From: Ignavibacteriales bacterium
GTDB taxonomy: Bacteria; Bacteroidota; Ignavibacteria; Ignavibacteriales; Ignavibacteriaceae
Assembly: GCA_020061465.1 (NCBI GenBank)
Contig: JAGUYG010000031.1
Coordinates: 1-64,000, forward strand
Direction of reading: 5' to 3'
Length of the DNA: 64,000 nucleotides
A model generated the notes under the pieces. It saw nothing but the letters and a program-made list of their open reading frames with translations. It made no database searches and was not told where the DNA came from. Positions 1-64,000 of this stretch are shown piece by piece. Position 1 is the stretch's first letter, and the number at the start of each line of letters is the position of its first letter. Both the position numbers and the translations under genes were made by a program.

Positions 1-10
1 CCAATCTAAA

Positions 11-97
11 GATCCTACGGATAAGCCCTTCTCTTCTTAAGAGAAGGGTTGTCCAAAGGACTCATTTGAGGGATGAGTTCTACTTTTCCGAAGGATC
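11..97. repeat. Clover-leaf palindromic intergenic repeat
   Basis: The gene-free stretch 1-361 holds a compound palindrome. An outer stem pairs 11-21 with 87-97 (11 positions, one mismatch). Inside it lie a perfect 10-bp hairpin (26-35 with 39-48, loop CTT) and a 6-bp hairpin (60-65 with 73-78). No T-run follows, so it is not a standard terminator. The 10-mer GTCCAAAGGA at 51-60 recurs inverted at 63961-63970, which suggests a dispersed family. The rest of 98-361 shows nothing I recognise. Confidence 0.6.
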
Positions 98-361
98 AGT
101 CTGATTGTTTGTAGCTTTCTGCTACGCCGTGTTACTTATTTTTTCTATTGTTACGTTTCTAAAAATTAAACTCATGTTCGGGGATTACAATGTTCAGATT
201 TGAAATAGAATTATGAGAAAGATGGGATAATCTTGTTTGAAAAATTAAATAATATTCCTTCAAAACTTCCGGCATTTTCTATTTACACTCTATTTAAAAA
301 AAATTATATTGAATCCGGTTTAAGAATTTTCTAATGAATTAACTTAACTAAGGGGGTCTAT

Positions 362-1102
362 ATGTTAATTACAGGGGCATTTGAAAAAGCGCGAAGGTAC
401 ATTGCATCACACTCTCATGATGCGGAAAAGCAGGACAGGTACAAACCGGAAAAACCCGGACCTTGCATTACAATATCACGCCAAACCGGCTGCGGCGCAG
501 CGGAAATCAGCAAAGAACTTATTAAAATTTTACACTCCAACGACGTTGAAAAGGATGCCGAATGGGCAGTTTTTGATAAAAACTTAATCGAGAAAGTGCT
601 GCAAGATCATAATCTCCCGTTAAGCCTTGCTAAAATAATGGATGAAGGTAAATACTCTTCGGTTACTACAATAGCAAATGATCTCTTTGGTGTTTATCCG
701 GATAGATGGAGCCTGGTTCATAAAACTACCGTTACAATTCTTCAGATTGCACAAATAGGCAGAGTTGTAATAATCGGCAGAGGTGCCAACGTTATTACTG
801 CTCAGCTAAAAAATACATTTCATATCCGATTAGTAGCACTTCTTGAAGATAGAATTTCCAGAATCCAGCAAACATTAAGTTTGGATAAATATGAAGCTGA
901 AAAATTTATCAAGAATGACGACCGTGCCAGAAAGAAATTTTTGAAAAATTATTTTCATAAAAATATTGACGATCCGCTGCTGTATCATGCAGTTATCAAT
1001 ACCAATTTGCTTAGCACCGAAGAAACTGCTCAAATGATTGCAAATTGTATTATGAAAAAATTCCAGGACGTGTTTGTTACTAAGAGTGCGGTGGTAAGTT
1101 AG
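362..1102 (+). CDS. Cytidylate kinase-like family protein
   Basis: A 246-residue protein resembling the cytidylate kinase-like family (Pfam Cytidylate_kin2). The N-terminal third has a P-loop-like segment ISRQTGCGAAEIS that would bind nucleotide phosphate, and GRGANVI in the middle fits the family's second conserved glycine motif. True CMP kinases have a different NMP-binding domain, so the substrate is not known; cytosolic by lack of a signal. The start is supported by a strong Shine-Dalgarno run (AAGGGGG) ending about 5 bases upstream. It stands alone between two intergenic stretches, so context gives no functional hint. Confidence 0.72.
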   Translation: MLITGAFEKARRYIASHSHDAEKQDRYKPEKPGPCITISRQTGCGAAEISKELIKILHSNDVEKDAEWAVFDKNLIEKVLQDHNLPLSLAKIMDEGKYSSVTTIANDLFGVYPDRWSLVHKTTVTILQIAQIGRVVIIGRGANVITAQLKNTFHIRLVALLEDRISRIQQTLSLDKYEAEKFIKNDDRARKKFLKNYFHKNIDDPLLYHAVINTNLLSTEETAQMIANCIMKKFQDVFVTKSAVVS

Positions 1103-1352
1103 AGTGTTGTTTCTAGTAATACCTTAATTACACCTAAATGTTTAATGCGAATCGTTGACAAAACTAAGCTATATTAAACTTGAATCGGATATTTCTGCTG
1201 TCCGAACACCAAGGCAAATTAATATATGTAGAGCACTCTCAAATCTGTTCCAGCCTTAATGACTAAAACATGAACACAAAACAATGCGCTTTCACCTTTA
1301 TCATTTCTTCTTTAACTTTTCCGCTAAGAATAAACCAACTGAGAAGGTAACA

Positions 1353-2201
1353 ATGACTATCGGCAGATATGAACTAAAGATTATTGAATCGGGCTATTTT
1401 AGTCTTGACGGCGGGGCAATGTTTGGTATCGTACCTAAACCGTTGTGGGAAAGAACAAATCCCCCCGATTCTTCCAACAGAATTTTATTAGCTACTCGAA
1501 ATTTACTGCTAATGGGAAACGGTAAAAAAATTTTAGTCGATACAGGAATGGGAAATAAATGGGACGACAAATCAAAAAATATTTATGCTGTCGATCAGCA
1601 AAACGTATCCTTATTCAAATCATTAGAGGCAAATTCAACCTCTCCTGAAGAAATTACAGATGTGCTTTTGACCCATCTCCATTTTGATCATACCGGCGGA
1701 TCAACTATAATTAAAAATGGCAAATTGATTCCGGCATTTCCGAATGCTAAATATCATGTTCAGAAAAAAAATTTTGAGTGGGGGGTAAATCCATCAGAAC
1801 GAGACAGGGGAAGTTATTTGAAGGAGAATTTTCTTCCTTTAAAGGAAGAAGGTGTGTTAAATCTTTTAGACGGAGAAAAAAACTTTGATGATGAAATAGA
1901 GTTGATTTTAATTAATGGACACACATTTGCACAGCAATTAATAAAAATAAGCGATGCTTCAAATCAATTTCTTTACTGCTGCGATTTATTTCCGACAACA
2001 TCGCACATTTCTCTTCCGTACATCATGGGATACGATTTGCAGCCGCTTGTTACTCTCGAAGAAAAAAAGAAGATATTAGCTCGAGCCGTTGAGGAGAATT
2101 GGACGCTAATATTCGAGCACGATCCGGATTCTGCAGCAGCAACTGTTGCTCAAACCGAAAGGGGAATTCAGATTAAAGAAAAATTTAGAGAGTTAAAATG
2201 A
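1353..2201 (+). CDS. MBL-fold metallo-hydrolase
   Basis: Metallo-beta-lactamase-fold hydrolase of 282 residues. The zinc-binding signature HLHFDHTGG lies at residues 108-116, with further candidate ligands in LINGH, CCDLF and FEHDPD toward the C-terminus, the normal order for the fold. An upstream ATG at 1284 would add 23 residues rich in Phe and not typical of the family; the ATG at 1353 follows GAGAAGG at good spacing and is preferred. The end overlaps the next gene by four bases (ATGA), so it is cotranscribed with the Rieske ferredoxin and queG. Substrate cannot be assigned; the family includes lactonases, glyoxalases and RNases. Confidence 0.8.
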   Translation: MTIGRYELKIIESGYFSLDGGAMFGIVPKPLWERTNPPDSSNRILLATRNLLLMGNGKKILVDTGMGNKWDDKSKNIYAVDQQNVSLFKSLEANSTSPEEITDVLLTHLHFDHTGGSTIIKNGKLIPAFPNAKYHVQKKNFEWGVNPSERDRGSYLKENFLPLKEEGVLNLLDGEKNFDDEIELILINGHTFAQQLIKISDASNQFLYCCDLFPTTSHISLPYIMGYDLQPLVTLEEKKKILARAVEENWTLIFEHDPDSAAATVAQTERGIQIKEKFRELK

Positions 2202-2536
2202 TTATTGAATCGGATGGATTTGTGGAAGTTTGCAGTATTAACGAACTTAAAGAAAAGCAGGGTAAACGATTCTTATTGAACGATGTTGAAGTTGCCGTTT
2301 TTAAGGTTGAAGGTAATATTTATGCAGTAAGTAATATTTGTCCGCATCAACATACCGCATTAATCTTTGAAGGAATTATTGAAGAAGGCTGCGTCATTTG
2401 TCCGGTACACGGGTGGACATTTCATCTTCAAACCGGCAGAAAGCAATCGGGCAGCAAAGGTTTAGAAACATATCCTGTCATAGTGAAAGACGGAAAATTA
2501 TTCGTTCGGGTATTCAAAAAAGAGTTGAACTGGTGA
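2198..2536 (+). CDS. Rieske [2Fe-2S] ferredoxin
   Basis: Small soluble Rieske protein (112 residues). The two cluster-binding boxes are visible: CPHQH near residue 48 and CPVHGWTF near residue 68, giving the 2-Cys/2-His ligand set. There is no signal or membrane anchor, so it is a cytosolic electron carrier of the NirD/BphF type rather than a bc-complex subunit. It overlaps the MBL hydrolase upstream (ATGA) and the queG start downstream (GTGA), so the three are translationally coupled. It could feed electrons to QueG, but that is only inference from adjacency. Confidence 0.9.
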   Translation: MIIESDGFVEVCSINELKEKQGKRFLLNDVEVAVFKVEGNIYAVSNICPHQHTALIFEGIIEEGCVICPVHGWTFHLQTGRKQSGSKGLETYPVIVKDGKLFVRVFKKELNW

Positions 2537-3486
2537 ATGATATAATTATATCGAAGATTACCAATCAAACTGTGATAGAAGAATCCAAAGCTTTGGGTTT
2601 CGATTTAATCGGTTTTGCCAAAGTTGAACCTTTAACCAAAGAAGGTAAGCGATTGAAAGAGTGGTTAACCCGCGGTTATCATGCAGATATGAATTACATG
2701 CCAAGAAATTATGAAAAGCGGATTGACGTTTCAAAAATATTTCCTGGAGCGAAAAGTGTTATTTCATTAGGAATGAATTATTATTCCGGGCAGCATCATA
2801 CAAACCAAGACAGAATGGGTAAAATTTCAAAATATGCCTGGGGAAAAGATTATCATCTCGTGATTTGGGAAAAGCTCAAAATTCTTGAATCGAGGTTGAG
2901 AGAGATCGACAGTAACTTCAAATCAAAATCTTATATAGATACAGGACCGGTGATGGATAAAGCGTGGGCTGTGCGGGCAGGTTTAGGCTGGTTAGGAAAA
3001 CACACAAACGTTATCAACCGCAGAATCGGAAGCTGGTTCTTTATTGCCAATATTATTACAAACTATGAGTTCACACATTCCGAACCGATTCCGGATTTTT
3101 GCGGTTCATGTACTGCTTGCATAGATGCTTGTCCAACAGGCGCAATAGTTTCGGAATACGTTGTTGATTCCAATAAATGCATATCTTATTTAACGATAGA
3201 AAATAAAGGAGAGATTAATAAAAAATTCTCAGGTAAATTCGATAATTGGCTGTTTGGCTGCGATATATGTCAGGATGTTTGTCCTTGGAATCAGAAATTT
3301 TCCGTTCCTTCGGACGAAGAAAATTTTTATCCTAAAAGTGTAAATGCCGAGGTGCCATTAGAAGAAATATCTTGCATGACAGAAGGAGATTTTCAGAAGA
3401 AGTTCAATGAAAGTCCTGTAAAAAGAACAAAGTTAAGCGGCTTAAAAAGAAATGCATCTTTTCTGAGTGAACAAAAGATCGAATGA
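2533..3486 (+). CDS. queG: Epoxyqueuosine reductase QueG
   Basis: Reduces epoxyqueuosine to queuosine in tRNA, using cobalamin and two [4Fe-4S] clusters. The QueG signature SYIDTGPVMDKAWA (Asp136 as the proton donor candidate) precedes a first ferredoxin motif CGSCTACIDAC (residues 190-200) and a second, CDICQDVCPW. The longest open frame begins at 2398 inside the Rieske gene, but those 45 residues are low-complexity read-through; the GTG at 2533, overlapping the previous stop as GTGA, gives 317 residues. The C-terminal HEAT-repeat extension of some QueG proteins is absent, as in many Bacteroidota homologues. Confidence 0.9.
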   Translation: MNDIIISKITNQTVIEESKALGFDLIGFAKVEPLTKEGKRLKEWLTRGYHADMNYMPRNYEKRIDVSKIFPGAKSVISLGMNYYSGQHHTNQDRMGKISKYAWGKDYHLVIWEKLKILESRLREIDSNFKSKSYIDTGPVMDKAWAVRAGLGWLGKHTNVINRRIGSWFFIANIITNYEFTHSEPIPDFCGSCTACIDACPTGAIVSEYVVDSNKCISYLTIENKGEINKKFSGKFDNWLFGCDICQDVCPWNQKFSVPSDEENFYPKSVNAEVPLEEISCMTEGDFQKKFNESPVKRTKLSGLKRNASFLSEQKIE

Positions 3487-3566
3487 ATCTATACCAATTT
3501 TAATGTATCTAATGCTGTGAAATAAAATTATAATTTTAGGGAACTACAGATCAACACGGAGAAATA

Positions 3567-4526
3567 ATGGCATCGAATCAAACACAAAATCATCACAAAG
3601 TAATTATAATCGGAGCAGGACCTGCCGGTTTTACTGCCGCTTTATACACAGCTCGCGCTAATTTAAACCCGGTTATCTTCGAAGGCTTACAACCCGGTGG
3701 ACAATTAACGATTACTACAGAAGTAGAAAATTATCCCGGTTTTGAGCATGGCATACAAGGTCCTCAGCTAATGGACATTATGCGAAAGCAAGCGCATCGC
3801 TTTGGTGCCGTATCACTTTATAAAGAAATAACCGAAGTTGATTTTTCAAAAAGACCATTTGTGTTAAAATCCTACGACGAAACATATACTGCTGATGCAG
3901 TAATCATTGCAACCGGTGCTTCGGCAAAATTATTAGGACTTGAGTCGGAAAAAAAATATATGGGCTATGGTGTTTCGGCTTGTGCTACTTGCGACGGATT
4001 CTTCTTTAAAAACCAGAAGGTGCTTGTTGTAGGCGGCGGAGATACCGCAATGGAAGAAGCTAACTTCCTTACAAAATTTGCTTCGGAAGTTACAGTGATT
4101 CACAGGAGAGAAGAGTTTAGAGCTTCGAAGATTATGTTAGAGAGAGCGAAGAAAAATCCCAAAATTAAATTTTTAATTAACAGCGTGGTAACCGATGTAC
4201 TTGGTAAAGAAGAAGACGGAAAGAAAACTATGACTGGTGTCGTTGTGAAGAATACTAAGGACGGCTCAACGCAAACTATTGATGCCGACGGATTATTCCT
4301 CGCCATCGGGCACCAGCCGAATACCAGCTTATTTAAAGACTATTTGGACATGGATGAAACCGGTTACTTAAAAGTAAAAGCCGGTACTACCTATACTAAC
4401 ATTGAAGGTATTTTTGCCGCAGGGGATGTTGCAGATAAAGTCTACAGGCAGGCTGTTACTGCAGCCGGTACCGGATGTATGGCTGCACTTGATGCCGAAA
4501 GATGGCTGGATGCGCAGGAGGGTTAA
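3567..4526 (+). CDS. trxB: Thioredoxin-disulfide reductase
   Basis: NADPH-dependent flavoprotein that reduces thioredoxin in the cytosol. The FAD-binding GAGPAG motif is at residues 16-21, the redox-active CATC disulfide at 139-142 followed by DG, the NADPH-binding GGGDTAMEEA in the middle, and the C-terminal FAD motif GIFAAGDVAD. At 319 residues it is the usual length of the low-molecular-weight class. A GGAGAA ribosome site precedes the ATG. It stands as a single gene, convergent with the small membrane protein at 4614-4967. Confidence 0.96.
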   Translation: MASNQTQNHHKVIIIGAGPAGFTAALYTARANLNPVIFEGLQPGGQLTITTEVENYPGFEHGIQGPQLMDIMRKQAHRFGAVSLYKEITEVDFSKRPFVLKSYDETYTADAVIIATGASAKLLGLESEKKYMGYGVSACATCDGFFFKNQKVLVVGGGDTAMEEANFLTKFASEVTVIHRREEFRASKIMLERAKKNPKIKFLINSVVTDVLGKEEDGKKTMTGVVVKNTKDGSTQTIDADGLFLAIGHQPNTSLFKDYLDMDETGYLKVKAGTTYTNIEGIFAAGDVADKVYRQAVTAAGTGCMAALDAERWLDAQEG

Positions 4527-4535
4527 ATATTATTA

Positions 4536-4598
4536 GGAAAGCAGAAGGCAGGCGTATTTTAATCTTGAATTTATATGACGCCGAACCTTTCGCTTTCC
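4536..4598. terminator. Bidirectional stem-loop between convergent genes
   Basis: Three nested inverted segments pair across the gap between trxB and the minus-strand gene at 4614: GGAAAGC (4536-4542) with GCTTTCC (4592-4598), AAGG (4545-4548) with CCTT (4586-4589), and GGCGT (4551-4555) with ACGCC (4578-4582). No clear T-run follows on either strand, so it may serve as a 3'-end structure for both transcripts rather than a textbook terminator. Confidence 0.45.
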
Positions 4599-4613
4599 CA
4601 TAATCAAAGGTTA

Positions 4614-4967
4614 TTATTCCGTTTTCCGATTCTGAAGTTTTCTTGTAACCAGATTAGCGGCAATAAATCCGATACCCGTAAAGAAAAATATAGCAAATGG
4701 AGTCCAATACTCTTTTCCCGTTACATCGTGCAGCATCATTCCCAATCCTAAACCCAATCCAAAAGCAATTGCTACCGTGCCAATTTTTATCATTCGAAAT
4801 GGATCTTTTTTGCTCTCAAAAAATTCTTTAATTGATTCGGCGTCCAATCCTTTTTCTATCAGCAATTGTCTTTCGCGTGACCTAAAATAGAAGAAGGTTA
4901 CAAAAATTAAACCCGTGACCACAATGGCTACTATGGGTATGAATACTGCAATTACGGCTTCGTTCAT
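4614..4967 (-). CDS. DUF6249-like small inner-membrane protein
   Basis: A 117-residue membrane protein with one hydrophobic segment at the N-terminus (about residues 5-28) and two more near 62-80 and 88-106. Between them is a charged stretch (RSRERQLLIEKGLDAESIKEFF) seen in the DUF6249 family of Bacteroidota, often found next to ECF sigma/anti-sigma genes. Here the divergent neighbour at 5226 is such a sigma factor, which supports the assignment. No function is known. The GGAGAT ribosome site just upstream of the ATG (reading the minus strand) supports the start. Confidence 0.7.
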   Translation of the reverse strand: MNEAVIAVFIPIVAIVVTGLIFVTFFYFRSRERQLLIEKGLDAESIKEFFESKKDPFRMIKIGTVAIAFGLGLGLGMMLHDVTGKEYWTPFAIFFFTGIGFIAANLVTRKLQNRKTE

Positions 4968-5225
4968 TTTTATCTCCTGTTAATATTATTTAATACTTAT
5001 GACAATAAACTCGATGTTGAGGTTACAACTACACAGAAGCTTTAAAATCTCAATCATTCAATTCTTTCTCTGTTCTTATGACAGCAAAACAAACATTATG
5101 GTTACAGCTTTACTTAACTTAAATTGATTTTACTTTTAGCAGTATCTATTTTATATCGTGTAAACAAAATCGGTTACTCAAATGGTTGTGTAACCGCAAT
5201 CAAAAGATTTTTGTCTAAGTTAGAA

Positions 5226-5792
5226 ATGAAAAACCTGAGCGACCTTGAAGTTATAGAATCGGTTAAAAAGGGTAATGTTTCCGATTATTCGATCATTATT
5301 GACAGATATAAAAACAAGGCGTTCTCTCTTTTAAATCGTATGCTTAAGAATTCTATGGAGGCAGAAGAAGTTTTGCAGGATTGCTTTATTAAGGCATTCA
5401 ACTCATTAGGGGGTTTTAGAGAAGAAGCAAAATTCTCAACCTGGTTTTACAGGATTGTTTATAATACTGCACTAACAAAACTTTCTGCTAAAAAAAGAAA
5501 AATTGAAAGCGAAATGAGTTCAATAGATGAGCATATAAATTTGGAGAGTAAATTAAACATCGAAGGGATTGAGCAAAAAGATATAGCAGATACGCTTCAA
5601 AAATTAATTTCCGAACTTCCGTCTAATTATGCTGCGGTAATAACAATGTTTTATTTAGAAGGAATGAGTTGTGAAGAAATCAGTCAGGCTATGAACCTAT
5701 CGGTATCAAACGTGAAGGTAATGCTGCATCGATCTAGAAATGCTTTGCGTGAGGCTATTATGAAAAAAAATTACTTAGAGGAATTATTATGA
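5226..5792 (+). CDS. ECF-type RNA polymerase sigma factor
   Basis: Extracytoplasmic-function sigma factor, 188 residues from the ATG at 5226. Region 2 contains the core-binding and -10 recognition segment (AEEVLQDCFIKAF, then FSTWFYRIVYNTAL), and region 4 has the helix-turn-helix LEGMSCEEISQAMNLSVSNVKVMLHRSR. A start at 5124 would add 34 hydrophobic residues foreign to the family and is rejected. Its stop overlaps the next gene (ATGA), a membrane protein that fits an anti-sigma factor, so the two should be made together. The DUF6249-like gene at 4614-4967 diverges from it. Confidence 0.92.
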   Translation: MKNLSDLEVIESVKKGNVSDYSIIIDRYKNKAFSLLNRMLKNSMEAEEVLQDCFIKAFNSLGGFREEAKFSTWFYRIVYNTALTKLSAKKRKIESEMSSIDEHINLESKLNIEGIEQKDIADTLQKLISELPSNYAAVITMFYLEGMSCEEISQAMNLSVSNVKVMLHRSRNALREAIMKKNYLEELL

Positions 5793-6310
5793 GTTTATTA
5801 AGCGATGAATTGCTAAACAAATACATCGACGGTGAATTGGATTCTAACACCGCCGAAGAAGTAAGATTACAACTTTTAAAATCCGGCGAAGCTCAAAAAA
5901 GATATAACGCACTTGTAAAAGTTCATAGCAGTTTGAAGAATCTGCCTGCAGAAGAAGTACGTGAAGATTTTACTCAAATGTTAATTCAAAAACTGCAAAA
6001 GAGTTTTCGAACACGTAAGAGCGATAGAATTTTCATCATTTCTGTTTCCTCAATATTCACAATACTCAGCTTTGGAATCATCTCATTAGCGGCTTATTTA
6101 ATTATAAGTGCAGGCAGTGAATCCGAATCTACGGGAATACTTGCGCAGTTCTTCTCATTGTTTAATTCATTGGGTGGAATTTTAGCCGGTTTAACAAGTG
6201 CCAAAATCATGTCCATTATCGGATTTATTTTTTCCTTCGGAATAATTATTTCCGCATACTTCTTCTTTGAAAACCAGAAGAATTCCCGTCGTCGATTGAA
6301 AAAGCTATAA
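5789..6310 (+). CDS. Membrane-bound anti-sigma factor (predicted)
   Basis: A 173-residue protein starting in an ATGA overlap with the ECF sigma gene. The N-terminus (LLSDELLNKYIDGELDSNTAEEVRLQL) is the typical anti-sigma N-terminal helix pattern, lacking the zinc-binding His/Cys set of ZAS-domain proteins. Two hydrophobic stretches follow at about residues 85-107 and 132-160, so the sigma-binding domain is on the cytosolic side. Role inferred from position and N-terminal pattern; the signal sensed is unknown. The basic tail (SRRRLKKL) fits a cytosolic C-terminus. Confidence 0.78.
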   Translation: MSLLSDELLNKYIDGELDSNTAEEVRLQLLKSGEAQKRYNALVKVHSSLKNLPAEEVREDFTQMLIQKLQKSFRTRKSDRIFIISVSSIFTILSFGIISLAAYLIISAGSESESTGILAQFFSLFNSLGGILAGLTSAKIMSIIGFIFSFGIIISAYFFFENQKNSRRRLKKL

Positions 6311-6407
6311 CGTTAGTGTATTATAAATACTTTGTTTATTTCCCCCGCTTTTAATAAAATGGACGGCAAGATATAATATTTTTTATCAATAACATTCACT
6401 GGCGTTT

Positions 6408-9308
6408 ATGCATACAAAAATCAGGTTATTCCTTTTAACATTAATACTTGCATTATTATTAGCTGTTGGTCATTCCTATTCGCAGCCGGATCATGATCAC
6501 TCAATAAAACCAAAAGCCTTTGCTGCTATCGAGAGCGATTTAATTCAAAATAAAATCGATTATCAAACTGCTTTACTAGAAAAATTCTACTTCTCCTTTA
6601 ATAATGAAAAGCTGAATAAAAGATACCTTTTTAAAGAAGAAATATTTATTAAGTGCGGCACACCTTTAATTCAAGAGTATAACTTGAACAAAAACATATT
6701 ATCTGCTTATGCCGTTAATGAAATTGAAAACTTATTAAACAGACCATTCCTGAAAACACAAGATACAAAAACATTCATTTCTCCTTCTGGCAAATTTGAA
6801 CTAACATACAATACTACCGGAACTGATGCCGTCCCGTTATCCGACTTAAACGGCAACAGCGTTTCCGATTATGTCGAGTGGATAGCCGACTATTTCGATT
6901 ACTCATGGACCTACACAATTGATACATTGGGACAACTTGCACCTAAGATAGGTTCGGGGCGCTATCAAATAGGTTTTGAAAATATGTTTTATTATGGATA
7001 CACAAATAATATATCGGACACTTTAACAAGAATAGTTATGCACAATAATTTTAGCGGTTTCCCGCCAAATACCGATCCTGAAGGAAATCAAAAAGGTGCG
7101 GCAAAGGTAACCGCTATTCATGAGTTTAAACATGCTGTTCAATACACCTATAATAGCTGGTACGATCCGGGATGGTTCATTGAAATGGATGCAACCTGGA
7201 TGGAGGATATAGGTTACGATTATGTAAACGACTACTACAATTATTTAAGCTCATCTCAAATTACAAGTCCAGGAAGATCGTTCATCTCAGGGCAGGGCTA
7301 TGAAGATTGTTTGTGGCTGCACTATATATCACAAAAGCATGGAGTAAATTCGAACAAGCAATTATGGGAAAGGAGAATGACTTTAAGAGTTGAAAACATA
7401 TTTACTGCTTTTAACGAAATACTAAAGATTTATTCTACTAACTATGAAACTGCAATTCAAGAATATTTTCTGTGGAATCTTTTTACCGGCACCAGGAATC
7501 AGGGTTTATTCCCTACCTATAAGGAAGCATCTGCTTATCCTTCTGCATCTTTGTGTATGGGGCAAAGGGTATTACCGGACAGCGGTGCTGGATGTTCAAT
7601 TAGTTCATCGGCAGCTAACTATCTGATGTTCAAAGGGAATGAATCAAATGTTCCGCTTCATTTTCAATTTTGGGGAAATCAATTTGGTAAACCGAAAATT
7701 TACTTTATCTTGTTTTATAAGGATGGTACAAACGAACTAATTCATATTGATGTACCTCCTCCCGGGAATTTGGATTACCTTCATTTAAAACAAATTTCAG
7801 AGATAGATTATTTCTACTTCATTCCTATAATGACTACTACCGTAGGATCGAATTATGCGTATCAATTCAAGGCGGGTCCTTATGTTCCTGTAGTTTTTTC
7901 TCATACTCCTTTGAAAGACATAGAAGATTTTTCTGAACGAGAGGTGATAGTAAATATTTTTCAGTCTCATCAAACATCGGTTATCGACTCATTAAAATTA
8001 CATTTCAGTATTAATAAAGCTCAATTTCAGTCTGTGCAAATGGTCTCCACAGGAATAGAAGGGGAATACGCTGCTCACATTCCGGAACTAAGCCAGGAAA
8101 GTAATATCGATTATTACTTTAGCATTTATGATACTTATATCGGTAACTTATTTTATCCAGACAACGCCCCTTACCAATATTTTTCTTACAGTGTTGGGGC
8201 TGATCAAATTGCACCTTCAATTACTTTGAATCCTATAAATTCTCTGTCTTCTTATCATTTTCCTTATACGATGTATATTGCTGTTAATGATAATCAAGGA
8301 GTGGATTCTGTTTATATTCAGTATTCGTTAAACCAAGGAGAATGGATAAAAGAAAATTTAGAAATCTTTACAGGTGACATTTACTCAATTAAATTTCAAC
8401 CTCCAATTAATGTATCACCCGGTGATCGGATAGATTATATTCTCACTGTTGTTGATATAGCTAAAACACCAAACGCTGCTAAGTTTCCTAACGAAGGATT
8501 TGGAACTATTACCATAACCGACGGATTTGCTTATAGCAAACAGCCGAATAAAACAATAAACAGTACATTTAGCTTCGGAACGCGTGATACGATAGATATA
8601 ACTGATAATATCATGATAAATGACATAGATATATTTTTTGAAGCTGAACATGGAAACTTCAGCCAGTTGACAGGGAAAATTATCACGCCCGAAAGAAAAC
8701 ACTTAACTCTGTTTACGCGTCCCGGAGTTAATTCCGGATATCCAAATGCTGCTAATCCTAAAATATTTTTTGATCAGGAATCCTATTTATCGATAGACAG
8801 CATGTTATTAAAAGATCCTTCGCTGGCGGAAGGCAGATTTAAGCCTGACCCGACCGATCTTAACACATTGTATGGGCAAGATGCAAAGGGGAAATGGATT
8901 TTTGTTCTGACCGATCTTGATTCGGATAAAATAGGAATTTTAAAAGAGTGGGGATTAATCATCGGCGGTTCTATTATATCCTCAACCGCAACTGAGGAGA
9001 ATGTTATTCCGGAGGATTTTGTGCTTCATCAAAATTATCCTAATCCATTTAATCCCGAAACAAAAATTGTATTCGACATAGCCAGGGGCAGCAATATTCG
9101 TTTAACAATTTATGATATTTTAGGAAGAGAAGTGGTTACATTATTAGATGAATTCAAACCAGCCGGAAGTTATTCGGTAAACTTTAATGCAAAGTCTGCT
9201 GCAGCCGGATTGGCAAGCGGTGTTTACTTCTATCGATTAACAATTCATTCGAGTAAACTCGAAAATGGCACAAGGATTTTTACAAGAAAGATGATCTTGA
9301 TGCAGTAA
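6408..9308 (+). CDS. Secreted metalloprotease-like protein with P-domain and T9SS sorting tail
   Basis: A 966-residue exported protein. A signal peptide occupies about residues 1-25. The N-terminal half carries HEFKH (residues 238-242), an HExxH zinc signature, followed by WFIEMDATWMED with Glu residues suitable as third ligand, like the MXAN_6640-type putative peptidases. The middle holds Ig-like/FN3-like beta domains. A proprotein-convertase P-domain-like segment follows (from about residue 730 to GKWIFVLTDLDSD and KEWGLII), and the end is a type A type-IX-secretion sorting domain (NYPNPFNPETKI, then GREV, then GVYFYRL). Proteolysis is inferred, not shown. A single gene with no obvious partner. 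Confidence 0.82.
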   Translation: MHTKIRLFLLTLILALLLAVGHSYSQPDHDHSIKPKAFAAIESDLIQNKIDYQTALLEKFYFSFNNEKLNKRYLFKEEIFIKCGTPLIQEYNLNKNILSAYAVNEIENLLNRPFLKTQDTKTFISPSGKFELTYNTTGTDAVPLSDLNGNSVSDYVEWIADYFDYSWTYTIDTLGQLAPKIGSGRYQIGFENMFYYGYTNNISDTLTRIVMHNNFSGFPPNTDPEGNQKGAAKVTAIHEFKHAVQYTYNSWYDPGWFIEMDATWMEDIGYDYVNDYYNYLSSSQITSPGRSFISGQGYEDCLWLHYISQKHGVNSNKQLWERRMTLRVENIFTAFNEILKIYSTNYETAIQEYFLWNLFTGTRNQGLFPTYKEASAYPSASLCMGQRVLPDSGAGCSISSSAANYLMFKGNESNVPLHFQFWGNQFGKPKIYFILFYKDGTNELIHIDVPPPGNLDYLHLKQISEIDYFYFIPIMTTTVGSNYAYQFKAGPYVPVVFSHTPLKDIEDFSEREVIVNIFQSHQTSVIDSLKLHFSINKAQFQSVQMVSTGIEGEYAAHIPELSQESNIDYYFSIYDTYIGNLFYPDNAPYQYFSYSVGADQIAPSITLNPINSLSSYHFPYTMYIAVNDNQGVDSVYIQYSLNQGEWIKENLEIFTGDIYSIKFQPPINVSPGDRIDYILTVVDIAKTPNAAKFPNEGFGTITITDGFAYSKQPNKTINSTFSFGTRDTIDITDNIMINDIDIFFEAEHGNFSQLTGKIITPERKHLTLFTRPGVNSGYPNAANPKIFFDQESYLSIDSMLLKDPSLAEGRFKPDPTDLNTLYGQDAKGKWIFVLTDLDSDKIGILKEWGLIIGGSIISSTATEENVIPEDFVLHQNYPNPFNPETKIVFDIARGSNIRLTIYDILGREVVTLLDEFKPAGSYSVNFNAKSAAAGLASGVYFYRLTIHSSKLENGTRIFTRKMILMQ

Positions 9309-9350
9309 GATCACAATCAAACAGCGTTTTTATTAAATTATAGGTTCACA

Positions 9351-9674
9351 ATGCTCATAACAACCACAAACTCCATCGAGGGAAGAAGAATAACTAATTA
9401 TCACGGCTTAGTAACCGGTGAGGCAATAATGGGGGCGAATATTTTTAAGGACTTCTTTGCCGGTATTCGGGATATCGTCGGTGGCAGATCTGCCGCTTAT
9501 GAAAAGGAGCTTAGAAAAGCAAAAGATATTGCCGTCCAGGAAATGGTTCAGCAGGCTCAAATGATGGGCGCAAACGCAGTGATAGCAGTTGACCTCGATT
9601 ACGAAACCATCGGGGCAGGAAGTGGAAATATGCTCATGGTAAGTGCAAGCGGAACAGCAGTCTCAATTGAGTAA
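9351..9674 (+). CDS. YbjQ/UPF0145 family protein
   Basis: A 107-residue protein of the YbjQ (UPF0145, heavy-metal-binding-like) family. Hallmarks are the opening [27 protein letters not shown], the charged middle, and the [13 protein letters not shown] segment near the end. Members form a pentameric beta-rich fold; the biochemical role is not established. It sits eight bases before era and could share its transcript, although no functional link is known. Confidence 0.9.
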
Positions 9675-9681
9675 TGTACAG

Positions 9682-10593
9682 ATGATTAACATAAAATCCG
9701 GTTATGTATCTATCCTTGGACTTCCAAATGCAGGCAAATCTACTTTGATGAACGCACTGTTAGGTCAGAAGCTTTCAATTATTACTATCAAACCACAAAC
9801 AACACGTAAAAAAATTATTGGAATATTATCCGAACCGGAATATCAAATAATTTTTCTTGATACCCCCGGTGTTCTTAAACCGGCATATCTTCTTCAACAA
9901 AAAATGGTGGCGGCAATTGAACAGTCGATTAAAGATTCGGATGTTATTTTATTGATGATGGATTGTCATGAAGACCCTGTAGGTAATAAATTATTCAATC
10001 AACAATTTGTTCAAGAAATAATTTTGAGGAGCAGTAAACCAAAGATATTAATTCTTAACAAAGCTGATTTATCAACGCAGGAAAAAATATCTTTTCTAAT
10101 ATCAAAATTTGAAAAGCTCAAATTATTCAAAGAAATAATTCCGACCGCCGTAACTCTAAATTTTAATGTTGAGTCAATAAAGCCAGCTATTCTCCACTAC
10201 CTTCCGTATCATCCCAAATATTATCCCGATGACATAATAGCCGATGCGAACGAAAGATTTTTTGTTTCCGAGATTATAAGAGAAAAAATATTAGAACAGT
10301 ATAAGGAAGAGATTCCATACAGTGTTGAGGTAGTAATCGCCGATTTCAAAGAAAGAGAAACCGGTAAGGATTTTATTCAAGCGGAAATAGTTGTTGAGAA
10401 AGAGACACAAAAAGCAATTCTGATCGGTAAAGACGGGGAGGCAATCAAAAAATTAGGTAAAAATGCCCGCAAAGCAATTGAAGATTTTTTAGGCAGAGAG
10501 GTATTCCTGGATTTGCGTGTGAAAGTAAGAAAAAATTGGCGCTCCAATGAAAACTTTCTGAAAGCTTTTGGCTATTCGATTGACGACAAATAA
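9682..10593 (+). CDS. era: GTPase Era
   Basis: Ribosome-assembly GTPase that binds 16S rRNA. The G-domain motifs are in order: GLPNAGKST (P-loop), a switch region with TTRKK, DTPG (G3) and NKAD (G4). The C-terminal KH domain shows IGKDGEAIKKLGKNARKAIE and ends with VRKNWR, typical for Era. From the ATG at 9682 it has 303 residues, the usual length; an upstream ATG at 9643 lies inside the preceding gene and adds 13 unlikely residues. Confidence 0.95.
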   Translation: MINIKSGYVSILGLPNAGKSTLMNALLGQKLSIITIKPQTTRKKIIGILSEPEYQIIFLDTPGVLKPAYLLQQKMVAAIEQSIKDSDVILLMMDCHEDPVGNKLFNQQFVQEIILRSSKPKILILNKADLSTQEKISFLISKFEKLKLFKEIIPTAVTLNFNVESIKPAILHYLPYHPKYYPDDIIADANERFFVSEIIREKILEQYKEEIPYSVEVVIADFKERETGKDFIQAEIVVEKETQKAILIGKDGEAIKKLGKNARKAIEDFLGREVFLDLRVKVRKNWRSNENFLKAFGYSIDDK

Positions 10594-10646
10594 CAATACC
10601 TGCTGATTTAATATAATCTAAAGCAAATTTATCCTGTTTTTAATTC

Positions 10647-11552
10647 ATGAAAAAATATTTAAGCGAAGGCGCCTTACTGCTAAATACTATTATTTGGGGA
10701 GCTACCTTTGCTCTAATTAAAACAGCTCTTAATGACATCTCCCCAATGATGTTCATTTCTTTCAGATTTACTTTAGCTGCCCTGCTTCTTCTCCCTATTT
10801 ATAAGAGCGTACTGAAAGTATTAAATAAACAGTTGTTAATCCAAGGTGTGTTTTTAGGACTTCTCTACTTTTTAGGATTTGCATCTCAAACAATCGGACT
10901 AAAATATACAACCGCTACAAAATCAGGTTTTATTACAGGAACTTTCGTAGTATTCACGCCGATATTTCAAGTATTCATTGAAAAAAGAATGCCGGGGAAA
11001 GGAAGCCTGATAGCTATTGTTTTAGTTATTGCCGGATTAGTTTTACTTTCAAGCAAGGGCGAATCGCTGCTGGATGTTTTTAACGAGATCGGTACTAATT
11101 TTAATATAGGTGATTTTCTTACACTTATTTGTGCCATTTTTTTCGCGTTATATTTAGTATACCTGGATATCATAAGTAAGCAGCATCCATATATGCCGCT
11201 TGTATTTTTGCAAATTGCGGTTACAGCAATTGGAGGAATTTTGATGGCTGGAATATTTTCAACAACCGGAATTGAAGAACCATTTTATGTTTTAAATTTT
11301 AACGTTGTATTTGCGATTATCTACACTGCTCTCTTAGCCACAGTGTTAACCACCATTCTGCAAACGAAATATCAAAAGTTTGTTACCCCGACTAAAGCGG
11401 GTATCATCTTCTCGTTAGAACCTATCTTTGCAGCCGTGCTGGCTTACATGCTTCTAACCGAACAAATTTCAAACTTTGGCTTTATAGGCTGTATACTTAT
11501 ATTTACAGGGCTTTTGGCTTCAGAGTTAATCGATAAAAACAAGAAAATGTAA
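10647..11552 (+). CDS. EamA/DMT-family transporter
   Basis: Drug/metabolite-superfamily permease of 301 residues with about ten hydrophobic helices arranged as two EamA repeats. The first repeat contains NTIIWGATFALIKTAL and the second GDFLTLICAIFFALYLVYLD, with the usual basic loop in between and a basic C-terminus (LIDKNKKM). Inner membrane. The substrate of this family cannot be read from sequence. It ends one base before the acylphosphatase gene, so it is probably cotranscribed with 11554-14606. Confidence 0.9.
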   Translation: MKKYLSEGALLLNTIIWGATFALIKTALNDISPMMFISFRFTLAALLLLPIYKSVLKVLNKQLLIQGVFLGLLYFLGFASQTIGLKYTTATKSGFITGTFVVFTPIFQVFIEKRMPGKGSLIAIVLVIAGLVLLSSKGESLLDVFNEIGTNFNIGDFLTLICAIFFALYLVYLDIISKQHPYMPLVFLQIAVTAIGGILMAGIFSTTGIEEPFYVLNFNVVFAIIYTALLATVLTTILQTKYQKFVTPTKAGIIFSLEPIFAAVLAYMLLTEQISNFGFIGCILIFTGLLASELIDKNKKM

Positions 11553-11553
11553 G

Positions 11554-11838
11554 ATGAATTCCGGTGAAAAGAGAGCCGAAATTATTGTAAAAGGTTTAGT
11601 GCAGGGCGTTGGATTCAGATACTTTGTTCTAAGGCATGCACTTAAACTTGGGCTTAAAGGTTACGTAAAAAATTTATATTCCGGGGATGTTTTTACGGTT
11701 GTTGAAGGAAGTCTTGCACAAATAGAAGCCCTATACGAACAGTTAAAAATAGGTCCTTCATATTCAAGCGTTAGGAAGCATCAAATAATCTGGAGCGACT
11801 CACAAAACGAATTTACTAATTTCGAGATACGCCATTGA
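11554..11838 (+). CDS. acyP: Acylphosphatase
   Basis: Small cytosolic enzyme (94 residues) hydrolysing acyl phosphates. The family signature VKGLVQGVGFRYFV contains the catalytic Arg, and LGLKGYVKNLYSGDV supplies the catalytic Asn (G-Y-V-K-N). Length and order match the family. It is separated by one base from the transporter upstream and overlaps ispF by four bases (TTGA), so it belongs to a tightly packed run of genes through lnt. Confidence 0.93.
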   Translation: MNSGEKRAEIIVKGLVQGVGFRYFVLRHALKLGLKGYVKNLYSGDVFTVVEGSLAQIEALYEQLKIGPSYSSVRKHQIIWSDSQNEFTNFEIRH

Positions 11839-12323
11839 ACTTCAACTTTAGAACAGGTATCGGTTTCGATGTGCATCAGTTTTCGGATAATAGAAAACTG
11901 ATAATCGGAGGAGTTGAAATACCTTATGAAAAAGGCTTGTCGGGTCATTCGGATGCGGATGTCCTGCTTCATGCAATCTGCGATGCGCTGCTCGGCGCCG
12001 CTGCTTTAGGCGATATTGGTATGCACTTTCCGGATTCGGCTCCTGAATATAAAAATGTAAGCAGCGCACTTTTACTGCAGGAGGTTTCGTCACAGCTAAA
12101 ATCTTCCGGTTTTTCCGTGGGTAACATTGATTCGGTGGTGATGGCTGAGAAACCTAAGCTTCTGCCTTATATAAATTTAATGAGGGAAAAAATTTCCAAA
12201 ATTTTGAACGTACCTATTGAGAGGATATCAATTAAAGCAACCACTACGGAAAGTTTGGGATTTGTTGGTCGCAAAGAAGGGATTGCCGCATTAGCAACCG
12301 CACTCATTATAAAAAATAAATAA
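11835..12323 (+). CDS. ispF: 2-C-methyl-D-erythritol 2,4-cyclodiphosphate synthase
   Basis: Fifth enzyme of the MEP isoprenoid pathway, converting CDP-ME 2-phosphate to the cyclic diphosphate with release of CMP. The zinc-binding and substrate motifs are clear: GIGFDVHQF, GHSDADVLLHAICDALLGAAALGDIG and the C-terminal ATTTESLGFVGRKEGIAA. At 162 residues it is full length. The start is a TTG overlapping the acylphosphatase stop (TTGA), giving the expected N-terminus just ahead of the FRTGIGFDVH motif. Confidence 0.96.
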   Translation: MNFNFRTGIGFDVHQFSDNRKLIIGGVEIPYEKGLSGHSDADVLLHAICDALLGAAALGDIGMHFPDSAPEYKNVSSALLLQEVSSQLKSSGFSVGNIDSVVMAEKPKLLPYINLMREKISKILNVPIERISIKATTTESLGFVGRKEGIAALATALIIKNK

Positions 12324-12324
12324 T

Positions 12325-12936
12325 ATGTTTGAAGATATTCTTAAGTTTATCACGCAACTTACTCCATTCTGGATTTATGTTACATTATTTCTATTTGCTT
12401 TTATTGAAAATGTCTTTCCACCCTCGCCAAGCGATTTAGTTATTGTGGTCGGAGGTTCTTTAATATCTCAAGGAGCTATACATTTTATCCCGACATTAAT
12501 CATCACAAGTCTTGGAAGTGTGTTAGGTTTTATGACTCTCTATTTTATTGGTTCGCAGTTAGATAAACGAGTAATCCGTGCGGGGAAAATCAAATTCATT
12601 TCCCTGGATGCTTTAGATAAGGCAGAGTTGTGGTTTAATAGGTATGGTTACTTTATAATTGCCGCAAATAGATTTCTTCCCGGAACAAGATCGGTAATTT
12701 CGTTTTTTGCCGGCTTAAGCGAACTTGATGTAAAAAAAACTGTTATATTGGCGCTGCTTAGTGCCTTCGCATGGAATTCAATTATAATTTATTTGGGAAT
12801 CGTCTTTGGTAATAATATCGAACGAATAGATTATTATTTAAATACGTACAGCAACATTGTAATTGCATTAATGGCGGCGATAGTTTTATTCTTTACAATA
12901 AGATATTTTTTCAGGAAAAGGAAAAGCGCAGGATGA
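12325..12936 (+). CDS. DedA-family (VTT-domain) membrane protein
   Basis: Inner-membrane protein of 203 residues with the DedA/SNARE-associated (VTT) pattern: ENVFPPSPSDLVIVVGG near the N-terminus, and NRFLPGTRSVISFFAGLSEL in the middle, the re-entrant loop with the conserved Arg and Gly/Pro. DedA proteins act as lipid scramblases or transporters (undecaprenyl phosphate, phosphatidylethanolamine) in studied bacteria; which lipid here is unknown. The gene starts one base after ispF and overlaps lnt by four bases. Confidence 0.9.
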   Translation: MFEDILKFITQLTPFWIYVTLFLFAFIENVFPPSPSDLVIVVGGSLISQGAIHFIPTLIITSLGSVLGFMTLYFIGSQLDKRVIRAGKIKFISLDALDKAELWFNRYGYFIIAANRFLPGTRSVISFFAGLSELDVKKTVILALLSAFAWNSIIIYLGIVFGNNIERIDYYLNTYSNIVIALMAAIVLFFTIRYFFRKRKSAG

Positions 12937-14606
12937 AAAAGTTTTTCAAAATTCTTAAGCTGCCGCTCGATCCTCCAGAGAAAAAAAATAGAAGAAAAGA
13001 AAGACTGCTTCTTGTTTTAAGCGGAGTGTTGTTAGGAATTTCCTTTCCTCCCTTTCCTTTTCCATTTCAACTTTTAATGTTCGTCGGGTTAATACCTCTG
13101 TTCATAGTGATAGAAAAGCGGGATAGACTTATCGCCGTTAATCGGGCAGTGTATTTAACTTTTTTTATTGTTTGCTTGATAACACTTTATTGGGTCGGAA
13201 GCTGGCAGGAAACCGCAGATCCTTTCCTTATGATTTCAGGTGTGCTTCTGATTTTTGTGAATCCGGTGTTATTTTTAATTCCTTCCACACTTTATTACTT
13301 TGCAAGAAAATACTTAAATGCTGCCGCAGCTATTTTCTTTATGCCGTTTTTCTGGGTTGCATACGAATATGCTTATATGTTAACAGACTTAAGTTTTCCC
13401 TGGCTTACACTTGGAAACGGTTTATCGTACTTCACATATTTCATACAAGCCGCCGATATTATCGGTGCTTTAGGATTGTCGCTTGTAGTTGTGTTGATTA
13501 ATGTATTATTGTATAAAGCATTTCATCTTAGAAATCAAATTAAAAAAGCAATCATTCCGAAAGCTGCAGCGGTTTTTATATTTGGTTTAATGTTAGCTTA
13601 TGGATATTTCCGAATTAACGGTTATAATATTTCGACCGAAAAAATAAAAGTTGGAATTATTCAACCCGATCTCGATCCGTGGGATAAATGGGCAAGCGGC
13701 GGCATTGATAGTATGATGAAACTTTATCTCGATCTTTCACAAAAAGCTGTCGATGGCGGTGCAGAGTTATTAATCTGGCCGGAGACTGCACTTCCGGTTT
13801 ACTTATTCGGAGGTACTTACAGGTCACAAGTTGATGAGCTTTTTTCGTTTATCCGGCAAAATAATGTTTACCTTCTAACCGGTATGCCCGACGTAATTTT
13901 TTACGATCGGGATGATCCCTCAATTCCTTCGGATGCAAAAAGCGGGAACAACGATGATTTTTTTTATACAACTTATAATGCAATTCTTCTTCTCTCGCCC
14001 CAAACAGTTAATCTTCAACGTTACGGTAAAATGAAATTAGTTCCCTTCGGAGAGCGGGTTCCTTATGTTGATGTGTTTCCTTTTTTGGGTGATTTAATTC
14101 GGTGGGGTGTTGGAATCACCGGCTGGAACGTAGGAAAAGAAAAAACCATTTTCACTTTACCAATCTCAAATACAAATTCTGATAGAGATACATTAAGAAT
14201 TAACGGCTTAGTTTGTTATGAATCAATTTATCCGGCATTCGTTTCGGAATTCATAAATAATGGTGCGGATTTAATTGTGGTGGTTACAAACGATAGCTGG
14301 TACGGCAAATCGAGTGGTCCTTATCAGCATAAAGAAATTGCAGTATTAAGAGCAATTGAAAATAGAAGGACCGTTATTAGGGCTGCTAACGGTGGTGTAA
14401 GCTGTATCATTAATCCGTTGGGAATTACGGAAGTCGAAACGGAGTTGTTCACTCAAACGGTTTTTACTGCCGATGCTGTGCTTCAAAATGAAGAAACTTT
14501 CTTTACTCAAAATTCTTTATTAGTTCCTATTGCATCATCTGTGATTTCTGTCTGGGTATTCGGAATATTTTTATTAAAGAAGATTAAAGCAAAATTCAAA
14601 TTGTAA
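12933..14606 (+). CDS. lnt: Apolipoprotein N-acyltransferase
   Basis: Adds the third acyl chain to lipoproteins at the inner membrane. The N-terminal half has about six to eight hydrophobic helices; the periplasmic nitrilase-like domain carries the Glu-Lys-Cys triad candidates in LLIWPETALPV, MKLVPFGERV and GLVCYESIYP. A last helix (ASSVISVWVFGIFLL) precedes a basic tail. At 557 residues it is normal length. It begins in an overlap with the DedA gene. Together with lgt at 62109, it shows a complete-type lipoprotein maturation capacity. Confidence 0.94.
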   Translation: MKKFFKILKLPLDPPEKKNRRKERLLLVLSGVLLGISFPPFPFPFQLLMFVGLIPLFIVIEKRDRLIAVNRAVYLTFFIVCLITLYWVGSWQETADPFLMISGVLLIFVNPVLFLIPSTLYYFARKYLNAAAAIFFMPFFWVAYEYAYMLTDLSFPWLTLGNGLSYFTYFIQAADIIGALGLSLVVVLINVLLYKAFHLRNQIKKAIIPKAAAVFIFGLMLAYGYFRINGYNISTEKIKVGIIQPDLDPWDKWASGGIDSMMKLYLDLSQKAVDGGAELLIWPETALPVYLFGGTYRSQVDELFSFIRQNNVYLLTGMPDVIFYDRDDPSIPSDAKSGNNDDFFYTTYNAILLLSPQTVNLQRYGKMKLVPFGERVPYVDVFPFLGDLIRWGVGITGWNVGKEKTIFTLPISNTNSDRDTLRINGLVCYESIYPAFVSEFINNGADLIVVVTNDSWYGKSSGPYQHKEIAVLRAIENRRTVIRAANGGVSCIINPLGITEVETELFTQTVFTADAVLQNEETFFTQNSLLVPIASSVISVWVFGIFLLKKIKAKFKL

Positions 14607-14613
14607 AAATCTG

Positions 14614-15657
14614 ATGGAAAAAATGATAGACCTAAGAAGCGATACTTTAACCAAACCTTCGGAGGGTATGAGAAAGGCGATGTACGAAGCCGAAGTTGGT
14701 GACGATGTATTCAAAGAAGATCCTACCGTGAATGCACTTGAAGAATTTGCTGCCGAATTGTTAGGAAAAGAAGCGGCACTGTTTGTTACGAGCGGAGTAA
14801 TGGGTAATCAACTTTGTTTAAATGTATTAAGCAGTCCGGGTGATGAAGTAATTTGCGAGAAAGACTCGCACATTTTTAATTATGAATCCGGTTCGCCTGC
14901 TGCATTGAGCGGTTTGCAGTTATCTCCCATAGAAGGTGTGAACGGAGTTATTCTTCCTGGACAAATAGAACCTTTGATAAGACCGGCTAATGCTTATTAC
15001 ATGCCCCGCACAAAAATTTTAACAATTGAGAATACACATAATCGTGCAGGCGGAACAATTCAACCCTTGGAGAACATCATTACTCTCAGTGCGTTGGCTA
15101 AACAACATAATTTATTTTTTCATTTAGATGGTGCGAGAATTTGGAATGCATCAGTTGCCACCGGTATCCCGGTAAAAGAATATGCTTCGCATTTCGACTC
15201 AGTTTCATGTTGTCTATCAAAAGGACTAGGCGCTCCGGTTGGTTCTATAATTGCCGGTTCAAAAGATTTTATCAATGAGGCATACAGAGTTAGAAAAGCT
15301 TGGGGTGGAGGAATGAGACAAGTCGGTATTCTTGCTGCTGCCGGTTTATATGCTTTGCAACATAATATCCACAGATTAAAAGAAGACCACGTTAATGCCA
15401 AGTATCTTGCCGAAAGAATAAATGCAAATCCAAATCTTGAAATAAATATGGAAGCAGTACAGACTAACATACTTCTCTTCAAACCGTTAAAACTTTCAAT
15501 TGAGGAAAGCATAAGAAGATGTAAGGAAAGGGGATTGTTGTTATCAGTTGGTAAGATAGATTTGATCCGTGCTGTTACCCATCTTGATGTTTCAGTGGAA
15601 GACATTCGGAAAGCTGCTGATATTATTGATGATGTTTTTAATGAACAGTATGTTTAA
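14614..15657 (+). CDS. ltaE: Low-specificity L-threonine aldolase
   Basis: PLP enzyme cleaving threonine/allo-threonine to glycine and acetaldehyde. The opening MIDLRSDTLTKPSEGMRKAM and the DDVFKEDPTVNALEE segment are diagnostic; the PLP-binding lysine is in CCLSKGLGAPVGS, and HLDGARIWNA holds the cofactor-contacting Asp/Arg. 347 residues, full length. Two ATGs nine bases apart (14614, 14623) could start it; the protein is the same otherwise. It follows lnt by seven bases, so it may be read from the same transcript. Confidence 0.94.
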   Translation: MEKMIDLRSDTLTKPSEGMRKAMYEAEVGDDVFKEDPTVNALEEFAAELLGKEAALFVTSGVMGNQLCLNVLSSPGDEVICEKDSHIFNYESGSPAALSGLQLSPIEGVNGVILPGQIEPLIRPANAYYMPRTKILTIENTHNRAGGTIQPLENIITLSALAKQHNLFFHLDGARIWNASVATGIPVKEYASHFDSVSCCLSKGLGAPVGSIIAGSKDFINEAYRVRKAWGGGMRQVGILAAAGLYALQHNIHRLKEDHVNAKYLAERINANPNLEINMEAVQTNILLFKPLKLSIEESIRRCKERGLLLSVGKIDLIRAVTHLDVSVEDIRKAADIIDDVFNEQYV

Positions 15658-15739
15658 TTGTAAATTTTAAAAGTGGTAAAAAAAGTAATGAAACAATGCC
15701 GCAACTAAACAATAATTAAGAGATTAAAAAAAGATTACA

Positions 15740-16171
15740 ATGAACACAGAACAATTCAAACACGAAACAAAAATAAAGGTAAGATTCTCCGATCTGGACG
15801 CAATGCATCATGTTAACAACGCAACTTATCTTACTTATCTGGAAGAAGCCCGAATTGATTATTTCAATAGTCTATTCAACCGTAAAAAAGATAGTCTTGA
15901 TTTTGAAGTTGTAATTGGCAGGATTGAGATAAATTATATTTACCCGATTGTGCTGGGTGATGAAGTTGAAGTATTAACCAGGGTTTCGAAATTCGGGGCT
16001 AAGAGTCTTGATGTTGAACATATTATCGCTATTAAAAAAGATAATAAGTTAATTAATGCAGCAACTTCTGTAACTAAGCTTGTTTATTATGATTATAAAG
16101 CTCAAACTACAAAAGTAATTCCGGAATATGCTAAAGCGAGAATTGCAAAATTTGAAGGATTGGCACTTTAA
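15740..16171 (+). CDS. Acyl-CoA thioesterase, hotdog fold (YbgC/4HBT type)
   Basis: A 143-residue hotdog-fold thioesterase. The motif FSDLDAMHHVNNATYLTYLEEARIDYF is the 4HBT/YbgC signature, with Asp18-region acidic residue as catalytic candidate. It releases free acid from an acyl-CoA or acyl-ACP; the chain length is not readable. A second member lies at 26326-26787 at the other end of the fatty-acid degradation cluster. The two are only loosely alike beyond the signature. Confidence 0.88.
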   Translation: MNTEQFKHETKIKVRFSDLDAMHHVNNATYLTYLEEARIDYFNSLFNRKKDSLDFEVVIGRIEINYIYPIVLGDEVEVLTRVSKFGAKSLDVEHIIAIKKDNKLINAATSVTKLVYYDYKAQTTKVIPEYAKARIAKFEGLAL

Positions 16172-16230
16172 AATCTTCTAAGCAGGGTATTCGATTATTC
16201 TAATTAACGGATTGGAATAATGAAAAGATT
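16172..16230. terminator. Stem-loop between convergent genes
   Basis: ATTATTCTAAT (16194-16204) pairs with ATTGGAATAAT (16211-16221), 11 positions with one G-T pair and a 6-base loop; AATCTT (16172-16177) and AAGATT (16225-16230) extend it outside. It separates the plus-strand thioesterase from the minus-strand regulator and may end both transcripts. Confidence 0.45.
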
Positions 16231-16251
16231 CTCATCGAGGATCAATAAAAG

Positions 16252-17739
16252 CTATAACTTTTTAATTGCATTCTCAATATCACTGGATATCTGAATCTTT
16301 TTAAGCGTAATTGGTTCTGATACTCTTTCTTTGCAGTCTGTTATGTTGCACATTTCACAAGTGTTGTTAACTATTCTAAATGGAATTTTAGGCTCATTCC
16401 AAAAATTTATTTTTTTCTTTAGATGATCATCCAGATAAAAGCCAAGTGTGATACTAGTAAACATATCTTTATCCAAAACGTTTTGCTGTGCTACTGAAAT
16501 GGAGAGGTATTCATCTTCTGTTTGATGAAACTTCGAATGAAGAATTCCTGCCTTCATTTTACCACCGCTTTCTATACCTTCCAACTCATGTTTAATATTT
16601 TTCAACAATTCGATTGATAACCATCGACGACAATAATGTTCGCTGGTTTGGTATCCACCAGGATTTTGCCGGATGTTTAATCGTACCTCTTTAGTAAGAT
16701 CATATCTGTCTGAGTGAGCAGAAGTGTTAAAGCGCAGGAAAAAGAATTTATGAATCTCCCAAACTTTTCCGGTTAAATTCGCTAATCTTTGAAAAAACAT
16801 TTCAGGTGTAGCGTTATATTTTTTTATTATCTCGAGAAGTGTATTACTACTCCATGTATTTTGTTTAAAAAAGTTATTAACATCTCTTACAAAAAAATCT
16901 TTATACAAAAGTAGAGCAGTGGCAAAGTAAGCTGATTTATAGTTGTTTAATAGATGGTCGAATGTATTAAGTTTCAAGCTCGAGTGGATGTAACTTCTAT
17001 TGCTTATTTCTAAATAATTATACGCTATTTCTTTTGTTAGAATAAAAGACTTTTGTGCTGTAGATATTCCCGGATTCAAAAATAGAATTGGCTGCTTGCC
17101 TGGTTTTAGAACTCCTCGCAATTGTCTTAATTCATTAAAATCATTAAATCTTTTTTCATCTATAACATAATGATATTCGTCCTTTAAGATGTCCGGAAGC
17201 AACTGCAAGATTATAGGCGGAGTAACATCTAGATTAAAGCCTGAAATAAAATTATTTACTGATTTTTCTATATCTTCAAAATAATTTTCGTTAATCTCTT
17301 TATAAATCCTAAGGGCAGTTCTGCTAAAATTATTTTGACTTAACTCAGCATTGTGCGCCATTTCAATAACTGTCGATACAAGTGCACTCAACTGATAAGA
17401 TGCTTCGGACATTAAAGAAATAAATTTATTAAGGTTAATTCCATAATGATCAAGTGGAAGCATTTCTAAAATGTTTGAATCAATAAGCTGTGCAATAGGA
17501 GTTAAGTTTCTTGTTAACTTAAGTGAAACAAGGCTATCGTAGCTTACTTCTAATGCATCTGCAAGCCGTGCAATTTTTTCAGCTTTAGGATATTTTTTAC
17601 CTTTTTCAATTTCGTTAAGATAGGAAACAGAGAGTGAGCTTTTTTCAGCCAGATCATTTAGCGAAAGATGCTTTTCCTGGCGTAACTGTTTCAGCTTCAA
17701 TCCGAAGATGAGCCTTATATAATTTCTATTATTCTCCAA
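16252..17739 (-). CDS. ScfR/RamB-like HTH regulator of fatty-acid degradation
   Basis: A 495-residue XRE-family regulator. Residues 10-72 form the helix-turn-helix (LKQLRQEKHLSLNDLAEKS, then SYLNEIEKGKKYPKAEKIARLADAL). The central part aligns in position with the IrrE/M78-like domain, but the zinc motif is degenerate: KEIAY (236-240) stands where HExxH is expected. The C-terminus has CEMCNITDCKER, as in the short-chain-fatty-acyl regulator (ScfR, DUF2083) family, which includes RamB and PrpR-like regulators binding acyl-CoA. It diverges from the acyl-CoA synthetase at 17911 across 171 bp and is likely its regulator (inference). Confidence 0.8.
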   Translation of the reverse strand: MENNRNYIRLIFGLKLKQLRQEKHLSLNDLAEKSSLSVSYLNEIEKGKKYPKAEKIARLADALEVSYDSLVSLKLTRNLTPIAQLIDSNILEMLPLDHYGINLNKFISLMSEASYQLSALVSTVIEMAHNAELSQNNFSRTALRIYKEINENYFEDIEKSVNNFISGFNLDVTPPIILQLLPDILKDEYHYVIDEKRFNDFNELRQLRGVLKPGKQPILFLNPGISTAQKSFILTKEIAYNYLEISNRSYIHSSLKLNTFDHLLNNYKSAYFATALLLYKDFFVRDVNNFFKQNTWSSNTLLEIIKKYNATPEMFFQRLANLTGKVWEIHKFFFLRFNTSAHSDRYDLTKEVRLNIRQNPGGYQTSEHYCRRWLSIELLKNIKHELEGIESGGKMKAGILHSKFHQTEDEYLSISVAQQNVLDKDMFTSITLGFYLDDHLKKKINFWNEPKIPFRIVNNTCEMCNITDCKERVSEPITLKKIQISSDIENAIKKL

Positions 17740-17783
17740 AACAATCCTTTTTTATACCAAAATATAAAAAAAATTAAATCAAC

Positions 17784-17818
17784 TTTTAGCAAATTTTCAT
17801 CTTTAGCGAAAATTCGCT
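17784..17818. promoter_or_regulatory. Candidate operator for the ScfR-like regulator
   Basis: In the divergent promoter region two direct repeats share TTTAGC (17785-17790 and 17802-17807), each followed by an A/T run and TTC. The second merges into the perfect 14-bp palindrome AGCGAAAATTCGCT (17805-17818). The RamB-type sites AAATTTGC-like read on the opposite strand. Placement between the regulator and the operon it likely controls supports an operator. Confidence 0.45.
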
Positions 17819-17910
17819 TGCTTAATATCATCTGTTGCCGTATATTAAAAATAAAAATAAAGCTTATTTGCCAATCATTAATTAACAAAATAATAAAAGT
17901 CGAGGTAATC

Positions 17911-19677
17911 ATGAATAACTCCTTAAGACTTTTCGATCTAATTCCTTTCCAAATAAATAATTTTCCCCGGGCTGATTGTATTTCTGATAAAAAAGATGGC
18001 AAATGGGTTAATTATAGTTCGCAAGAAGTACAATCAATAATAGATAAAGTTAGCTTAGGACTAATTAAGCTCGGTGTTAATCCAAAAGATAAAATTGCAA
18101 TTATTTCTCCCAACAGAACCGAATGGAATTTTATTGATCTTGGTATTCTTCAGGTGGGGGCAATTGATGTACCAATTTATCCCAATATCAGTCTTATCGA
18201 TTATGAATATATTTTGAGCGACTCCGAAGTAAAATACGCTTTTGTAGCTAATGAAGATTTGTATGATAAAATCAGTTCAATAAAACAAAAAGTAAAATCT
18301 TTAATTAATATTTATAGTTTTGATAAACTTGACGGTAAAAACCATTGGAAAGAAATTCTGGATATTGCAGGCGAATCATTAAGAACTAGACTTAATGAAA
18401 TAAAAGGCAGCATTCAACCGGATGACGTTGCTACTATAATTTACACCTCAGGGACTACGGGAACTCAAAAAGGGGTAATGCTTTCACATCGGAACATTTT
18501 AAGCAATGTAAATTCGATTAACCGAATAATGCCGATAAACAATACTCATCGTATTATCAGCTTTCTTCCAATCTGCCATATCTTCGAAAGAACAGCAGTT
18601 TATTATTATATGAAAATTGCAGCCGCAATATATTATGCAGAGAGTATAGAGAAAGTAGCTGATAATCTTAAAGATATTAAGCCGAATTACTTTACAACTG
18701 TACCGCGTCTTCTTGAAAAAATTTACGATAAGATAATGGAAAAAGGAAGAGAACTTAAGCAGCCTAAACGCGCAATCTTTGGTTGGGCTATTACTCTTGC
18801 CAATCATTTCCATCCGCAAGGAAAAACAAATTGGTTTTATAATCTAAGGCTTTGGGCTGCTCGCAAGCTCGTTTTTTCTAAATGGCTTGAAGCGCTGGGT
18901 GGACAAGTAAAAGGAATTATAAGCGGAGCGGCGGCATTACAACCTCGCTTAGGTAGAATTTTCACTGCTGCCGGAATAAATATTATAGAAGGTTATGGTC
19001 TTACTGAAACATCACCGGTTATTACCTGTAATCGTTTTGAAGATTATTATATTGGAACAGTCGGTTTTCCGATTCCGGATGTTCAGATAAAAATTGATGA
19101 GGAGACCAGTGAAATATTGACCAAAGGTCCTAACGTTATGCTTGGTTATTACAATAAACCCGAAGATAAAAAAGATGCCTTTGATGCTGATGGCTGGTTT
19201 CATACGGGTGATATTGGAATTTTGGTTGATAATAAGTATTTGAAAATTACCGATAGATTAAAAGAAGTATTTAAGACATCGGGGGGAAAATTTATCGCTC
19301 CGTTACCGATTGAAAATAAAATGAAAGAATCAATCTTTATCCGGAATATTATGGTTATTGGTGAAAACGAAAAATTTTGCGCCGCACTAATTGTTCCAGA
19401 GTTTGACTTTATAAAAAAATGGTCTGAAAGGAAAAGTGTGCAAGATTATATTGAGAAAGGTATTAGCCGTAGTGATGTTATTAAAGAAAGAATTTGGAAA
19501 GAGATTCAGCGCTATAACAAACGATTTAGTCACATAGAGCAAATAAAAAAATTCGAATTAGTTGATAGAGATTGGACAGTTGACTCCGGTGAACTGACGC
19601 CTACTCTGAAACTTAAAAGAAAAGTAATAATGAAGAATTATGAAAATCTTATTAAAAAGATTTATTCAGAACCATAA
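17911..19677 (+). CDS. fadD: Long-chain acyl-CoA synthetase (AMP-forming)
   Basis: Activates fatty acids with ATP and CoA. The AMP-binding signature IIYTSGTTGTQKGVMLSH and the YGLTETSPVITCN motif are present, and the adenylate contacts GWFHTGDIG and ITDRLKEVFKTSGGKFIAP follow. The protein resembles the FadD15/long-chain group with an EcoFadD-sized 588 residues. The ORF can be extended to 17818, but the ATG at 17911 follows CGAGGTAATC and gives the usual N-terminus. It heads the fatty-acid degradation run that continues through 26787, with a divergent regulator upstream. Confidence 0.93.
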   Translation: MNNSLRLFDLIPFQINNFPRADCISDKKDGKWVNYSSQEVQSIIDKVSLGLIKLGVNPKDKIAIISPNRTEWNFIDLGILQVGAIDVPIYPNISLIDYEYILSDSEVKYAFVANEDLYDKISSIKQKVKSLINIYSFDKLDGKNHWKEILDIAGESLRTRLNEIKGSIQPDDVATIIYTSGTTGTQKGVMLSHRNILSNVNSINRIMPINNTHRIISFLPICHIFERTAVYYYMKIAAAIYYAESIEKVADNLKDIKPNYFTTVPRLLEKIYDKIMEKGRELKQPKRAIFGWAITLANHFHPQGKTNWFYNLRLWAARKLVFSKWLEALGGQVKGIISGAAALQPRLGRIFTAAGINIIEGYGLTETSPVITCNRFEDYYIGTVGFPIPDVQIKIDEETSEILTKGPNVMLGYYNKPEDKKDAFDADGWFHTGDIGILVDNKYLKITDRLKEVFKTSGGKFIAPLPIENKMKESIFIRNIMVIGENEKFCAALIVPEFDFIKKWSERKSVQDYIEKGISRSDVIKERIWKEIQRYNKRFSHIEQIKKFELVDRDWTVDSGELTPTLKLKRKVIMKNYENLIKKIYSEP

Positions 19678-19689
19678 TACACTAACTAA

Positions 19690-22107
19690 ATGAAAAACAT
19701 TATGAAAAGAAAAATCAATGAAGTGGCGGTACTGGGCTCCGGCGTAATGGGTTCGCGCATTGCTGCCCACTTTGCAAATATAGGATGCAAAGTTTATTTA
19801 CTGGATATAGTACCAAAGGAATTAAATGATTCCGAAAAGAAAAAAGGTCTTACTTTGCAAGATGCTTCCGTTCGCAACAGAATTGCAAATGATAATCTGC
19901 AAAATGTACTTAAGGCAAAACCCTCACCAATTTATAAAACCGATTTTGCTGCAAGAATTACAACCGGAAATTTTGAAGACAATATGAATTGGCTTCCCCA
20001 TGTTGATTGGATCATTGAAGCCGTAGTTGAAAATCTTGAAATCAAGAAGAAGGTTTTTGATAATGTTGAAAAGTTTCGCAAGAATGGAACACTGATTACA
20101 ACCAACACCTCAGGAATTCCAATTCACTTAATGAATGAAGGACGAAGTGAAGATTTTCAAAAACATTTTTGCGGCGCACACTTTTTTAACCCGCCGCGTT
20201 ATCTCCAATTATTAGAAATTATTCCTACACCTAAAACAAGTCGGGATGTTATTGATTTCCTGATGTGGTACGGTGATTTATATCCTGGCAAAACAACAGT
20301 GCTCTGCAAAGATACGCCCGCTTTTATTGCAAATCGTATCGGTGTCTTTAGCATCATGGCTGTGTTCAAATTAAAAGATGAATTGGGATTAAGCATAAAA
20401 GAAATTGACACCTTAACAGGACCATTAACTGGTAAACCTAAGTCGGCAACTTTTAGAACCGCCGATGTTGTTGGTATTGATACTTTAGTTAAAGTTGCAA
20501 ATAATGTTTATAAAGACTGCCCAAATGATGAAGCGAGGGAATTATTTAAGATTCCTGATTATGTGAATAAACTTGTTGAAAATAATTGGCTTGGTGATAA
20601 AACCGGACAAGGCTTTTACAAAAAATCAAAAGATGAGAGAGGTGAAAAAGTAATTCTTGAACTTGATCTTTCTGCCTTCGAGTATAAACCAAGTTCCAAA
20701 TCAAATTTTGCTTCAGTAACAGCCGCTAAACCAATTGATAACCTTAAAGAGAGATTAAAAGTTTTAAATAGCGGTAAAGATAAAGCTGCTGAGTTTCTAA
20801 CATCTCTTAATTTTTACATCTTCCAATATTCCTCAAGACGAATCCCCGAAATTTCCAATGAGCTATATAAAATTGATGATGCAATGCGTGCAGGTTTTGG
20901 CTGGGAATTAGGACCATTTGAGATTTGGGATGTGTTGGGAGTTAAAGAGACGGTAGAACAAATGAACGCCGCTAATATGAAACCCGCTGACTGGGTTTTG
21001 AGAATGTTAGAACGCGGTTTTACTTCTTTCTATAAATCTGAAAATGGAAAGAAAAGTTTTTATGATATTAGTTCAAATTCGTACAAAGAAATACCAGGAA
21101 AAGGTGAATTCATCATTCTTGATAATTTCAGAGCGAACCAACCGGTTTGGAAAAATTCAGGTGCAACTCTTCACGATATTGGTGATGGAATTGTTAATCT
21201 GGAATTCCAAACAAAAATGAATTCAATTGGCTCAGAAATTTTAGAGGGAATAAACAAATCTATTGAAATAGCTGAAAAAGACTTTAAAGGATTAGTAATT
21301 GGAAATAACGGGCAACATTTTTCTGCCGGGGCAAACTTAGCCATGATGTTTATGCTTGCAACTGAACAAGAATACGATGAATTAGATATGATCGTTAGAC
21401 AATTCCAAAATACCATGATGAGAGTTCGTTATTCCAATATTCCGGTTGTAGTGGCACCGCACTCCTTAGTGCTTGGCGGCGGCTGCGAGGTTTGTTTGCA
21501 CGCAGATAAAATTAATGCATCTGCCGAAACTTACATCGGTTTAGTGGAAGTTGGTGTAGGAATTATTCCGGCAGGCGGTGGTACGAAAGAAATGACTCTC
21601 CGTGCTTCGGATTCATACATTGAAGGTGGTTTAGAGCTTCCTGAGTTGCAAAAAAGATTCATGAACATTGCAACAGCAAAAGTATCAACTTCTGCAGAAG
21701 AAGCTTTCGATATGGGAATTTTCAGAAAAGGACTTGATACTTACTCTACTAACCCCAATCGTGTTATTGCTGATGCTAAAAAATATGCAATCATTTTAGC
21801 AGATAGAGGTTATACCAAGCCTGTTCCAAGAACAGGTATTAAAGTACTTGGTCGTACTGCGCTTGCAACTTTGATACTCGGCATTCATTCCTTTCATTTA
21901 GGAAATTATATAACTGATCACGATAAAAAAATTGTTGAAAAGCTTGCATACATTATGTGTGGTGGTGATCTTTCAGAAACTTCGCTTGTATCAGAACAAT
22001 ATTTATTGGATTTAGAGCGTGAAGAATTTTTAAGCTTAATCGGTGAAAAGAAAACATTAGAAAGAATTCAAAGTATCTTAACAACAGGTAAGCCGTTAAG
22101 AAATTAA
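19690..22107 (+). CDS. fadN: 3-hydroxyacyl-CoA dehydrogenase / enoyl-CoA hydratase (FadN type)
   Basis: Bifunctional beta-oxidation enzyme, 805 residues. Unlike FadB, the NAD-dependent dehydrogenase is N-terminal (VLGSGVMGSRIAAHFANIG nucleotide fold; NPPRYLQLLEIIP; GPLTGKPKSATFRT) and the crotonase-fold hydratase is C-terminal (GQHFSAGANLAMM oxyanion hole; LVLGGGCEVCLHAD; ETYIGLVEVGVGIIPAGGG with catalytic Glu). This is the order of Bacillus FadN. It lies 12 bp after fadD and is followed by the thiolase, forming the core of the degradation operon. Confidence 0.94.
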   Translation: MKNIMKRKINEVAVLGSGVMGSRIAAHFANIGCKVYLLDIVPKELNDSEKKKGLTLQDASVRNRIANDNLQNVLKAKPSPIYKTDFAARITTGNFEDNMNWLPHVDWIIEAVVENLEIKKKVFDNVEKFRKNGTLITTNTSGIPIHLMNEGRSEDFQKHFCGAHFFNPPRYLQLLEIIPTPKTSRDVIDFLMWYGDLYPGKTTVLCKDTPAFIANRIGVFSIMAVFKLKDELGLSIKEIDTLTGPLTGKPKSATFRTADVVGIDTLVKVANNVYKDCPNDEARELFKIPDYVNKLVENNWLGDKTGQGFYKKSKDERGEKVILELDLSAFEYKPSSKSNFASVTAAKPIDNLKERLKVLNSGKDKAAEFLTSLNFYIFQYSSRRIPEISNELYKIDDAMRAGFGWELGPFEIWDVLGVKETVEQMNAANMKPADWVLRMLERGFTSFYKSENGKKSFYDISSNSYKEIPGKGEFIILDNFRANQPVWKNSGATLHDIGDGIVNLEFQTKMNSIGSEILEGINKSIEIAEKDFKGLVIGNNGQHFSAGANLAMMFMLATEQEYDELDMIVRQFQNTMMRVRYSNIPVVVAPHSLVLGGGCEVCLHADKINASAETYIGLVEVGVGIIPAGGGTKEMTLRASDSYIEGGLELPELQKRFMNIATAKVSTSAEEAFDMGIFRKGLDTYSTNPNRVIADAKKYAIILADRGYTKPVPRTGIKVLGRTALATLILGIHSFHLGNYITDHDKKIVEKLAYIMCGGDLSETSLVSEQYLLDLEREEFLSLIGEKKTLERIQSILTTGKPLRN

Positions 22108-22145
22108 TTAACAACGAATTTTAAAATTAAATAAGAAGAAAAATT

Positions 22146-23321
22146 ATGAGAGAAGCATTTATAGTCGCCGGATTTCGTTCCGCCGTCGGTAAAGCAAAAA
22201 AAGGCGGGTTTAGATTTTATCGCCCGGACGACCTTGGCGCGGATGTTATTAAACATCTGATGAAATCTGTTCCGCAACTTGCTCCACATAGAATTGATGA
22301 CGTAATTGTTGGAAATGCCTTTCCTGAAGCCGAACAGGGATTGCAGGTTGGGAGAATGATTTCACTTTTATCACTTCCTATAGAAGTGCCTGGTTCAACG
22401 GTGAACAGATTTTGTGGTTCCGGACTTGAAACAATCGCTACCGCAGTCACTCGAATTCAATCCGGTATGATGGATTGTATTATTGCAGGTGGTGTTGAAT
22501 CTATGTCACTTGTACCGATGACAGGTTGGAAACTTGCGCCAAATTATATGATTGCAAAAAATAATCCTAATTATTATTTGGGAATGGGATTAACTGCAGA
22601 AGAACTTGGGAAAGAATATAAAATCTCGCGCGAAGACCAGGATTTATTTTCGTACAATTCTCATCGGAAGGCACTTAATGCAATTAATAATGGTTACTTC
22701 AAAGATCAAATTGTTCCGATTGAAATTGAACAAGTTTATATGGAAGATAACAAACGCAAAACAAAAAAATATTTAGTTGAAACAGATGAAGGTCCGCGCG
22801 CCGATACTACATTAGAAGCATTAGCAAAATTAAAACCGGTATTTGCAGAAAAAGGTACCGTAACTGCCGGCAACTCATCACAAACATCCGATGGAGCTGC
22901 ATTCGTTTTAGTAATGTCGGAGGAGATGGTTAAAGAATTAAATCTAAAACCAATTGCAAAACTAATATCCTATGCTGTTGCCGGTGTTGATCCGCGTATA
23001 ATGGGCATTGGACCGGTTGCCGCAGTGCCAAAAGCTTTAAAAAAAGCAGAATTAAAACTTGATGATATTGACTTAATTGAATTGAATGAAGCCTTTGCCG
23101 TCCAATCATTAGCTGTAATTCGTTCGTTAGGATTAAATCAGGACATATTAAATGTAAACGGTGGCGCAATCGCTATAGGTCATCCGCTTGGTTGTACCGG
23201 TGCTAAACTAACAGTTCAAATTCTTTATGAACTGCGCAGAAGAAATAAAAAATACGGAATGGTTACTGCTTGTGTTGGCGGCGGGCAAGGTGTTGCAGGA
23301 ATCTTTGAACTGTTGAATTGA
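22146..23321 (+). CDS. fadA: Acetyl-CoA C-acyltransferase (thiolase)
   Basis: Thiolytic step of beta-oxidation, 391 residues. The nucleophilic Cys lies in [10 protein letters not shown]; the second conserved region [18 protein letters not shown]-like ([14 protein letters not shown]) carries the catalytic His; the C-terminal Cys is in TACVGGGQG. Follows the FadN-type enzyme by 38 bp and works on its product. The degradative type is inferred from context; biosynthetic thiolases share the motifs. Confidence 0.94.
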
Positions 23322-23408
23322 ATATGTTCATAAATACATTATTTGAGATAACAACTATCCTCGTTGAGGAACAATAAAATTAATTAACTTATAAGTGAGG
23401 ACCTCAAA

Positions 23409-25199
23409 ATGTCAGAAGAAACAACAAAAAAAGTTTTATTAGGCGGTGAGTTCTTAATAAAAGAATCTGATGCGCAAAGTGTCTTTATTCCGGAAGAAAT
23501 TAATGAAGAACAAAAAATGATGGTCGAAACAGCCGGCGATTTTGTTAAAAACGAAATCTTGCCAAAGCTTGATGCAATTGATAAACAAGAGCCTGGATTA
23601 ACAACTTCTCTTTTAGAGAAGGCAGGAGAACTTGGTCTATTGGGAACCTCAATTCCCGAAGAGTATGGCGGTCTTGGGGGGGATTTTAACACTAACACTT
23701 TTCTTGCCATGGAATTAGGAACTAGCTATTCCTTTGGAGTTTCATTTGCAGCCCATACAGGAATCGGCACACTTCCAATTCTTTACTACGGTACTGCCGA
23801 ACAAAAAGCAAAATATCTCCCTAAACTTGCAACGGGCGAGTTAAAATCAGCTTATTGTTTAACCGAACCGACTTCCGGATCAGACGCACTCTCTGCCAAA
23901 ACCACTGCTAAACTTTCTGATGATGGAAAGTATTATGTTCTTAATGGACAAAAAATGTGGATTACAAACGGCGGCTTCGCAGATATTCTTATTACTTTTG
24001 CTCAAGTAGACGGTAATAAATTTACTTGCTTCATTATTGATACAAACTCACCGGGCTTTACTCGTGGTGAAGAAGAAAACAAGATGGGAATTAAAGGTTC
24101 ATCAACGCGTGCTTTGTTTTTAGATAATCTTAAAGTTCCGGTTGAAAATGTTCTTGGTGAAATTGGCAAAGGTCATTACATTGCTTTCAACGTTTTGAAT
24201 GTTGGTCGCTTTAAATTATGCGCAATGACAACCGGCGGCGCAAAAAGATTTGCTTCAATCTCAACTCAATATGCAAATGAGCGAAAACAATTTGGCAAAA
24301 CAATTGCCAGCTTTGGAGCTATCAAATTTAAATTAGCAGAGCAGGCTATAAAAATATTTGTCGCTGAATCTGCAACTATGAGAACCAGCGGTTTGATTAA
24401 TGATAAAGAACACGAATTGCTTGCAAGCGGCAAAAGCTATAGTGAAGCTATGATTGGCGCAGCAGAAGAGTATGCAATTGAAGCTGCTATGTTAAAAGTT
24501 TTTGGCTCAGAAGTTTTGGATTATATTGTGGATGAAACTGTACAGATTTACGGCGGCTACGGTTATTCGGAAGAATATCCCGCTGCTCGCGGTTATCGCG
24601 ATTCAAGAATCAATAGAATTTTTGAAGGCACCAATGAGATAAATCGTTTACTTACCGTTGATATGCTTATCAAGAGATCAATGAAGAATCGAATCAATTT
24701 GTTAGGTCCGGCAATGGCAATTCAAAAAGAGCTGATGAGTGTTCCTAGTTTAGGTGAAAAACCAAGCGGAATACTTGCTAAAGAGATGCAAGCTATCCAA
24801 AACGCAAAGAAAGCAATTCTGATGACTGCAGGTATGGCTGTTCAAAAGTTTATGCAAAAATTAGCTGATGAACAGGAAATAATTATGAACTTAACCGATA
24901 TGCTGATAGAAGTGTATACTTCCGAATCGGCAATTCTAAGGACACAAAAATTAGCCGCTATGAAAAGTGACGCTGAACGTCAACCTTATATCGATATGAC
25001 GCAAGTATATGTAAGCGATTCGCTTGAAAGAATTAATCTTTACGGCAAACACGCCATTGCTGCCTTTGCTGAAGGTGATGAGTTGAAACTTTTAACACTT
25101 GGCTTAAAACGATTCACAAAGTTCGATTTGGTCAATGCTACCAAGCTGAGAAGAAACATCGCAAACAGAATGATTGAAGCGAATGGATATTGTTTTTAA
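23409..25199 (+). CDS. fadE: Acyl-CoA dehydrogenase, long-chain (VLCAD/ACAD9-like)
   Basis: FAD-dependent first dehydrogenation of beta-oxidation. The protein has 596 residues, longer than the 380-residue class because of a C-terminal extension, as in VLCAD-type enzymes. Visible motifs: CLTEPTSGSDALS, WITNGGFADI (FAD), ANERKQFGK, and IYGGYGYSEEYPAARGYRD with RIFEGTNEINR containing the catalytic Glu region. Followed by a 214-bp gap holding a large inverted repeat before the next gene. The ribosome site AAGTGAGG supports the ATG. Confidence 0.94.
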   Translation: MSEETTKKVLLGGEFLIKESDAQSVFIPEEINEEQKMMVETAGDFVKNEILPKLDAIDKQEPGLTTSLLEKAGELGLLGTSIPEEYGGLGGDFNTNTFLAMELGTSYSFGVSFAAHTGIGTLPILYYGTAEQKAKYLPKLATGELKSAYCLTEPTSGSDALSAKTTAKLSDDGKYYVLNGQKMWITNGGFADILITFAQVDGNKFTCFIIDTNSPGFTRGEEENKMGIKGSSTRALFLDNLKVPVENVLGEIGKGHYIAFNVLNVGRFKLCAMTTGGAKRFASISTQYANERKQFGKTIASFGAIKFKLAEQAIKIFVAESATMRTSGLINDKEHELLASGKSYSEAMIGAAEEYAIEAAMLKVFGSEVLDYIVDETVQIYGGYGYSEEYPAARGYRDSRINRIFEGTNEINRLLTVDMLIKRSMKNRINLLGPAMAIQKELMSVPSLGEKPSGILAKEMQAIQNAKKAILMTAGMAVQKFMQKLADEQEIIMNLTDMLIEVYTSESAILRTQKLAAMKSDAERQPYIDMTQVYVSDSLERINLYGKHAIAAFAEGDELKLLTLGLKRFTKFDLVNATKLRRNIANRMIEANGYCF

Positions 25200-25270
25200 G
25201 TTGTTTTAGATTTTATAAATCCGCTGCAAGGATTCTGCCATTTTGTGTTGATAATTTTGTACAACAATAC

Positions 25271-25382
25271 AACCTCCACGAGGTTTGAAAAACAATAGCG
25301 TCATTCATAATAAAGAACGCGGTAGGTGTTCAATTACTATAATAGGAAAAAGAAAAAAGGACATAAGAACCTCGTGGAGGGT
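25271..25382. repeat. Long-range inverted repeat in the fad cluster
   Basis: CCTCCACGAGGTT (25273-25285) pairs perfectly with AACCTCGTGGAGG (25368-25380), 82 bases apart; the first arm is also a local palindrome (AACCTC-CAC-GAGGTT). It fills most of the gap between fadE and the SDR gene. It could be a dispersed repeat or an mRNA structure separating expression of the two parts of the cluster. Confidence 0.6.
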
Positions 25383-25413
25383 TATCAAAAAGATTTAAGA
25401 CCAGAGAAAATCT

Positions 25414-26301
25414 ATGTTAGAACAAAACTACAATTCGTCAATGCTTAAAGAAGGTTCTCTTACAGATAAAGTAATTTTAATTACCGGTGGCGGAACCGGA
25501 CTTGGTAAAGCAATGGGAAAATATTTTTCAGAGCTTGGAGCCAAACTAATAATTGCCAGCCGCAAATTAGATGTGCTTCAAAAAACTGCAGAAGAGATTT
25601 CCGCGGCAACTAAAAACGAAGTTTTTCCCGCCGCATGCGATGTGTCCGATTATAAACAAGTAGAAGAACTATTAAAAGCATCAATGGAGAGATTTGGTAA
25701 AATAGATGTATTGGTTAATAACGCTGCTGGAAATTTTATAAGTCCAACCGAGCGGTTATCAAATAAAGCCTTTGATATAATCATCAATATTGTGTTAAAA
25801 GGGACTTACAATTGCATACTTGCTTTCGGTAAACATTGGATCAAAAATAAACAAAAGGCAACTGTGCTTAATATCGTAACTACTTATGCGTGGACTGGAT
25901 CAGCTTTCGTTGTTCCATCTGCTGCGGCTAAAGCTGGTGTTCTCGCAATTACTCGTTCGCTCGCTGTTGAATGGGCAAAGTATGGTATTCGCTTCAATAC
26001 AATTGCACCGGGACTTTTTCCCACAAAAGGAGCATGGGAAAGGCTGCTGCCAGGTGATCTTCAAAATAAATTCAATTTAAAAAGAAAGGTTCCGCTTCAA
26101 CGTGTTGGTGAACATCAAGAACTTGCAAATCTTGCTGCTTATCTTGTATCTGACTTTTCTTCTTTTATTAATGGCGAAGTAGTTACAATTGATGGTGGTG
26201 AATGGCTTAATGGTGCTGGTCAGTTTAATATACTACAAGCGGTTCCCCAAGAACAATGGGATAAAATTGAAAAAATCGTTCGCAGTGTTAAAGGAAGTTA
26301 A
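25414..26301 (+). CDS. SDR oxidoreductase, 2,4-dienoyl-CoA reductase-like
   Basis: Short-chain dehydrogenase/reductase, 295 residues. The cofactor motif TGGGTGLGKAMG and the NNAAGNF segment are standard. Where most SDRs have YxxxK, this has PSAAAKAG: the Tyr is missing, as in eukaryotic/peroxisomal 2,4-dienoyl-CoA reductases (DECR), which keep only the Lys. With its place at the end of a beta-oxidation cluster, reduction of 2,4-dienoyl-CoA from unsaturated fatty acids is the best guess. Classic bacterial FadH is an unrelated flavoprotein. Confidence 0.78.
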   Translation: MLEQNYNSSMLKEGSLTDKVILITGGGTGLGKAMGKYFSELGAKLIIASRKLDVLQKTAEEISAATKNEVFPAACDVSDYKQVEELLKASMERFGKIDVLVNNAAGNFISPTERLSNKAFDIIINIVLKGTYNCILAFGKHWIKNKQKATVLNIVTTYAWTGSAFVVPSAAAKAGVLAITRSLAVEWAKYGIRFNTIAPGLFPTKGAWERLLPGDLQNKFNLKRKVPLQRVGEHQELANLAAYLVSDFSSFINGEVVTIDGGEWLNGAGQFNILQAVPQEQWDKIEKIVRSVKGS

Positions 26302-26325
26302 CCAAAAATTTATCGCGGCTGCTTA

Positions 26326-26787
26326 TTGAAACCCACAAAAAACAAATCAGACTTTAAACATTTTTATGATGTTATAGTAACCTTTGATGAAGTTGATATG
26401 CTTCATATTGTAAACAATGCAGTTTATTTCAATTATTTTGAGCGGGCTAGAATTCAATGTGCAAAAGATCTTGGCATTCTTCCTAAAAAGGGAATAGGGC
26501 TTAACGGCACTGCATTTTATATGGTCAGAAATGAAATTAATTACCTCAAAGCTGCGGTATTCGAAGATAGACTACGAGTGTATACAAGAATTTCTTTCAT
26601 TAAAAATTCAAGCTTTGGATTCGAACATATCATCGAAAATTTAGATAGCGGTGTTATTATAGCCGAAGGAATGGGTGTTCTTGTCCATGTTGATCCAGCC
26701 TTAAAAAAATCTATTCCACTGCAGGAAGAATTTTATAAAAAAGTTTTGGAATTTGAATCGAAAGTAAAAATTCTCAAAACTGTTTAA
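26326..26787 (+). CDS. Acyl-CoA thioesterase, hotdog fold
   Basis: A 153-residue 4HBT/YbgC-type thioesterase with the signature TFDEVDMLHIVNNAVYFNYFERAR. It starts at a TTG 24 bp after the SDR gene and likely belongs to the fatty-acid cluster, releasing acyl groups stuck on CoA. The 15740-16171 protein is a second such enzyme in the window. No alternative ATG near this position gives the conserved N-terminus. Confidence 0.83.
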   Translation: MKPTKNKSDFKHFYDVIVTFDEVDMLHIVNNAVYFNYFERARIQCAKDLGILPKKGIGLNGTAFYMVRNEINYLKAAVFEDRLRVYTRISFIKNSSFGFEHIIENLDSGVIIAEGMGVLVHVDPALKKSIPLQEEFYKKVLEFESKVKILKTV

Positions 26788-26949
26788 AGATATCTAAAAC
26801 AAATCTTTCTTACCAAAGGGGTTAATTGAATACAATTTATCTTTATAATTGCATAATCTGGGTTGAATTAAAAAATTTCTTCTGTTCCAGTATCATTCGA
26901 TAACAATATTTATTTATATTTAATCATCTTAAAATAAAGAAGGTGCTCT

Positions 26950-27642
26950 ATGCGAAAAATTGTTTTCGATATAGAAACAAGCGCGTTTCCTTTTGAATCG
27001 CTATCCGAAAGCCAGCAGGAATATTTGCTTCGCTATGCCGAAAAGGAAAGAGATGAGGAATCAAAAAACCAAAAGATTGATGAAGCTTTAAGGTATTTGA
27101 GTCTCTATCCCTTCACGGCAAAAGTAATTGCAATAGGAATGTATGATGTATTCAAAGAAAAAGCTTATGTTTATTTTGAGAGTGAAGAGCCGGAAGAGTG
27201 GTTGGTTGAGGAGAAAAATATTCAGTATAAAGGTTTGACGGAAGACGAAATAATAAAATCCTTCTGGCGGATAATGGAAGTTACTGATCAGATAATTACT
27301 TTTAACGGGAAAAATTTTGACGCACCGTTTTTAATGCTTCGTTCCGCTGTTAAAGGAATAAAGCCGTCGCGTAATTTAATTACCAAAAAGTATGACAATA
27401 AATTCCACGTCGATCTGCTTGAACAGTTTACTTTTTTTGGGTTAACAAGAAAATTTAATTTGGATTTTTACTGCCACGCATTCGGAGTTGAGTCTCCAAA
27501 ATCAAAAGGGATCTCGGGTATGGAAGTAAAAACACTATATGATGCAGGAAGAATTAAAGATATTGCCGTGTACTGCGGCGAGGACATTAATGCAACATAC
27601 AAGCTGTATAAAATTTGGGATGAATATTTGAACTTTGAATAA
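26950..27642 (+). CDS. 3'-5' exonuclease-like protein (PolB-exonuclease related)
   Basis: Ribonuclease H-fold DnaQ-like protein of 230 residues. The DEDD motifs are visible: FDIETSAFPFE (Exo I, Asp-x-Glu), ITFNGKNFDAPFLMLR (Exo II, Asp), and the C-terminal YCGEDINATYKLY (Exo III, Asp). Belongs to the predicted exonuclease family related to the PolB proofreading domain (Pfam DUF/RNase_H_2-like). The substrate is unknown. A single gene; the AGAAGG ribosome site supports the ATG. Confidence 0.8.
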   Translation: MRKIVFDIETSAFPFESLSESQQEYLLRYAEKERDEESKNQKIDEALRYLSLYPFTAKVIAIGMYDVFKEKAYVYFESEEPEEWLVEEKNIQYKGLTEDEIIKSFWRIMEVTDQIITFNGKNFDAPFLMLRSAVKGIKPSRNLITKKYDNKFHVDLLEQFTFFGLTRKFNLDFYCHAFGVESPKSKGISGMEVKTLYDAGRIKDIAVYCGEDINATYKLYKIWDEYLNFE

Positions 27643-27737
27643 AGTTTTCCCGTTATTTTTGACTTCCATTTTTTAGCATTCAATTATAAATTTACTCCCA
27701 AAATAAACCTTCATTCTAATTTCATTAAGAGGAGCAA

Positions 27738-28166
27738 ATGAAAAACATATTCTTTCTATTTACTCTAATTTTATTGTTTCCAATATTAGTTGGCTGCCAG
27801 CAGGAAAAACAGAATCCGGAAGTTGAAGTCAAAGAAACCTATTATAAAAACGGCACAATTAGTTCCCGGACAGAATACGTAAACGGTGTTCGGGAAGGAT
27901 GGCATCGTGTTTATGCAGAAGATGGGACACTCGTCTCGGAAGTTAATTTTGTTAACGGTAAAATGGAAGGGCAGTTGAAAGCTTATTACATCGACGGGGC
28001 AATGAAAATGATTGCCAATTATAAAAACGGCGTCTTAGAGGGCGAGACAACTTCCTTCTTCACAAATGGTAAAATAAGAGCTATCCAAAAATATGAGAAG
28101 AACAAACTCGTTTATCATAAACAATTCGACATAGAAGGCAATGTGGAATTTGAGGAGAGCTATTAG
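27738..28166 (+). CDS. YwqK-like lipoprotein with MORN-type repeats
   Basis: A 142-residue lipoprotein: the signal peptide ends at LVGC with the lipidated Cys20. The mature part has about four to five copies of a 23-residue beta-hairpin unit of the pattern YYKNGTISSRTEYVNGVREG, TYPICAL of the YwqK/MORN_2 repeat (G-x-x-x-x-Y-x-x-G). YwqK proteins are annotated as antitoxins in Bacillus, but many lipoproteins in Bacteroidota carry the same repeat with no toxin, as here. Attached to a membrane by its lipid; which one cannot be seen. Confidence 0.82.
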   Translation: MKNIFFLFTLILLFPILVGCQQEKQNPEVEVKETYYKNGTISSRTEYVNGVREGWHRVYAEDGTLVSEVNFVNGKMEGQLKAYYIDGAMKMIANYKNGVLEGETTSFFTNGKIRAIQKYEKNKLVYHKQFDIEGNVEFEESY

Positions 28167-28224
28167 AGAGAAGTGGTAAATTGATAATGAGTATTTAGCT
28201 GTTATCTCAACCTACGCAGTCCTT

Positions 28225-28287
28225 AGAGATGACATCTTTTGTTCGCTATTCCGTTACGAAAGATGTCATCTCTTTCCGGGTAGCGAA
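28225..28287. repeat. Large hairpin repeat with alternative pairing
   Basis: The gene-free stretch 28167-28473 contains AGAGATGACATCTTT (28225-28239) paired perfectly with AAAGATGTCATCTCT (28259-28273). TTCGCTA in the loop (28242-28248) can pair with TAGCGAA just outside (28281-28287). A shorter relative (ATGACATCTCT...GTGTCATCTTTT) lies at 40161-40195, so a dispersed repeat family is likely. The rest of the gap shows nothing notable. Confidence 0.6.
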
Positions 28288-28473
28288 AAGAAAATAATTT
28301 TCAGAAACGGTCAAAATTAAATTGTGAGTTAGTTGAAGGCGAAATTACACCCGGAAGATTTTTTAAACATGTTTTAATTAAAACACTATCGGATGTTTTA
28401 TAATTTTTCTGTACGTCAAGCTAAAATGGTATATTTAACCACCCATTTTAAATTTTAAAAGCAGGATTAGAAT

Positions 28474-28788
28474 ATGTTATCCCGCAAACTAATTTCTGAA
28501 ATAACAAACAGGCTCACATCAAAATTTGATATTGAGAAGATCATTCTTTTTGGCTCACAGGCAAGAGGAACCGCAAATATAAGAAGCGATGTAGATTTAC
28601 TTATTATAACTCCAAATATCAAGAACAGGCTGAAATTAATCGATAAGATTGACGCATCGCTTGAAGGATTAAAATTAGCAAGAGATATAATAGTATTAAG
28701 TGAGGAAGAATTTGATTCAGATAAAAATATACCGGGCACCATAGCACGATACGCATTTAAAGAAGGAAAAATCTTGTATGCAAAGTGA
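28474..28788 (+). CDS. MNT-type nucleotidyltransferase (antitoxin-like)
   Basis: Small nucleotidyltransferase of the minimal (MNT) class, 104 residues. The catalytic signature is complete: GSQARGTANIRSDVD, i.e. GS-x10-D-x-D, so activity is plausible. In MntA/HepT systems such a protein AMPylates the HEPN partner and neutralises it. The next gene is a HEPN protein overlapping by 11 bp, the standard arrangement (order MNT then HEPN). Confidence 0.9.
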   Translation: MLSRKLISEITNRLTSKFDIEKIILFGSQARGTANIRSDVDLLIITPNIKNRLKLIDKIDASLEGLKLARDIIVLSEEEFDSDKNIPGTIARYAFKEGKILYAK

Positions 28789-29197
28789 TAAAAAAAATGT
28801 TGAAAAGAAGGTCTTAAGATGGGTGGAATATGCCGAAGAAGATCTTAGGATGGCTGAGGTTGCATCCTCTCTTACAAGCAATATACCTTATAGAATTATA
28901 ACTTTTCATTCGCAGCAATGTGCAGAAAAATATCTTAAAGCATTTCTTGTTTTTCACTCGATAGACTTTCCGCATACTCATAATATTTCTACTCTTATCG
29001 AGCTTTGCTCTCCCATTATAGATCTTAACAATGAACTTAAAATGGCAAAAGAGCTAAGTAAATATGCGGTGGCTGCTAGATATCCCTATGCATATATTAA
29101 AATTAGTAAGAGTGAAGCTTTGAGAACTATCCGGGCGGCAATTAAAGTTAAGATAATCATCACAGATTTGTTACGAAAAGAAGGAATGAATTTATAA
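28778..29197 (+). CDS. HEPN-domain protein (HepT-like)
   Basis: A 139-residue all-helical HEPN protein, paired with the MNT gene it overlaps. The core helix ITFHSQQCAEKYLKAFLVFHSIDFPHTHNI is typical of the family. The RNase signature of HEPN toxins, R-x4-6-H, is not clearly present: the C-terminal helix reads ARYPYAYIKIS, with Tyr/Ile where His is expected. So it may be an inactive or substrate-binding HEPN rather than an RNase toxin. Role as toxin-antitoxin is therefore uncertain. Confidence 0.86.
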   Translation: MQSDKKNVEKKVLRWVEYAEEDLRMAEVASSLTSNIPYRIITFHSQQCAEKYLKAFLVFHSIDFPHTHNISTLIELCSPIIDLNNELKMAKELSKYAVAARYPYAYIKISKSEALRTIRAAIKVKIIITDLLRKEGMNL

Positions 29198-29299
29198 CCT
29201 ACTGCATTCGATTTGCAAAATAATCAGTATAAATAGCATTGGAGCATTATTTAATTTTTTTAACAGTTTAAAGAATTTATTCTTAGAATTTAAAAGGGA

Positions 29300-31543
29300 G
29301 TGACTAAACAAATTTTGACTAAACATGAACCCACAGTCAATTTGCAATCAGCTATCGAGCATGGCTTAAACGAAGAAGAGTACGGACGAATCAAAAAAAT
29401 CTTAGGAAGAACACCTACGTTTACTGAACTCGGCATTTTCAGTGTAATGTGGAGCGAGCATTGCAGCTATAAGAATTCTATTGCCCTGCTAAAAACCTTA
29501 CCCCGAACAGGCAGCCGGTTATTAGTGGGCGCAGGAGAAGAAAATGCCGGATTAGTCGATATCGGAGATGACCTAGCTGTTGCCTTCAAAATCGAAAGTC
29601 ATAATCATCCGTCGGCGGTAGAGCCATACCAGGGTGCGGCAACCGGTGTTGGCGGAATTATGCGTGATATTTTTACGATGGGTGCAAGACCTATCGCGTC
29701 ATTAAATTCACTTCGTTTCGGATCTTTGGAAGACCCGCGAACCCGATATTTATTTGACGGAGTTGTAAGAGGAATTGGTGACTATGGTAATAGTTTTGGT
29801 GTTCCTACAGTTGCCGGTGAAGTTTATTTTGATGAATCATATCAGGATAACCCTTTAGTGAATGCAATGGCAGTCGGTTTGGTTAAAAAAGATCGATTCA
29901 TAAGCGCAACAGCAAAAGGAAAGGGCAATCCGGTGATGATTGTCGGTTCATCTACCGGGCGCGACGGCATTCACGGGGCTACCTTTGCTTCCGAAGAAAT
30001 ATCTGAAAAATCGGAATCCAAAAGACCATCTGTTCAAGTAGGTGATCCTTTCACTGAAAAGCTGCTGCTTGAAGCTTCTCTCGAAATAATCAGAAACGAC
30101 TGGCTGATAGGTATTCAGGATATGGGTGCTGCTGGCATCTCCTGTTCAACAAGTGAAATGTGCGCAAAAGGAAAATCCGGAATGAAAATAAATCTTGATA
30201 AAGTACCTCTGCGCGAAAAAGGAATGACGGCTTATGAGATAATGCTCTCGGAAAGCCAGGAAAGAATGCTTTGTGTTGTTAAAAAAGGATTTGAAGATCA
30301 GGTAAAAAAAATATTTGAAAAGTGGGATTTGAACTGCGAAATAATCGGTGAAGTAACCGATGACGGAATTCTTCATATAAGTTATGAGGATGAGTTAAAG
30401 GCAAAGATCCCGGCATTCGAATTAGTATTGGGTGGAGGGGCTCCCGTATACTATCGAGAATTCAAAAGACCAAACTACATGGATAAATTTAGAAAGTTCA
30501 ATTTTGCCGAACTTCCGGAACCTGGTAACATTCAAGAAGCATTTCTAAAAGTTTTTTCATCTCCTAACATTGTGTCGAAAAAATGGGTATATGAACAGTA
30601 TGATTCAATGGTGCGAACAAATACTGTAGTTGGTCCGGGATGCGATTCAGCAGTAATTTATATTAAAGACACCAATAAAGCATTAGCCGTTAAAACCGAT
30701 TGCAACTCGCGTTACGTTTATCTAAACCCAAAGGAAGGAGCAAAAATTGCCGTTGCCGAATCTGCACGAAATATTGTTTGCTCGGGAGGTATACCGCTTG
30801 CAATAACTAACTGTTTGAATTTTGGTAATCCGTATAAACCGGAAATTTATTGGCAGTTTAAAGAAGCCATTGAAGGAATGGGGGAAGCATGCAGGTTTTT
30901 CGATACACCCGTCACCGGAGGCAATGTAAGTTTTTATAATGAATCTCCGAACACAGCAGTTTATCCGACTCCAACTATAGGGATGGTTGGGCTTATTGAA
31001 GACCTCAAACACATTACCACTTCGTTCTTCAAAAACAACGGCAATTTAATTTATATTTTAGGAGAAAATTTTGAGGAAATGGGCGGAAGCGAATATCTCA
31101 AAATTATTCATAAAAAAGTTGCAGGAGACTCACCTAAAATTAATTTAAAGAAAGAAAAACTTCTGCACGATTCACTTCTTGAATCAATCGGAAAAGGTTT
31201 GATTAACTCGGCACACGATATCTCGGAAGGCGGTATTGTTTGTGCATTAAGTGAATGCTGTGTAATGAACGAAGAACAATTTATTGGTGCTGAAGTTAAT
31301 ATCTCAGTTAAAACAAGGAATGATTTTACTTATTTTTCAGAAAGTCAATCAAGGGTAATCGTATCTATCAATCCGAATAACAGAGAAGAATTTGAAAAAC
31401 TTCTTAAAACAAAGAAACAACCCTTTACATTAATCGGAAAAACAGGCGGGAATATTTTAAAACTAAATGATGATATCAGTCTACATGTTGATACGCTCGG
31501 TGACATATATTTCAATACAATTTCCAGAATTATGAATGTTTAA
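29300..31543 (+). CDS. purL: Phosphoribosylformylglycinamidine synthase subunit PurL
   Basis: Small-type PurL of de novo purine biosynthesis, 747 residues, which with PurQ and PurS makes FGAM from FGAR, glutamine and ATP. The conserved [32 protein letters not shown] (ATP site) and [13 protein letters not shown], plus a second half with [18 protein letters not shown] and [11 protein letters not shown], show the internal duplication of AIRS-like domains. The start is a GTG at 29300 next to AAAAGGGA; an in-frame TTG at 29315 is possible. Its end overlaps the next gene by eight bases. Confidence 0.95.
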
Positions 31544-32519
31544 GAAACTGAAGAATAAAATTAAGGATAGCAAAATATTTGTTTTTTACAGAAAGCTGCG
31601 GTACATCCTAAAAATCTCCCCAATCCTCTCAAAAATCGTCACTGCATTTAAGCATTATATTGGAGGCTTATACAATCGGATAGACGAGCATCATGTTTTC
31701 CTTCTTGCGGGCGGTTTAGCATTTTCACTTTTTGTATGCATAGTTCCGTTTATGCTGATAATCTTCTCCGTACTTGGTAACATACTCGATTCTGAATCCA
31801 TGCAGTTACAGCTAAATACCTTAATCGATACTATGATACCATATTATAAATATGCCGAGTATGTAAAGAAAATTATTTTTACACGTGTTAACGAGGTGGT
31901 CCAGTACAAAAATATTGCCGGTATCCTCGGCGGTTTTGGTCTATTGTTTGCGGCAAGCGGTTTATTCAGCAGTATGAGAACTATTTTAAGCAAGGTTTAC
32001 AGCGTTGAGATAGAATCGAATGTTATACTAAGCAAGCTGAAAGATTTTGCTTTTGTTTTAATTGTTGTTGTTATCTTTTTCTTAACAACGTTTTTAATGC
32101 CTATACTTGATCTGCTTCGTCAGTTGGGGAATCAATTCGAAGCATTGGAGTTTTTTCAAGCAGGCGTATTTCAACATTTCTTTTTTTCACTAATTTCAAT
32201 TACCCTCATATTCATCATATTCACGTTGTTATATTTTACCATTCCGGTAAAAAAGATCGGCGGTAAAACTATCCTATTCAGCGCAATGTGGGCTGCCATA
32301 CTTTGGGAAGCGGCAAAACAGGCATTTGGGTACTATATTTACAATTTCGGTACTTTAGGGAGAATTTACGGTACTTATGCATTAATCGTAGTAGTAGCAT
32401 TTTGGATTTATTATACAGCGGTTGTATTCATAATAGGCGCAGAGATGGGACGATTATATTACGAACGAAAGTTTGAAAGGCAAAGTGCTTCCAAAAAGCA
32501 ATTGGACTTTTTCCTTTAA
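31536..32519 (+). CDS. YihY/BrkB-family membrane protein
   Basis: Inner-membrane protein, 327 residues, of the YihY/virulence factor BrkB family (once mis-named RNase BN). Six helices are visible, with the signatures [21 protein letters not shown] near the start and [34 protein letters not shown] at the end, both diagnostic. Function is not established; transport or envelope roles have been proposed. Starts inside purL by eight bases, so it is translationally linked to it, although no metabolic link is known. Confidence 0.9.
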
Positions 32520-32521
32520 AA

Positions 32522-32542
32522 TTTATTTCACTTCGAAATAAA
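32522..32542. terminator. Small hairpin between convergent genes
   Basis: TTTATTTC (32522-32529) pairs with GAAATAAA (32535-32542), loop ACTTC. On the minus strand it is followed by an A/T-rich stretch containing TTTT, so it might end the minus-strand transcript; weak. Confidence 0.35.
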
Positions 32543-32546
32543 GCTC

Positions 32547-33677
32547 TCAGAAAAGATTATACTGCAATCCTACTCTTGTCGTCAACACTCTTGGATCGTT
32601 TCCTTGCTTAATGAATCCGGCACTTACTGTTAAATAAACGTTATTTTCGATGTAATACCAGAACGACGCGTTCAAGTTATGATGTATAATCTCATTTTGT
32701 GAGGTAGGTTTGGTAACACCTAACCTATAACCGGAAACGAGATTGATTCTATTACTCAATTCATATATGAAATCTAATCCCGCTCTAACTGTGTATTTTT
32801 TAAAGAAAGCTGTATCTAATGGAGTAAACGCTTCGGCGATGGTATTAATTTGAGTTTGCCAGCTAATCGGGAATGAAAATCTACCTAATAGGTTAAGATT
32901 TGGATTGCCGGCAGGCGATTTATCGAGTGTAGTCAAAGGAAATAAAATTCCGGTCGAAAGATCCCAACCGTAATATCTTTGATTCACTCTTTCATTTATA
33001 GCAAACAGTACTTGCCGCATCCGTAGAATTCCTATCGATCCTACATGGTCACCTTCAAGCAAACCGGATTTAGCTATCTCTTCTTCAATATCATCGAACC
33101 AAAAAGTTTCGTAAGTATCACCGTAAATATCTTTATATTCGCTTTCTCGTTCTATGATGTTTGCAATAGTAATCATCACATCTTTCGGGAGATAATCTTT
33201 TATTACTTCATCGCGCAACAGATGACTTTCTATTCTCACCGCTTTGGCAAGTGCAGTAGCATTTATATAACGTCCGAACCCAAAACCAACCGTCAAGTCG
33301 GAAGCAATTTGTTTATAAAAATTTGCATGCTCTGCGTTGATGCGCGCAAGTGCAAACCAATCACGTTCATCCCAAATATATTTTCTGAAGCTTGCATCTA
33401 AAATTATGTCGTGTGTGTATTTATTAAAGTTCTTCCCGCCCGATGCATCTATATTGATAAACCAAGCCATCGGAAGAGAGGAGTAAAAATTTCGAAAAGT
33501 TATTGTACCGTTTGCAATATTGAATTTAACACTGTCCCCGGTCTGCGACCAATTCCATGAACCGTCAAATCTTAATGTTTTTGCCTGGCTTATTGGCACG
33601 TTATAATCTGAAACATTCACATTTTGAGCGCATAACTGAAATGATACAATATACAGAATAAGGATTAGCTTTTTCAT
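32547..33677 (-). CDS. Outer-membrane beta-barrel protein, unknown function
   Basis: A 376-residue exported protein that I do not recognise. The N-terminal signal peptide is MKKLILILYIVSFQLCAQN, supported by the ribosome site GAAAGGAAAAAG just before this ATG; the longer ORF start at 33728 lies upstream of it. The remainder alternates polar and aromatic residues (for example WYYIENNVYLTVSAGFI) and ends RVGLQYNLF, with a terminal Phe, the signature of an outer-membrane barrel. Single gene, convergent with 31536-32519. Confidence 0.75.
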   Translation of the reverse strand: MKKLILILYIVSFQLCAQNVNVSDYNVPISQAKTLRFDGSWNWSQTGDSVKFNIANGTITFRNFYSSLPMAWFINIDASGGKNFNKYTHDIILDASFRKYIWDERDWFALARINAEHANFYKQIASDLTVGFGFGRYINATALAKAVRIESHLLRDEVIKDYLPKDVMITIANIIERESEYKDIYGDTYETFWFDDIEEEIAKSGLLEGDHVGSIGILRMRQVLFAINERVNQRYYGWDLSTGILFPLTTLDKSPAGNPNLNLLGRFSFPISWQTQINTIAEAFTPLDTAFFKKYTVRAGLDFIYELSNRINLVSGYRLGVTKPTSQNEIIHHNLNASFWYYIENNVYLTVSAGFIKQGNDPRVLTTRVGLQYNLF

Positions 33678-33859
33678 CTTTTTCCTTTCAGATGCTGAGT
33701 CAGAAAAAAATAATTTTCTAACAGTCAAAATACAAATCTTTGCTGCTAAATAAATAAGACATTTTACTCCAGTAGGAATTAAGAGGAAATCAGGCTTAAA
33801 AATTTTGCAGTAAATTATAGAAAAATTTTCTTGATTTTTTGAAAAATAAGTGGTATTTT

Positions 33860-33885
33860 ATAATCAGATAAAATAATCTGATTAT
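33860..33885. promoter_or_regulatory. Rrf2 operator at its own start codon
   Basis: Perfect inverted repeat with 10-base arms ATAATCAGAT (33860-33869) and ATCTGATTAT (33876-33885), 6-base spacer. The 3' arm overlaps the ATG of the Rrf2 gene (33884). The position would block transcription or start of translation, as in autorepression. A near-copy with the same spacing sits at 34329-34354. Confidence 0.72.
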
Positions 33886-34315
33886 GACAGTCATATTTTC
33901 AAAAAAATGTGAGTACGGCTTGCAAGCAATGCTGTATTTAGCTGCTGAGAACCATGGTGAAGTGGTGTCCGCGGAAGCAATTGCAAAAAAGCTAAATATA
34001 CCAAAGGAGTTTGTCTCAAAGATTCTGCAAAGTCTCACCGAAAGCGGAATGGTCTATTCAAAAAAAGGGAAGTCAGGTGGCTTTGCATTAGCTAAAGATC
34101 CGAATAAAATTTATTTAATCGATATTGTTGCAGCAATTGACGGATTGAGCATATTTAATAATTGCGTACTTGGCTTTCCTGAATGTTCACCCGAACATCC
34201 ATGCCCGGTTCACGACAAGTGGGGCGAATTAAGAACGAAAGCTTATGAAATGTTAACATCACAAAATCTGGCTGATCTTAAGGAAAAAGCATTATTAAAA
34301 ATTAATGCTTTGTAA
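33884..34315 (+). CDS. Rrf2-family Fe-S repressor (NsrR/IscR-like)
   Basis: Transcriptional regulator of 143 residues. The winged-helix domain is N-terminal (about 1-70, with SAEAIAKKLNIPKEFVSKILQSL as recognition region and GKSGGFALAK as wing). Three cysteines at 94, 101 and 107 (C-x6-C-x5-C), just before DKW, match the Fe-S cluster-binding site of NsrR and IscR. It sits ahead of a nitrogen-oxide region with RIC and nitrite reductase genes, so an NO- or Fe-S-sensing role is likely. It overlaps its own operator and so should autoregulate. Confidence 0.88.
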   Translation: MTVIFSKKCEYGLQAMLYLAAENHGEVVSAEAIAKKLNIPKEFVSKILQSLTESGMVYSKKGKSGGFALAKDPNKIYLIDIVAAIDGLSIFNNCVLGFPECSPEHPCPVHDKWGELRTKAYEMLTSQNLADLKEKALLKINAL

Positions 34316-34328
34316 ATTTTTTTATATA

Positions 34329-34354
34329 TAAATCAGATAAATATATCCGATTAT
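34329..34354. promoter_or_regulatory. Second Rrf2 operator, at the start of 34353
   Basis: Arms TAAATCAGAT (34329-34338) and ATCCGATTAT (34345-34354), 6-base spacer: same core, length and offset relative to the ATG (34353) as the operator at 33860-33885, three base differences over both arms. It lies between the Rrf2 gene and the ferredoxin-like gene and probably places that gene under the same repressor. Confidence 0.68.
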
Positions 34355-35498
34355 GAGTTTAAATAAAAAAATAATTAAAAACACTGAGAGACCGATTCAA
34401 AAATATAGGTTAATTATTCAAACCGTATTTGCTTTGTTATGTATTTGGATTGGAGTAGAGTTCTATCTATTCGTGCAATATTTAGAAAGCGGAGGTATCG
34501 CATCTTTTTATGAAAGACCCCCCGGTGTTGACGGCTTCTTACCGATTAGTTCAATGATGAGTTTTTATTTGTTCTTAACTACAGGCGAAATACATCCGGC
34601 TCATCCGGCGGGAATGTTTATATTTTTTTCTATAGTAATGATGTCTTTGGTTTTCGGCAAATCGTTTTGCAGTTGGTTATGTCCGGTAGGATTTTTATCG
34701 GAGCTGATCGGTGATTTTGGAGAGAAAATTTTTAAGCGAAAGCTTGTGTTACCAAAATTTCTTGACTATCCACTGCGAAGCTTAAAGTATTTAATGTTAG
34801 GGTTTTTATTTTATGCAGTTTTTTTTCTTATGACCGATATGGCAATTAGAGCGTTTCTAGACAGTCCGTACAATTCAGTTGCCGATATAAAGATGTATTA
34901 CTTTTTTGCGGACATATCACGTTTCTCGTTAATTGTTATCGCTGCTCTTTTTGTCTTATCAATTTTTATAAGAAATTTTTGGTGCCGTTTCTTATGCCCT
35001 TATGGAGCGCTGCTCGGAATTTTTTCGATTCTGAGCCCGAATAAAATTAAAAGAAATCAGGCTAACTGTATTGATTGCGGTTTATGTTATAAAGCTTGTC
35101 CTTCAGCAATCAAAGTAGATAAAGTAAAAACTGTTATCTCCGACGAATGTACCTCATGTTTAAATTGTATTGATGCTTGTCCTGTGGCAGATACACTTTA
35201 TATGCAAACGCTCGTTCCTAAAAAGAAATTAAACAAGAAGGCGATTGCCGTTGGTGTCGTTGGAATCTTTATGGCAATAACTGCCGCCGGAATGCTTAGT
35301 GATAATTGGCAGAACAACATTTCGGGAGAGGAGTATCTTCATCATTACAAATTGATGAACAGTTACGGACATCCCACAGGTACACAATCTGTTAAAAAAT
35401 TTAATGAGCAGTCTATTCAAAAAAATAACCGGACTGAAAACCAAAAGGACGGATTTTACAATCGGGCGGAAACGAAAGGAGAAGTGAACAAAGATTAA
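34353..35498 (+). CDS. NapH/NosR/CcoG-like membrane 4Fe-4S protein
   Basis: A 381-residue membrane protein with about five to six hydrophobic helices. Two CxxxCP motifs face the membrane (SFCSWLCPVGF and FWCRFLCPYGA), as in NapH, NosR and RdxA/CcoG; then two cytosolic ferredoxin motifs CIDCGLCYKACP and CTSCLNCIDACP. A final helix and a polar tail (to residue 381) follow. It likely passes electrons across the membrane toward a nitrogen-oxide enzyme. The predicted Rrf2 operator overlaps its ATG. Another member of the family, a genuine NapH-type protein, is at 52527-53420. Confidence 0.85.
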   Translation: MSLNKKIIKNTERPIQKYRLIIQTVFALLCIWIGVEFYLFVQYLESGGIASFYERPPGVDGFLPISSMMSFYLFLTTGEIHPAHPAGMFIFFSIVMMSLVFGKSFCSWLCPVGFLSELIGDFGEKIFKRKLVLPKFLDYPLRSLKYLMLGFLFYAVFFLMTDMAIRAFLDSPYNSVADIKMYYFFADISRFSLIVIAALFVLSIFIRNFWCRFLCPYGALLGIFSILSPNKIKRNQANCIDCGLCYKACPSAIKVDKVKTVISDECTSCLNCIDACPVADTLYMQTLVPKKKLNKKAIAVGVVGIFMAITAAGMLSDNWQNNISGEEYLHHYKLMNSYGHPTGTQSVKKFNEQSIQKNNRTENQKDGFYNRAETKGEVNKD

Positions 35499-35681
35499 AG
35501 AAGATGTGAGCAGATTTATAATTGAATCGAATTTTCACTTTAGATATTCAGTAGCGAAGTAACAATTAAATTTATAAGAATTCAAGCGGTCAAAATTTTC
35601 GAAATTAATATTCATAACGGCTCAAGAAGAAATTATGAAGATGAAAGCCGGATTTATTAAATATATAAAGGAAGGAAAAAG

Positions 35682-36281
35682 ATGAAGAAGTTAAATAATT
35701 TTTTCGCACAGACAATGGTAATTCTCGTGATGCTTGTTTTTAGTGCATTATTTAGTCCTGTTGATGCTCATTGCGACGGTATCAACGGTCCAGTTGTTAA
35801 AGCTGCAATTAAAGCACTTGAAACACAAAACGTTGATCAAGTTTTAATTTGGGTAAAGAAGGAACATGAGCCTGAAATAATAAGCACCTTTAAAAACACT
35901 TTGGAAGTACGAAAGCTGAATGAACAGGCGAAACAGCTTGCAGATAAACATTTTTTCGAAACTGTTGTAAGGCTGCATCGTAAAGGCGAGAATGCATCTT
36001 ATGACGGATTGAAATATGAAGACACTGTCGATCCGATGATTAAACTTGCCGACCACGCCATCGAAGAAAAAGATGCTTCGCATTTAATCCATCATCTTTC
36101 CGATGCTGTGAAAGAAAGGCTTCAGCAATACTTCGATGATGTAGTAAAGTCGAGCGGCTTTGAATCAAACCTGATTGAAAATGGAAGAGAATATGTTGAG
36201 AGATACATTAAATTCATACACGCGGTAGAAAAAATAAGTATGATTTTTTCTGATGAAGACCATCACGAGCATGAGCATTAA
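35682..36281 (+). CDS. Periplasmic DUF6448-like protein
   Basis: A 199-residue exported protein with a signal peptide ending about VDA before HCDGINGPVV. It resembles DUF6448-family proteins: HCDG near the mature N-terminus, a helical body, and a C-terminal EDHHEHEH tail suited to metal binding. Function unknown. Its neighbours, an NapH-like protein upstream and the RIC/hemerythrin genes downstream, suggest a part in the nitrosative or metal stress response. An AAGGAAGGAAAAAG ribosome site supports the start. Confidence 0.72.
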   Translation: MKKLNNFFAQTMVILVMLVFSALFSPVDAHCDGINGPVVKAAIKALETQNVDQVLIWVKKEHEPEIISTFKNTLEVRKLNEQAKQLADKHFFETVVRLHRKGENASYDGLKYEDTVDPMIKLADHAIEEKDASHLIHHLSDAVKERLQQYFDDVVKSSGFESNLIENGREYVERYIKFIHAVEKISMIFSDEDHHEHEH

Positions 36282-36390
36282 TCGATTACGGTTTACTGTT
36301 TATCGAAATGAAGATTTGACATCTCTTCTGCTGAAATCTTCGTCATTCAAGAAATTCAACGATTTAAAATAAATTTAAAGGAGTATCATT

Positions 36391-37143
36391 ATGGATAAAA
36401 TTGGAAATACATCTTTGCTAGGTGAAAATTTTCTGAATAAAGCTATATCGGATATAGTTAAAGAAAATTTTAAAACCGCGGCAGTATTTGAAAAATACCA
36501 TCTTGATTTTTGCTGCAGAGGAAACAAACCGTTAAATGAGGCATGCAGCGAAAAAGGTTTAGATGCGGCAATGGTTGCTGATGAATTGACTAATCTGAAA
36601 AATGGCTCTCACAGTGCTGACAATAAATGCTCTGAGTGGGAGTTGGATTTCCTGGTGGATTATATCGTAAACAACCATCATCATTATGTTAAGCAAATGA
36701 TTCCGGTCATCTCGACTCATACAAATAAAATAGCAAGAGTGCACGGTGAAAATCACCCGGAAACAATTGAGATCGCTAAAAAATTTTCAGTCGTCTATAA
36801 GGAATTAAAGCAGCACATGATGAAAGAAGAAGAAATATTATTTCCCTTTATTAAGCAGCTTGTAAAATTTAAAGAGCGAAAAACTGCAGCCGAAGCCCCA
36901 TATTTTGGCAGTGTAAAAAATCCAATCAAAATGATGGAGCTTGAACACCAGGCGGCAGGCGATGAATTCTTTGAGATAAGGGAATTAACTAACAACTACA
37001 CTCCGCCGGGAGATGCCTGCAATACATATAGGATTTGCTATAAGGAGTTAAAGGAATTTGAAGAAGACCTTCATAAGCATATTTACCTTGAAAACAATAT
37101 CTTATTTCCTAAATCAATTGAATTAGAAAAACAGATGCTTTAA
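36391..37143 (+). CDS. ric: RIC: di-iron iron-sulfur cluster repair protein (ScdA/YtfE)
   Basis: Repair of Iron Centres protein, 250 residues, acting on Fe-S clusters damaged by NO or oxidants. The ScdA N-terminal motif DFCCRGNKPL (Cys41, Cys42) is followed by the hemerythrin-like domain with His/Glu ligands spread over HHHYVKQMIP, HMMKEEEILFPF, LEHQAAGDEFF and HIYLENNILFP. Full length for the family. Preceded by a good AAAGGAG site. It adjoins another hemerythrin-like gene and the nrfHA genes, the expected setting for NO protection. Confidence 0.93.
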   Translation: MDKIGNTSLLGENFLNKAISDIVKENFKTAAVFEKYHLDFCCRGNKPLNEACSEKGLDAAMVADELTNLKNGSHSADNKCSEWELDFLVDYIVNNHHHYVKQMIPVISTHTNKIARVHGENHPETIEIAKKFSVVYKELKQHMMKEEEILFPFIKQLVKFKERKTAAEAPYFGSVKNPIKMMELEHQAAGDEFFEIRELTNNYTPPGDACNTYRICYKELKEFEEDLHKHIYLENNILFPKSIELEKQML

Positions 37144-37194
37144 CTTTTAATCCGGCTTCGACAGAATTATTCAAATTAAAGTTTTATCCAAAAT

Positions 37195-37641
37195 ATGAAG
37201 AGACACGAAAGCCTTTACAAATTGTCGCACGAGCATCACAGGGGATTACTGTTAGCGCAGTTAATTAAAAAGAATGCACCTCGTTATAGGGGACTTCCGA
37301 ATACTTTGAAGGGGAAAGTAGAATATACAATCAACTTTTATAAGAATGATTTAATAAAACATTTCCGTGCGGAAGAGAAAATTTTATTTCAGGCAGTGCA
37401 AGCGAAAAATCAAGAAATTGACTCTCTTTTCGAAGAAATATTCAACGAGCATAATCTAATTAGAGATCTTGTCTTATCTCTTAACGAAGGCAGCAATCAC
37501 AAAGATACCTTAGATAAATTAGGTAATCTGCTTACAAAGCATATCAGAAAAGAAGAAAGGCTTTTGTTCCCGATGATTGAGGAAGCACTTACCGGTGCTG
37601 AATTGAAAAAATTAAAGCAGCTTCTTACTGAGGCAGAGTAA
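37195..37641 (+). CDS. Hemerythrin-like domain protein
   Basis: A 148-residue four-helix hemerythrin HHE cation-binding protein. Ligand-type motifs: LSHEHHRGLL at the start, HFRAEEKILF in the middle, and HNLIRDLV with HIRKEERLLFPMIEE at the end, the His/Glu pattern for a di-iron site. Family members bind oxygen or iron; together with RIC 51 bp upstream, a role in NO or iron handling is likely, but this is inference. No clear Shine-Dalgarno is visible before the ATG. Confidence 0.87.
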   Translation: MKRHESLYKLSHEHHRGLLLAQLIKKNAPRYRGLPNTLKGKVEYTINFYKNDLIKHFRAEEKILFQAVQAKNQEIDSLFEEIFNEHNLIRDLVLSLNEGSNHKDTLDKLGNLLTKHIRKEERLLFPMIEEALTGAELKKLKQLLTEAE

Positions 37642-37728
37642 ATAGTGAATAACCCATGATACGCAGAATTCAGAAAAAATTAGTTTAAGTCTGTTTCCTG
37701 GCTATGAGAGGTGTCATGTTATATGGTT

Positions 37729-37756
37729 GTAAAGACGGGGCATGCCCCGTCTCTAC
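37729..37756. repeat. Palindromic intergenic repeat
   Basis: Centre is the perfect 20-bp palindrome AGACGGGGCATGCCCCGTCT (37733-37752), extended outward by GTA/TAC across one mismatch. It is of the GTAGAGACG...CGTCTCTAC type scattered in many genomes. The rest of the gap 37642-37925 has only a 10-bp palindrome ATCAATTGAT at 37828-37837. Confidence 0.6.
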
Positions 37757-37925
37757 GCTCGTAATTTCAAATAAATTCATGTAAATCGAATTAGCGAATT
37801 CGGATAACTCTGTTACAATACAAAATCATCAATTGATCGTGCGGTTCATTTTTTGTGTAAGGTGACTGAATAAATTTATTGCTCTCTAAGCTAAATCCAT
37901 GTCTCAAAACATTTAACTTATTCAA

Positions 37926-38516
37926 ATGAAATTAATAATAAGATCATTGATTCCGCCGGCTCAGTGGAAGATTCCTGTAATCATTACTTTGGCTGTATTA
38001 GCAGGGCTTGGTATACTGATTCTTCGAATATCGAATGCAACAGCTTACCTTTCGAATGATCCTCAGGCTTGTATAAATTGTCATGTGATGACTACGCAAT
38101 ACACATCCTGGCAGAGGAGCAGTCATGCGAGATTTGCTACATGTGCCGACTGCCATGTTCCCCAGGATAATTTTATCAGGACTTATACATTTAAAGCAAG
38201 TGATGGATTAAGACATGCTTTTATGTTCACATTTAGGCTCGAACCGCAAGTAATTCAAATAAAAGATGCCGGAACAAACGCAGTGCAAGAGAATTGTATT
38301 CGATGCCATGCTAACCAGCTTCATCGAACATCGGCAATAAATTTTATTACGGTAAGTATGAGAGAAGCGGGCGAAGGAAAATTCTGCTGGGAATGTCATA
38401 GAGAAACGCCGCATGGTGTTGTGCGAAGTTTATCTGCTTTTCCCGATGCTCGTATTCCGCAGCTAAACCCGATACTGCCCAAATGGTTAGAAGATTTTAC
38501 GCGTGCGGATAGATAA
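37926..38516 (+). CDS. nrfH: Tetraheme cytochrome c, NrfH type
   Basis: Membrane-anchored quinol oxidase subunit of the ccNiR complex, 196 residues, NapC/NirT family. One TM anchor (about residues 15-36) is followed by four CxxCH heme sites: CINCH (49-53), CADCH (73-77), CIRCH (124-128), CWECH (154-158). It passes electrons from menaquinol to NrfA, encoded 80 bp downstream. No typical FNR or sigma-54 site is visible just upstream. Confidence 0.95.
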   Translation: MKLIIRSLIPPAQWKIPVIITLAVLAGLGILILRISNATAYLSNDPQACINCHVMTTQYTSWQRSSHARFATCADCHVPQDNFIRTYTFKASDGLRHAFMFTFRLEPQVIQIKDAGTNAVQENCIRCHANQLHRTSAINFITVSMREAGEGKFCWECHRETPHGVVRSLSAFPDARIPQLNPILPKWLEDFTRADR

Positions 38517-38596
38517 AAAAAATCAACGCGTTATTCCACAATTCATTCTCATTTAATTTTTTTATTCTATAATAGATAATCTAAACCGGAGTAATT

Positions 38597-40075
38597 ATGA
38601 CAAAAATCAGAGACATCATCAGCGAAAAACCCTGGGTGGGATGGGTGCTTTTCTTTGGCACCTTAGTAATCGTTTTTTTGGTAGGTTTATTCGGGGCATC
38701 AATTATAGAAAGGAGAAGTGAAGCAAACCTTGTATTTCAATTGACTAAATCCATTAATGAATGGGAGCCAAGAAACGAAGTATGGGGCGAAAATTTTCCG
38801 CGTCAATATGAAACCTATATAAGCACGCAGGATACCACATTCCGCAGCAAGTACGGAGGGGGAGCTATGGTTGATATGCTGGCGAAGTATCCCAATCTTG
38901 TAATACTTTGGGCTGGCTATGCTTTTTCAAGAGATTATAATCAAGGACGAGGGCATTATTACGCAGTTCAAGATGTAAGAAACACTCTTCGTACCGATGT
39001 GCCGCAGCCTGCTACTTGCTGGACGTGCAAAAGCACAGATGTTCCTAGACTTATGAATGAAATGGGGATTGCTAATTTTTATAAAGCCGGCTGGTCCGAA
39101 CTTGGATCGGAAGTAGTTAATCATATTGGATGTCAAGACTGCCATGACCCAAATACATTGAATTTGAGAATAACAAGACCGGCTCTCATCGAAGCATTCA
39201 AAAGACAGGGTAAAGATATTTCTCAAGCTTCCCATCAGGAAATGCGATCTCTGGTTTGTGCACAATGCCATGTAGAATATTATTTCAAAGGCAAGGAAGA
39301 TAACTATCTCACTTTTCCATGGGATGACGGATTGACGGCAGAAGAAATGGAACAATATTACGACAGAATAAATCATGTGGATTTTATTCATGCGTTAAGT
39401 AAAACTCCGATTTTAAAAGCTCAGCATCCCGATTGGGAAATGTCACAATTCGGAATTCATGCCGAACGGGGTATTGCATGCGCCGACTGCCACATGCCGT
39501 ATAAAACAGAAGGAGGTGTTAAGTTTACCAATCATAAAATGCAAAGTCCGCTGAATAACATTTCCGGTTCCTGCCAAACCTGTCATCGGGAAAACGAAGG
39601 AACCTTAGCAAGAAATGTTTATGACAGACAGGATAAAGTAAGACAGCTTGCCGATATTGCCGAGCAGTCATTAGTAAAAGCTCACATTGAAGCTAAAGCA
39701 GCGTGGGATAACGGTGCAACTGAATCGCAGATGAAAAATATATTGGCATTGATTAGACACTCACAGTGGAGATGGGATTACGTGGCTGCAAGTCATGGCG
39801 GCAGCTTTCATGCACCGCTTGAATCTGCAAGATTGTTAGGAACTTCAATTCAAAAAGCAGAACAGGCAAGAGTCGAACTTTCAACGTTACTTACAAAGTT
39901 AGAAGTAAAACTGCCTATTCCGATGCCGGATATTTCCACAAAAGAAAAAGCACAAGCGTTCATAGGTCTAAATATGAAAGAACTATATCAAACAAAAAAA
40001 GAAATTTTATTTAACATTGTACCCAAATGGGATAAGCAAGCATTGGAAAGACAAAGTAAAATGGGGACGTATTAA
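38597..40075 (+). CDS. nrfA: Ammonia-forming cytochrome c nitrite reductase
   Basis: Periplasmic pentaheme ccNiR reducing nitrite to ammonium with six electrons. The catalytic heme site is CWTCK (141-145), the lysine-ligated type; the others are CQDCH (179-183), CAQCH (221-225), CADCH (295-299) and CQTCH (326-330). Active-site residues fit: VEYY after CAQCH and KAQHPDWE (His277) before CADCH. A signal-anchor is at residues 12-37. At 492 residues it has the normal size. Forms a complex with NrfH. Confidence 0.97.
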   Translation: MTKIRDIISEKPWVGWVLFFGTLVIVFLVGLFGASIIERRSEANLVFQLTKSINEWEPRNEVWGENFPRQYETYISTQDTTFRSKYGGGAMVDMLAKYPNLVILWAGYAFSRDYNQGRGHYYAVQDVRNTLRTDVPQPATCWTCKSTDVPRLMNEMGIANFYKAGWSELGSEVVNHIGCQDCHDPNTLNLRITRPALIEAFKRQGKDISQASHQEMRSLVCAQCHVEYYFKGKEDNYLTFPWDDGLTAEEMEQYYDRINHVDFIHALSKTPILKAQHPDWEMSQFGIHAERGIACADCHMPYKTEGGVKFTNHKMQSPLNNISGSCQTCHRENEGTLARNVYDRQDKVRQLADIAEQSLVKAHIEAKAAWDNGATESQMKNILALIRHSQWRWDYVAASHGGSFHAPLESARLLGTSIQKAEQARVELSTLLTKLEVKLPIPMPDISTKEKAQAFIGLNMKELYQTKKEILFNIVPKWDKQALERQSKMGTY

Positions 40076-40112
40076 ATTAATGTTAAACAAGACAAAGTGT
40101 TGATTCATTTTC

Positions 40113-40137
40113 ATCAAATAGATCTAAATTATTTGAT
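40113..40137. terminator. Inverted repeat after nrfA
   Basis: ATCAAAT (40113-40119) and ATTTGAT (40131-40137) form a 7-bp stem. A second one follows, ATGACA (40167-40172) with TGTCAT (40186-40191), then CTTTTATT. One of them may end the nrfHA transcript. Confidence 0.35.
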
Positions 40138-40253
40138 CGGATAACTGGTAATAGTTTATTAAAGAAATGACATCTCTTACAGGGGTGTCATCTTTTATTA
40201 AATAACCCTCTTCAATTACCCAAGCCAGAAAAGCCTGAACCAAAATGATCACA

Positions 40254-40328
40254 GTCATTAATGGTCATTCGCCTTGCTTTCATTCATTGTTTAAGCAATT
40301 AAATGGCTACTAAATGACTACGAATGAC
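40254..40328. repeat. Cruciform-type repeat of AATGAC units
   Basis: The gap 40076-40567 has an array of TCATT/AATGA units: GTCATTCG (40264-40271) pairs with CGAATGAC (40321-40328) around an inner ATTG...CAAT palindrome. It looks like a dispersed intergenic repeat. It lies upstream of the sigma-54 type promoter of the Rieske operon but is separate from it. Confidence 0.5.
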
Positions 40329-40405
40329 GGTGTCTATTACCTTCTAATCTCTTTTCCATTTTACGCAGAATTTGAGAAATAGAGATTACTGCCGCTAAAA
40401 TTATG

Positions 40406-40421
40406 TGACGGTATTCCGTAA
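40406..40421 (+). promoter_or_regulatory. Upstream activator site, Rieske operon
   Basis: TGACG-GTATTC-CGTAA, a near palindrome. It has the same form as TGACG-TAATTG-CGTCA at 47200-47215 and lies 79 bp ahead of the -24 element at 40500, the distance expected for an NtrC-type activator. A further TGACG half-site follows at 40424. Confidence 0.55.
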
Positions 40422-40499
40422 ACTGACGAAATTTATACAAGCCCCCTGCCATTTATTTGCTTATAAATATCCAATTAAAAATTTCTTACATGTTTTTGA

Positions 40500-40515
40500 T
40501 GGCATCATAATTGGA
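40500..40515 (+). promoter_or_regulatory. Sigma-54 type promoter, Rieske/cytochrome b operon
   Basis: TGGCATCATAATTGGA: TGGCA and TTG at the spacing of the sigma-54 -24/-12 consensus (TGGCA-N6-TTGCA), with the usual C of the -12 box replaced. About 53 bp upstream of the preferred ATG at 40568. The same pattern recurs at 44541 and 47304. Confidence 0.6.
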
Positions 40516-40567
40516 ACTTTACGTTGATACTAAATTATTGCTGTCAAAAAAACTGGGGAAATTCAAA

Positions 40568-41032
40568 ATGGATAAAGAAAGTTCTCCTGAACTAACAAGA
40601 CGTAACTTTATAACCAAATTTGTTATGAGCGGGGGATTAATCGCCGGTGCCGTTCTTTTGCTTAGAAACAGCTTAAGCTTCATCTTTCCCAAAATTGAAC
40701 CGCCCCTGCTTCGAAAACTCTTAATAGGAAAGGTTGGCGATTTACAGCCCGGACAAGCTCAGGAAATCCCGTTTGGCGAGAGTATACTCTACCTAATCAA
40801 TACTAAGGACGGATATAAAGTTTTCTCATCGGTATGTACACACCTTGGCTGTATAATAAATTGGGAATCTTATCGCAGCCGGTTCTACTGTCCTTGTCAT
40901 AAAGGTATCTTCAACGAAAACGGTGAAGTTGTTGAAGGTCCGCCGCCAAGACCATTAGATGAATTCAAAGTGGAAATAGATAAAAATCTTATCTATATGT
41001 GGATCGAAGAAAAGAGCGGAGGCTTATCATGA
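40568..41032 (+). CDS. Rieske iron-sulfur protein of a cytochrome b complex
   Basis: Membrane-anchored Rieske subunit, 154 residues. ELTRRNFITKF is a twin-arginine signal that also serves as anchor (residues 17-35). The cluster boxes are CTHLGC (90-95) and CPCHKG (108-113). A start at the TTG 40511 would overlap the predicted promoter; the ATG at 40568 with GGGGAAA upstream is preferred. It overlaps the cytochrome b gene by four bases (ATGA) and they form a bc-type quinol-oxidising module. Confidence 0.92.
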   Translation: MDKESSPELTRRNFITKFVMSGGLIAGAVLLLRNSLSFIFPKIEPPLLRKLLIGKVGDLQPGQAQEIPFGESILYLINTKDGYKVFSSVCTHLGCIINWESYRSRFYCPCHKGIFNENGEVVEGPPPRPLDEFKVEIDKNLIYMWIEEKSGGLS

Positions 41033-42081
41033 GCGGGAAATTTAAAAGCTGGTTTCTGCAAAGGTTCCCGATTGACACTCAAAAAACTTCAACCGTGATG
41101 GAAAAGATTTTTATTAAAGAGCCGATACCGAAACACATGAAGTATTGGTACTATGCTTTAGGAGCCACTCCGTTAATTTTATTCCTGATAATGGTGTTTA
41201 CCGGCATTCTGCTCACCTTTTATTACATCCCTTCACCCGCAAAGGCATACGAAAGTGTAGTATATATTACTGAAGAAGTAAGCATGGGATTTTGGATTAG
41301 GGGAATTCATCGGTGGGGTTCAAATTTAATGGTTATAGCAATGTTCCTGCACATGGGAAGGGTTTTTTTTACAAGAGGATATAGAAAACCGAGAGAAATA
41401 AATTGGGTGCTCGGTGTGTTAATGCTGCTTGTTACTCTTACTCTTTGCTTTACCGGTTATTCGATGATCTATAACCAGCTTTCTTATTGGGCTACTACTG
41501 TCGGTACAAACATGATAAAAGAAATTCCTTTGATAGGTGCTCCAATCCTTTATCTGTTAAGAGGAGGAGAAGATGTTACTGCCAATACATTAACGCGCTT
41601 CTTCAATTTGCACATAGGATTTCTGCCGACAATTCTTTTCATCTTAATTATTGTGCACATAATATTTGTCAGGATGCACGGTGTTGCTAAGCTTGAAGAT
41701 AAAGAAGATGAAGAAACATATTCGTTTTACCCGGAACATTTCTATCACACCTTAATTATCGGTCTATTTCTTTTGGCGGTTTTAAGTGCCCTGACTGTAA
41801 TAATGCCTCCCGGTTTGGGTGAGCAGGCAAATCCGAACGTTACTCCTCCACATATAAAACCCGAATGGTACTTTTTTGCAGTGTTTTCGGTTCTCAAATT
41901 TGTTCCGCTCAAATTAGGAATTTACTTCTTCACAGCTTTGATAATTGTTCTGACATTTTGGCCCTTCTTTGATGATTTCATTAGAAGAAAATGGCAGGTA
42001 AGAAGAATTCACTATTGGGTCGGCAGCTTAACTATCATTCTTTTTCTCTTTTTAACAGTATTTGAAATAATCGTCCAATAA
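41029..42081 (+). CDS. Cytochrome b (b6-type N-terminus fused to subunit IV-like C-terminus)
   Basis: Membrane subunit of a bc-type complex, 350 residues, eight or so helices. Heme-b ligands are His94/His108 and His195/His210; the 14-residue and 15-residue gaps match cytochrome b6. The Qo-site PEWY (278-281) lies in the C-terminal part, which corresponds to PetD, so the two parts are joined in one protein. It starts with GGAGG upstream, in an ATGA overlap with the Rieske gene. Electrons presumably go on to the octaheme protein encoded next. Confidence 0.92.
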   Translation: MSGKFKSWFLQRFPIDTQKTSTVMEKIFIKEPIPKHMKYWYYALGATPLILFLIMVFTGILLTFYYIPSPAKAYESVVYITEEVSMGFWIRGIHRWGSNLMVIAMFLHMGRVFFTRGYRKPREINWVLGVLMLLVTLTLCFTGYSMIYNQLSYWATTVGTNMIKEIPLIGAPILYLLRGGEDVTANTLTRFFNLHIGFLPTILFILIIVHIIFVRMHGVAKLEDKEDEETYSFYPEHFYHTLIIGLFLLAVLSALTVIMPPGLGEQANPNVTPPHIKPEWYFFAVFSVLKFVPLKLGIYFFTALIIVLTFWPFFDDFIRRKWQVRRIHYWVGSLTIILFLFLTVFEIIVQ

Positions 42082-42103
42082 AAAATATTATCGGAGAAAG
42101 CTA

Positions 42104-43714
42104 ATGGCTGAAAATAATTCACTTCGAACACAGAAATTGCTGGTTGGAATTTTTAGCATTTTACTTGTAATAATTCTGATCATCGTAGCTTTTGTTGAAA
42201 TGAAAGTAACTCGCGATGCTAAACCTGTAATTGAGATTAGCGGCGTAAATAAAAATTGCGTAACATGTCATACTCAAAAAGGTATTGCCGTAAAAGCGAT
42301 AGACCATTGGAAACAAAGCCTTCATGCCCAGCAAAATATTTCGTGCGTTGACTGCCACACTGCTAAGGAAGGAGACTTCGATGCATTTTATTGTCCTGAG
42401 AGTGACTTTCTTGTAGCAAGGCATCCTACACCCAAAGACTGTGCAGAATGTCACGAACAGCAGGTTCAGGAGTTTAGTGCAAGCAAACATGCACATCAGT
42501 TTTGGTTAATAAAAAATACCGATAGATCGGTGTTTGAAATACCTATTGCTACAAAAAACGGATGCGAACAATGTCATCATATAGGTAATTTATGGCCCGA
42601 TCAAAGTGTAGGTGAATGCGATGCATGTCATCCTAAGCATACATTTAGTAAAGCTGTTGCCCGCCAGCCTGAAACTTGCGGTGAGTGTCATGTTGGTTCC
42701 GATCATCCTCATATCGAAATTTATCTGGAATCAAAGCACGGAAATATCTTTCGCGCCCAGGAGAAGAAGCTTGACTTAAATTATGCGACTAAAAACAATA
42801 CTCCTATTCCTATTGATATACCCGTTTGCACAACATGCCACATGGACGGCAATGAAACGCAGCCGATGACGCATAATGTAAGCGAGCGTTTAGCATGGGA
42901 GTCTCAATCCGCCTGGAGTTTCCGTACAGTTTGGTTAGAAGAAAAGATTGGCGATTGGAAAATGAAACGCTCCAGGATGGAAGCAATTTGTAAAAGCTGC
43001 CACTCGCCGGAATTTGCAGAGATGTACTTATTAACAGCCGATTTTACCAATCTTCAGTACAACGAAATCCGCAGAATGTTTGTTAGATGGACAAAAAAAT
43101 TAACGGAGAATGGAACAATAAAACGCTTAGAGAAAGACGGAAAATTTTATTCAGACCCAGTGTTAACCGGATGGGATGAAGTGCCGGAGATTGCTATGTA
43201 CCATGCATGGCATCATGAAGGAAGAAGATTCCGCCACGGCGCAATGATGATGGGTGCCGATTACACGCAATGGCACGGCATCTGGGATATTCAAAAGGGC
43301 ATGGTTGAAATGCTTACATGGGCTGCAGAAAAAGGTGATAGTGAAGCGAAGCGATGGGTTGAATCGACAGATCCTATTAAGTTTGCACCTTATGCACTAT
43401 TCGATATTCCCGGTAATCCGTGGGGCATTAATGTTCTCTCCAATACTCTCCCTTATGTTTACAATGCTTACCCGGATTACTGGGATTTAATTTATGCAAA
43501 TGTTAAAACTGTCTATGATCACAACTTACTCTCAGAAAAACAATGGCAAATGTGGGAGAAGAAATACAAAGACAAAGAGCACTATCTTGGTTATAAGTAT
43601 AATGCCGATTCTGTATTTAAATACTACCAAGACCTTGATAGCAAAGATACAAAAGCCTTTACGGAACAGGCAGTTGAATTAAAGCTTCCGTCTAAACCTT
43701 TTTGGATATGGTAA
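42104..43714 (+). CDS. Octaheme cytochrome c, HAO-like
   Basis: A 536-residue multiheme cytochrome with one TM anchor (residues 11-32) and eight CxxCH sites: 52, 81, 113, 154, 172, 192, 242 and 296 (first Cys). Number, spacing and the C-terminal half (HAWHHEGRRFRHGAMMMGADYTQWHG at 368-392) resemble the hydroxylamine-oxidoreductase family, including epsilon-proteobacterial HaoA. Whether it oxidises hydroxylamine or reduces nitrite depends on the active-site tyrosine, which cannot be judged without alignment. It follows a Rieske/cytochrome b module by 22 bp, as in some anammox bc complexes. Confidence 0.8.
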   Translation: MAENNSLRTQKLLVGIFSILLVIILIIVAFVEMKVTRDAKPVIEISGVNKNCVTCHTQKGIAVKAIDHWKQSLHAQQNISCVDCHTAKEGDFDAFYCPESDFLVARHPTPKDCAECHEQQVQEFSASKHAHQFWLIKNTDRSVFEIPIATKNGCEQCHHIGNLWPDQSVGECDACHPKHTFSKAVARQPETCGECHVGSDHPHIEIYLESKHGNIFRAQEKKLDLNYATKNNTPIPIDIPVCTTCHMDGNETQPMTHNVSERLAWESQSAWSFRTVWLEEKIGDWKMKRSRMEAICKSCHSPEFAEMYLLTADFTNLQYNEIRRMFVRWTKKLTENGTIKRLEKDGKFYSDPVLTGWDEVPEIAMYHAWHHEGRRFRHGAMMMGADYTQWHGIWDIQKGMVEMLTWAAEKGDSEAKRWVESTDPIKFAPYALFDIPGNPWGINVLSNTLPYVYNAYPDYWDLIYANVKTVYDHNLLSEKQWQMWEKKYKDKEHYLGYKYNADSVFKYYQDLDSKDTKAFTEQAVELKLPSKPFWIW

Positions 43715-43723
43715 TGAAATAAG

Positions 43724-43749
43724 GGTGCGGTTTTTTAATCTGAACCGCA
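43724..43749 (+). terminator. Intra-operon hairpin
   Basis: GTGCGGTT (43724-43731) and AACCGCAC (43742-43749) form a perfect 8-bp stem between the octaheme gene and the next gene. No T-run follows, so it may be an mRNA-stabilising or partially terminating structure; the ribosome site of 43773 comes after it. Confidence 0.5.
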
Positions 43750-43772
43750 CTAAACTTTGATGGAGAAATTAA

Positions 43773-44387
43773 ATGGGCAATTCAAAACAAGAAGAATTAC
43801 ACAGAAACATTATTTATACTTTAGTTTTCGGAATCACCTGGGGATTCCTTGAAATTCTGTTAGGCAGCATGCTGTACAATTTCTCACTGATATTTAAGGG
43901 AATTATTATTTCATCTATTACCGTGTTAATATTGGTTAGCGTTAAGAGCTTTATTCTTTATAAATCTTCTTTGATATTCGTTGGAATAATTGCTGCGCTG
44001 CTGCGGGGTGCAGCCTCCGGCTTTATTATAACTAATGCGGTATTTGCCATCATAATTGAAGCTGTAATTGCAGAATTAATTTTTTCGGTGTGGAGTTATA
44101 AAAATATTACCGCAGTAATTTCGGGGAGCTTGATTGTTCTATATTCATATATCCACAGCTTAATATTCCACGGAAGTCTTCCGGCGGCATATATTAAATA
44201 TCTATACAGAACGACTGTCGAAAGTTTAATCAGTATTGAAATTTCGGATACGGTGTTAACCGCAGTTCTTATTGTGTATGGTGTTATTATTATTCTTATT
44301 GGAGCAACCGTGGGAAGATTAAGCTGGTTATTCAAAGAACACATATTTATTCCGGCAGTTTATAAGATTGAGAAGTACATAGCATGA
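43773..44387 (+). CDS. Uncharacterised multi-pass membrane protein (paralog of 53785)
   Basis: A 204-residue protein with about six hydrophobic segments and no recognised domain. It shares with 53785-54399 the opening EELHRN.../EELFRT..., a WGFLEILLGSMLY / WGIVEITIGTVLH block, GxIISxI, and the IIFEAL.AEIIFS-type motif (IIIEAVIAELIFS), so they are paralogs. It lacks heme or cluster ligands. The arrangement reminds of ECF-transporter S components, but I cannot assign a substrate. It follows the octaheme cytochrome by 58 bp, probably the last gene of that operon. Confidence 0.8.
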   Translation: MGNSKQEELHRNIIYTLVFGITWGFLEILLGSMLYNFSLIFKGIIISSITVLILVSVKSFILYKSSLIFVGIIAALLRGAASGFIITNAVFAIIIEAVIAELIFSVWSYKNITAVISGSLIVLYSYIHSLIFHGSLPAAYIKYLYRTTVESLISIEISDTVLTAVLIVYGVIIILIGATVGRLSWLFKEHIFIPAVYKIEKYIA

Positions 44388-44405
44388 ACTTCTGACAATT
44401 ATTAA

Positions 44406-44421
44406 TAACGGTTAAATGTTA
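44406..44421 (+). promoter_or_regulatory. Possible weak upstream site, kinase operon
   Basis: TAACG-GTTAAA-TGTTA, a looser version of the TGACG-N6-CGTCA site, 120 bp ahead of the -24 element at 44541. Low confidence; listed because the position is right. Confidence 0.25.
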
Positions 44422-44540
44422 TTAAGCAATCATTCTCTTAACTGAGAGTGATTAAAATTCTATCATTAGTACTGAGAAATTCAATAGTCTATCCAACCGC
44501 TGTACTTTCGAATTTCAATGTATCCTTCCTTGCTATTTAA

Positions 44541-44556
44541 TGGCACTTAAGTTGAA
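44541..44556 (+). promoter_or_regulatory. Sigma-54 type promoter, kinase/activator operon
   Basis: TGGCACTTAAGTTGAA: a full TGGCAC with TTG at the sigma-54 spacing, 39 bp upstream of the ATG at 44595. It would make the activator gene autoregulated. Confidence 0.6.
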
Positions 44557-44594
44557 TCCTTATTTAGTTATACATTTTTAATTAAGGGTGAAGC

Positions 44595-45800
44595 ATGCCG
44601 AAAACTGAAATTTGCGATCTTGGTTCATTGATAAAAATAATGGATAGTCTTGATGTGGGAGTGATTTTTATCGATAAAGAAAACCGTCTTGCATTTATAA
44701 ACACCGCTGCTGAAGAGATAAGAAAAATTAGAAGCGTCGAGAGAATAGGCACTTCTATTTTCGAATGCCATGGCGGTAAAATGAATAGCAAAGTTGATGA
44801 AGTGATCAACGGATTCAGAAACGGTTCTTACTCGACCCGGCATAAAATGATTAAAACAGGAGGGAGGTATTTTGATAATACTTATAACGTTGTTAAAAAT
44901 GATCGGGGAGAATATTTAGGTGTTGTATTATTAAGCCAGGATGTGACTGAAAAGAAAGAACTTGAAGAAAAAATACAAAAAGTAAATGAAGATTTAGAAC
45001 AAAAAATTTTAGAAAGAACCGCCGAAATTGAATCGGCTTATGAACAGTTGAAAATAGTTCAGCAGCAGCTAATGCAATCCGAAAAGATGGCTGCAATAGG
45101 TCAATTCGTTGCGGGAGTAGCACACCAAATCAACAATCCTTTAGATGGAATTCAGAATTGTTTGCAGGCAATAAAAGATGAACCGCAGAATATGGGGCAG
45201 ATAAATAGTTATATAGACCTTTCGTTAGAAAGTTTATACAAAATTGAGCTTTTAGTACGAAAATTGTTAGGCTATGCGCGCCCTCATTCCATGGAAGCGC
45301 TTGAGGTAGACTTAAATCAATTACTCGAAAATTTATTGTCACTAACTAATTTGAGATTGAAAGACAAAAAGATAACGCTGAAAAAATCTCTACAAATAGA
45401 TTTACCACTTTTTTACGGTGACGCTCACAATTTAGAACAGGTGTTTGTTAATATTATCCTTAATGCCTTCGATGCGATGGAAAACGGAGGCGAGCTTCAA
45501 GTTGTTACTGAAACAGATCAAAATAATAATATCATAGTTCGCATAATAGACACGGGCTGCGGCATCCCCTTGTCATATCTGAATAAAATATTTGATCCTT
45601 TCTTTACAACAAAAAAGAAAAACAACGGGACGGGTTTGGGTTTATATCTTAGTTATAACGTAATCGCACAGCACAGAGGAAAAATAGTAGTGAAAAGTAA
45701 AGAAGGGAGGGGCACTGAATTTAAAATTGTGTTTCCTGCAGCGGACACTAATTATGTGCCCGAAAACGGAATAGTAGAGTTTGAACAAAATGGAATTTAA
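44595..45800 (+). CDS. PAS-domain sensor histidine kinase
   Basis: Cytosolic sensor kinase, 401 residues, no TM segment. An N-terminal PAS domain (about 10-118, IDKENRLAFINTAAEEI) includes FECHGGK with Cys58/His59, which might bind a ligand or sense redox. A coiled coil links to the HisKA helix with His177 in GVAHQINNPLDG, then the ATP-binding domain (N box NIILNAFDAME, G1 DTGCGIP, G2 GTGLGLYLS). The response-regulator partner is 12 bp downstream. The signal is unknown; being in the nitrogen region suggests nitrate, nitrite or redox state. Confidence 0.92.
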   Translation: MPKTEICDLGSLIKIMDSLDVGVIFIDKENRLAFINTAAEEIRKIRSVERIGTSIFECHGGKMNSKVDEVINGFRNGSYSTRHKMIKTGGRYFDNTYNVVKNDRGEYLGVVLLSQDVTEKKELEEKIQKVNEDLEQKILERTAEIESAYEQLKIVQQQLMQSEKMAAIGQFVAGVAHQINNPLDGIQNCLQAIKDEPQNMGQINSYIDLSLESLYKIELLVRKLLGYARPHSMEALEVDLNQLLENLLSLTNLRLKDKKITLKKSLQIDLPLFYGDAHNLEQVFVNIILNAFDAMENGGELQVVTETDQNNNIIVRIIDTGCGIPLSYLNKIFDPFFTTKKKNNGTGLGLYLSYNVIAQHRGKIVVKSKEGRGTEFKIVFPAADTNYVPENGIVEFEQNGI

Positions 45801-45812
45801 TCGTTAAAGATT

Positions 45813-47171
45813 ATGAAAGTTATAGTTATAGATGATGAAAAATCGAAGCGCATAACAATGTGCGATGCCCTTAAAAAAGCAGGTTACGATTCAGAATCTT
45901 TTGAATCGCCCATTGCCGCCATGAATTATTTCGAGCAATACGGTGCAGATATCTTAATTACAGATATCCGAATGACAGGAATGGACGGTTTTGATGTGCT
46001 TCAAAAAGTAAAATCGCTAAATCAACGTACCTCGGTTATTATGATTACTGCCTATGGAACAATTCAATCAGCAGTTGAAGCAATGAAGATGGGAGCCTAC
46101 GATTATATCACAAAGCCTTTCTCCTCCGATCATCTTGTTCACCTTGTAAATAAATTGGCGATGTATAAAAAACTTGAAGAGGAGAACTTAAATCTTAAAC
46201 GGAAATTACAGGAGAGATATTCGTTTCATAATTTAATCGGTAAATCGAAAGTTATGCAGGAACTTTATGACCAGCTTGATACAATTTCAAAAACCGATAT
46301 GGCTGTACTAATTGAAGGAGAAAGCGGCACAGGCAAAGAAGTAGTCGCAAATGCTATTCATTACAACAGTAACAGAAAGGACAAGCCCTTCATTAAATTA
46401 AGCTGTGCTGTATTGAACGAATCTATACTTGAAAGTGAACTATTCGGACATGTAAAAGGTGCATTTACCGGTGCATACAAAGATAAAAAAGGACGCTTTG
46501 AATCAGCCAACGAAGGAACTCTTTTTCTTGATGATGTAGACGATATTCCTTTGTCGTTTCAAGTAAAGCTGCTGCGAGTGCTGCAGGAAAAAGAATTTGA
46601 ACGTGTCGGCGGAAATACTCCTATAAAAGTTAATGTAAGAATTATTTGCGCTTCCAAAATTGATTTATGGGAAAAAGTACAGAGGAATGAATTCAGAGAA
46701 GATTTATACTATAGAATTAGAGTAATTCCAATCCGTTTGCCTGCCTTGAGAGAACGCAAAGAAGACATTCCGCTTTTAATCGATCACTTCATAAAAAAGA
46801 TTGGAAGAGAAGAAGTTAAATTTTCTCCTGATTCAATCGAAGTTCTTTCTGAGATGGATTGGCACGGCAATGTTAGACAATTGGAAAACGCCGTTAACCG
46901 GATTGTAGCTTTTTCCGGTTCTAATCTTATCAAAAAAGAAATGATACCGGAGGATATATTGTGTAAAAAGGAAAAGCATCTGCCGTTAAGCTTTAATGGG
47001 TACGATTCTATCTGTTTAGAAAAAATCGTTGAAGAGCTTGAAGCAAGTGCAGTAATTTGGGCGCTGCAAAAAGCAGGCGGTAATCAATCTAAAGCCGCTA
47101 AATTCCTGAACATTAAACGAACAACATTCAGAGATAAAATGCTTAAGTATAAAATCTCTGAAAAAAGTTAG
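45813..47171 (+). CDS. NtrC-family sigma-54-dependent response regulator
   Basis: A 452-residue bacterial enhancer-binding protein: receiver domain (1-120, phospho-acceptor Asp51, DDE at 7-9), AAA+ domain with Walker A GESGTGKE (169-176), sigma-54-contacting GAFTGA (216-221) and Walker B TLFLDD, then a Fis-type HTH at the end (GNQSKAAKFLNIKRTTFRDKM). All motifs for sigma-54 activation are intact. It follows the kinase by 12 bp. The sigma-54 type promoters at 40500, 44541 and 47304 are its likely targets. Confidence 0.95.
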   Translation: MKVIVIDDEKSKRITMCDALKKAGYDSESFESPIAAMNYFEQYGADILITDIRMTGMDGFDVLQKVKSLNQRTSVIMITAYGTIQSAVEAMKMGAYDYITKPFSSDHLVHLVNKLAMYKKLEEENLNLKRKLQERYSFHNLIGKSKVMQELYDQLDTISKTDMAVLIEGESGTGKEVVANAIHYNSNRKDKPFIKLSCAVLNESILESELFGHVKGAFTGAYKDKKGRFESANEGTLFLDDVDDIPLSFQVKLLRVLQEKEFERVGGNTPIKVNVRIICASKIDLWEKVQRNEFREDLYYRIRVIPIRLPALRERKEDIPLLIDHFIKKIGREEVKFSPDSIEVLSEMDWHGNVRQLENAVNRIVAFSGSNLIKKEMIPEDILCKKEKHLPLSFNGYDSICLEKIVEELEASAVIWALQKAGGNQSKAAKFLNIKRTTFRDKMLKYKISEKS

Positions 47172-47199
47172 AGCATTTGTTTTCATTCTGATATTTGTA

Positions 47200-47215
47200 T
47201 GACGTAATTGCGTCA
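47200..47215 (+). promoter_or_regulatory. Upstream activator site, nap operon
   Basis: TGACG-TAATTG-CGTCA, a 16-bp palindrome with one mismatched pair around AATT, 88 bp ahead of the -24 element at 47304. It has the same form as 40406-40421. Likely binding site of the NtrC-type regulator encoded just upstream. Confidence 0.6.
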
Positions 47216-47303
47216 GTCGACGAGCATCCGTCCTTTAGTGCAGTAATAAAAATATTTTCAACACGCAATTCACATTTCTAACAGCATTTATTTATACCGC
47301 CGA

Positions 47304-47319
47304 TGGCATCAAAATTGAT
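47304..47319 (+). promoter_or_regulatory. Sigma-54 type promoter, nap operon
   Basis: TGGCATCAAAATTGAT, nearly the same as the Rieske operon promoter (TGGCATCATAATTGGA), 64 bp upstream of the ATG at 47383. Confidence 0.6.
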
Positions 47320-47382
47320 TTTAAGCGTAGGTTAGTTATGCTAATAACTTAATTAAAATCATTCACAAAATTGGGGTAAATC

Positions 47383-48873
47383 ATGCTAAAATTCAGATAC
47401 ATTACAACTCTACTTTTCCTAACTCTGCTCGTTCCTAAGTGCTTGTATGCACAAGATGCACCGCAAGTTCAGTTTAAGCTTAACGGAGTATATACAGCGT
47501 GGGGACAGATGCAAAATGATTTCCTCCTGGGTAAGTCTGAATACAGGGATCACTACATTGTTCAAATGCTGCGTTTGAATCTTGCAGTAAATTATACAGA
47601 GAACATAAAAGCGGTTACCCGATTAGACTTAGCACAGGGATGGTGGGGAGTTGATAACGAACCTCCAACATACAACGGCGCAAGCGGTCTGTTCGACAAT
47701 AAGGATACTCATTACGGACTGCATGTTGACCATGCTTACCTCTGGTTCAAAGTTCCTTCTATCTCTACTGCTTTTACCGTTGGGCGTTTCAATTGGTCTG
47801 CCGGAAATAAATTAGTGCTTGATAACAACTATGACGGAATTTCTGCTGCGATCAGCTTAAGGTCTCATGAATTAAAATTTGGCTGGGCAAAAATTTTTGA
47901 AGGTGTAAACGGTATATCCGATCTTCCCAAAGTGGGTATGGATCCGCGGGGTAACTACGATGCAAGAGATGCAAATCTTTTCTCCGCTTCATTTAATGCT
48001 AAGTTAGAAAATACTAACCTTGAAGTGTACGGCATCTATTATAAAGATGCAGGCATTGATGATTCATTAGCCTTTTTACCCGACGGCTTCTTTTATAATA
48101 GACCTCGATTTACTCCCCAGGTAACTTCTCTTGGAATTGTGGGTATTGCCGGTACAACTAAATTAGGCAAGCTGACGCTTAACTACGAAGCAAATTATTT
48201 AACCGGTAAAGATGAGATAGATAATAAGACTCACGCCGGTCCGTTAAATACCTCTATGGCAGGTATCGACCCACTAAAATATGATATTAACGACGGCGAT
48301 CTTGCAGGTTACAATATTTATGCTAAGCTGGATTACGCAGTTGCTGAAGCAGTTACTCTCGGCTTAGTTGCTGGAATGGGATCAGGTGATGATGACCCCA
48401 CTCAAGGCAAGGGTAACGTAAACAAACTTCGTACTGCGGGCTTCTTCTATTTAACCGAAGTATGGGAAGATTCAATCATGCCTGATGAAGAAGGAATTAC
48501 ACCACAGGGATTAGGCGCGCCAAACGTTAGAGCCTATAGAGAATTAGAAAATACAACTGCCATCCAAGTTAACAGTACTTTCAAATTAACTCCCAAGTGG
48601 AAAGTGTTCGCCTCATTCACTTACTTAAAAGCCACCCAGACGATTTACGCATGGACTGCTGCAGGTCCCGACCTTACAAAAAGTGCTAATGATATAGGCT
48701 GGGAGTTCGATCTTAAAACCGATTATCAGATCTATGATAAATTAACTTTAACCTTCAGAGGCGGCTATTTCTCACCGGGTGATGGAGCAAAATACCTCAT
48801 CATCGGTACGGTTGACGATAGATGGAAACTGCCACCGTGGGAGTTGAAGACAGAGATAACTTTTGCATTTTAA
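47383..48873 (+). CDS. Outer-membrane porin-like barrel of the nap operon
   Basis: A 496-residue exported barrel protein. Signal peptide at 1-23 (ends LYAQD). Alternating polar/aromatic strands and a terminal ...LKTEITFAF with C-terminal Phe indicate an outer-membrane barrel of the porin/alginate-export kind. It is the first gene after a sigma-54 type promoter and followed 16 bp later by the tetraheme cytochrome and NapA, so a nitrate/nitrite channel is a natural guess (inference). No TonB or plug domain is seen. Confidence 0.8.
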   Translation: MLKFRYITTLLFLTLLVPKCLYAQDAPQVQFKLNGVYTAWGQMQNDFLLGKSEYRDHYIVQMLRLNLAVNYTENIKAVTRLDLAQGWWGVDNEPPTYNGASGLFDNKDTHYGLHVDHAYLWFKVPSISTAFTVGRFNWSAGNKLVLDNNYDGISAAISLRSHELKFGWAKIFEGVNGISDLPKVGMDPRGNYDARDANLFSASFNAKLENTNLEVYGIYYKDAGIDDSLAFLPDGFFYNRPRFTPQVTSLGIVGIAGTTKLGKLTLNYEANYLTGKDEIDNKTHAGPLNTSMAGIDPLKYDINDGDLAGYNIYAKLDYAVAEAVTLGLVAGMGSGDDDPTQGKGNVNKLRTAGFFYLTEVWEDSIMPDEEGITPQGLGAPNVRAYRELENTTAIQVNSTFKLTPKWKVFASFTYLKATQTIYAWTAAGPDLTKSANDIGWEFDLKTDYQIYDKLTLTFRGGYFSPGDGAKYLIIGTVDDRWKLPPWELKTEITFAF

Positions 48874-48889
48874 TTTTTAGAGGATACAC

Positions 48890-49282
48890 ATGAAAAAAAC
48901 ACCCTATTTAATAACATCCTTAATTTTCGTCTCGCTGCTTGCTGCCGGATTCGTAACGAACAGTGGAAATAACTCTACGCAGCAACTACCTCCAAAAGAT
49001 AAACATCCTGAAGTGGATTGGTCGATTGGCTGTGCCGAATGCCATGAGGAAATGACTCCGAAAGTATTCCAGGAATGGAATGAAAGTCGTCACGGTCAGG
49101 TTAACTTCGGCTGTTATATTTGCCATGGTGATGGACAGGAAGTCTTCTATAAAAAGGGAAAAGACGAAGGTTGCCTGGGCTGTCATGCAGCTCAAGAAGT
49201 TAACTACAAGCAGCTAAAAGTAAAGTCATGCTTTGACTGCCATAACGGGCATACGCTTAAATTTCATAATGAAAATAAATAA
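48890..49282 (+). CDS. napM: Tetraheme cytochrome c (NapM-like)
   Basis: A small periplasmic cytochrome of 130 residues with an N-terminal signal/anchor (about 5-25) and four CxxCH sites: CAECH, CYICH, CLGCH, CFDCH. In Desulfovibrio the nap operon runs napC-napM-napA-napD-napG-napH, with NapM a tetraheme cytochrome; here the same order M-A-D-G-H follows, without napC. It probably carries electrons to NapA in place of NapB. The name NapM is by synteny and heme count. Confidence 0.8.
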   Translation: MKKTPYLITSLIFVSLLAAGFVTNSGNNSTQQLPPKDKHPEVDWSIGCAECHEEMTPKVFQEWNESRHGQVNFGCYICHGDGQEVFYKKGKDEGCLGCHAAQEVNYKQLKVKSCFDCHNGHTLKFHNENK

Positions 49283-49301
49283 GATGTCGGAGGAGAAATC
49301 A

Positions 49302-51566
49302 ATGTCAATTTCAAGAAGAGAATTTTTAAAAGCATCAGCTTTAACCGCAGCAGCAGCAGCAATAGGAGTAGAACCTCTATTGAACAGCAAAACGTTAGCG
49401 GCGGCTGCTCAGGAAGGAGTCATCTGGCATAAATCCGTCTGCCGTCTTTGCGGTGCTGGCTGCGGTGTGATGTTAGGCGTTAAAGACGGTAAACCCTTTG
49501 GTGTTAGAGGGGATAAAGAAAACACAATAAATGCCGGCATCCTTTGCGTTAAGGCATTTTATCTGCATAAGATGATTACCGCAAAAAACCGACTGCTATA
49601 TCCTATGGTGCGGAAGGACGGTAAATTGGTAAGAGCATCATGGGATGAAGCAATGAATTTGGTTGCTTCGAGATTTAAAGAGATACTGGAGAAACATGGA
49701 CCTGATGCCTTAGCTTATTACGGTTCAGGTCAAGCTCAAACGGAAGAAACGTATCTTGCAAACAGACTTTTCAAAGGCTTTATAGGTACAAACAACGTTG
49801 AAGGAAATCCACGCTTGTGTATGGCAAGCGCTGTTGGCGGCTACATTTCTTCTTTCGGTGCAGATGAACCGATAGGAACTTATGATGATATTGAACACTG
49901 TGAATTGTTTCTTTTAGTCGGTACTAATACTGCCGAGGCACATCCTGTTTTGTACGATAGAATAGTAAGCAGAAAAAAGAAACATCCTTCAACAAAAATT
50001 GTCATAATTGATCCACGGAAAACACCGACAAACAGAATTGCCGATTTGCATTTACAGGTAAAACCCGGTTACGATTTGGCAATTATGCATGCCATTGCAA
50101 GAATTTTAATTAAAGAAGGCTTTACAGACGAACAATTCATTAAAGATTCTGTTGTGTTTAGCGATGGTAAAGATCCGATTTCATACGACGACTACAAAAC
50201 GTTTCTCGAAAAATATACTCCCGAATATGCAGCCGAACAAGCAGGAATAAATCCTTCGGAAATAGTTCAAGCTGCAAGAATTTTTGGTCAATCTCCCACA
50301 GCTATGACGATGTGGACGATGGGAGTTAACCAACGCGTTGCCGGAGTTTTCCTGAATAATCTTATACATAACATTCATCTATTAACAGGAAAATTGGGAA
50401 AACCGGGATCCGATTCCTTCTCATTAACCGGACAGCCAAATGCATGCGGCGGCGTTCGGGAAGGCGGCGGTTTATGTCATTTACTTCCAGGTCACCGCTC
50501 TGTTGAAAATGAACAGCACCGGAAAGAAATTGCTGAAATATGGATGACAACACCGGAAAAGATTCAGCCTAAGCCGGGAAAACATACCATTGCAATGTTC
50601 GAGGGTGTTGCTAACGGCGATATAAAAGGATTATTTGTTCTTTGCACTAATCCAGCTCAATCTCTGCCTAATTTGAATAAATATCTTAAAGGAATGAGTG
50701 ATGTATTTCTCGTTATAACCGAATCATTCCATCCAACAGAAACTTCAAAAATTGCCGACGTAGTTTTACCAGTTGCTTTTTGGGGTGAAAAGGAAGGTGT
50801 TTACGGCTGTTCTGAAAGAAGATCGCAGCACCTTGCAAAAGCACTTAAACCAATGGGTGAAGCCCTCTGGGACGGTGATGTATTGATCGACCTTGCTAAG
50901 AGAATGGGTTACGGTGCATACTTCGAACACTTTAAAACTCCCGAAGATGTGTGGAATGAATATTTGAAAACTACAAAAGGAAAGGGTTTGGATTTAACCG
51001 GAGCACCTTACGAAAGGCTGAAAAAGGTTCGTGGTTTAAGATGGCCCGTTCCGAATGTGAACCATCCCGGTACCGGGCATCGATTTACCGAAGGCGATCC
51101 ATTATTCCCCAAGGATAAAGCAGGTAGTAGAAGAATGTACTTTTATGCAAAACCGGAAGGAAAAGCAGTGATCTTTGCTCGACCCGATAAGGGACCTGAA
51201 GAACCCACTTCTGCCGATTATCCGATAGCACTAACTACCGGACGCATTCTCGAACAATGGCATACGATGACGATGACAGGTCAGGTTCCCGAATTAGTGC
51301 GAGCTAATCCGAATCCTTATGTTGAAATTAATCCGGATGATGCAAAAGCTTGGGGTATCAGCAGCAGAGATAAAGTGAAGCTGACTACTAAACGCGGCTC
51401 ATTAACTGTCGAAGCCAAGGTTATCGATAGACCCCGCAAAGGTACTATCTTCTTGCCATGGCATTGGCCCGAGAGCTTAACTAATATTTTAACAATTGAC
51501 GCTGTCGATCCCGGTTCTAAAGAACCTGAATATAAAGTAGCAGCATGTAAAGTGGAGAAAGCATAA
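49302..51566 (+). CDS. napA: Periplasmic nitrate reductase catalytic subunit
   Basis: Molybdopterin bis-MGD enzyme reducing nitrate to nitrite in the periplasm. From the ATG at 49302 (GGAGGAG upstream) it has 754 residues. The Tat signal is SISRREFLKAS (2-12). The [4Fe-4S] ligands are Cys47, Cys50, Cys54 and Cys82, followed by the electron-transfer Lys84; the Mo ligand is Cys173 in NPRLCMASAVGGY. The size matches the monomeric Desulfovibrio-type NapA better than the 830-residue proteobacterial one. No napB gene is present. Substrate could be another oxyanion, but the napD/G/H context argues for nitrate. Confidence 0.9.
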   Translation: MSISRREFLKASALTAAAAAIGVEPLLNSKTLAAAAQEGVIWHKSVCRLCGAGCGVMLGVKDGKPFGVRGDKENTINAGILCVKAFYLHKMITAKNRLLYPMVRKDGKLVRASWDEAMNLVASRFKEILEKHGPDALAYYGSGQAQTEETYLANRLFKGFIGTNNVEGNPRLCMASAVGGYISSFGADEPIGTYDDIEHCELFLLVGTNTAEAHPVLYDRIVSRKKKHPSTKIVIIDPRKTPTNRIADLHLQVKPGYDLAIMHAIARILIKEGFTDEQFIKDSVVFSDGKDPISYDDYKTFLEKYTPEYAAEQAGINPSEIVQAARIFGQSPTAMTMWTMGVNQRVAGVFLNNLIHNIHLLTGKLGKPGSDSFSLTGQPNACGGVREGGGLCHLLPGHRSVENEQHRKEIAEIWMTTPEKIQPKPGKHTIAMFEGVANGDIKGLFVLCTNPAQSLPNLNKYLKGMSDVFLVITESFHPTETSKIADVVLPVAFWGEKEGVYGCSERRSQHLAKALKPMGEALWDGDVLIDLAKRMGYGAYFEHFKTPEDVWNEYLKTTKGKGLDLTGAPYERLKKVRGLRWPVPNVNHPGTGHRFTEGDPLFPKDKAGSRRMYFYAKPEGKAVIFARPDKGPEEPTSADYPIALTTGRILEQWHTMTMTGQVPELVRANPNPYVEINPDDAKAWGISSRDKVKLTTKRGSLTVEAKVIDRPRKGTIFLPWHWPESLTNILTIDAVDPGSKEPEYKVAACKVEKA

Positions 51567-51613
51567 CTTATTAATTTTTGACCCTGATAAAATGCTGTAT
51601 CGCACTCACAGCA

Positions 51614-51660
51614 GGGATTGCCTTCTTCTCTGCCTTGAAGGCAATCCCGATTATTTTTTT
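51614..51660 (+). terminator. Intrinsic terminator between napA and napD
   Basis: GGGATTGCCTTC (51614-51625) pairs perfectly with GAAGGCAATCCC (51637-51648), followed by TTATTTTTTT (51651-51660). A textbook rho-independent terminator inside the nap operon. As the napD ATG is only 14 bp beyond, it may let most transcripts end after napA and give less of NapD, G and H. Confidence 0.85.
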
Positions 51661-51673
51661 CGAGGATATTAAA

Positions 51674-51922
51674 ATGATTATAGCAAGTATGATAGTACGA
51701 ACTCAGGTTGATAAAGCTGAAGAAATAGCACTTCAGTTGAAAAGATTACCAAACGTATCAACGCACGGTGTTTACAAAGACGATAACATAATTGTCATAA
51801 TCGAAGCCGAAAGGGAAGAAGAGCTTGAGAGATTATCGCGTTATATAATGAACGAGTTCGAAGGTGTTCTGGGCACTTATCCAACCTTCATTTCATCTGA
51901 TGAAAATGTTTTGAATTTGTGA
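51674..51922 (+). CDS. napD: NapD-like Tat proofreading chaperone
   Basis: An 82-residue protein of NapD type, which binds the Tat signal of NapA during cofactor loading. The ferredoxin-like fold pattern is clear: MIIASMIVRTQVDKAEEIALQLKRL, then VSTHGVYKDDNIIVIIEA. An ORF start at 51578 would run the gene through the terminator; the ATG at 51674, with GAGGATATT upstream, gives the normal family length. Located between napA and napG as in other nap operons. Confidence 0.84.
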   Translation: MIIASMIVRTQVDKAEEIALQLKRLPNVSTHGVYKDDNIIVIIEAEREEELERLSRYIMNEFEGVLGTYPTFISSDENVLNL

Positions 51923-51951
51923 ATGAACTTTAAACTGAAAACAGCCTGATT

Positions 51952-52467
51952 GTGGTTTCATTTATTATTGAATTTGTTCGTGATTTAATTAGCGGTAAAT
52001 CTCCACTAAGACCCCCGGGTGCATTTCCTGAAAAGGAATTCTTAAAGAAGTGTATCAAGTGCAATAAGTGTGCGCAAATTTGTCCTTACTTTAGCATTCA
52101 AATGGCGCATATTGAGTACGGTAAAAGTATGGGCACACCTCTGATCTTTCCGAGAGAAGTTCCTTGTTACGTTTGCATGAAGTGTCCGCCAGTATGCCCA
52201 ACGGGCGCATTAAAAAACGACGTAGTAAATAAAGAAGATGTCCGGATGGGCATTGCAGTAATCAATGAAGAAACATGTCTGCCCTACATAGGAATAATTT
52301 GCCGGGCTTGCTTTGAAAATTGTCCCATCTTTAGAGAAGCAATAATTCTAGAAGATGAAATGTATCCGAAGGTAATTAAAGAAAAATGTATTGGCTGTGG
52401 AATATGCGAGAAGGTTTGTCCGATTGAAGGTTCAGCAATAATAATTGAAAGCGCTCATAACATATAA
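51952..52467 (+). CDS. napG: NapG-like four-cluster ferredoxin protein
   Basis: A 171-residue ferredoxin with four Cys motifs for [4Fe-4S] clusters: CIKCNKCAQICP, CYVCMKCPPVCP, a spaced CLPYIGIICRACFENCP, and CIGCGICEKVCP. This cluster pattern is that of NapG/MauM. Unlike the classic NapG, no twin-arginine signal is present at the N-terminus (MVSFIIEFVRDLISGK); it begins with an amphipathic hydrophobic segment. The start is a GTG at 51952. With NapH it is thought to move electrons from quinol to the NapA side. Confidence 0.85.
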   Translation: MVSFIIEFVRDLISGKSPLRPPGAFPEKEFLKKCIKCNKCAQICPYFSIQMAHIEYGKSMGTPLIFPREVPCYVCMKCPPVCPTGALKNDVVNKEDVRMGIAVINEETCLPYIGIICRACFENCPIFREAIILEDEMYPKVIKEKCIGCGICEKVCPIEGSAIIIESAHNI

Positions 52468-52526
52468 ACAAAAGTATTTTGCGATGCCTTTAATATTGTA
52501 GATAATTTTGAAAAAACGGAAGCACA

Positions 52527-53420
52527 TTGTTCGGCTTAAAGCAAAATAGTTTGTATTCGAATCTGAACCAGATCAGAAAATTTGTTCAGATATTTTCATT
52601 AATATTTTTAATTGCGGTGCCTGTTTTAATCTTATATGAAATTTGGTTCATCATCGGAAATTTATATTCTATCACTATCGGCGGACTCGATATTGTAGAT
52701 CCAGCTTCAGCATTGCAGACTATTCTTCTATCAAAGGAAGTTACAACAACCGTTCTTTTCGGTTTAATTGTTCCTATTGTGTTGGCTTTAGTTTTTGGAA
52801 AAGTATTTTGCTCATGGATGTGTCCTTATAACACTCTAACTGAATGGTTAACTGCTGTTTCGGCAAAGCTATTCAAGAAAAGAGCACGAAAGGCAAAACT
52901 GCAATTAGTAGATCGAAATCCTAATCCAATATTATATTGGAGTATTCTTGCGGCGATTTTGATTCTTTCATGGATGTTAGAGTTTCCGCTGGTTTTGTTT
53001 TTATCGGCGCCGGGAATAATATCGAGCGAAATTTCTCATGTAATTTTAGGAATGGGAATGGGTTTAGAACTACTAATTGTATTAGTAATAATTTCATTCG
53101 AAGCGTTAATATTCAAGAGATATTGGTGTAAATACGTTTGTCCTGTCGGTGCCGTATTATCTTTATTCCGGGTAAGAAAAACATTACGCGTTGCTTATGA
53201 TAAGGCTGTTTGCAATTGCGCCGGCGAATCAGAACCTTGTTCATATATTTGTCCTCTCCAATTATCGCCGAAACAGCCCTATCTTTATCCCTATTGCTTC
53301 AACTGCGGATTGTGTATTAAAATTTGCGAAAAATCAGGCAGCGGTGCGCTTTCATTCAAGTTTGATGAGAAAAAGATTACCGCTGAAATCTCCAATTCAA
53401 AAAAAAATTGTTGTGAATAA
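52527..53420 (+). CDS. napH: NapH-like membrane ferredoxin protein
   Basis: Membrane protein, 297 residues, with about four to five helices and two CxxxCP motifs (FCSWMCPYN and WCKYVCPVGA) at the membrane surface. The C-terminal ferredoxin part is CNCAGESEPCSYICP and CFNCGLCIKICEK. The start is a TTG at 52527. It closes the nap operon and partners with NapG. It is a family relative of 34353-35498, but shorter and with a different C-terminal part. Confidence 0.87.
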   Translation: MFGLKQNSLYSNLNQIRKFVQIFSLIFLIAVPVLILYEIWFIIGNLYSITIGGLDIVDPASALQTILLSKEVTTTVLFGLIVPIVLALVFGKVFCSWMCPYNTLTEWLTAVSAKLFKKRARKAKLQLVDRNPNPILYWSILAAILILSWMLEFPLVLFLSAPGIISSEISHVILGMGMGLELLIVLVIISFEALIFKRYWCKYVCPVGAVLSLFRVRKTLRVAYDKAVCNCAGESEPCSYICPLQLSPKQPYLYPYCFNCGLCIKICEKSGSGALSFKFDEKKITAEISNSKKNCCE

Positions 53421-53461
53421 AATTGAAATAACCATCAATTTATTATAGCGGTCAGAAATAG

Positions 53462-53478
53462 ATTCGATTTAATCGAAT
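53462..53478 (+). terminator. Hairpin after napH
   Basis: ATTCGAT (53462-53468) pairs with ATCGAAT (53472-53478), loop TTA. No T-run, so it is only a possible 3' structure of the nap transcript. Confidence 0.35.
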
Positions 53479-53626
53479 AGAATTTAAAGGACGACAATCA
53501 TTTGTTAAAATATTATAATCAAAGAAGGAAGGTACTACCAACAAATAATTAATCAGAAATAAAATAGACGTTATTATTATCTCCGAGCTTATATCTTTAG
53601 GGAAGAATTTTCAAGAAGAGAAAAAA

Positions 53627-53708
53627 TTTCCATATAGATGAAAGCCGATGGGTTTCAGATAAAATCTGACGCCTCCCGAGTCTCGCTTTAGGCGTGATGA
53701 ATTGGAAA
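53627..53708 (+). ncRNA. Structured leader RNA (riboswitch or attenuator candidate)
   Basis: The gap 53421-53784 holds a compact fold before the 53785 operon. A closing stem TTTCCA (53627-53632)/TGGAAA (53703-53708) encloses two perfect hairpins: TCAGAT (53655-53660)/ATCTGA (53664-53669), and ACGCCT (53669-53674)/AGGCGT (53690-53695), which share one base. Together with the terminator at 53739-53771 it looks like an RNA that controls transcription of the genes beyond. I cannot match it to a known riboswitch class. Confidence 0.5.
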
Positions 53709-53738
53709 GGAGAGAGGTTTTTACCTTATGTTAAATTT

Positions 53739-53771
53739 AAAACCCCCTCTGATTCGATGGGGTTTTTTTTT
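53739..53771 (+). terminator. Terminator in the leader of 53785
   Basis: AAAACCCC (53739-53746) pairs with GGGGTTTT (53759-53766), with extra pairs TC (53748-53749)/GA (53756-53757), then a run of nine T. It ends 13 bp before the ATG. Upstream AGAGGTTTT (53714-53722) can pair with the terminator's 5' side (AAAA and CCTCT), a possible antiterminator. Confidence 0.8.
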
Positions 53772-53784
53772 GTTAGAGTGAACA

Positions 53785-54399
53785 ATGATTAAAATTTTCA
53801 ACAGCAGTCCGACACAGGAAGAATTATTTAGAACAGCCGTATTCGGTGTATTGTGGGGGATAGTAGAAATTACTATCGGAACTGTTCTTCACTCTGCAAA
53901 AATTCCTTTTAGGGGAACCATTATTTCTCTAATAGTAGTGTGCCTCATTACCTGTGGAAGAAATTTTGCCGGTTATAGAGGAGCTACGTTAACAATGGGT
54001 GCAATTGCAGCAAGCCTAAAAATATTAGCCGGTACAGGATTCAATATTACGCCGTTTGCAGCAATTATTTTTGAAGCTCTAACAGCGGAAATTATTTTTA
54101 GCGCATTTGGTTACCGTAAAGTTTCTGCTTTATTGACGGGTGCCTTTGTAATGCTTTACACGCTAAGTCATGGCTTCATAATGCAGGGAATATTTTTAGG
54201 TTTCGACGTATATAAAATTTATGTGCGAATAATTCGAGAGTTGAGCAGCATCCTGCATATCGACGGATATCCCATACTAATGATCGCAATGGTAATCATT
54301 ATTTTTTACGCCGGTGCGGGTATGTTTTCAGCATTTATCGGACTGAAAATAGCAACAAGGACTAAAGAAATAATTTTAAGGATGGAAAATGAAATCTGA
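53785..54399 (+). CDS. Uncharacterised membrane protein under leader control (paralog of 43773)
   Basis: A 204-residue protein with about six hydrophobic segments. Motifs kept with the paralog at 43773-44387 are EELFRT, WGIVEITIGTVLH, RGTIISLI and FEALTAEIIFS. No known catalytic or cofactor site. The gene is first in a three-gene operon (11-bp overlap to 54389, ATGA overlap to the TonB receptor), and its leader has a terminator, so its expression likely depends on a metabolite or metal. A transporter S-component-like role is a guess. Confidence 0.8.
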   Translation: MIKIFNSSPTQEELFRTAVFGVLWGIVEITIGTVLHSAKIPFRGTIISLIVVCLITCGRNFAGYRGATLTMGAIAASLKILAGTGFNITPFAAIIFEALTAEIIFSAFGYRKVSALLTGAFVMLYTLSHGFIMQGIFLGFDVYKIYVRIIRELSSILHIDGYPILMIAMVIIIFYAGAGMFSAFIGLKIATRTKEIILRMENEI

Positions 54400-54955
54400 A
54401 AAAATTATATATCTCACCATAATTACGTTCGCAGTTATTCTGCCTGTCAAGTTTTACTTTTATTTCTTTATCGCAGCGCTTTTATTAATTCTGAATAAAG
54501 ACTTTAGAGCTTTTAAATTTGTAAGGAGTAAATCTTTTATCTTTTTATTAGTGCTGCTTTTATTAATTCATCCGTTATTGGGAGGCGAAAAAAATATTAG
54601 CATTTTAGGTATCAAGTATAGCTGCGATTCTTTTATAACGGGGCTGCAAATGATTATGCGAGCGGCAGTAATAATACCTTCAGTGAAACTTCTTTTTGGT
54701 AATTTGCATGGCAGCAATGTTAATAATTTTTGGAATAAGTTTGGTTTAACTTACTTTGATTCGACGTTTAATATGTCGAAAAATCTTATGCCGAATTTAA
54801 AAGATACGACCAATAATTATTTCGGGGGCATGAGTCTAAATGAAAAGAAGCAATTTCTTCTTAATCCCATAGAATTTATCGCAAGATTTTTAGCCGTTTT
54901 GTTAACTACACAAAATACGGCTGACAAAAATAATTATATGAAAGAATCATCATGA
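54389..54955 (+). CDS. Uncharacterised small membrane protein
   Basis: 188 residues with hydrophobic segments near 6-36 and 48-62 and a less hydrophobic second half (NFWNKFGLTYFDSTFNMSKN). I do not recognise it. It might be a degenerate T-component of an energy-coupling transporter, but the Ala-Arg-Gly motifs of EcfT are not visible. It overlaps both neighbours (11 bp and ATGA), so it is translated together with the membrane protein and the TonB receptor and is probably part of the same uptake system. Confidence 0.7.
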   Translation: MKSEKIIYLTIITFAVILPVKFYFYFFIAALLLILNKDFRAFKFVRSKSFIFLLVLLLLIHPLLGGEKNISILGIKYSCDSFITGLQMIMRAAVIIPSVKLLFGNLHGSNVNNFWNKFGLTYFDSTFNMSKNLMPNLKDTTNNYFGGMSLNEKKQFLLNPIEFIARFLAVLLTTQNTADKNNYMKESS

Positions 54956-56898
54956 AAAGAATAATATTACTTTTATTATTTCTGTTTATCCTCTTCAAAA
55001 TTTATGGACAGACAACCGACACTATCCCTGCTTATAATCTCGGGGAAGTTATAGTTACAGCAAAAAATGAAAATATAGTGAAGGCATCTTCAATAATTGA
55101 AGTTGATTTTGCTCAGATGCAAAGAAGCTTAGCTTCAACCGTTACCGATGCGATTAGCATGGAAGCAGGTATAAGAACGCAAGTAAATTCTAAAGGCGAA
55201 ATCCCTGTTTATATAAGAGGATTTAGTCAAAAACAAATTGCTGTTTTTATAGATGGTATACCCGTCTATTTCCCCTATGAAGGTGAACTGGATCTAAATC
55301 AAATTCCAACAGCATCGATTGAAAAGATAACCATCTCTAAAGGAATGCCTTCAATTTTATATGGACCAAATTCGATGGGCGGGACAGTCAATATAATTAC
55401 TCAAGAGAACAGAGAAGGATTTGGATTTGGGGCAAGCTTTCAAACAGGAAGTAAGCAAAGCATTTCGTTGAACACCAGAGGAGAATTCTTGAATTTGAAG
55501 TGGAATGTCGGTGGTCAATTCAACAAATCATCCGGTTTTTATTTACCAGGGAGTTTCAACAATACGGTGAACGAAGACGGTAATAGACGAGATAACAGCC
55601 ATTATGAAAATTTGGGTGGTTTTTTAAGATTAACGCATTCTCCTTCAAAGAATATTCATCTCTCATATTCGTTGTTCTTAACCGACAACTCAAGAGGAAT
55701 TCCACCTAATATTTATTCAATTAGACCTAGATACTGGAAATTTACAGAGTGGAAAAAATATTTACATAGCTTTGCTTTCAATGTATTCTTGGGGAAAAGC
55801 TTTGCAGTAAAAGGAAATTTGTTTTATGATAAATACCGTAATGTATTGGATTCCTATGATGATAATACTTATACAACCCAAACGTTAAAATCGGCATTTC
55901 ATTCAACGTATGACGATAACTCAAGAGGACTTAATCTAACGTCATTTATAAATCCGGATTTTTTCCCTTTAACAAAATTGACAATGCTATATAAAGCAGA
56001 TATTCATAGAGAGCAGGGAAATATCCAGCTTCCGTGGGGAGAATATAAAACTGAAACATTGACAATAGGTATCGAACAGGAGTTCAATCTAACCGATAAA
56101 CTGTTCGGTGTTACAGGTATTAGTTACGACCGTATGAATCCGCTTTTTGCCAACAATGCACCGCTTCGTAGTTCATGTTCGGTTCTTAACGGTCATGCTG
56201 GCTTAAACTATGAGATTAACAATTGGCTTAATTTTCATGCACATGCTTCGAAGAAAAGCAGATTTCCCACATTAAAAGAATTTTATTCTGAAGTATTAGG
56301 GCGGAACATCGCTAATCCTGATCTGTCAGTAGAAAAAAGTATGAATTATGAGGTTGGTTTTAAGATTGACATTAAAACCGAAAACCCGCTTAAATTAATT
56401 TTTTTCTTCAGCGATGTAAAAGATATGATTCAATTATTAAATCTTCCTGATGGTATAAGGCAGTTTCAAAATCTCGGAAAAGTTCAGCTTGCCGGTTTCG
56501 AAACGGAAGTAGGATTAGATGCCTCTATCTTTGATTCGAAAATAAATTACACCTTTCTCTCAGCAAAAAATTTATCTGTAAATGCTATAAACCGGATTCT
56601 TGACAACCGTCCTAAGCATGTATTGAATATAATTAACTCAAAGAAATATCCCCCCGGATTTGAATGGATAATCGAATCTTCCTTCGTTAATTCAAGATAC
56701 AGCAGCGATGGTGATACGGGGGAATTCATCAAAATGCCCGATTATTTTTTATTAAATGTAAAATTATCACAAAAATTCTTTGAACAATATTATTTAGCCG
56801 CGGGAATAACCAATATTTTAGGTAAGTATTATGAAAGCGAATACGGCTTTCCTCAACCGGGCAGGGAGTATATTTTGCAATTAGGAATAAGTTTATGA
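54952..56898 (+). CDS. TonB-dependent outer-membrane receptor
   Basis: A 648-residue receptor. Signal peptide (1-19), a TonB-box-like stretch LGEVIVTA, a plug domain with IRGFSQKQIAVFIDGIPVY and ISKGMPSILYGPNSMGGTVNIIT, and a 22-strand-type barrel ending QLGISL. The substrate is not readable; siderophore, cobalamin or metal chelates are typical. Its coupling to two inner-membrane proteins behind a terminator-controlled leader suggests regulated uptake of a scarce nutrient, perhaps a metal needed by the nearby heme- and molybdenum-enzymes (inference). Confidence 0.92.
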   Translation: MKRIILLLLFLFILFKIYGQTTDTIPAYNLGEVIVTAKNENIVKASSIIEVDFAQMQRSLASTVTDAISMEAGIRTQVNSKGEIPVYIRGFSQKQIAVFIDGIPVYFPYEGELDLNQIPTASIEKITISKGMPSILYGPNSMGGTVNIITQENREGFGFGASFQTGSKQSISLNTRGEFLNLKWNVGGQFNKSSGFYLPGSFNNTVNEDGNRRDNSHYENLGGFLRLTHSPSKNIHLSYSLFLTDNSRGIPPNIYSIRPRYWKFTEWKKYLHSFAFNVFLGKSFAVKGNLFYDKYRNVLDSYDDNTYTTQTLKSAFHSTYDDNSRGLNLTSFINPDFFPLTKLTMLYKADIHREQGNIQLPWGEYKTETLTIGIEQEFNLTDKLFGVTGISYDRMNPLFANNAPLRSSCSVLNGHAGLNYEINNWLNFHAHASKKSRFPTLKEFYSEVLGRNIANPDLSVEKSMNYEVGFKIDIKTENPLKLIFFFSDVKDMIQLLNLPDGIRQFQNLGKVQLAGFETEVGLDASIFDSKINYTFLSAKNLSVNAINRILDNRPKHVLNIINSKKYPPGFEWIIESSFVNSRYSSDGDTGEFIKMPDYFLLNVKLSQKFFEQYYLAAGITNILGKYYESEYGFPQPGREYILQLGISL

Positions 56899-57084
56899 TG
56901 GAACGGCTGATAAGGATACAACAGTTTATTATCGAAGAATATTGTACCTTATGTCGATTTTATTAAACCGCTCATCGGAAAACTGATTGACATTGAGCAA
57001 CATTTATAATAATTAGTCCCTCGAATTTAATAACTATTTTTCTCGGACTGTTAAATCTTTATTCAGTCCATATTGATCGGGGTT

Positions 57085-57164
57085 CGAACCGCAAGGTTTG
57101 AAAAAATATATATTGAAGCCGACCCAAAGTTGTCTTTGTAATTTCTTTTAAAGACAGCCGGGTC
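57085..57164. other. Structured intergenic segment
   Basis: The 679-bp gene-free stretch 56899-57577 holds two hairpins: CGAACC-GCAA-GGTTTG (57085-57100) with a GNRA-type tetraloop, and GACCC...TGTCTTT (57121-57137) with AAAGACA...GGGTC (57150-57164). A small RNA or 3' untranslated structure of the TonB transcript is possible. Outside these and the stem at 57518-57555 I see nothing. Confidence 0.4.
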
Positions 57165-57517
57165 AACCCGAAAATTAGCATGTAAATATCTTAATTTCAT
57201 AAGGATATCTCATTTTAATCAGGAGGTATTTTTTCGGTCGGCATCAAAAATTATAAATATTAAAAATTTGGAGGGTAAGCCAAAAGTAAATTTTTACGAT
57301 TCTACGTACAATTCTGAAAAAGGAAACTAATATATCTTAAGATTATCTAAGTGTATTAAAGCATAATGACTTCAGAATTATTATAGAATACTTTTGGATT
57401 TCTCTCCTCAAAACCAGAGATAAGGTTCGATTAATTTTACTTTATCAAAGGTATTATGAAACCCCATATTAAATTTTGCATTAAATTTTTTTATAATAAA
57501 AATAATTAAAATCTCGT

Positions 57518-57555
57518 CCCGGAGGTTTTCGTTGCACTCTCAGAAAACCTTCGGG
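57518..57555 (+). promoter_or_regulatory. 13-bp stem-loop before the TPR gene
   Basis: CCCGGAGGTTTTC (57518-57530) pairs with GAAAACCTTCGGG (57543-57555) with one G-T pair and a 12-base loop. It lies 22 bp before the ATG at 57578, with no T-run; likely a 5' mRNA structure. The ribosome site GAAGGA follows it. Confidence 0.55.
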
Positions 57556-57577
57556 CTAAATTGAAGGATGATGCATT

Positions 57578-58063
57578 ATGGAAATTAAAGAAAAGGAAGT
57601 CCTTGCTGAAGAGCATTTTAACAGGGGATATAAAGCTCATATCGATGGCGAGTTAATCGAGGCAATAAATGAGTATAAGACCTCAATCGGATTGTGTCCA
57701 TCTGCCGTCGCTTATACTTTTCTCGCCTGGGCATATAGGCTCTTAGGAATGTATGATAAAGCTATTGAGGAGTGTTTAAATGCAATTGAAGTGGATCCCG
57801 ATTATGGGAATCCTTACAATGATATCGGTTCATACATGATATCATTGGGGCGTTACGATGAAGCCAAGGTTTATTTAGAAAAAGCACTGCGTGCCCCGGA
57901 TTATGAACCTCACCATTATCCGCTTTACAATCTCGGCAGAATATACGAGAAAAAAGGCGATTGGCTTAAAGCTTTAGAATATTACAATTGTTCGCTTGAG
58001 ATTGATCCCGAGTATGAACTTGCTCAGGATGCGGTGCTGCGGATAACAACATTGTTAAATTGA
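57578..58063 (+). CDS. Tetratricopeptide-repeat protein
   Basis: A 161-residue cytosolic protein of about four TPR units, seen in HFNRGYKAHIDGELIEAINEYKTSI, AYTFLAWAYRLLGMYDKAIEECLNAIEVDPDY, GNPYNDIGSYMISLGRYDEAKVYLEKAL and LYNLGRIYEKKGDWLKALEYYNCSLEIDPEY. TPRs bind protein partners; there is no other domain. The partner is unknown. A strong stem-loop precedes it, and it stands alone, so context gives little help. Confidence 0.93.
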   Translation: MEIKEKEVLAEEHFNRGYKAHIDGELIEAINEYKTSIGLCPSAVAYTFLAWAYRLLGMYDKAIEECLNAIEVDPDYGNPYNDIGSYMISLGRYDEAKVYLEKALRAPDYEPHHYPLYNLGRIYEKKGDWLKALEYYNCSLEIDPEYELAQDAVLRITTLLN

Positions 58064-58161
58064 AGTCTTTAGTGAGAGAGGATGGGTCACTGACCCGTAG
58101 TGTACGATTGCACTGCTTAAGTGTACATGGAAATGTTAATAAAGTATAATCATAAAAAAAT

Positions 58162-58256
58162 AGAGGGTGACCAATCCAAAGGATCGTTCCGAATTAGCCA
58201 CTAAGACACACAGACTCTAAGGATCACCAAGAAAAATTACTTGTTGGTCAACCTCT
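58162..58256. repeat. Inverted intergenic repeat
   Basis: AGAGGGTGACCAA (58162-58174) pairs with TTGGTCAACCTCT (58244-58256), 13 positions with one mismatch. Inside it lies a CCAAAGGATC unit like the one at the window start and a CACTAAGACACACAGACTCTAAGG segment resembling dispersed repeats. A small hairpin (GGGTC-act-GACCC, 58084-58096) precedes it. Confidence 0.5.
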
Positions 58257-58263
58257 ACAACGA

Positions 58264-59964
58264 TTACGCTTTCATTCGTTTGCCCTGCTCTTCGTGAATG
58301 AACAGCCAACTGCAAATTTTACCTATGTTTATTTCCTTAAAGTTTCCCCAATAAGCTCGTGTTCGTACATGCATTGAGCTTGTATTGTCCTCAGGTACAA
58401 CCTCGGCTTCTGCAATTAATTCTGCTAACCTTACCTGCCATTTTTTCATGTTCGATGGTCTTAGATCAATCCAGCCTTCATTTGACCATTTATTAATATT
58501 TTCTGGAGTAATCTTAAGAAGATTTTCTCCTCTGAACGCAGGGATTTTAATGTTCTGCCCTCTAAGCAGTGACTCACCGTCGGGAAGTAAAATCGGTATT
58601 CCTATGGACAAGATTTCGCATCTGAGTTTGCGATTTTCAGAAAGAAGCTGCACACATTTTTGTGAGAGTTCTTCCGGATTTGCACCAATAATATCATGCA
58701 TCGTTTTGTTGAATAGTCTCAGTAAATGAATCTCAAAAAGCAGTTTGGACAATCGAGGAGGTCCGAGAAGCTCGAATGCAACGCTGTAAAGATTATTTTC
58801 CATTTCGAGATCTTTGAGCTTTTGCACTGCCATGTGCTGCATATAACCGGCACGATAAGTCGGTTCCATTGCTGCATGGTCCATGGCGCTAACAAAATCA
58901 TGCCCGGTATTACCGCCCTTAACTTCATAAATTACAACCTCTGCTATTTCTTCAGGAGTAACAAACTCCATTTGTTTTTGAGCCGTTATGGTTTCAAATT
59001 CGCCGCGCGAAAATATGCCGTTTTCTCCGGTATCGATAAAGACAGACTTGAGCGTTTCACCGGTTGTTCTGTAGGTTTTATCAGAACGAATTACAAAGCT
59101 GTCTTTTAGCGGAATTGTCTCATTCATTTCAACATCTATCAGCTCGATTGGCTTTCCCTTTTTCCTTATTTCGCCGTATTCAATTCTTTTCCATGCAATA
59201 GCAGCCGTAGGCTTAACTTCTTTTGTAACTGCAGTATCGGGTGTTCGCGCCATTAGGAATAATAACAAAGTATGCGCTCCTGCAATTGATGATTTGCTCA
59301 GCAGAACCCGTGAGGGTTTTTCTTCACTATGCGTGTAAGGAATATTAAGCCCCATGCCTCCGGTGCCGCTGGTTCCTATTTTAATATAAATTTTTGTTTT
59401 TACCTCACTCATCGAGGCAAAAAGTATCTGTATATGTCTTATTAATTGAGGAATGTAAAGTGTGCAAACTAATTTTTCGGTTTCCTCAATAAGCTCCTCG
59501 TACGAGCATTTGTTTTTTACTTTGGCGGTAATATTTCTGTAAGCAGCATAAATGTCCTGGTAAGCAATCGCAGTGGCAGTGCTTATGCAGTCGATTATAA
59601 TTTCAGGATTAAATTCGGTAAGCAGTTTATAAATTGTGGAACTTTTTAAAATCTCTTCGTTTAATTCCTCCATTATATCTTTTAATAAAATTTTTCTCTT
59701 CTCAGGATTTACCAATAATTCTGTCCTGTTAAGATTTTTAAACTCATCGCGAACGAAAATATCACCGCCCCAAGGAATGAAATAGCTTTTGCCCACTTCA
59801 GGAAAATCTTTCTCGAGCTGTTTTACGGTTGATTCAGCCTCGTCATTATAAAGCGAAGTGATGATGATTTTTTTAGGTTCTTCATCTACTAGTTTGCGTG
59901 CAACGGCTCTGCCTACTAAACCGAAGCCGCCAAGGACAAGTACTGTTTTATTGTGAATATCCAT
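58264..59964 (-). CDS. Large Rossmann-fold dehydrogenase-like protein
   Basis: A 566-residue cytosolic protein of unknown function. The N-terminus is an NAD(P)-binding fold (VLVLGGFGLVGRAVARKLV, with GxxGxxG), and GTSGTGGMGLNIPYTHSEE resembles the active-site region of extended SDR-type enzymes. No known catalytic set (Ser-Tyr-Lys) is clear. The rest is unlike the classic saccharopine-reductase or epimerase families. Alone on the minus strand, with ORF length and codon use typical for the window. Substrate unknown. Confidence 0.75.
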   Translation of the reverse strand: MDIHNKTVLVLGGFGLVGRAVARKLVDEEPKKIIITSLYNDEAESTVKQLEKDFPEVGKSYFIPWGGDIFVRDEFKNLNRTELLVNPEKRKILLKDIMEELNEEILKSSTIYKLLTEFNPEIIIDCISTATAIAYQDIYAAYRNITAKVKNKCSYEELIEETEKLVCTLYIPQLIRHIQILFASMSEVKTKIYIKIGTSGTGGMGLNIPYTHSEEKPSRVLLSKSSIAGAHTLLLFLMARTPDTAVTKEVKPTAAIAWKRIEYGEIRKKGKPIELIDVEMNETIPLKDSFVIRSDKTYRTTGETLKSVFIDTGENGIFSRGEFETITAQKQMEFVTPEEIAEVVIYEVKGGNTGHDFVSAMDHAAMEPTYRAGYMQHMAVQKLKDLEMENNLYSVAFELLGPPRLSKLLFEIHLLRLFNKTMHDIIGANPEELSQKCVQLLSENRKLRCEILSIGIPILLPDGESLLRGQNIKIPAFRGENLLKITPENINKWSNEGWIDLRPSNMKKWQVRLAELIAEAEVVPEDNTSSMHVRTRAYWGNFKEINIGKICSWLFIHEEQGKRMKA

Positions 59965-60216
59965 AATTAACTCCCCGTGTTTAAATATTTTTATTTTACG
60001 TAAAGTTAATTCAATCCGCTTCCTTAAGCAATGGAAAAGAAACCATTAAAGATTAAACATGTGAAAAATTTCTTCTATTAAAGTATAAACATTGCATGTG
60101 TTAAATAGAGATTAATTTTAACATAATCTTAAATTGCTTAACTATTGATGTATTGTTAAATTTGAACGCAGTAATTGGTTTTTAATTTTCAATTTATAGA
60201 ATTCAGGCGTAAGTGG

Positions 60217-60687
60217 ATGAAATTATTCGAATTGTTAAAGGAAGAATTTGTAGTTGCCCAATTACAAAGCTCCCAAAAAGAAGATGTAATAAATGAACTA
60301 ATAAATTTATTTAAGAACGATCCGAGAGTAGCTAATCTCGAGAAGGTTCGAGAGGCTGTGCTTGAAAGAGAAAAAATAATGTCAACCGGAGTCGGTAAGG
60401 GTTTTGCCATCCCGCACGGCAAAACAGCAGCCGTAAACGATATATTGGCTGCCTTTGGCAAAACAAAAAGCCCTATCGAGTATCAGGCGCTTGACAGTCA
60501 ACCGGTAAATCTGATTTTTTTATTAGTAGGTAAAGATAATTTGGTTAGCCGTCATATAAAGCTTCTCAGTAGAATCTCAAGGATGATGAATAAAGACGAC
60601 TTCCGCGGCAAATTGATAGAAGCGTCTTCTAAAGAAGATATAATTGAGTTATTCAAAAAAGAAGAAGAAAGCTATTTCGAAGTCTAA
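60217..60687 (+). CDS. ptsN: PTS EIIA (PtsN-type) phosphocarrier
   Basis: Nitrogen-PTS-like IIA domain, 156 residues from the ATG at 60217 (the ORF could be extended to 60175, giving residues unlike the family). The phosphorylated His lies in GKGFAIPHGKT, and the conserved LDSQPVNLIFLLVGKDN follows. No sugar-permease genes are near, which suits the regulatory PtsN type. It is 66 bp upstream of hisS; whether they share a transcript is unclear. Confidence 0.9.
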   Translation: MKLFELLKEEFVVAQLQSSQKEDVINELINLFKNDPRVANLEKVREAVLEREKIMSTGVGKGFAIPHGKTAAVNDILAAFGKTKSPIEYQALDSQPVNLIFLLVGKDNLVSRHIKLLSRISRMMNKDDFRGKLIEASSKEDIIELFKKEEESYFEV

Positions 60688-60753
60688 CCTTTTAATTCCG
60701 TCACTATTAATTTTTTTTGTATAGTTAATCCATGCTAATGGAAAAGATATTTT

Positions 60754-62019
60754 ATGATTAAAGCAATTACCGGCATAAAAGATATTCTGCCGTCAGAGAT
60801 CCCTTCTTGGAGTCACTTAGAAGAAGCCATTCACTCGGTATTTAAAAATTATAACTATAAAGAAATTCGAACTCCCGTATTTGAGGAAACCACACTCTTT
60901 TCCCGCGGAATCGGTGAAGAGACGGATATCGTCGGCAAAGAGATGTATACCTTTACAGACCGAAGCGGGACCAGCGTTACGCTAAAGCCCGAAATGACCG
61001 CAGCAGTTGTCCGGGCTTACGTTGAACATTCCCTTGGTAAACAGCAGCCGTTGAATAAGCTGTATTATATTTCTCCGATGTTCAGGCAGGAGAGACCGCA
61101 AGCCGGCAGACTTCGTCAATTTCATCAGTTTGGAGGAGAAGCAATAGGGAGCAGCTCCCCGCTGCTTGATGTTGAAATGATTGATATCGCTTACAATATT
61201 CTAAACAATCTTGGGTTGAAAGATATTTTAGTTAAAATAAATTCTTTAGGAATTCCAGGTTCACGTGAAAGATACAAAGAAGAATTACGCAATTACTTAG
61301 CCGAAAAAAAAGAAATGCTTTCTGAAGACAGCCGTAGACGATTTGATAAAAACATACTCAGAATATTCGATAGCAAAATTGATAATGATCAAAACTTATT
61401 AAAAGATGCACCGCTCATATTGGATTATTTAGATGATGAAAGTAAAAGTGATTTCGATATGGTTCAAAGTATGTTAGAGAGGCTAAACATTCCTTTTGAA
61501 ATAGATCAGCGTTTGGTTCGAGGGCTTGATTACTATACTAAAACCACTTTCGAAATTATCAGCGGAAGCGTCGGTTCGCAAAATGCGCTTTGCGGCGGCG
61601 GACGATACGACCTTCTTATTGAACAATTAGGCGGTGAACCAACACCTGGCGTGGGCTTTGCCGCGGGCATCGAGAGAATACTTTTAGCATGCGAAAATGA
61701 AAACGTCTTGAATTTACCCGAAGATAAAATCGATGTCTATTTCGTACTATTAGATAATGAATTGAAGATCGAAGCTTTTGAATTAGTTCATAACTTACGT
61801 TCTGCCGGATTTAAAGTTGACCTGGACTACATGGATAGAAGCGTTAAAGCTCAAATGCGCGAGGCGAATAAGTACAGTTCGCGTTTTGTAATCTTCATAG
61901 GCGGCGAGGAATATGCATCCGGAAAGATGAATGTTAAAAATATGCAAGACGGAAATCAATTCATCATGCCGCTTGGGAATTCGGAAGAATTGATTAAATG
62001 GCTTGTTGAAGTTAAGTAA
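60754..62019 (+). CDS. hisS: Histidine--tRNA ligase
   Basis: Class II aminoacyl-tRNA synthetase, 421 residues, charging tRNA-His. Class II motifs are present: TLKPEMTAAVVRAY (motif 1 region), FRQERPQAGRLRQFHQFGGEAIG (motif 2), and GVGFAAGIERILLA (motif 3). The HisA-type LVRGLDYYTKTTFEI is the histidine-binding box. The C-terminal anticodon-binding domain ends IKWLVEVK. Usual length. Confidence 0.97.
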   Translation: MIKAITGIKDILPSEIPSWSHLEEAIHSVFKNYNYKEIRTPVFEETTLFSRGIGEETDIVGKEMYTFTDRSGTSVTLKPEMTAAVVRAYVEHSLGKQQPLNKLYYISPMFRQERPQAGRLRQFHQFGGEAIGSSSPLLDVEMIDIAYNILNNLGLKDILVKINSLGIPGSRERYKEELRNYLAEKKEMLSEDSRRRFDKNILRIFDSKIDNDQNLLKDAPLILDYLDDESKSDFDMVQSMLERLNIPFEIDQRLVRGLDYYTKTTFEIISGSVGSQNALCGGGRYDLLIEQLGGEPTPGVGFAAGIERILLACENENVLNLPEDKIDVYFVLLDNELKIEAFELVHNLRSAGFKVDLDYMDRSVKAQMREANKYSSRFVIFIGGEEYASGKMNVKNMQDGNQFIMPLGNSEELIKWLVEVK

Positions 62020-62108
62020 TAGAAAATCAGTAAAGACTCACGTTTCATAAAGAAAATTTCTGATGAAATATCATTAGTTAAAGTTTACCTTTTCAGAAAG
62101 GAAATAGA

Positions 62109-62960
62109 ATGTATCCCGAACTATTTAAAGTTGGACCTTTCACCGTTTACAGCTACGGTTTAATGCTTGGCATTGCTTTCATTGTTGCAAGTTATCTTTT
62201 AACTAAAGAAGTTGAAAGAAAAAAACTTAATCCGAACTTCGCTACAGAAATTACGTTATTAGCAATCATATTCGGAATTATCGGCGCTAAGCTGTTTCAC
62301 TTATTTGAAAATTGGGAAGCATTTTTAAACGATCCTATAAGTATGGCTTTTTCGCCGGGCGGACTTACTTTTTATGGAGGTCTCATTCTCGCTGTTATTG
62401 CAGTTTGGGTTTATTCACATAAAAAGAAAATACCCTTTCTTGTAGTGGCAGATATTGCAGCACCTGCGCTTGCAATTGCTTACGGTATAGGAAGAATCGG
62501 ATGTCATCTTGCAGGGGACGGCGATTATGGAATTCCAACTGATTTACCATGGGGAACAAATTATGAAAACGGCACCGTTCCCCCTTCAGTAATGTTTAGA
62601 GGAAGTGAAATTGCACAAGCTTATCCAAACGGAATCGTACCTGATAATACTCCGTTGCATCCAACTCCTATTTACGAGTTTTTGGTTGCGTTGTTAATAT
62701 TCTCCATTTTGTGGAAGTTGAGAAAGAAAGAATGGATTGACGGAAAATTATTTATGGTCTACTTAGTGTTGACGAGTTTAGCCAGGTTTTTGGTGGAGTT
62801 TATAAGATTAAATCCAAGAATATTATTTGGTCTTTCTGAAGCTCAAATTATTTCTATTGTATTAATTATAGTCGGTGCTGCCGGATATATTTATTTTATG
62901 CGTAATAAAAACTTAAAGAAATATATTCCACCGCCGCTTAAAGCAGAGGCAAAAACCTAA
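62109..62960 (+). CDS. lgt: Prolipoprotein diacylglyceryl transferase
   Basis: Inner-membrane enzyme adding diacylglycerol to the lipobox Cys, the first step of lipoprotein maturation; lnt at 12933 does the last step. Seven hydrophobic helices. The family signature GRIGCHLAGDGDYG and the LHPTPIYE segment with the catalytic His/Tyr region are clear. 283 residues. A GGAAATAG site precedes the ATG. The lipoprotein at 27738 is one likely client. Confidence 0.96.
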   Translation: MYPELFKVGPFTVYSYGLMLGIAFIVASYLLTKEVERKKLNPNFATEITLLAIIFGIIGAKLFHLFENWEAFLNDPISMAFSPGGLTFYGGLILAVIAVWVYSHKKKIPFLVVADIAAPALAIAYGIGRIGCHLAGDGDYGIPTDLPWGTNYENGTVPPSVMFRGSEIAQAYPNGIVPDNTPLHPTPIYEFLVALLIFSILWKLRKKEWIDGKLFMVYLVLTSLARFLVEFIRLNPRILFGLSEAQIISIVLIIVGAAGYIYFMRNKNLKKYIPPPLKAEAKT

Positions 62961-63018
62961 GTAAGCAGTCTGATTTTTTGAGAATTGATCTTTAAAATAT
63001 CCACTCAGTTGTGATTGA

Positions 63019-63747
63019 ATGAATATAATTTTTGGACGGAAGCCTGTACTTGAAGCAATTAATGCAGGTGAGGAACTTGAACAAATATATATTCTTTACG
63101 GACAAAAGGGTTTCATAATTACTGCTATCCGGGTTGCCGCTAAAAAAAGGGGAATAAAGTGTACTGAAATTCCTGAGGAAAGATTTTACTCTTATTCTAA
63201 AGATTCAGTATCGCAAGGGGTTATTGCAATTAAGGCTGAATATAAATTTACACCTCTCCAAATCATTATTGATTCGGCAAAGAAATCAAGATACCCATTA
63301 CTCCTGGTTCTCGATTCAATTCAGGATACTCATAACCTTGGAGCTATACTGCGTACGGCGGAGTGTTCTGGAGTTGACGGAATAATTTTAACAAAGCATA
63401 GCAGTGCACCTATAAATCAAACGGTATTTAAAACTTCTGCAGGTGCGGTTGGGTATTTAAAAATTTGTCCTGTAAATAATCTGGCAAATACTCTAGAAGA
63501 ATTAAAGCAGAGCGGCTTTTGGACATTCGGGTCGTCTTTACAGAACGCCAAAAATTATACCGAGGTCGACTATAAATTACCTTTAGCGTTAGTGCTTGGT
63601 AACGAAGAAAAGGGTATTCGTAAGCTAACCGCAGATAAATGTGATTTTCTAATCAAAGTACCGATGAAAGGGGAAATTCAATCGCTAAACGTTTCGGTTG
63701 CCGCCGGCATTATTCTCTTTGAAATTTTAAGGCAGAGGACATTGTAG
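63019..63747 (+). CDS. rlmB: 23S rRNA 2'-O-methyltransferase RlmB (SpoU family)
   Basis: TrmH/SpoU-type methyltransferase, 242 residues, expected to methylate G2251 of 23S rRNA. The N-terminal substrate-binding domain starts FGRKPVLEAINAG; the knotted SAM domain has LDSIQDTHNLGAILRTAECSG (motif 1), LVLGNEEKGIR (motif 2) and SLNVSVAAGIILFE (motif 3). The order and length fit RlmB. It ends 253 bp before the window end. Confidence 0.92.
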   Translation: MNIIFGRKPVLEAINAGEELEQIYILYGQKGFIITAIRVAAKKRGIKCTEIPEERFYSYSKDSVSQGVIAIKAEYKFTPLQIIIDSAKKSRYPLLLVLDSIQDTHNLGAILRTAECSGVDGIILTKHSSAPINQTVFKTSAGAVGYLKICPVNNLANTLEELKQSGFWTFGSSLQNAKNYTEVDYKLPLALVLGNEEKGIRKLTADKCDFLIKVPMKGEIQSLNVSVAAGIILFEILRQRTL

Positions 63748-63766
63748 GTCGAAACTCTGTTTCGAC
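63748..63766 (+). terminator. Hairpin after rlmB
   Basis: GTCGAAAC (63748-63755) and GTTTCGAC (63759-63766) form a perfect 8-bp stem with loop TCT, one base after the rlmB stop. No T-run, so possibly a repeat-derived 3' structure. Confidence 0.4.
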
Positions 63767-63910
63767 AACCAAACCTTTACAAATACCCATTATTGAAAAG
63801 CCAAAAAATAACCAGCAGTTGGCGGTCTGCGATTATCAATCCGCGATGGGCATAAAGCAAAATTTACAAAAGCAGATATCACTTGAAAACAACAGAGAGT
63901 TGACACACCC

Positions 63911-63993
63911 CTCCGTCTTGGCTCTGCCAAGCCGAGACAGGTCGCCCCTCTTTCGAAGAATCCTTTGGACGAGAGTGGACTCCTCGCTTTTTT
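63911..63993. repeat. Intergenic repeat block at the window end
   Basis: CTTGGC-TCT-GCCAAG (63917-63931) is a perfect hairpin; TCCTTTGGAC (63961-63970) is the inverse of the 10-mer at 51-60; CGAG (63970-63973) and CTCG (63983-63986) precede a T-run at 63988-63993, terminator-like but incomplete at the window edge. Confidence 0.45.
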
Positions 63994-64000
63994 GTTTTGT

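Follow-up and report, generated by a model that had tools for sequence, protein, structure and literature searches.

Moco (Mo-molybdopterin) is labile, and the usual assumption, to our knowledge, is that any bacterium using it also makes it. Riboswitches of the Moco/Tuco family (Rfam RF01055) precede genes for Moco biosynthesis, molybdate transporters and Moco enzymes according to PMC2408646, and the word TonB is absent from its main text. In Caldithrix abyssi, from another phylum than the bacterium studied here, a Moco RNA likewise precedes Moco genes and a predicted transporter; that transporter is a predicted MFS molybdate permease within a Moco biosynthesis locus (PMC5317091), unlike the one described below. 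The nematode C. elegans takes Moco from its diet by transport mechanisms given as unknown (PMC9793310), and a 2025 paper suggests that some type 11 secretion outer-membrane proteins may act in cobalamin or molybdopterin uptake (PMC12282271). Among the matches listed in the open-access literature (subscription papers and preprints lie outside this search), neither a bacterial importer of Moco or molybdopterin nor a Moco riboswitch on a TonB receptor is described.

Here, we describe a locus of an Ignavibacteriales bacterium, found in a stretch of 64,000 nucleotides (contig JAGUYG010000031.1, positions 1 to 64,000) that we call the window. Our computational analysis covers the family of the leader RNA, its terminator, the folds of the S and T proteins, the conservation of the operon and the biosynthesis genes missing from its carriers, and from these we infer the ligand, the OFF logic, the substrate and the energy source. 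The leader RNA class is already known, and an S-T-receptor operon under a Moco riboswitch is the new part. The leader shares the core junctions, P1, P2, P4, P5 and the terminator platform with RF01055 as presented in PMC2408646, but lacks P3, the GAAA tetraloop and the tetraloop receptor, and controls an ECF/TonB uptake operon. The window and its relatives share with ECF transporters the S fold (5edl) and an EcfT-like partner, and relatives in Chloroflexi add a paired ABC ATPase in the locus, whereas no paired ABC ATPases were found in the window operon (window ORFs, Pfam) and many relatives have NTPase_1 fused to S-T. The receptor shares a plug, a barrel and riboswitch-controlled, vitamin-type uptake with BtuB-type TonB vitamin receptors, but scores far below the BtuB model cut-off and is linked to a Moco RNA.

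We consider it fairly likely that a Moco-family OFF riboswitch here controls an importer spanning two membranes, whose substrate would most likely be Moco itself, with metal-free molybdopterin as the second choice; the operon probably imports ready-made cofactor for bacteria that are unable to make it. The operon and its genomic surroundings together build a strong case, open to testing, for a Moco salvage system in bacteria, with Moco as the presumed substrate.

The uptake operon and its conservation

The genes around the leader are as follows.

49233..53420, + strand: upstream neighbours, a NapA-like molybdoenzyme, a NapD-sized protein, NapG and NapH (Pfam, NCBIfam)
53785..54399, + strand: ECF-type S component, 204 aa (structure match, weak PF09819)
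54389..54955, + strand: EcfT/CbiQ-like transmembrane coupling protein, 188 aa (hhalign and structure rows)
54952..56898, + strand: TonB-dependent receptor, 648 aa (PF00593 E 7e-29, PF07715 E 1e-19)

The original prediction had named two unknown membrane proteins and a TonB receptor. The receptor stands as named, with plug and beta-barrel (PF07715, PF00593) both over cut-off; its best NCBIfam match is the B12 receptor, at 133 of 599.7 bits and far below cut-off. The membrane proteins can now be identified as ECF S and T. The first, to judge from its predicted structure, has the fold of an ECF S component: its AlphaFold2 model (pLDDT 84) finds 5edl, an ECF S component, as its best PDB match (Z 16.1, rmsd 3.9, 170 aligned residues). 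The next S components score Z 10.5 and 9.2 and unrelated methane monooxygenase subunits reach 11.9; because these subunits outscore the other S components, the margin of 5edl matters. Foldseek with the same model also ranks an S component first (E 8.4e-3), with no match at E 0.001 or better. It was only through fold comparison, and not through a sequence profile, that ECF S components were found: the PF09819 match is weak and below cut-off, and the S profile has no match up to E 1 among the sequences of solved structures. The second protein, which has no Pfam match of its own, is an EcfT-like coupling protein. It aligns by hhalign to an alignment of Chloroflexi T proteins (96.7%, E 3.5e-10), one member of which (L115) matches CbiQ PF02361 with E 7.5e-12, and EcfT/CbiQ occupies all ten best structural rows for its low-confidence model (Z 6.8-8.6).

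The upstream Nap models score below their NCBIfam cut-offs, and NapD is named by position and size alone; the nap gene order is the same in several relatives. At 43773-44387 the window has another S-component gene, a paralogue with 38% identity across the matched part and no adjoining T gene, by eye in an apparent Rieske, cytochrome b and cytochrome c cluster. Comparable S genes that stand alone, ~200 aa long, occur in G015, G028, G047, G054, G084 and G087. A plasmid search for DNA similar to the window region gave no match.

An RF01055 search of 97 related genomes found 24 places in 23 genomes, 21 of which have a match over cut-off. Eight of these places, the window included, precede an operon of the S-T-receptor type. 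The other 16 comprise 15 with a MoaA match within 4 kb downstream and one (G064) with MoeA there. Gene linkage, a check proposed in the original prediction, is thus strong, with the same RNA before the same operon in seven relatives, and the linkage to Moco genes by which RF01055 is recognised is present as well, as nap genes adjoin the RNA here and in several relatives. The order RNA-S-T-receptor is kept in G000 (the window's own genome), G015, G028, G047, G054, G057, G087, L107 and L109, and nap genes lie upstream of all nine operons except that of G057. In G023, S, T and NTPase_1 are fused into a protein of 579 residues before the receptor; a separate NTPase_1-like gene lies 3' of the receptor in G015, G028, G057 and L107; and in L112 the contig ends after the Moco RNA and S. 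The riboswitch-S unit therefore has 11 carriers, i.e. eight among the 97 relatives plus L107, L109 and L112.

The S/T family extends well beyond these operons. Among 18 regions that we fetched, chosen partly for prior S, NTPase_1 or MobA matches so that clustering counts are biased, 13 hold an S-T fusion of 351-397 residues, with the CMD-family gene A1 adjoining in nine; the region as a whole includes NTPase_1 in 10 and a MobA-like gene in 10. A1 also heads Moco operons. In G005 (L092:6642-7715), NTPase_1 and MobA-like domains form one protein directly after the S-T protein, and contig C4 of G000 carries a further cluster with an S-T fusion. No Moco RNA was found at E 0.1 in the 13 fusion regions, and the single weak match in L088-L105 lies in L095, before A1-MoeA-MobA. 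Records from Bacteroidota and Elusimicrobia often show S, T and NTPase_1 joined in a single protein of ~570 residues, sometimes ~400, and the flavobacterial locus L163 has in a row a receptor, DUF364, S-T-NTPase_1, MoeA and a MoCF/MOSC protein.

We counted the neighbours of the S family in L118-L185 (L128, with no S frame, was dropped), taking at most two frames on the same strand that are 100 aa or longer and lie no more than 1.5 kb away, with those of the S family excluded, and as controls 114 of 133 frames more than 4.5 kb away. MobA-like proteins and DUF364 each account for 14 of 114 neighbours versus at most 2 of 114 distant controls, a bound set by the lowest count, 2, among the 25 families listed. 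TonB plug domains number six among neighbours and two among controls, and PF02579 is also found among the neighbours.

The Chloroflexi loci L114-L117, L120 and L122, partly cut or obscured in the frame lists, together hold, when pieced together, a Moco RNA, NTPase_1 (L116, L117, L120 and L122), a double ABC ATPase, S, a PF00174 lipoprotein, CbiQ and FmdE/MobB, and are an ECF transporter set in a molybdopterin context; in L115, Pfam finds the ABC pair, the PF00174 protein, CbiQ and FmdE-MobB. Small lipoprotein-like proteins follow S at L115:8721-9182, L120:8680-9132 and L122:8542-9072. PF00174, the oxidoreductase molybdopterin-binding fold, passes its cut-off in L115 and in two proteins from the neighbour scan, and the Chloroflexi lipoprotein-like proteins are possible extracellular Moco binders.

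Missing biosynthesis genes and the proposed substrate

Nine of the 11 carriers show neither MoaA (PF06463, threshold E 1e-8) nor MoaC (threshold E 1e-6). MoaA went unfound in G000, G015, G047, G054, G057 and G087 in the search of the 97 relatives and in the genomes of L107, L109 and L112, and MoaC went unfound in all nine. MoeA was not found in G000, G015, G054 and G057 in the same 97 genomes. The window's genome is rated 100% complete and has three matches to PF01568, taken as the mark of a molybdoenzyme, one of them the window's NapA-like protein.

The pattern is wider than the carriers. Of 48 relatives with PF01568, 25 have MoaC, all of them with MoeA; MoaA is absent from all of the 23 without MoaC and MoeA from 20 of them, and each of the 23 retains a MobA-like gene (that of G033 with a weak match, 6e-8). 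We say 'MobA-like' because none of the 97 relatives, and one of 14 controls, passes the TIGR02665 (MobA) cut-off. Loss of all but the last step is the pattern expected from import of finished Mo-molybdopterin. The S family, searched by profile in these 48 relatives and in 32 of the 49 without PF01568, is present in 20 of the 23 MoaC-less genomes (no match in G014, G024 and G064) and in 13 of the 25 MoaC-positive ones (Fisher p 0.0097); the relatives share ancestry, so such tests are not independent. For the riboswitch-operon type alone, the counts of 6 of 23 versus 2 of 25 are not significant (p 0.098).

We take MoaC as the cleaner marker because PF06463 at 1e-8 mixes full MoaA with proteins of mostly 266-272 aa, some barely within the threshold. 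The MoaA search covered 50 genomes, selected among those to which the 80 loci with S relatives belong, and the MoaC search 80 genomes (the 48 with PF01568 and 32 of those 50). The 50 genomes comprise 8 with full MoaA, 19 with a mostly short MoaA-like protein and 23 with none. Among the 20 MoaA-less genomes that are not carriers, six have MoaC (G102, G106, G112, G117, G138 and G144), and all six Chloroflexi genomes have MoaA or MoaC. The mostly 266-272 aa proteins of G043, G045, G085, G090 and G093 have a partial MoaA C-terminal domain and lie near MoeA and a ModB-like permease below cut-off.

In our preferred reading, the substrate would pass the outer membrane through the TonB receptor and the inner membrane through the ECF S component and its EcfT partner. 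Energy for the inner-membrane step would come from the associated NTPase_1 protein or from an ATPase whose gene lies elsewhere. The salvaged cofactor would then be completed by MobA to the guanine dinucleotide needed by NapA and NarG. We put at about even the further proposal that salvage of Mo-molybdopterin lets bacteria without MoaA, MoaC and MoeA run nitrate reductases with MobA alone, on cofactor from their neighbours, and that the S-T-NTPase_1 fusions in Bacteroidota and Elusimicrobia and the full ECF set in Chloroflexi act likewise. Points against an importer of this kind are that the carriers G023 and G028 keep MoaA, MoaC and MoeA and that the operon has no ABC ATPase; we know of no NTPase_1 that drives ECF transport, and Moco is not among the S-component substrates known to us. 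If the reading is true, bacteria would share Moco as they share B12, these Ignavibacteria would need cofactor donors for nitrate respiration, and S, T, NTPase_1, the receptor and the PF00174 lipoprotein would be candidate genes for Moco transport. The riboswitch would then hint at the function of an S family to which sequence by itself assigns no substrate.

It is also conceivable, although improbable, that molybdate or tungstate, possibly complexed with a metallophore, is what the operon imports, and that the Moco riboswitch regulates it as it does modABC elsewhere. TonB receptors commonly take metallophores, and ModB, over cut-off in nine of the 97 genomes with most matches below, passes in G023 and is missing at that level from the other seven of the eight carriers among the relatives. 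The metal alone, however, cannot yield Moco in cells lacking MoaA and MoaC, and four carriers lack MoeA too; what has been kept, and is linked, is a MobA-like enzyme, and the substrate of MobA is finished Moco; and S components mostly carry vitamins or metal cations. Molybdate transporters do follow Moco RNAs in other bacteria, according to PMC2408646. A separate candidate molybdate importer is a 174-aa protein, by eye resembling half a chromate transporter, that is encoded by the second gene of type-A Moco biosynthesis operons, e.g. at frame 456-980 of L061.

We think it rather unlikely that the importer carries another pterin, a flavin, a corrinoid or a metal for nitrate respiration, with the riboswitch tying uptake to molybdoenzyme demand. 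The sequence of an S component does not predict its substrate, the receptor is nearest to a B12 receptor in NCBIfam, and the S family occurs in 17 of the 32 searched relatives without PF01568; against this stand the MobA-like, MobB, PF00174 and PF02579 neighbours across phyla and the NTPase_1-MobA fusion of G005.

Slightly less probable again is import of a metal-free precursor (molybdopterin or cyclic pyranopterin monophosphate) to which molybdenum is added inside. This would suit G047 and G087, which keep A1, MoeA and MobA-like genes side by side without MoaA or MoaC, and the position of MoeA in the L163 row. It sits badly with the four carriers that have no MoeA match and, as a weak point, with MoaE, found in G023 only among the eight carriers in the relatives and missing from most MoaA-positive relatives. 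We rejected MoaE as a marker of auxotrophy, as it occurs in only eight of the 97 relatives, compared with 35 that show a MoaA match. In some genomes (e.g. G019, G028 and G056) a Moco operon includes MoaA and MoaC, yet no MoaE is found genome-wide at E 1e-6; such genomes may have another molybdopterin synthase.

The leader RNA and its expression platform

The original prediction placed a closed multi-hairpin fold and a terminator in 53627-53784 and read them as a transcription-terminating riboswitch or attenuator of an uptake operon, belonging either to an undescribed RNA class or to a known one that had gone unrecognised. The layout is supported, and so is the second option. The Rfam covariance search that it had proposed, run with an E-value threshold on 53480-53830, gives RF01055 as the best match at 53569-53728 (+), with 34.2 bits (E 1.4e-6) and all 135 model positions covered; the remaining 13 matches have E 0.007 or worse. 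The score is below the gathering threshold of 36 bits, and Rfam at gathering scores has no match in the whole window, cobalamin riboswitches included. On lineage evidence, drawn from sequence comparison, the leader is a diverged RF01055 member, because all seven same-operon leaders in relatives pass RF01055 (53.1-78.5 bits). The elements of the leader are the following.

53491..53519, + strand: promoter-like site ACGACA-17-TATAAT, candidate leader start (consensus match, 10/12)
53577..53716, + strand: Moco/Tuco riboswitch aptamer with flanks (RF01055 match, lineage model, unconstrained fold)
53580-53584 / 53709-53713, + strand: P1 (alignment of relatives, energy fold)
53587..53645, + strand: P2 with a long apical extension (model alignments and predicted pairs; receptor motif (CTAA...) altered)
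53650..53674, + strand: P4 (model alignments and fold; loop AAA in place of GAAA tetraloop)
53675..53705, + strand: P5 (model register 53675-53676 / 53704-53705)
53713..53722, + strand: putative antiterminator strand (duplex with the terminator 5' arm; overlaps P1 by one base)
53739..53771, + strand: intrinsic terminator, stem 53739-53766 and T tail (-11.5 kcal/mol)

The promoter candidate is weak, since such matches are about twice as numerous as expected in 52000-55000. The unconstrained fold of 53577-53784 gives P1, P2, P4, P5 and the terminator, with P5 one base off the model register (53676-53679/53702-53705), and alignments and fold agree on the conserved RF01055 core with these four stems. 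The interval of the original prediction misses the 5' half of the aptamer, which starts 50 bases upstream of it; the conserved CTCCGAGC that opens the aptamer at 53581 lies outside. The closed fold proposed for 53627-53708 differs because the 5' strand was left out. It is the minimum-energy fold of 53620-53715 alone but does not exceed chance expectation (z -1.25; 24 of 200 shuffles fold as well), and its four hairpins give way to the Moco fold as the minimum-energy structure once the leader from 53577 is included. Its TCAGAT/ATCTGA hairpin is real and is P4, and two others are artefacts.

A GNRA tetraloop on P4 and a receptor in P2, by which RF01055 is recognised, are both lacking in the window, and the shortfall against the RF01055 cut-off goes with this loss. 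The pair is not universal in the family, since one or both are absent from a few members in PMC2408646. The P4 loop is AAA in the window and GAAA in the other 31 of 32 leaders (26 by script and 5, where the script was mis-anchored, by eye); the CTAA receptor motif was not found in P2 of the window leader, nor in L107, G023 and L114. Nap enzymes are normally molybdenum enzymes. P3, whose absence is a trait of the Tuco subtype, is missing in the window RNA, beside neighbours of the molybdenum type, and likewise in most copies from the window's order; for Moco RNAs without P3, PMC2408646 proposes Tuco, the tungsten form, as the ligand.

These changes could mean that the window RNA is a decaying copy that has lost ligand binding, leaving the operon constitutive or permanently attenuated. 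The copy is one of two below cut-off and ranks second from the bottom by RF01055 score among the 24 places, its tetraloop and receptor are both altered, and its antiterminator is weak. We nevertheless hold decay to be very unlikely: the core junction bases are kept, so are P1, P4, P5 and the terminator in full, and the loop has changed jointly with the receptor, as the two have been lost together in the few exceptional Moco RNAs noted in PMC2408646.

Covariation in relatives, another check named in the original prediction, is strong. We aligned 19 relatives, window excluded (18 from the window's order and one from Chloroflexi), and scored P1, P4 and P5, leaving out P2. Paired cells make up 95.9% versus 78.8% in shuffles, and the covariation score is 0.494 versus 0.171 in shuffles and at most 0.072 when the alignment is slid. 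Ten of the 18 pairs examined changed on both sides, a number that is unexceptional alone (66 of 500 shuffles reach the same). Most covariation lies in P4; the outer, closing pair of P5 swaps C-G and G-C among relatives; and P1 hardly varies, its CTCC/GGAG being unchanged in 19 of 19. A covariance model of these 19 RNAs (R1), built without the window, gives the window 61.7 bits (E 7e-12 in 1.07 Mb); all 15 of the 19 that were scanned with RF01055 pass its cut-off. Given the full-length RF01055 match and this score, an undescribed RNA class is refuted and has next to no probability, the missing Rfam match at gathering score being what had spoken for it. R1 also finds Moco RNAs in 16 of the 80 loci holding S relatives. 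Nine of these are R1 members or copies of members, and the other seven are independent (five Chloroflexi, one Chlorobiaceae and one Bacteroidetes record; weakest E 0.005).

The near-perfect terminator of the original prediction is confirmed at 53739-53771: its end lies 13 nt upstream of the ATG at 53785, and its strength is reached by one of 300 dinucleotide shuffles of 53714-53784. A generic pattern scan does not list it, probably because its loop is longer than the scan permits. A terminator-like hairpin occurs in 12 of 13 examined leaders of the S-T-receptor operon type. It lies 18-45 nt after P1 in 10 of the 11 leaders that come from the window's order, and 92 and 63 nt after P1 in L178 and L183, outside that order; in the G023 leader the script recognised none.

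With ample Moco, the aptamer would bind it, P1 would close, the terminator would form and the operon would be off; when Moco is scarce, the freed P1 3' strand and the next bases would pair with the terminator 5' arm, and the operon would be read. OFF with ligand is the logic expected for the window leader by analogy with the E. coli Moco riboswitch, for which it has been measured (PMC2408646). The original prediction proposed an antiterminator formed by AGAGGTTTT. Its pairing with the terminator 5' arm is possible, AGAGG at 53713-53717 with CCTCT at 53746-53750 plus T/A pairs, but weak: the duplex has -9.7 kcal/mol versus a shuffled mean of -6.1, and 10% of shuffles are as good. The terminated leader is favoured by 10.5 kcal/mol over the antiterminated one, in which five pairs were fixed by our own choice, so any switching must be kinetic. 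The antiterminator is stronger than the window's in seven of 10 leaders. In six of the 10, TCTCC in the terminator loop can pair with GGAGA of P1, a direct competition, with duplex energies matched by 0.4-1.4% of shuffles; the corresponding values are 2.2% for G015, 12% for L183, 18% for L107, 19% for G028 and 70% for L178.

Two further Moco RNA settings were observed. G028 has two Moco RNAs ~21 kb apart on one contig, before a biosynthesis and an uptake operon (L061, L068). In L067, from a genome with no MoaA or MoaC match, a Moco RNA precedes a CMD-family-sized gene, MoeA and a MobA-like gene.
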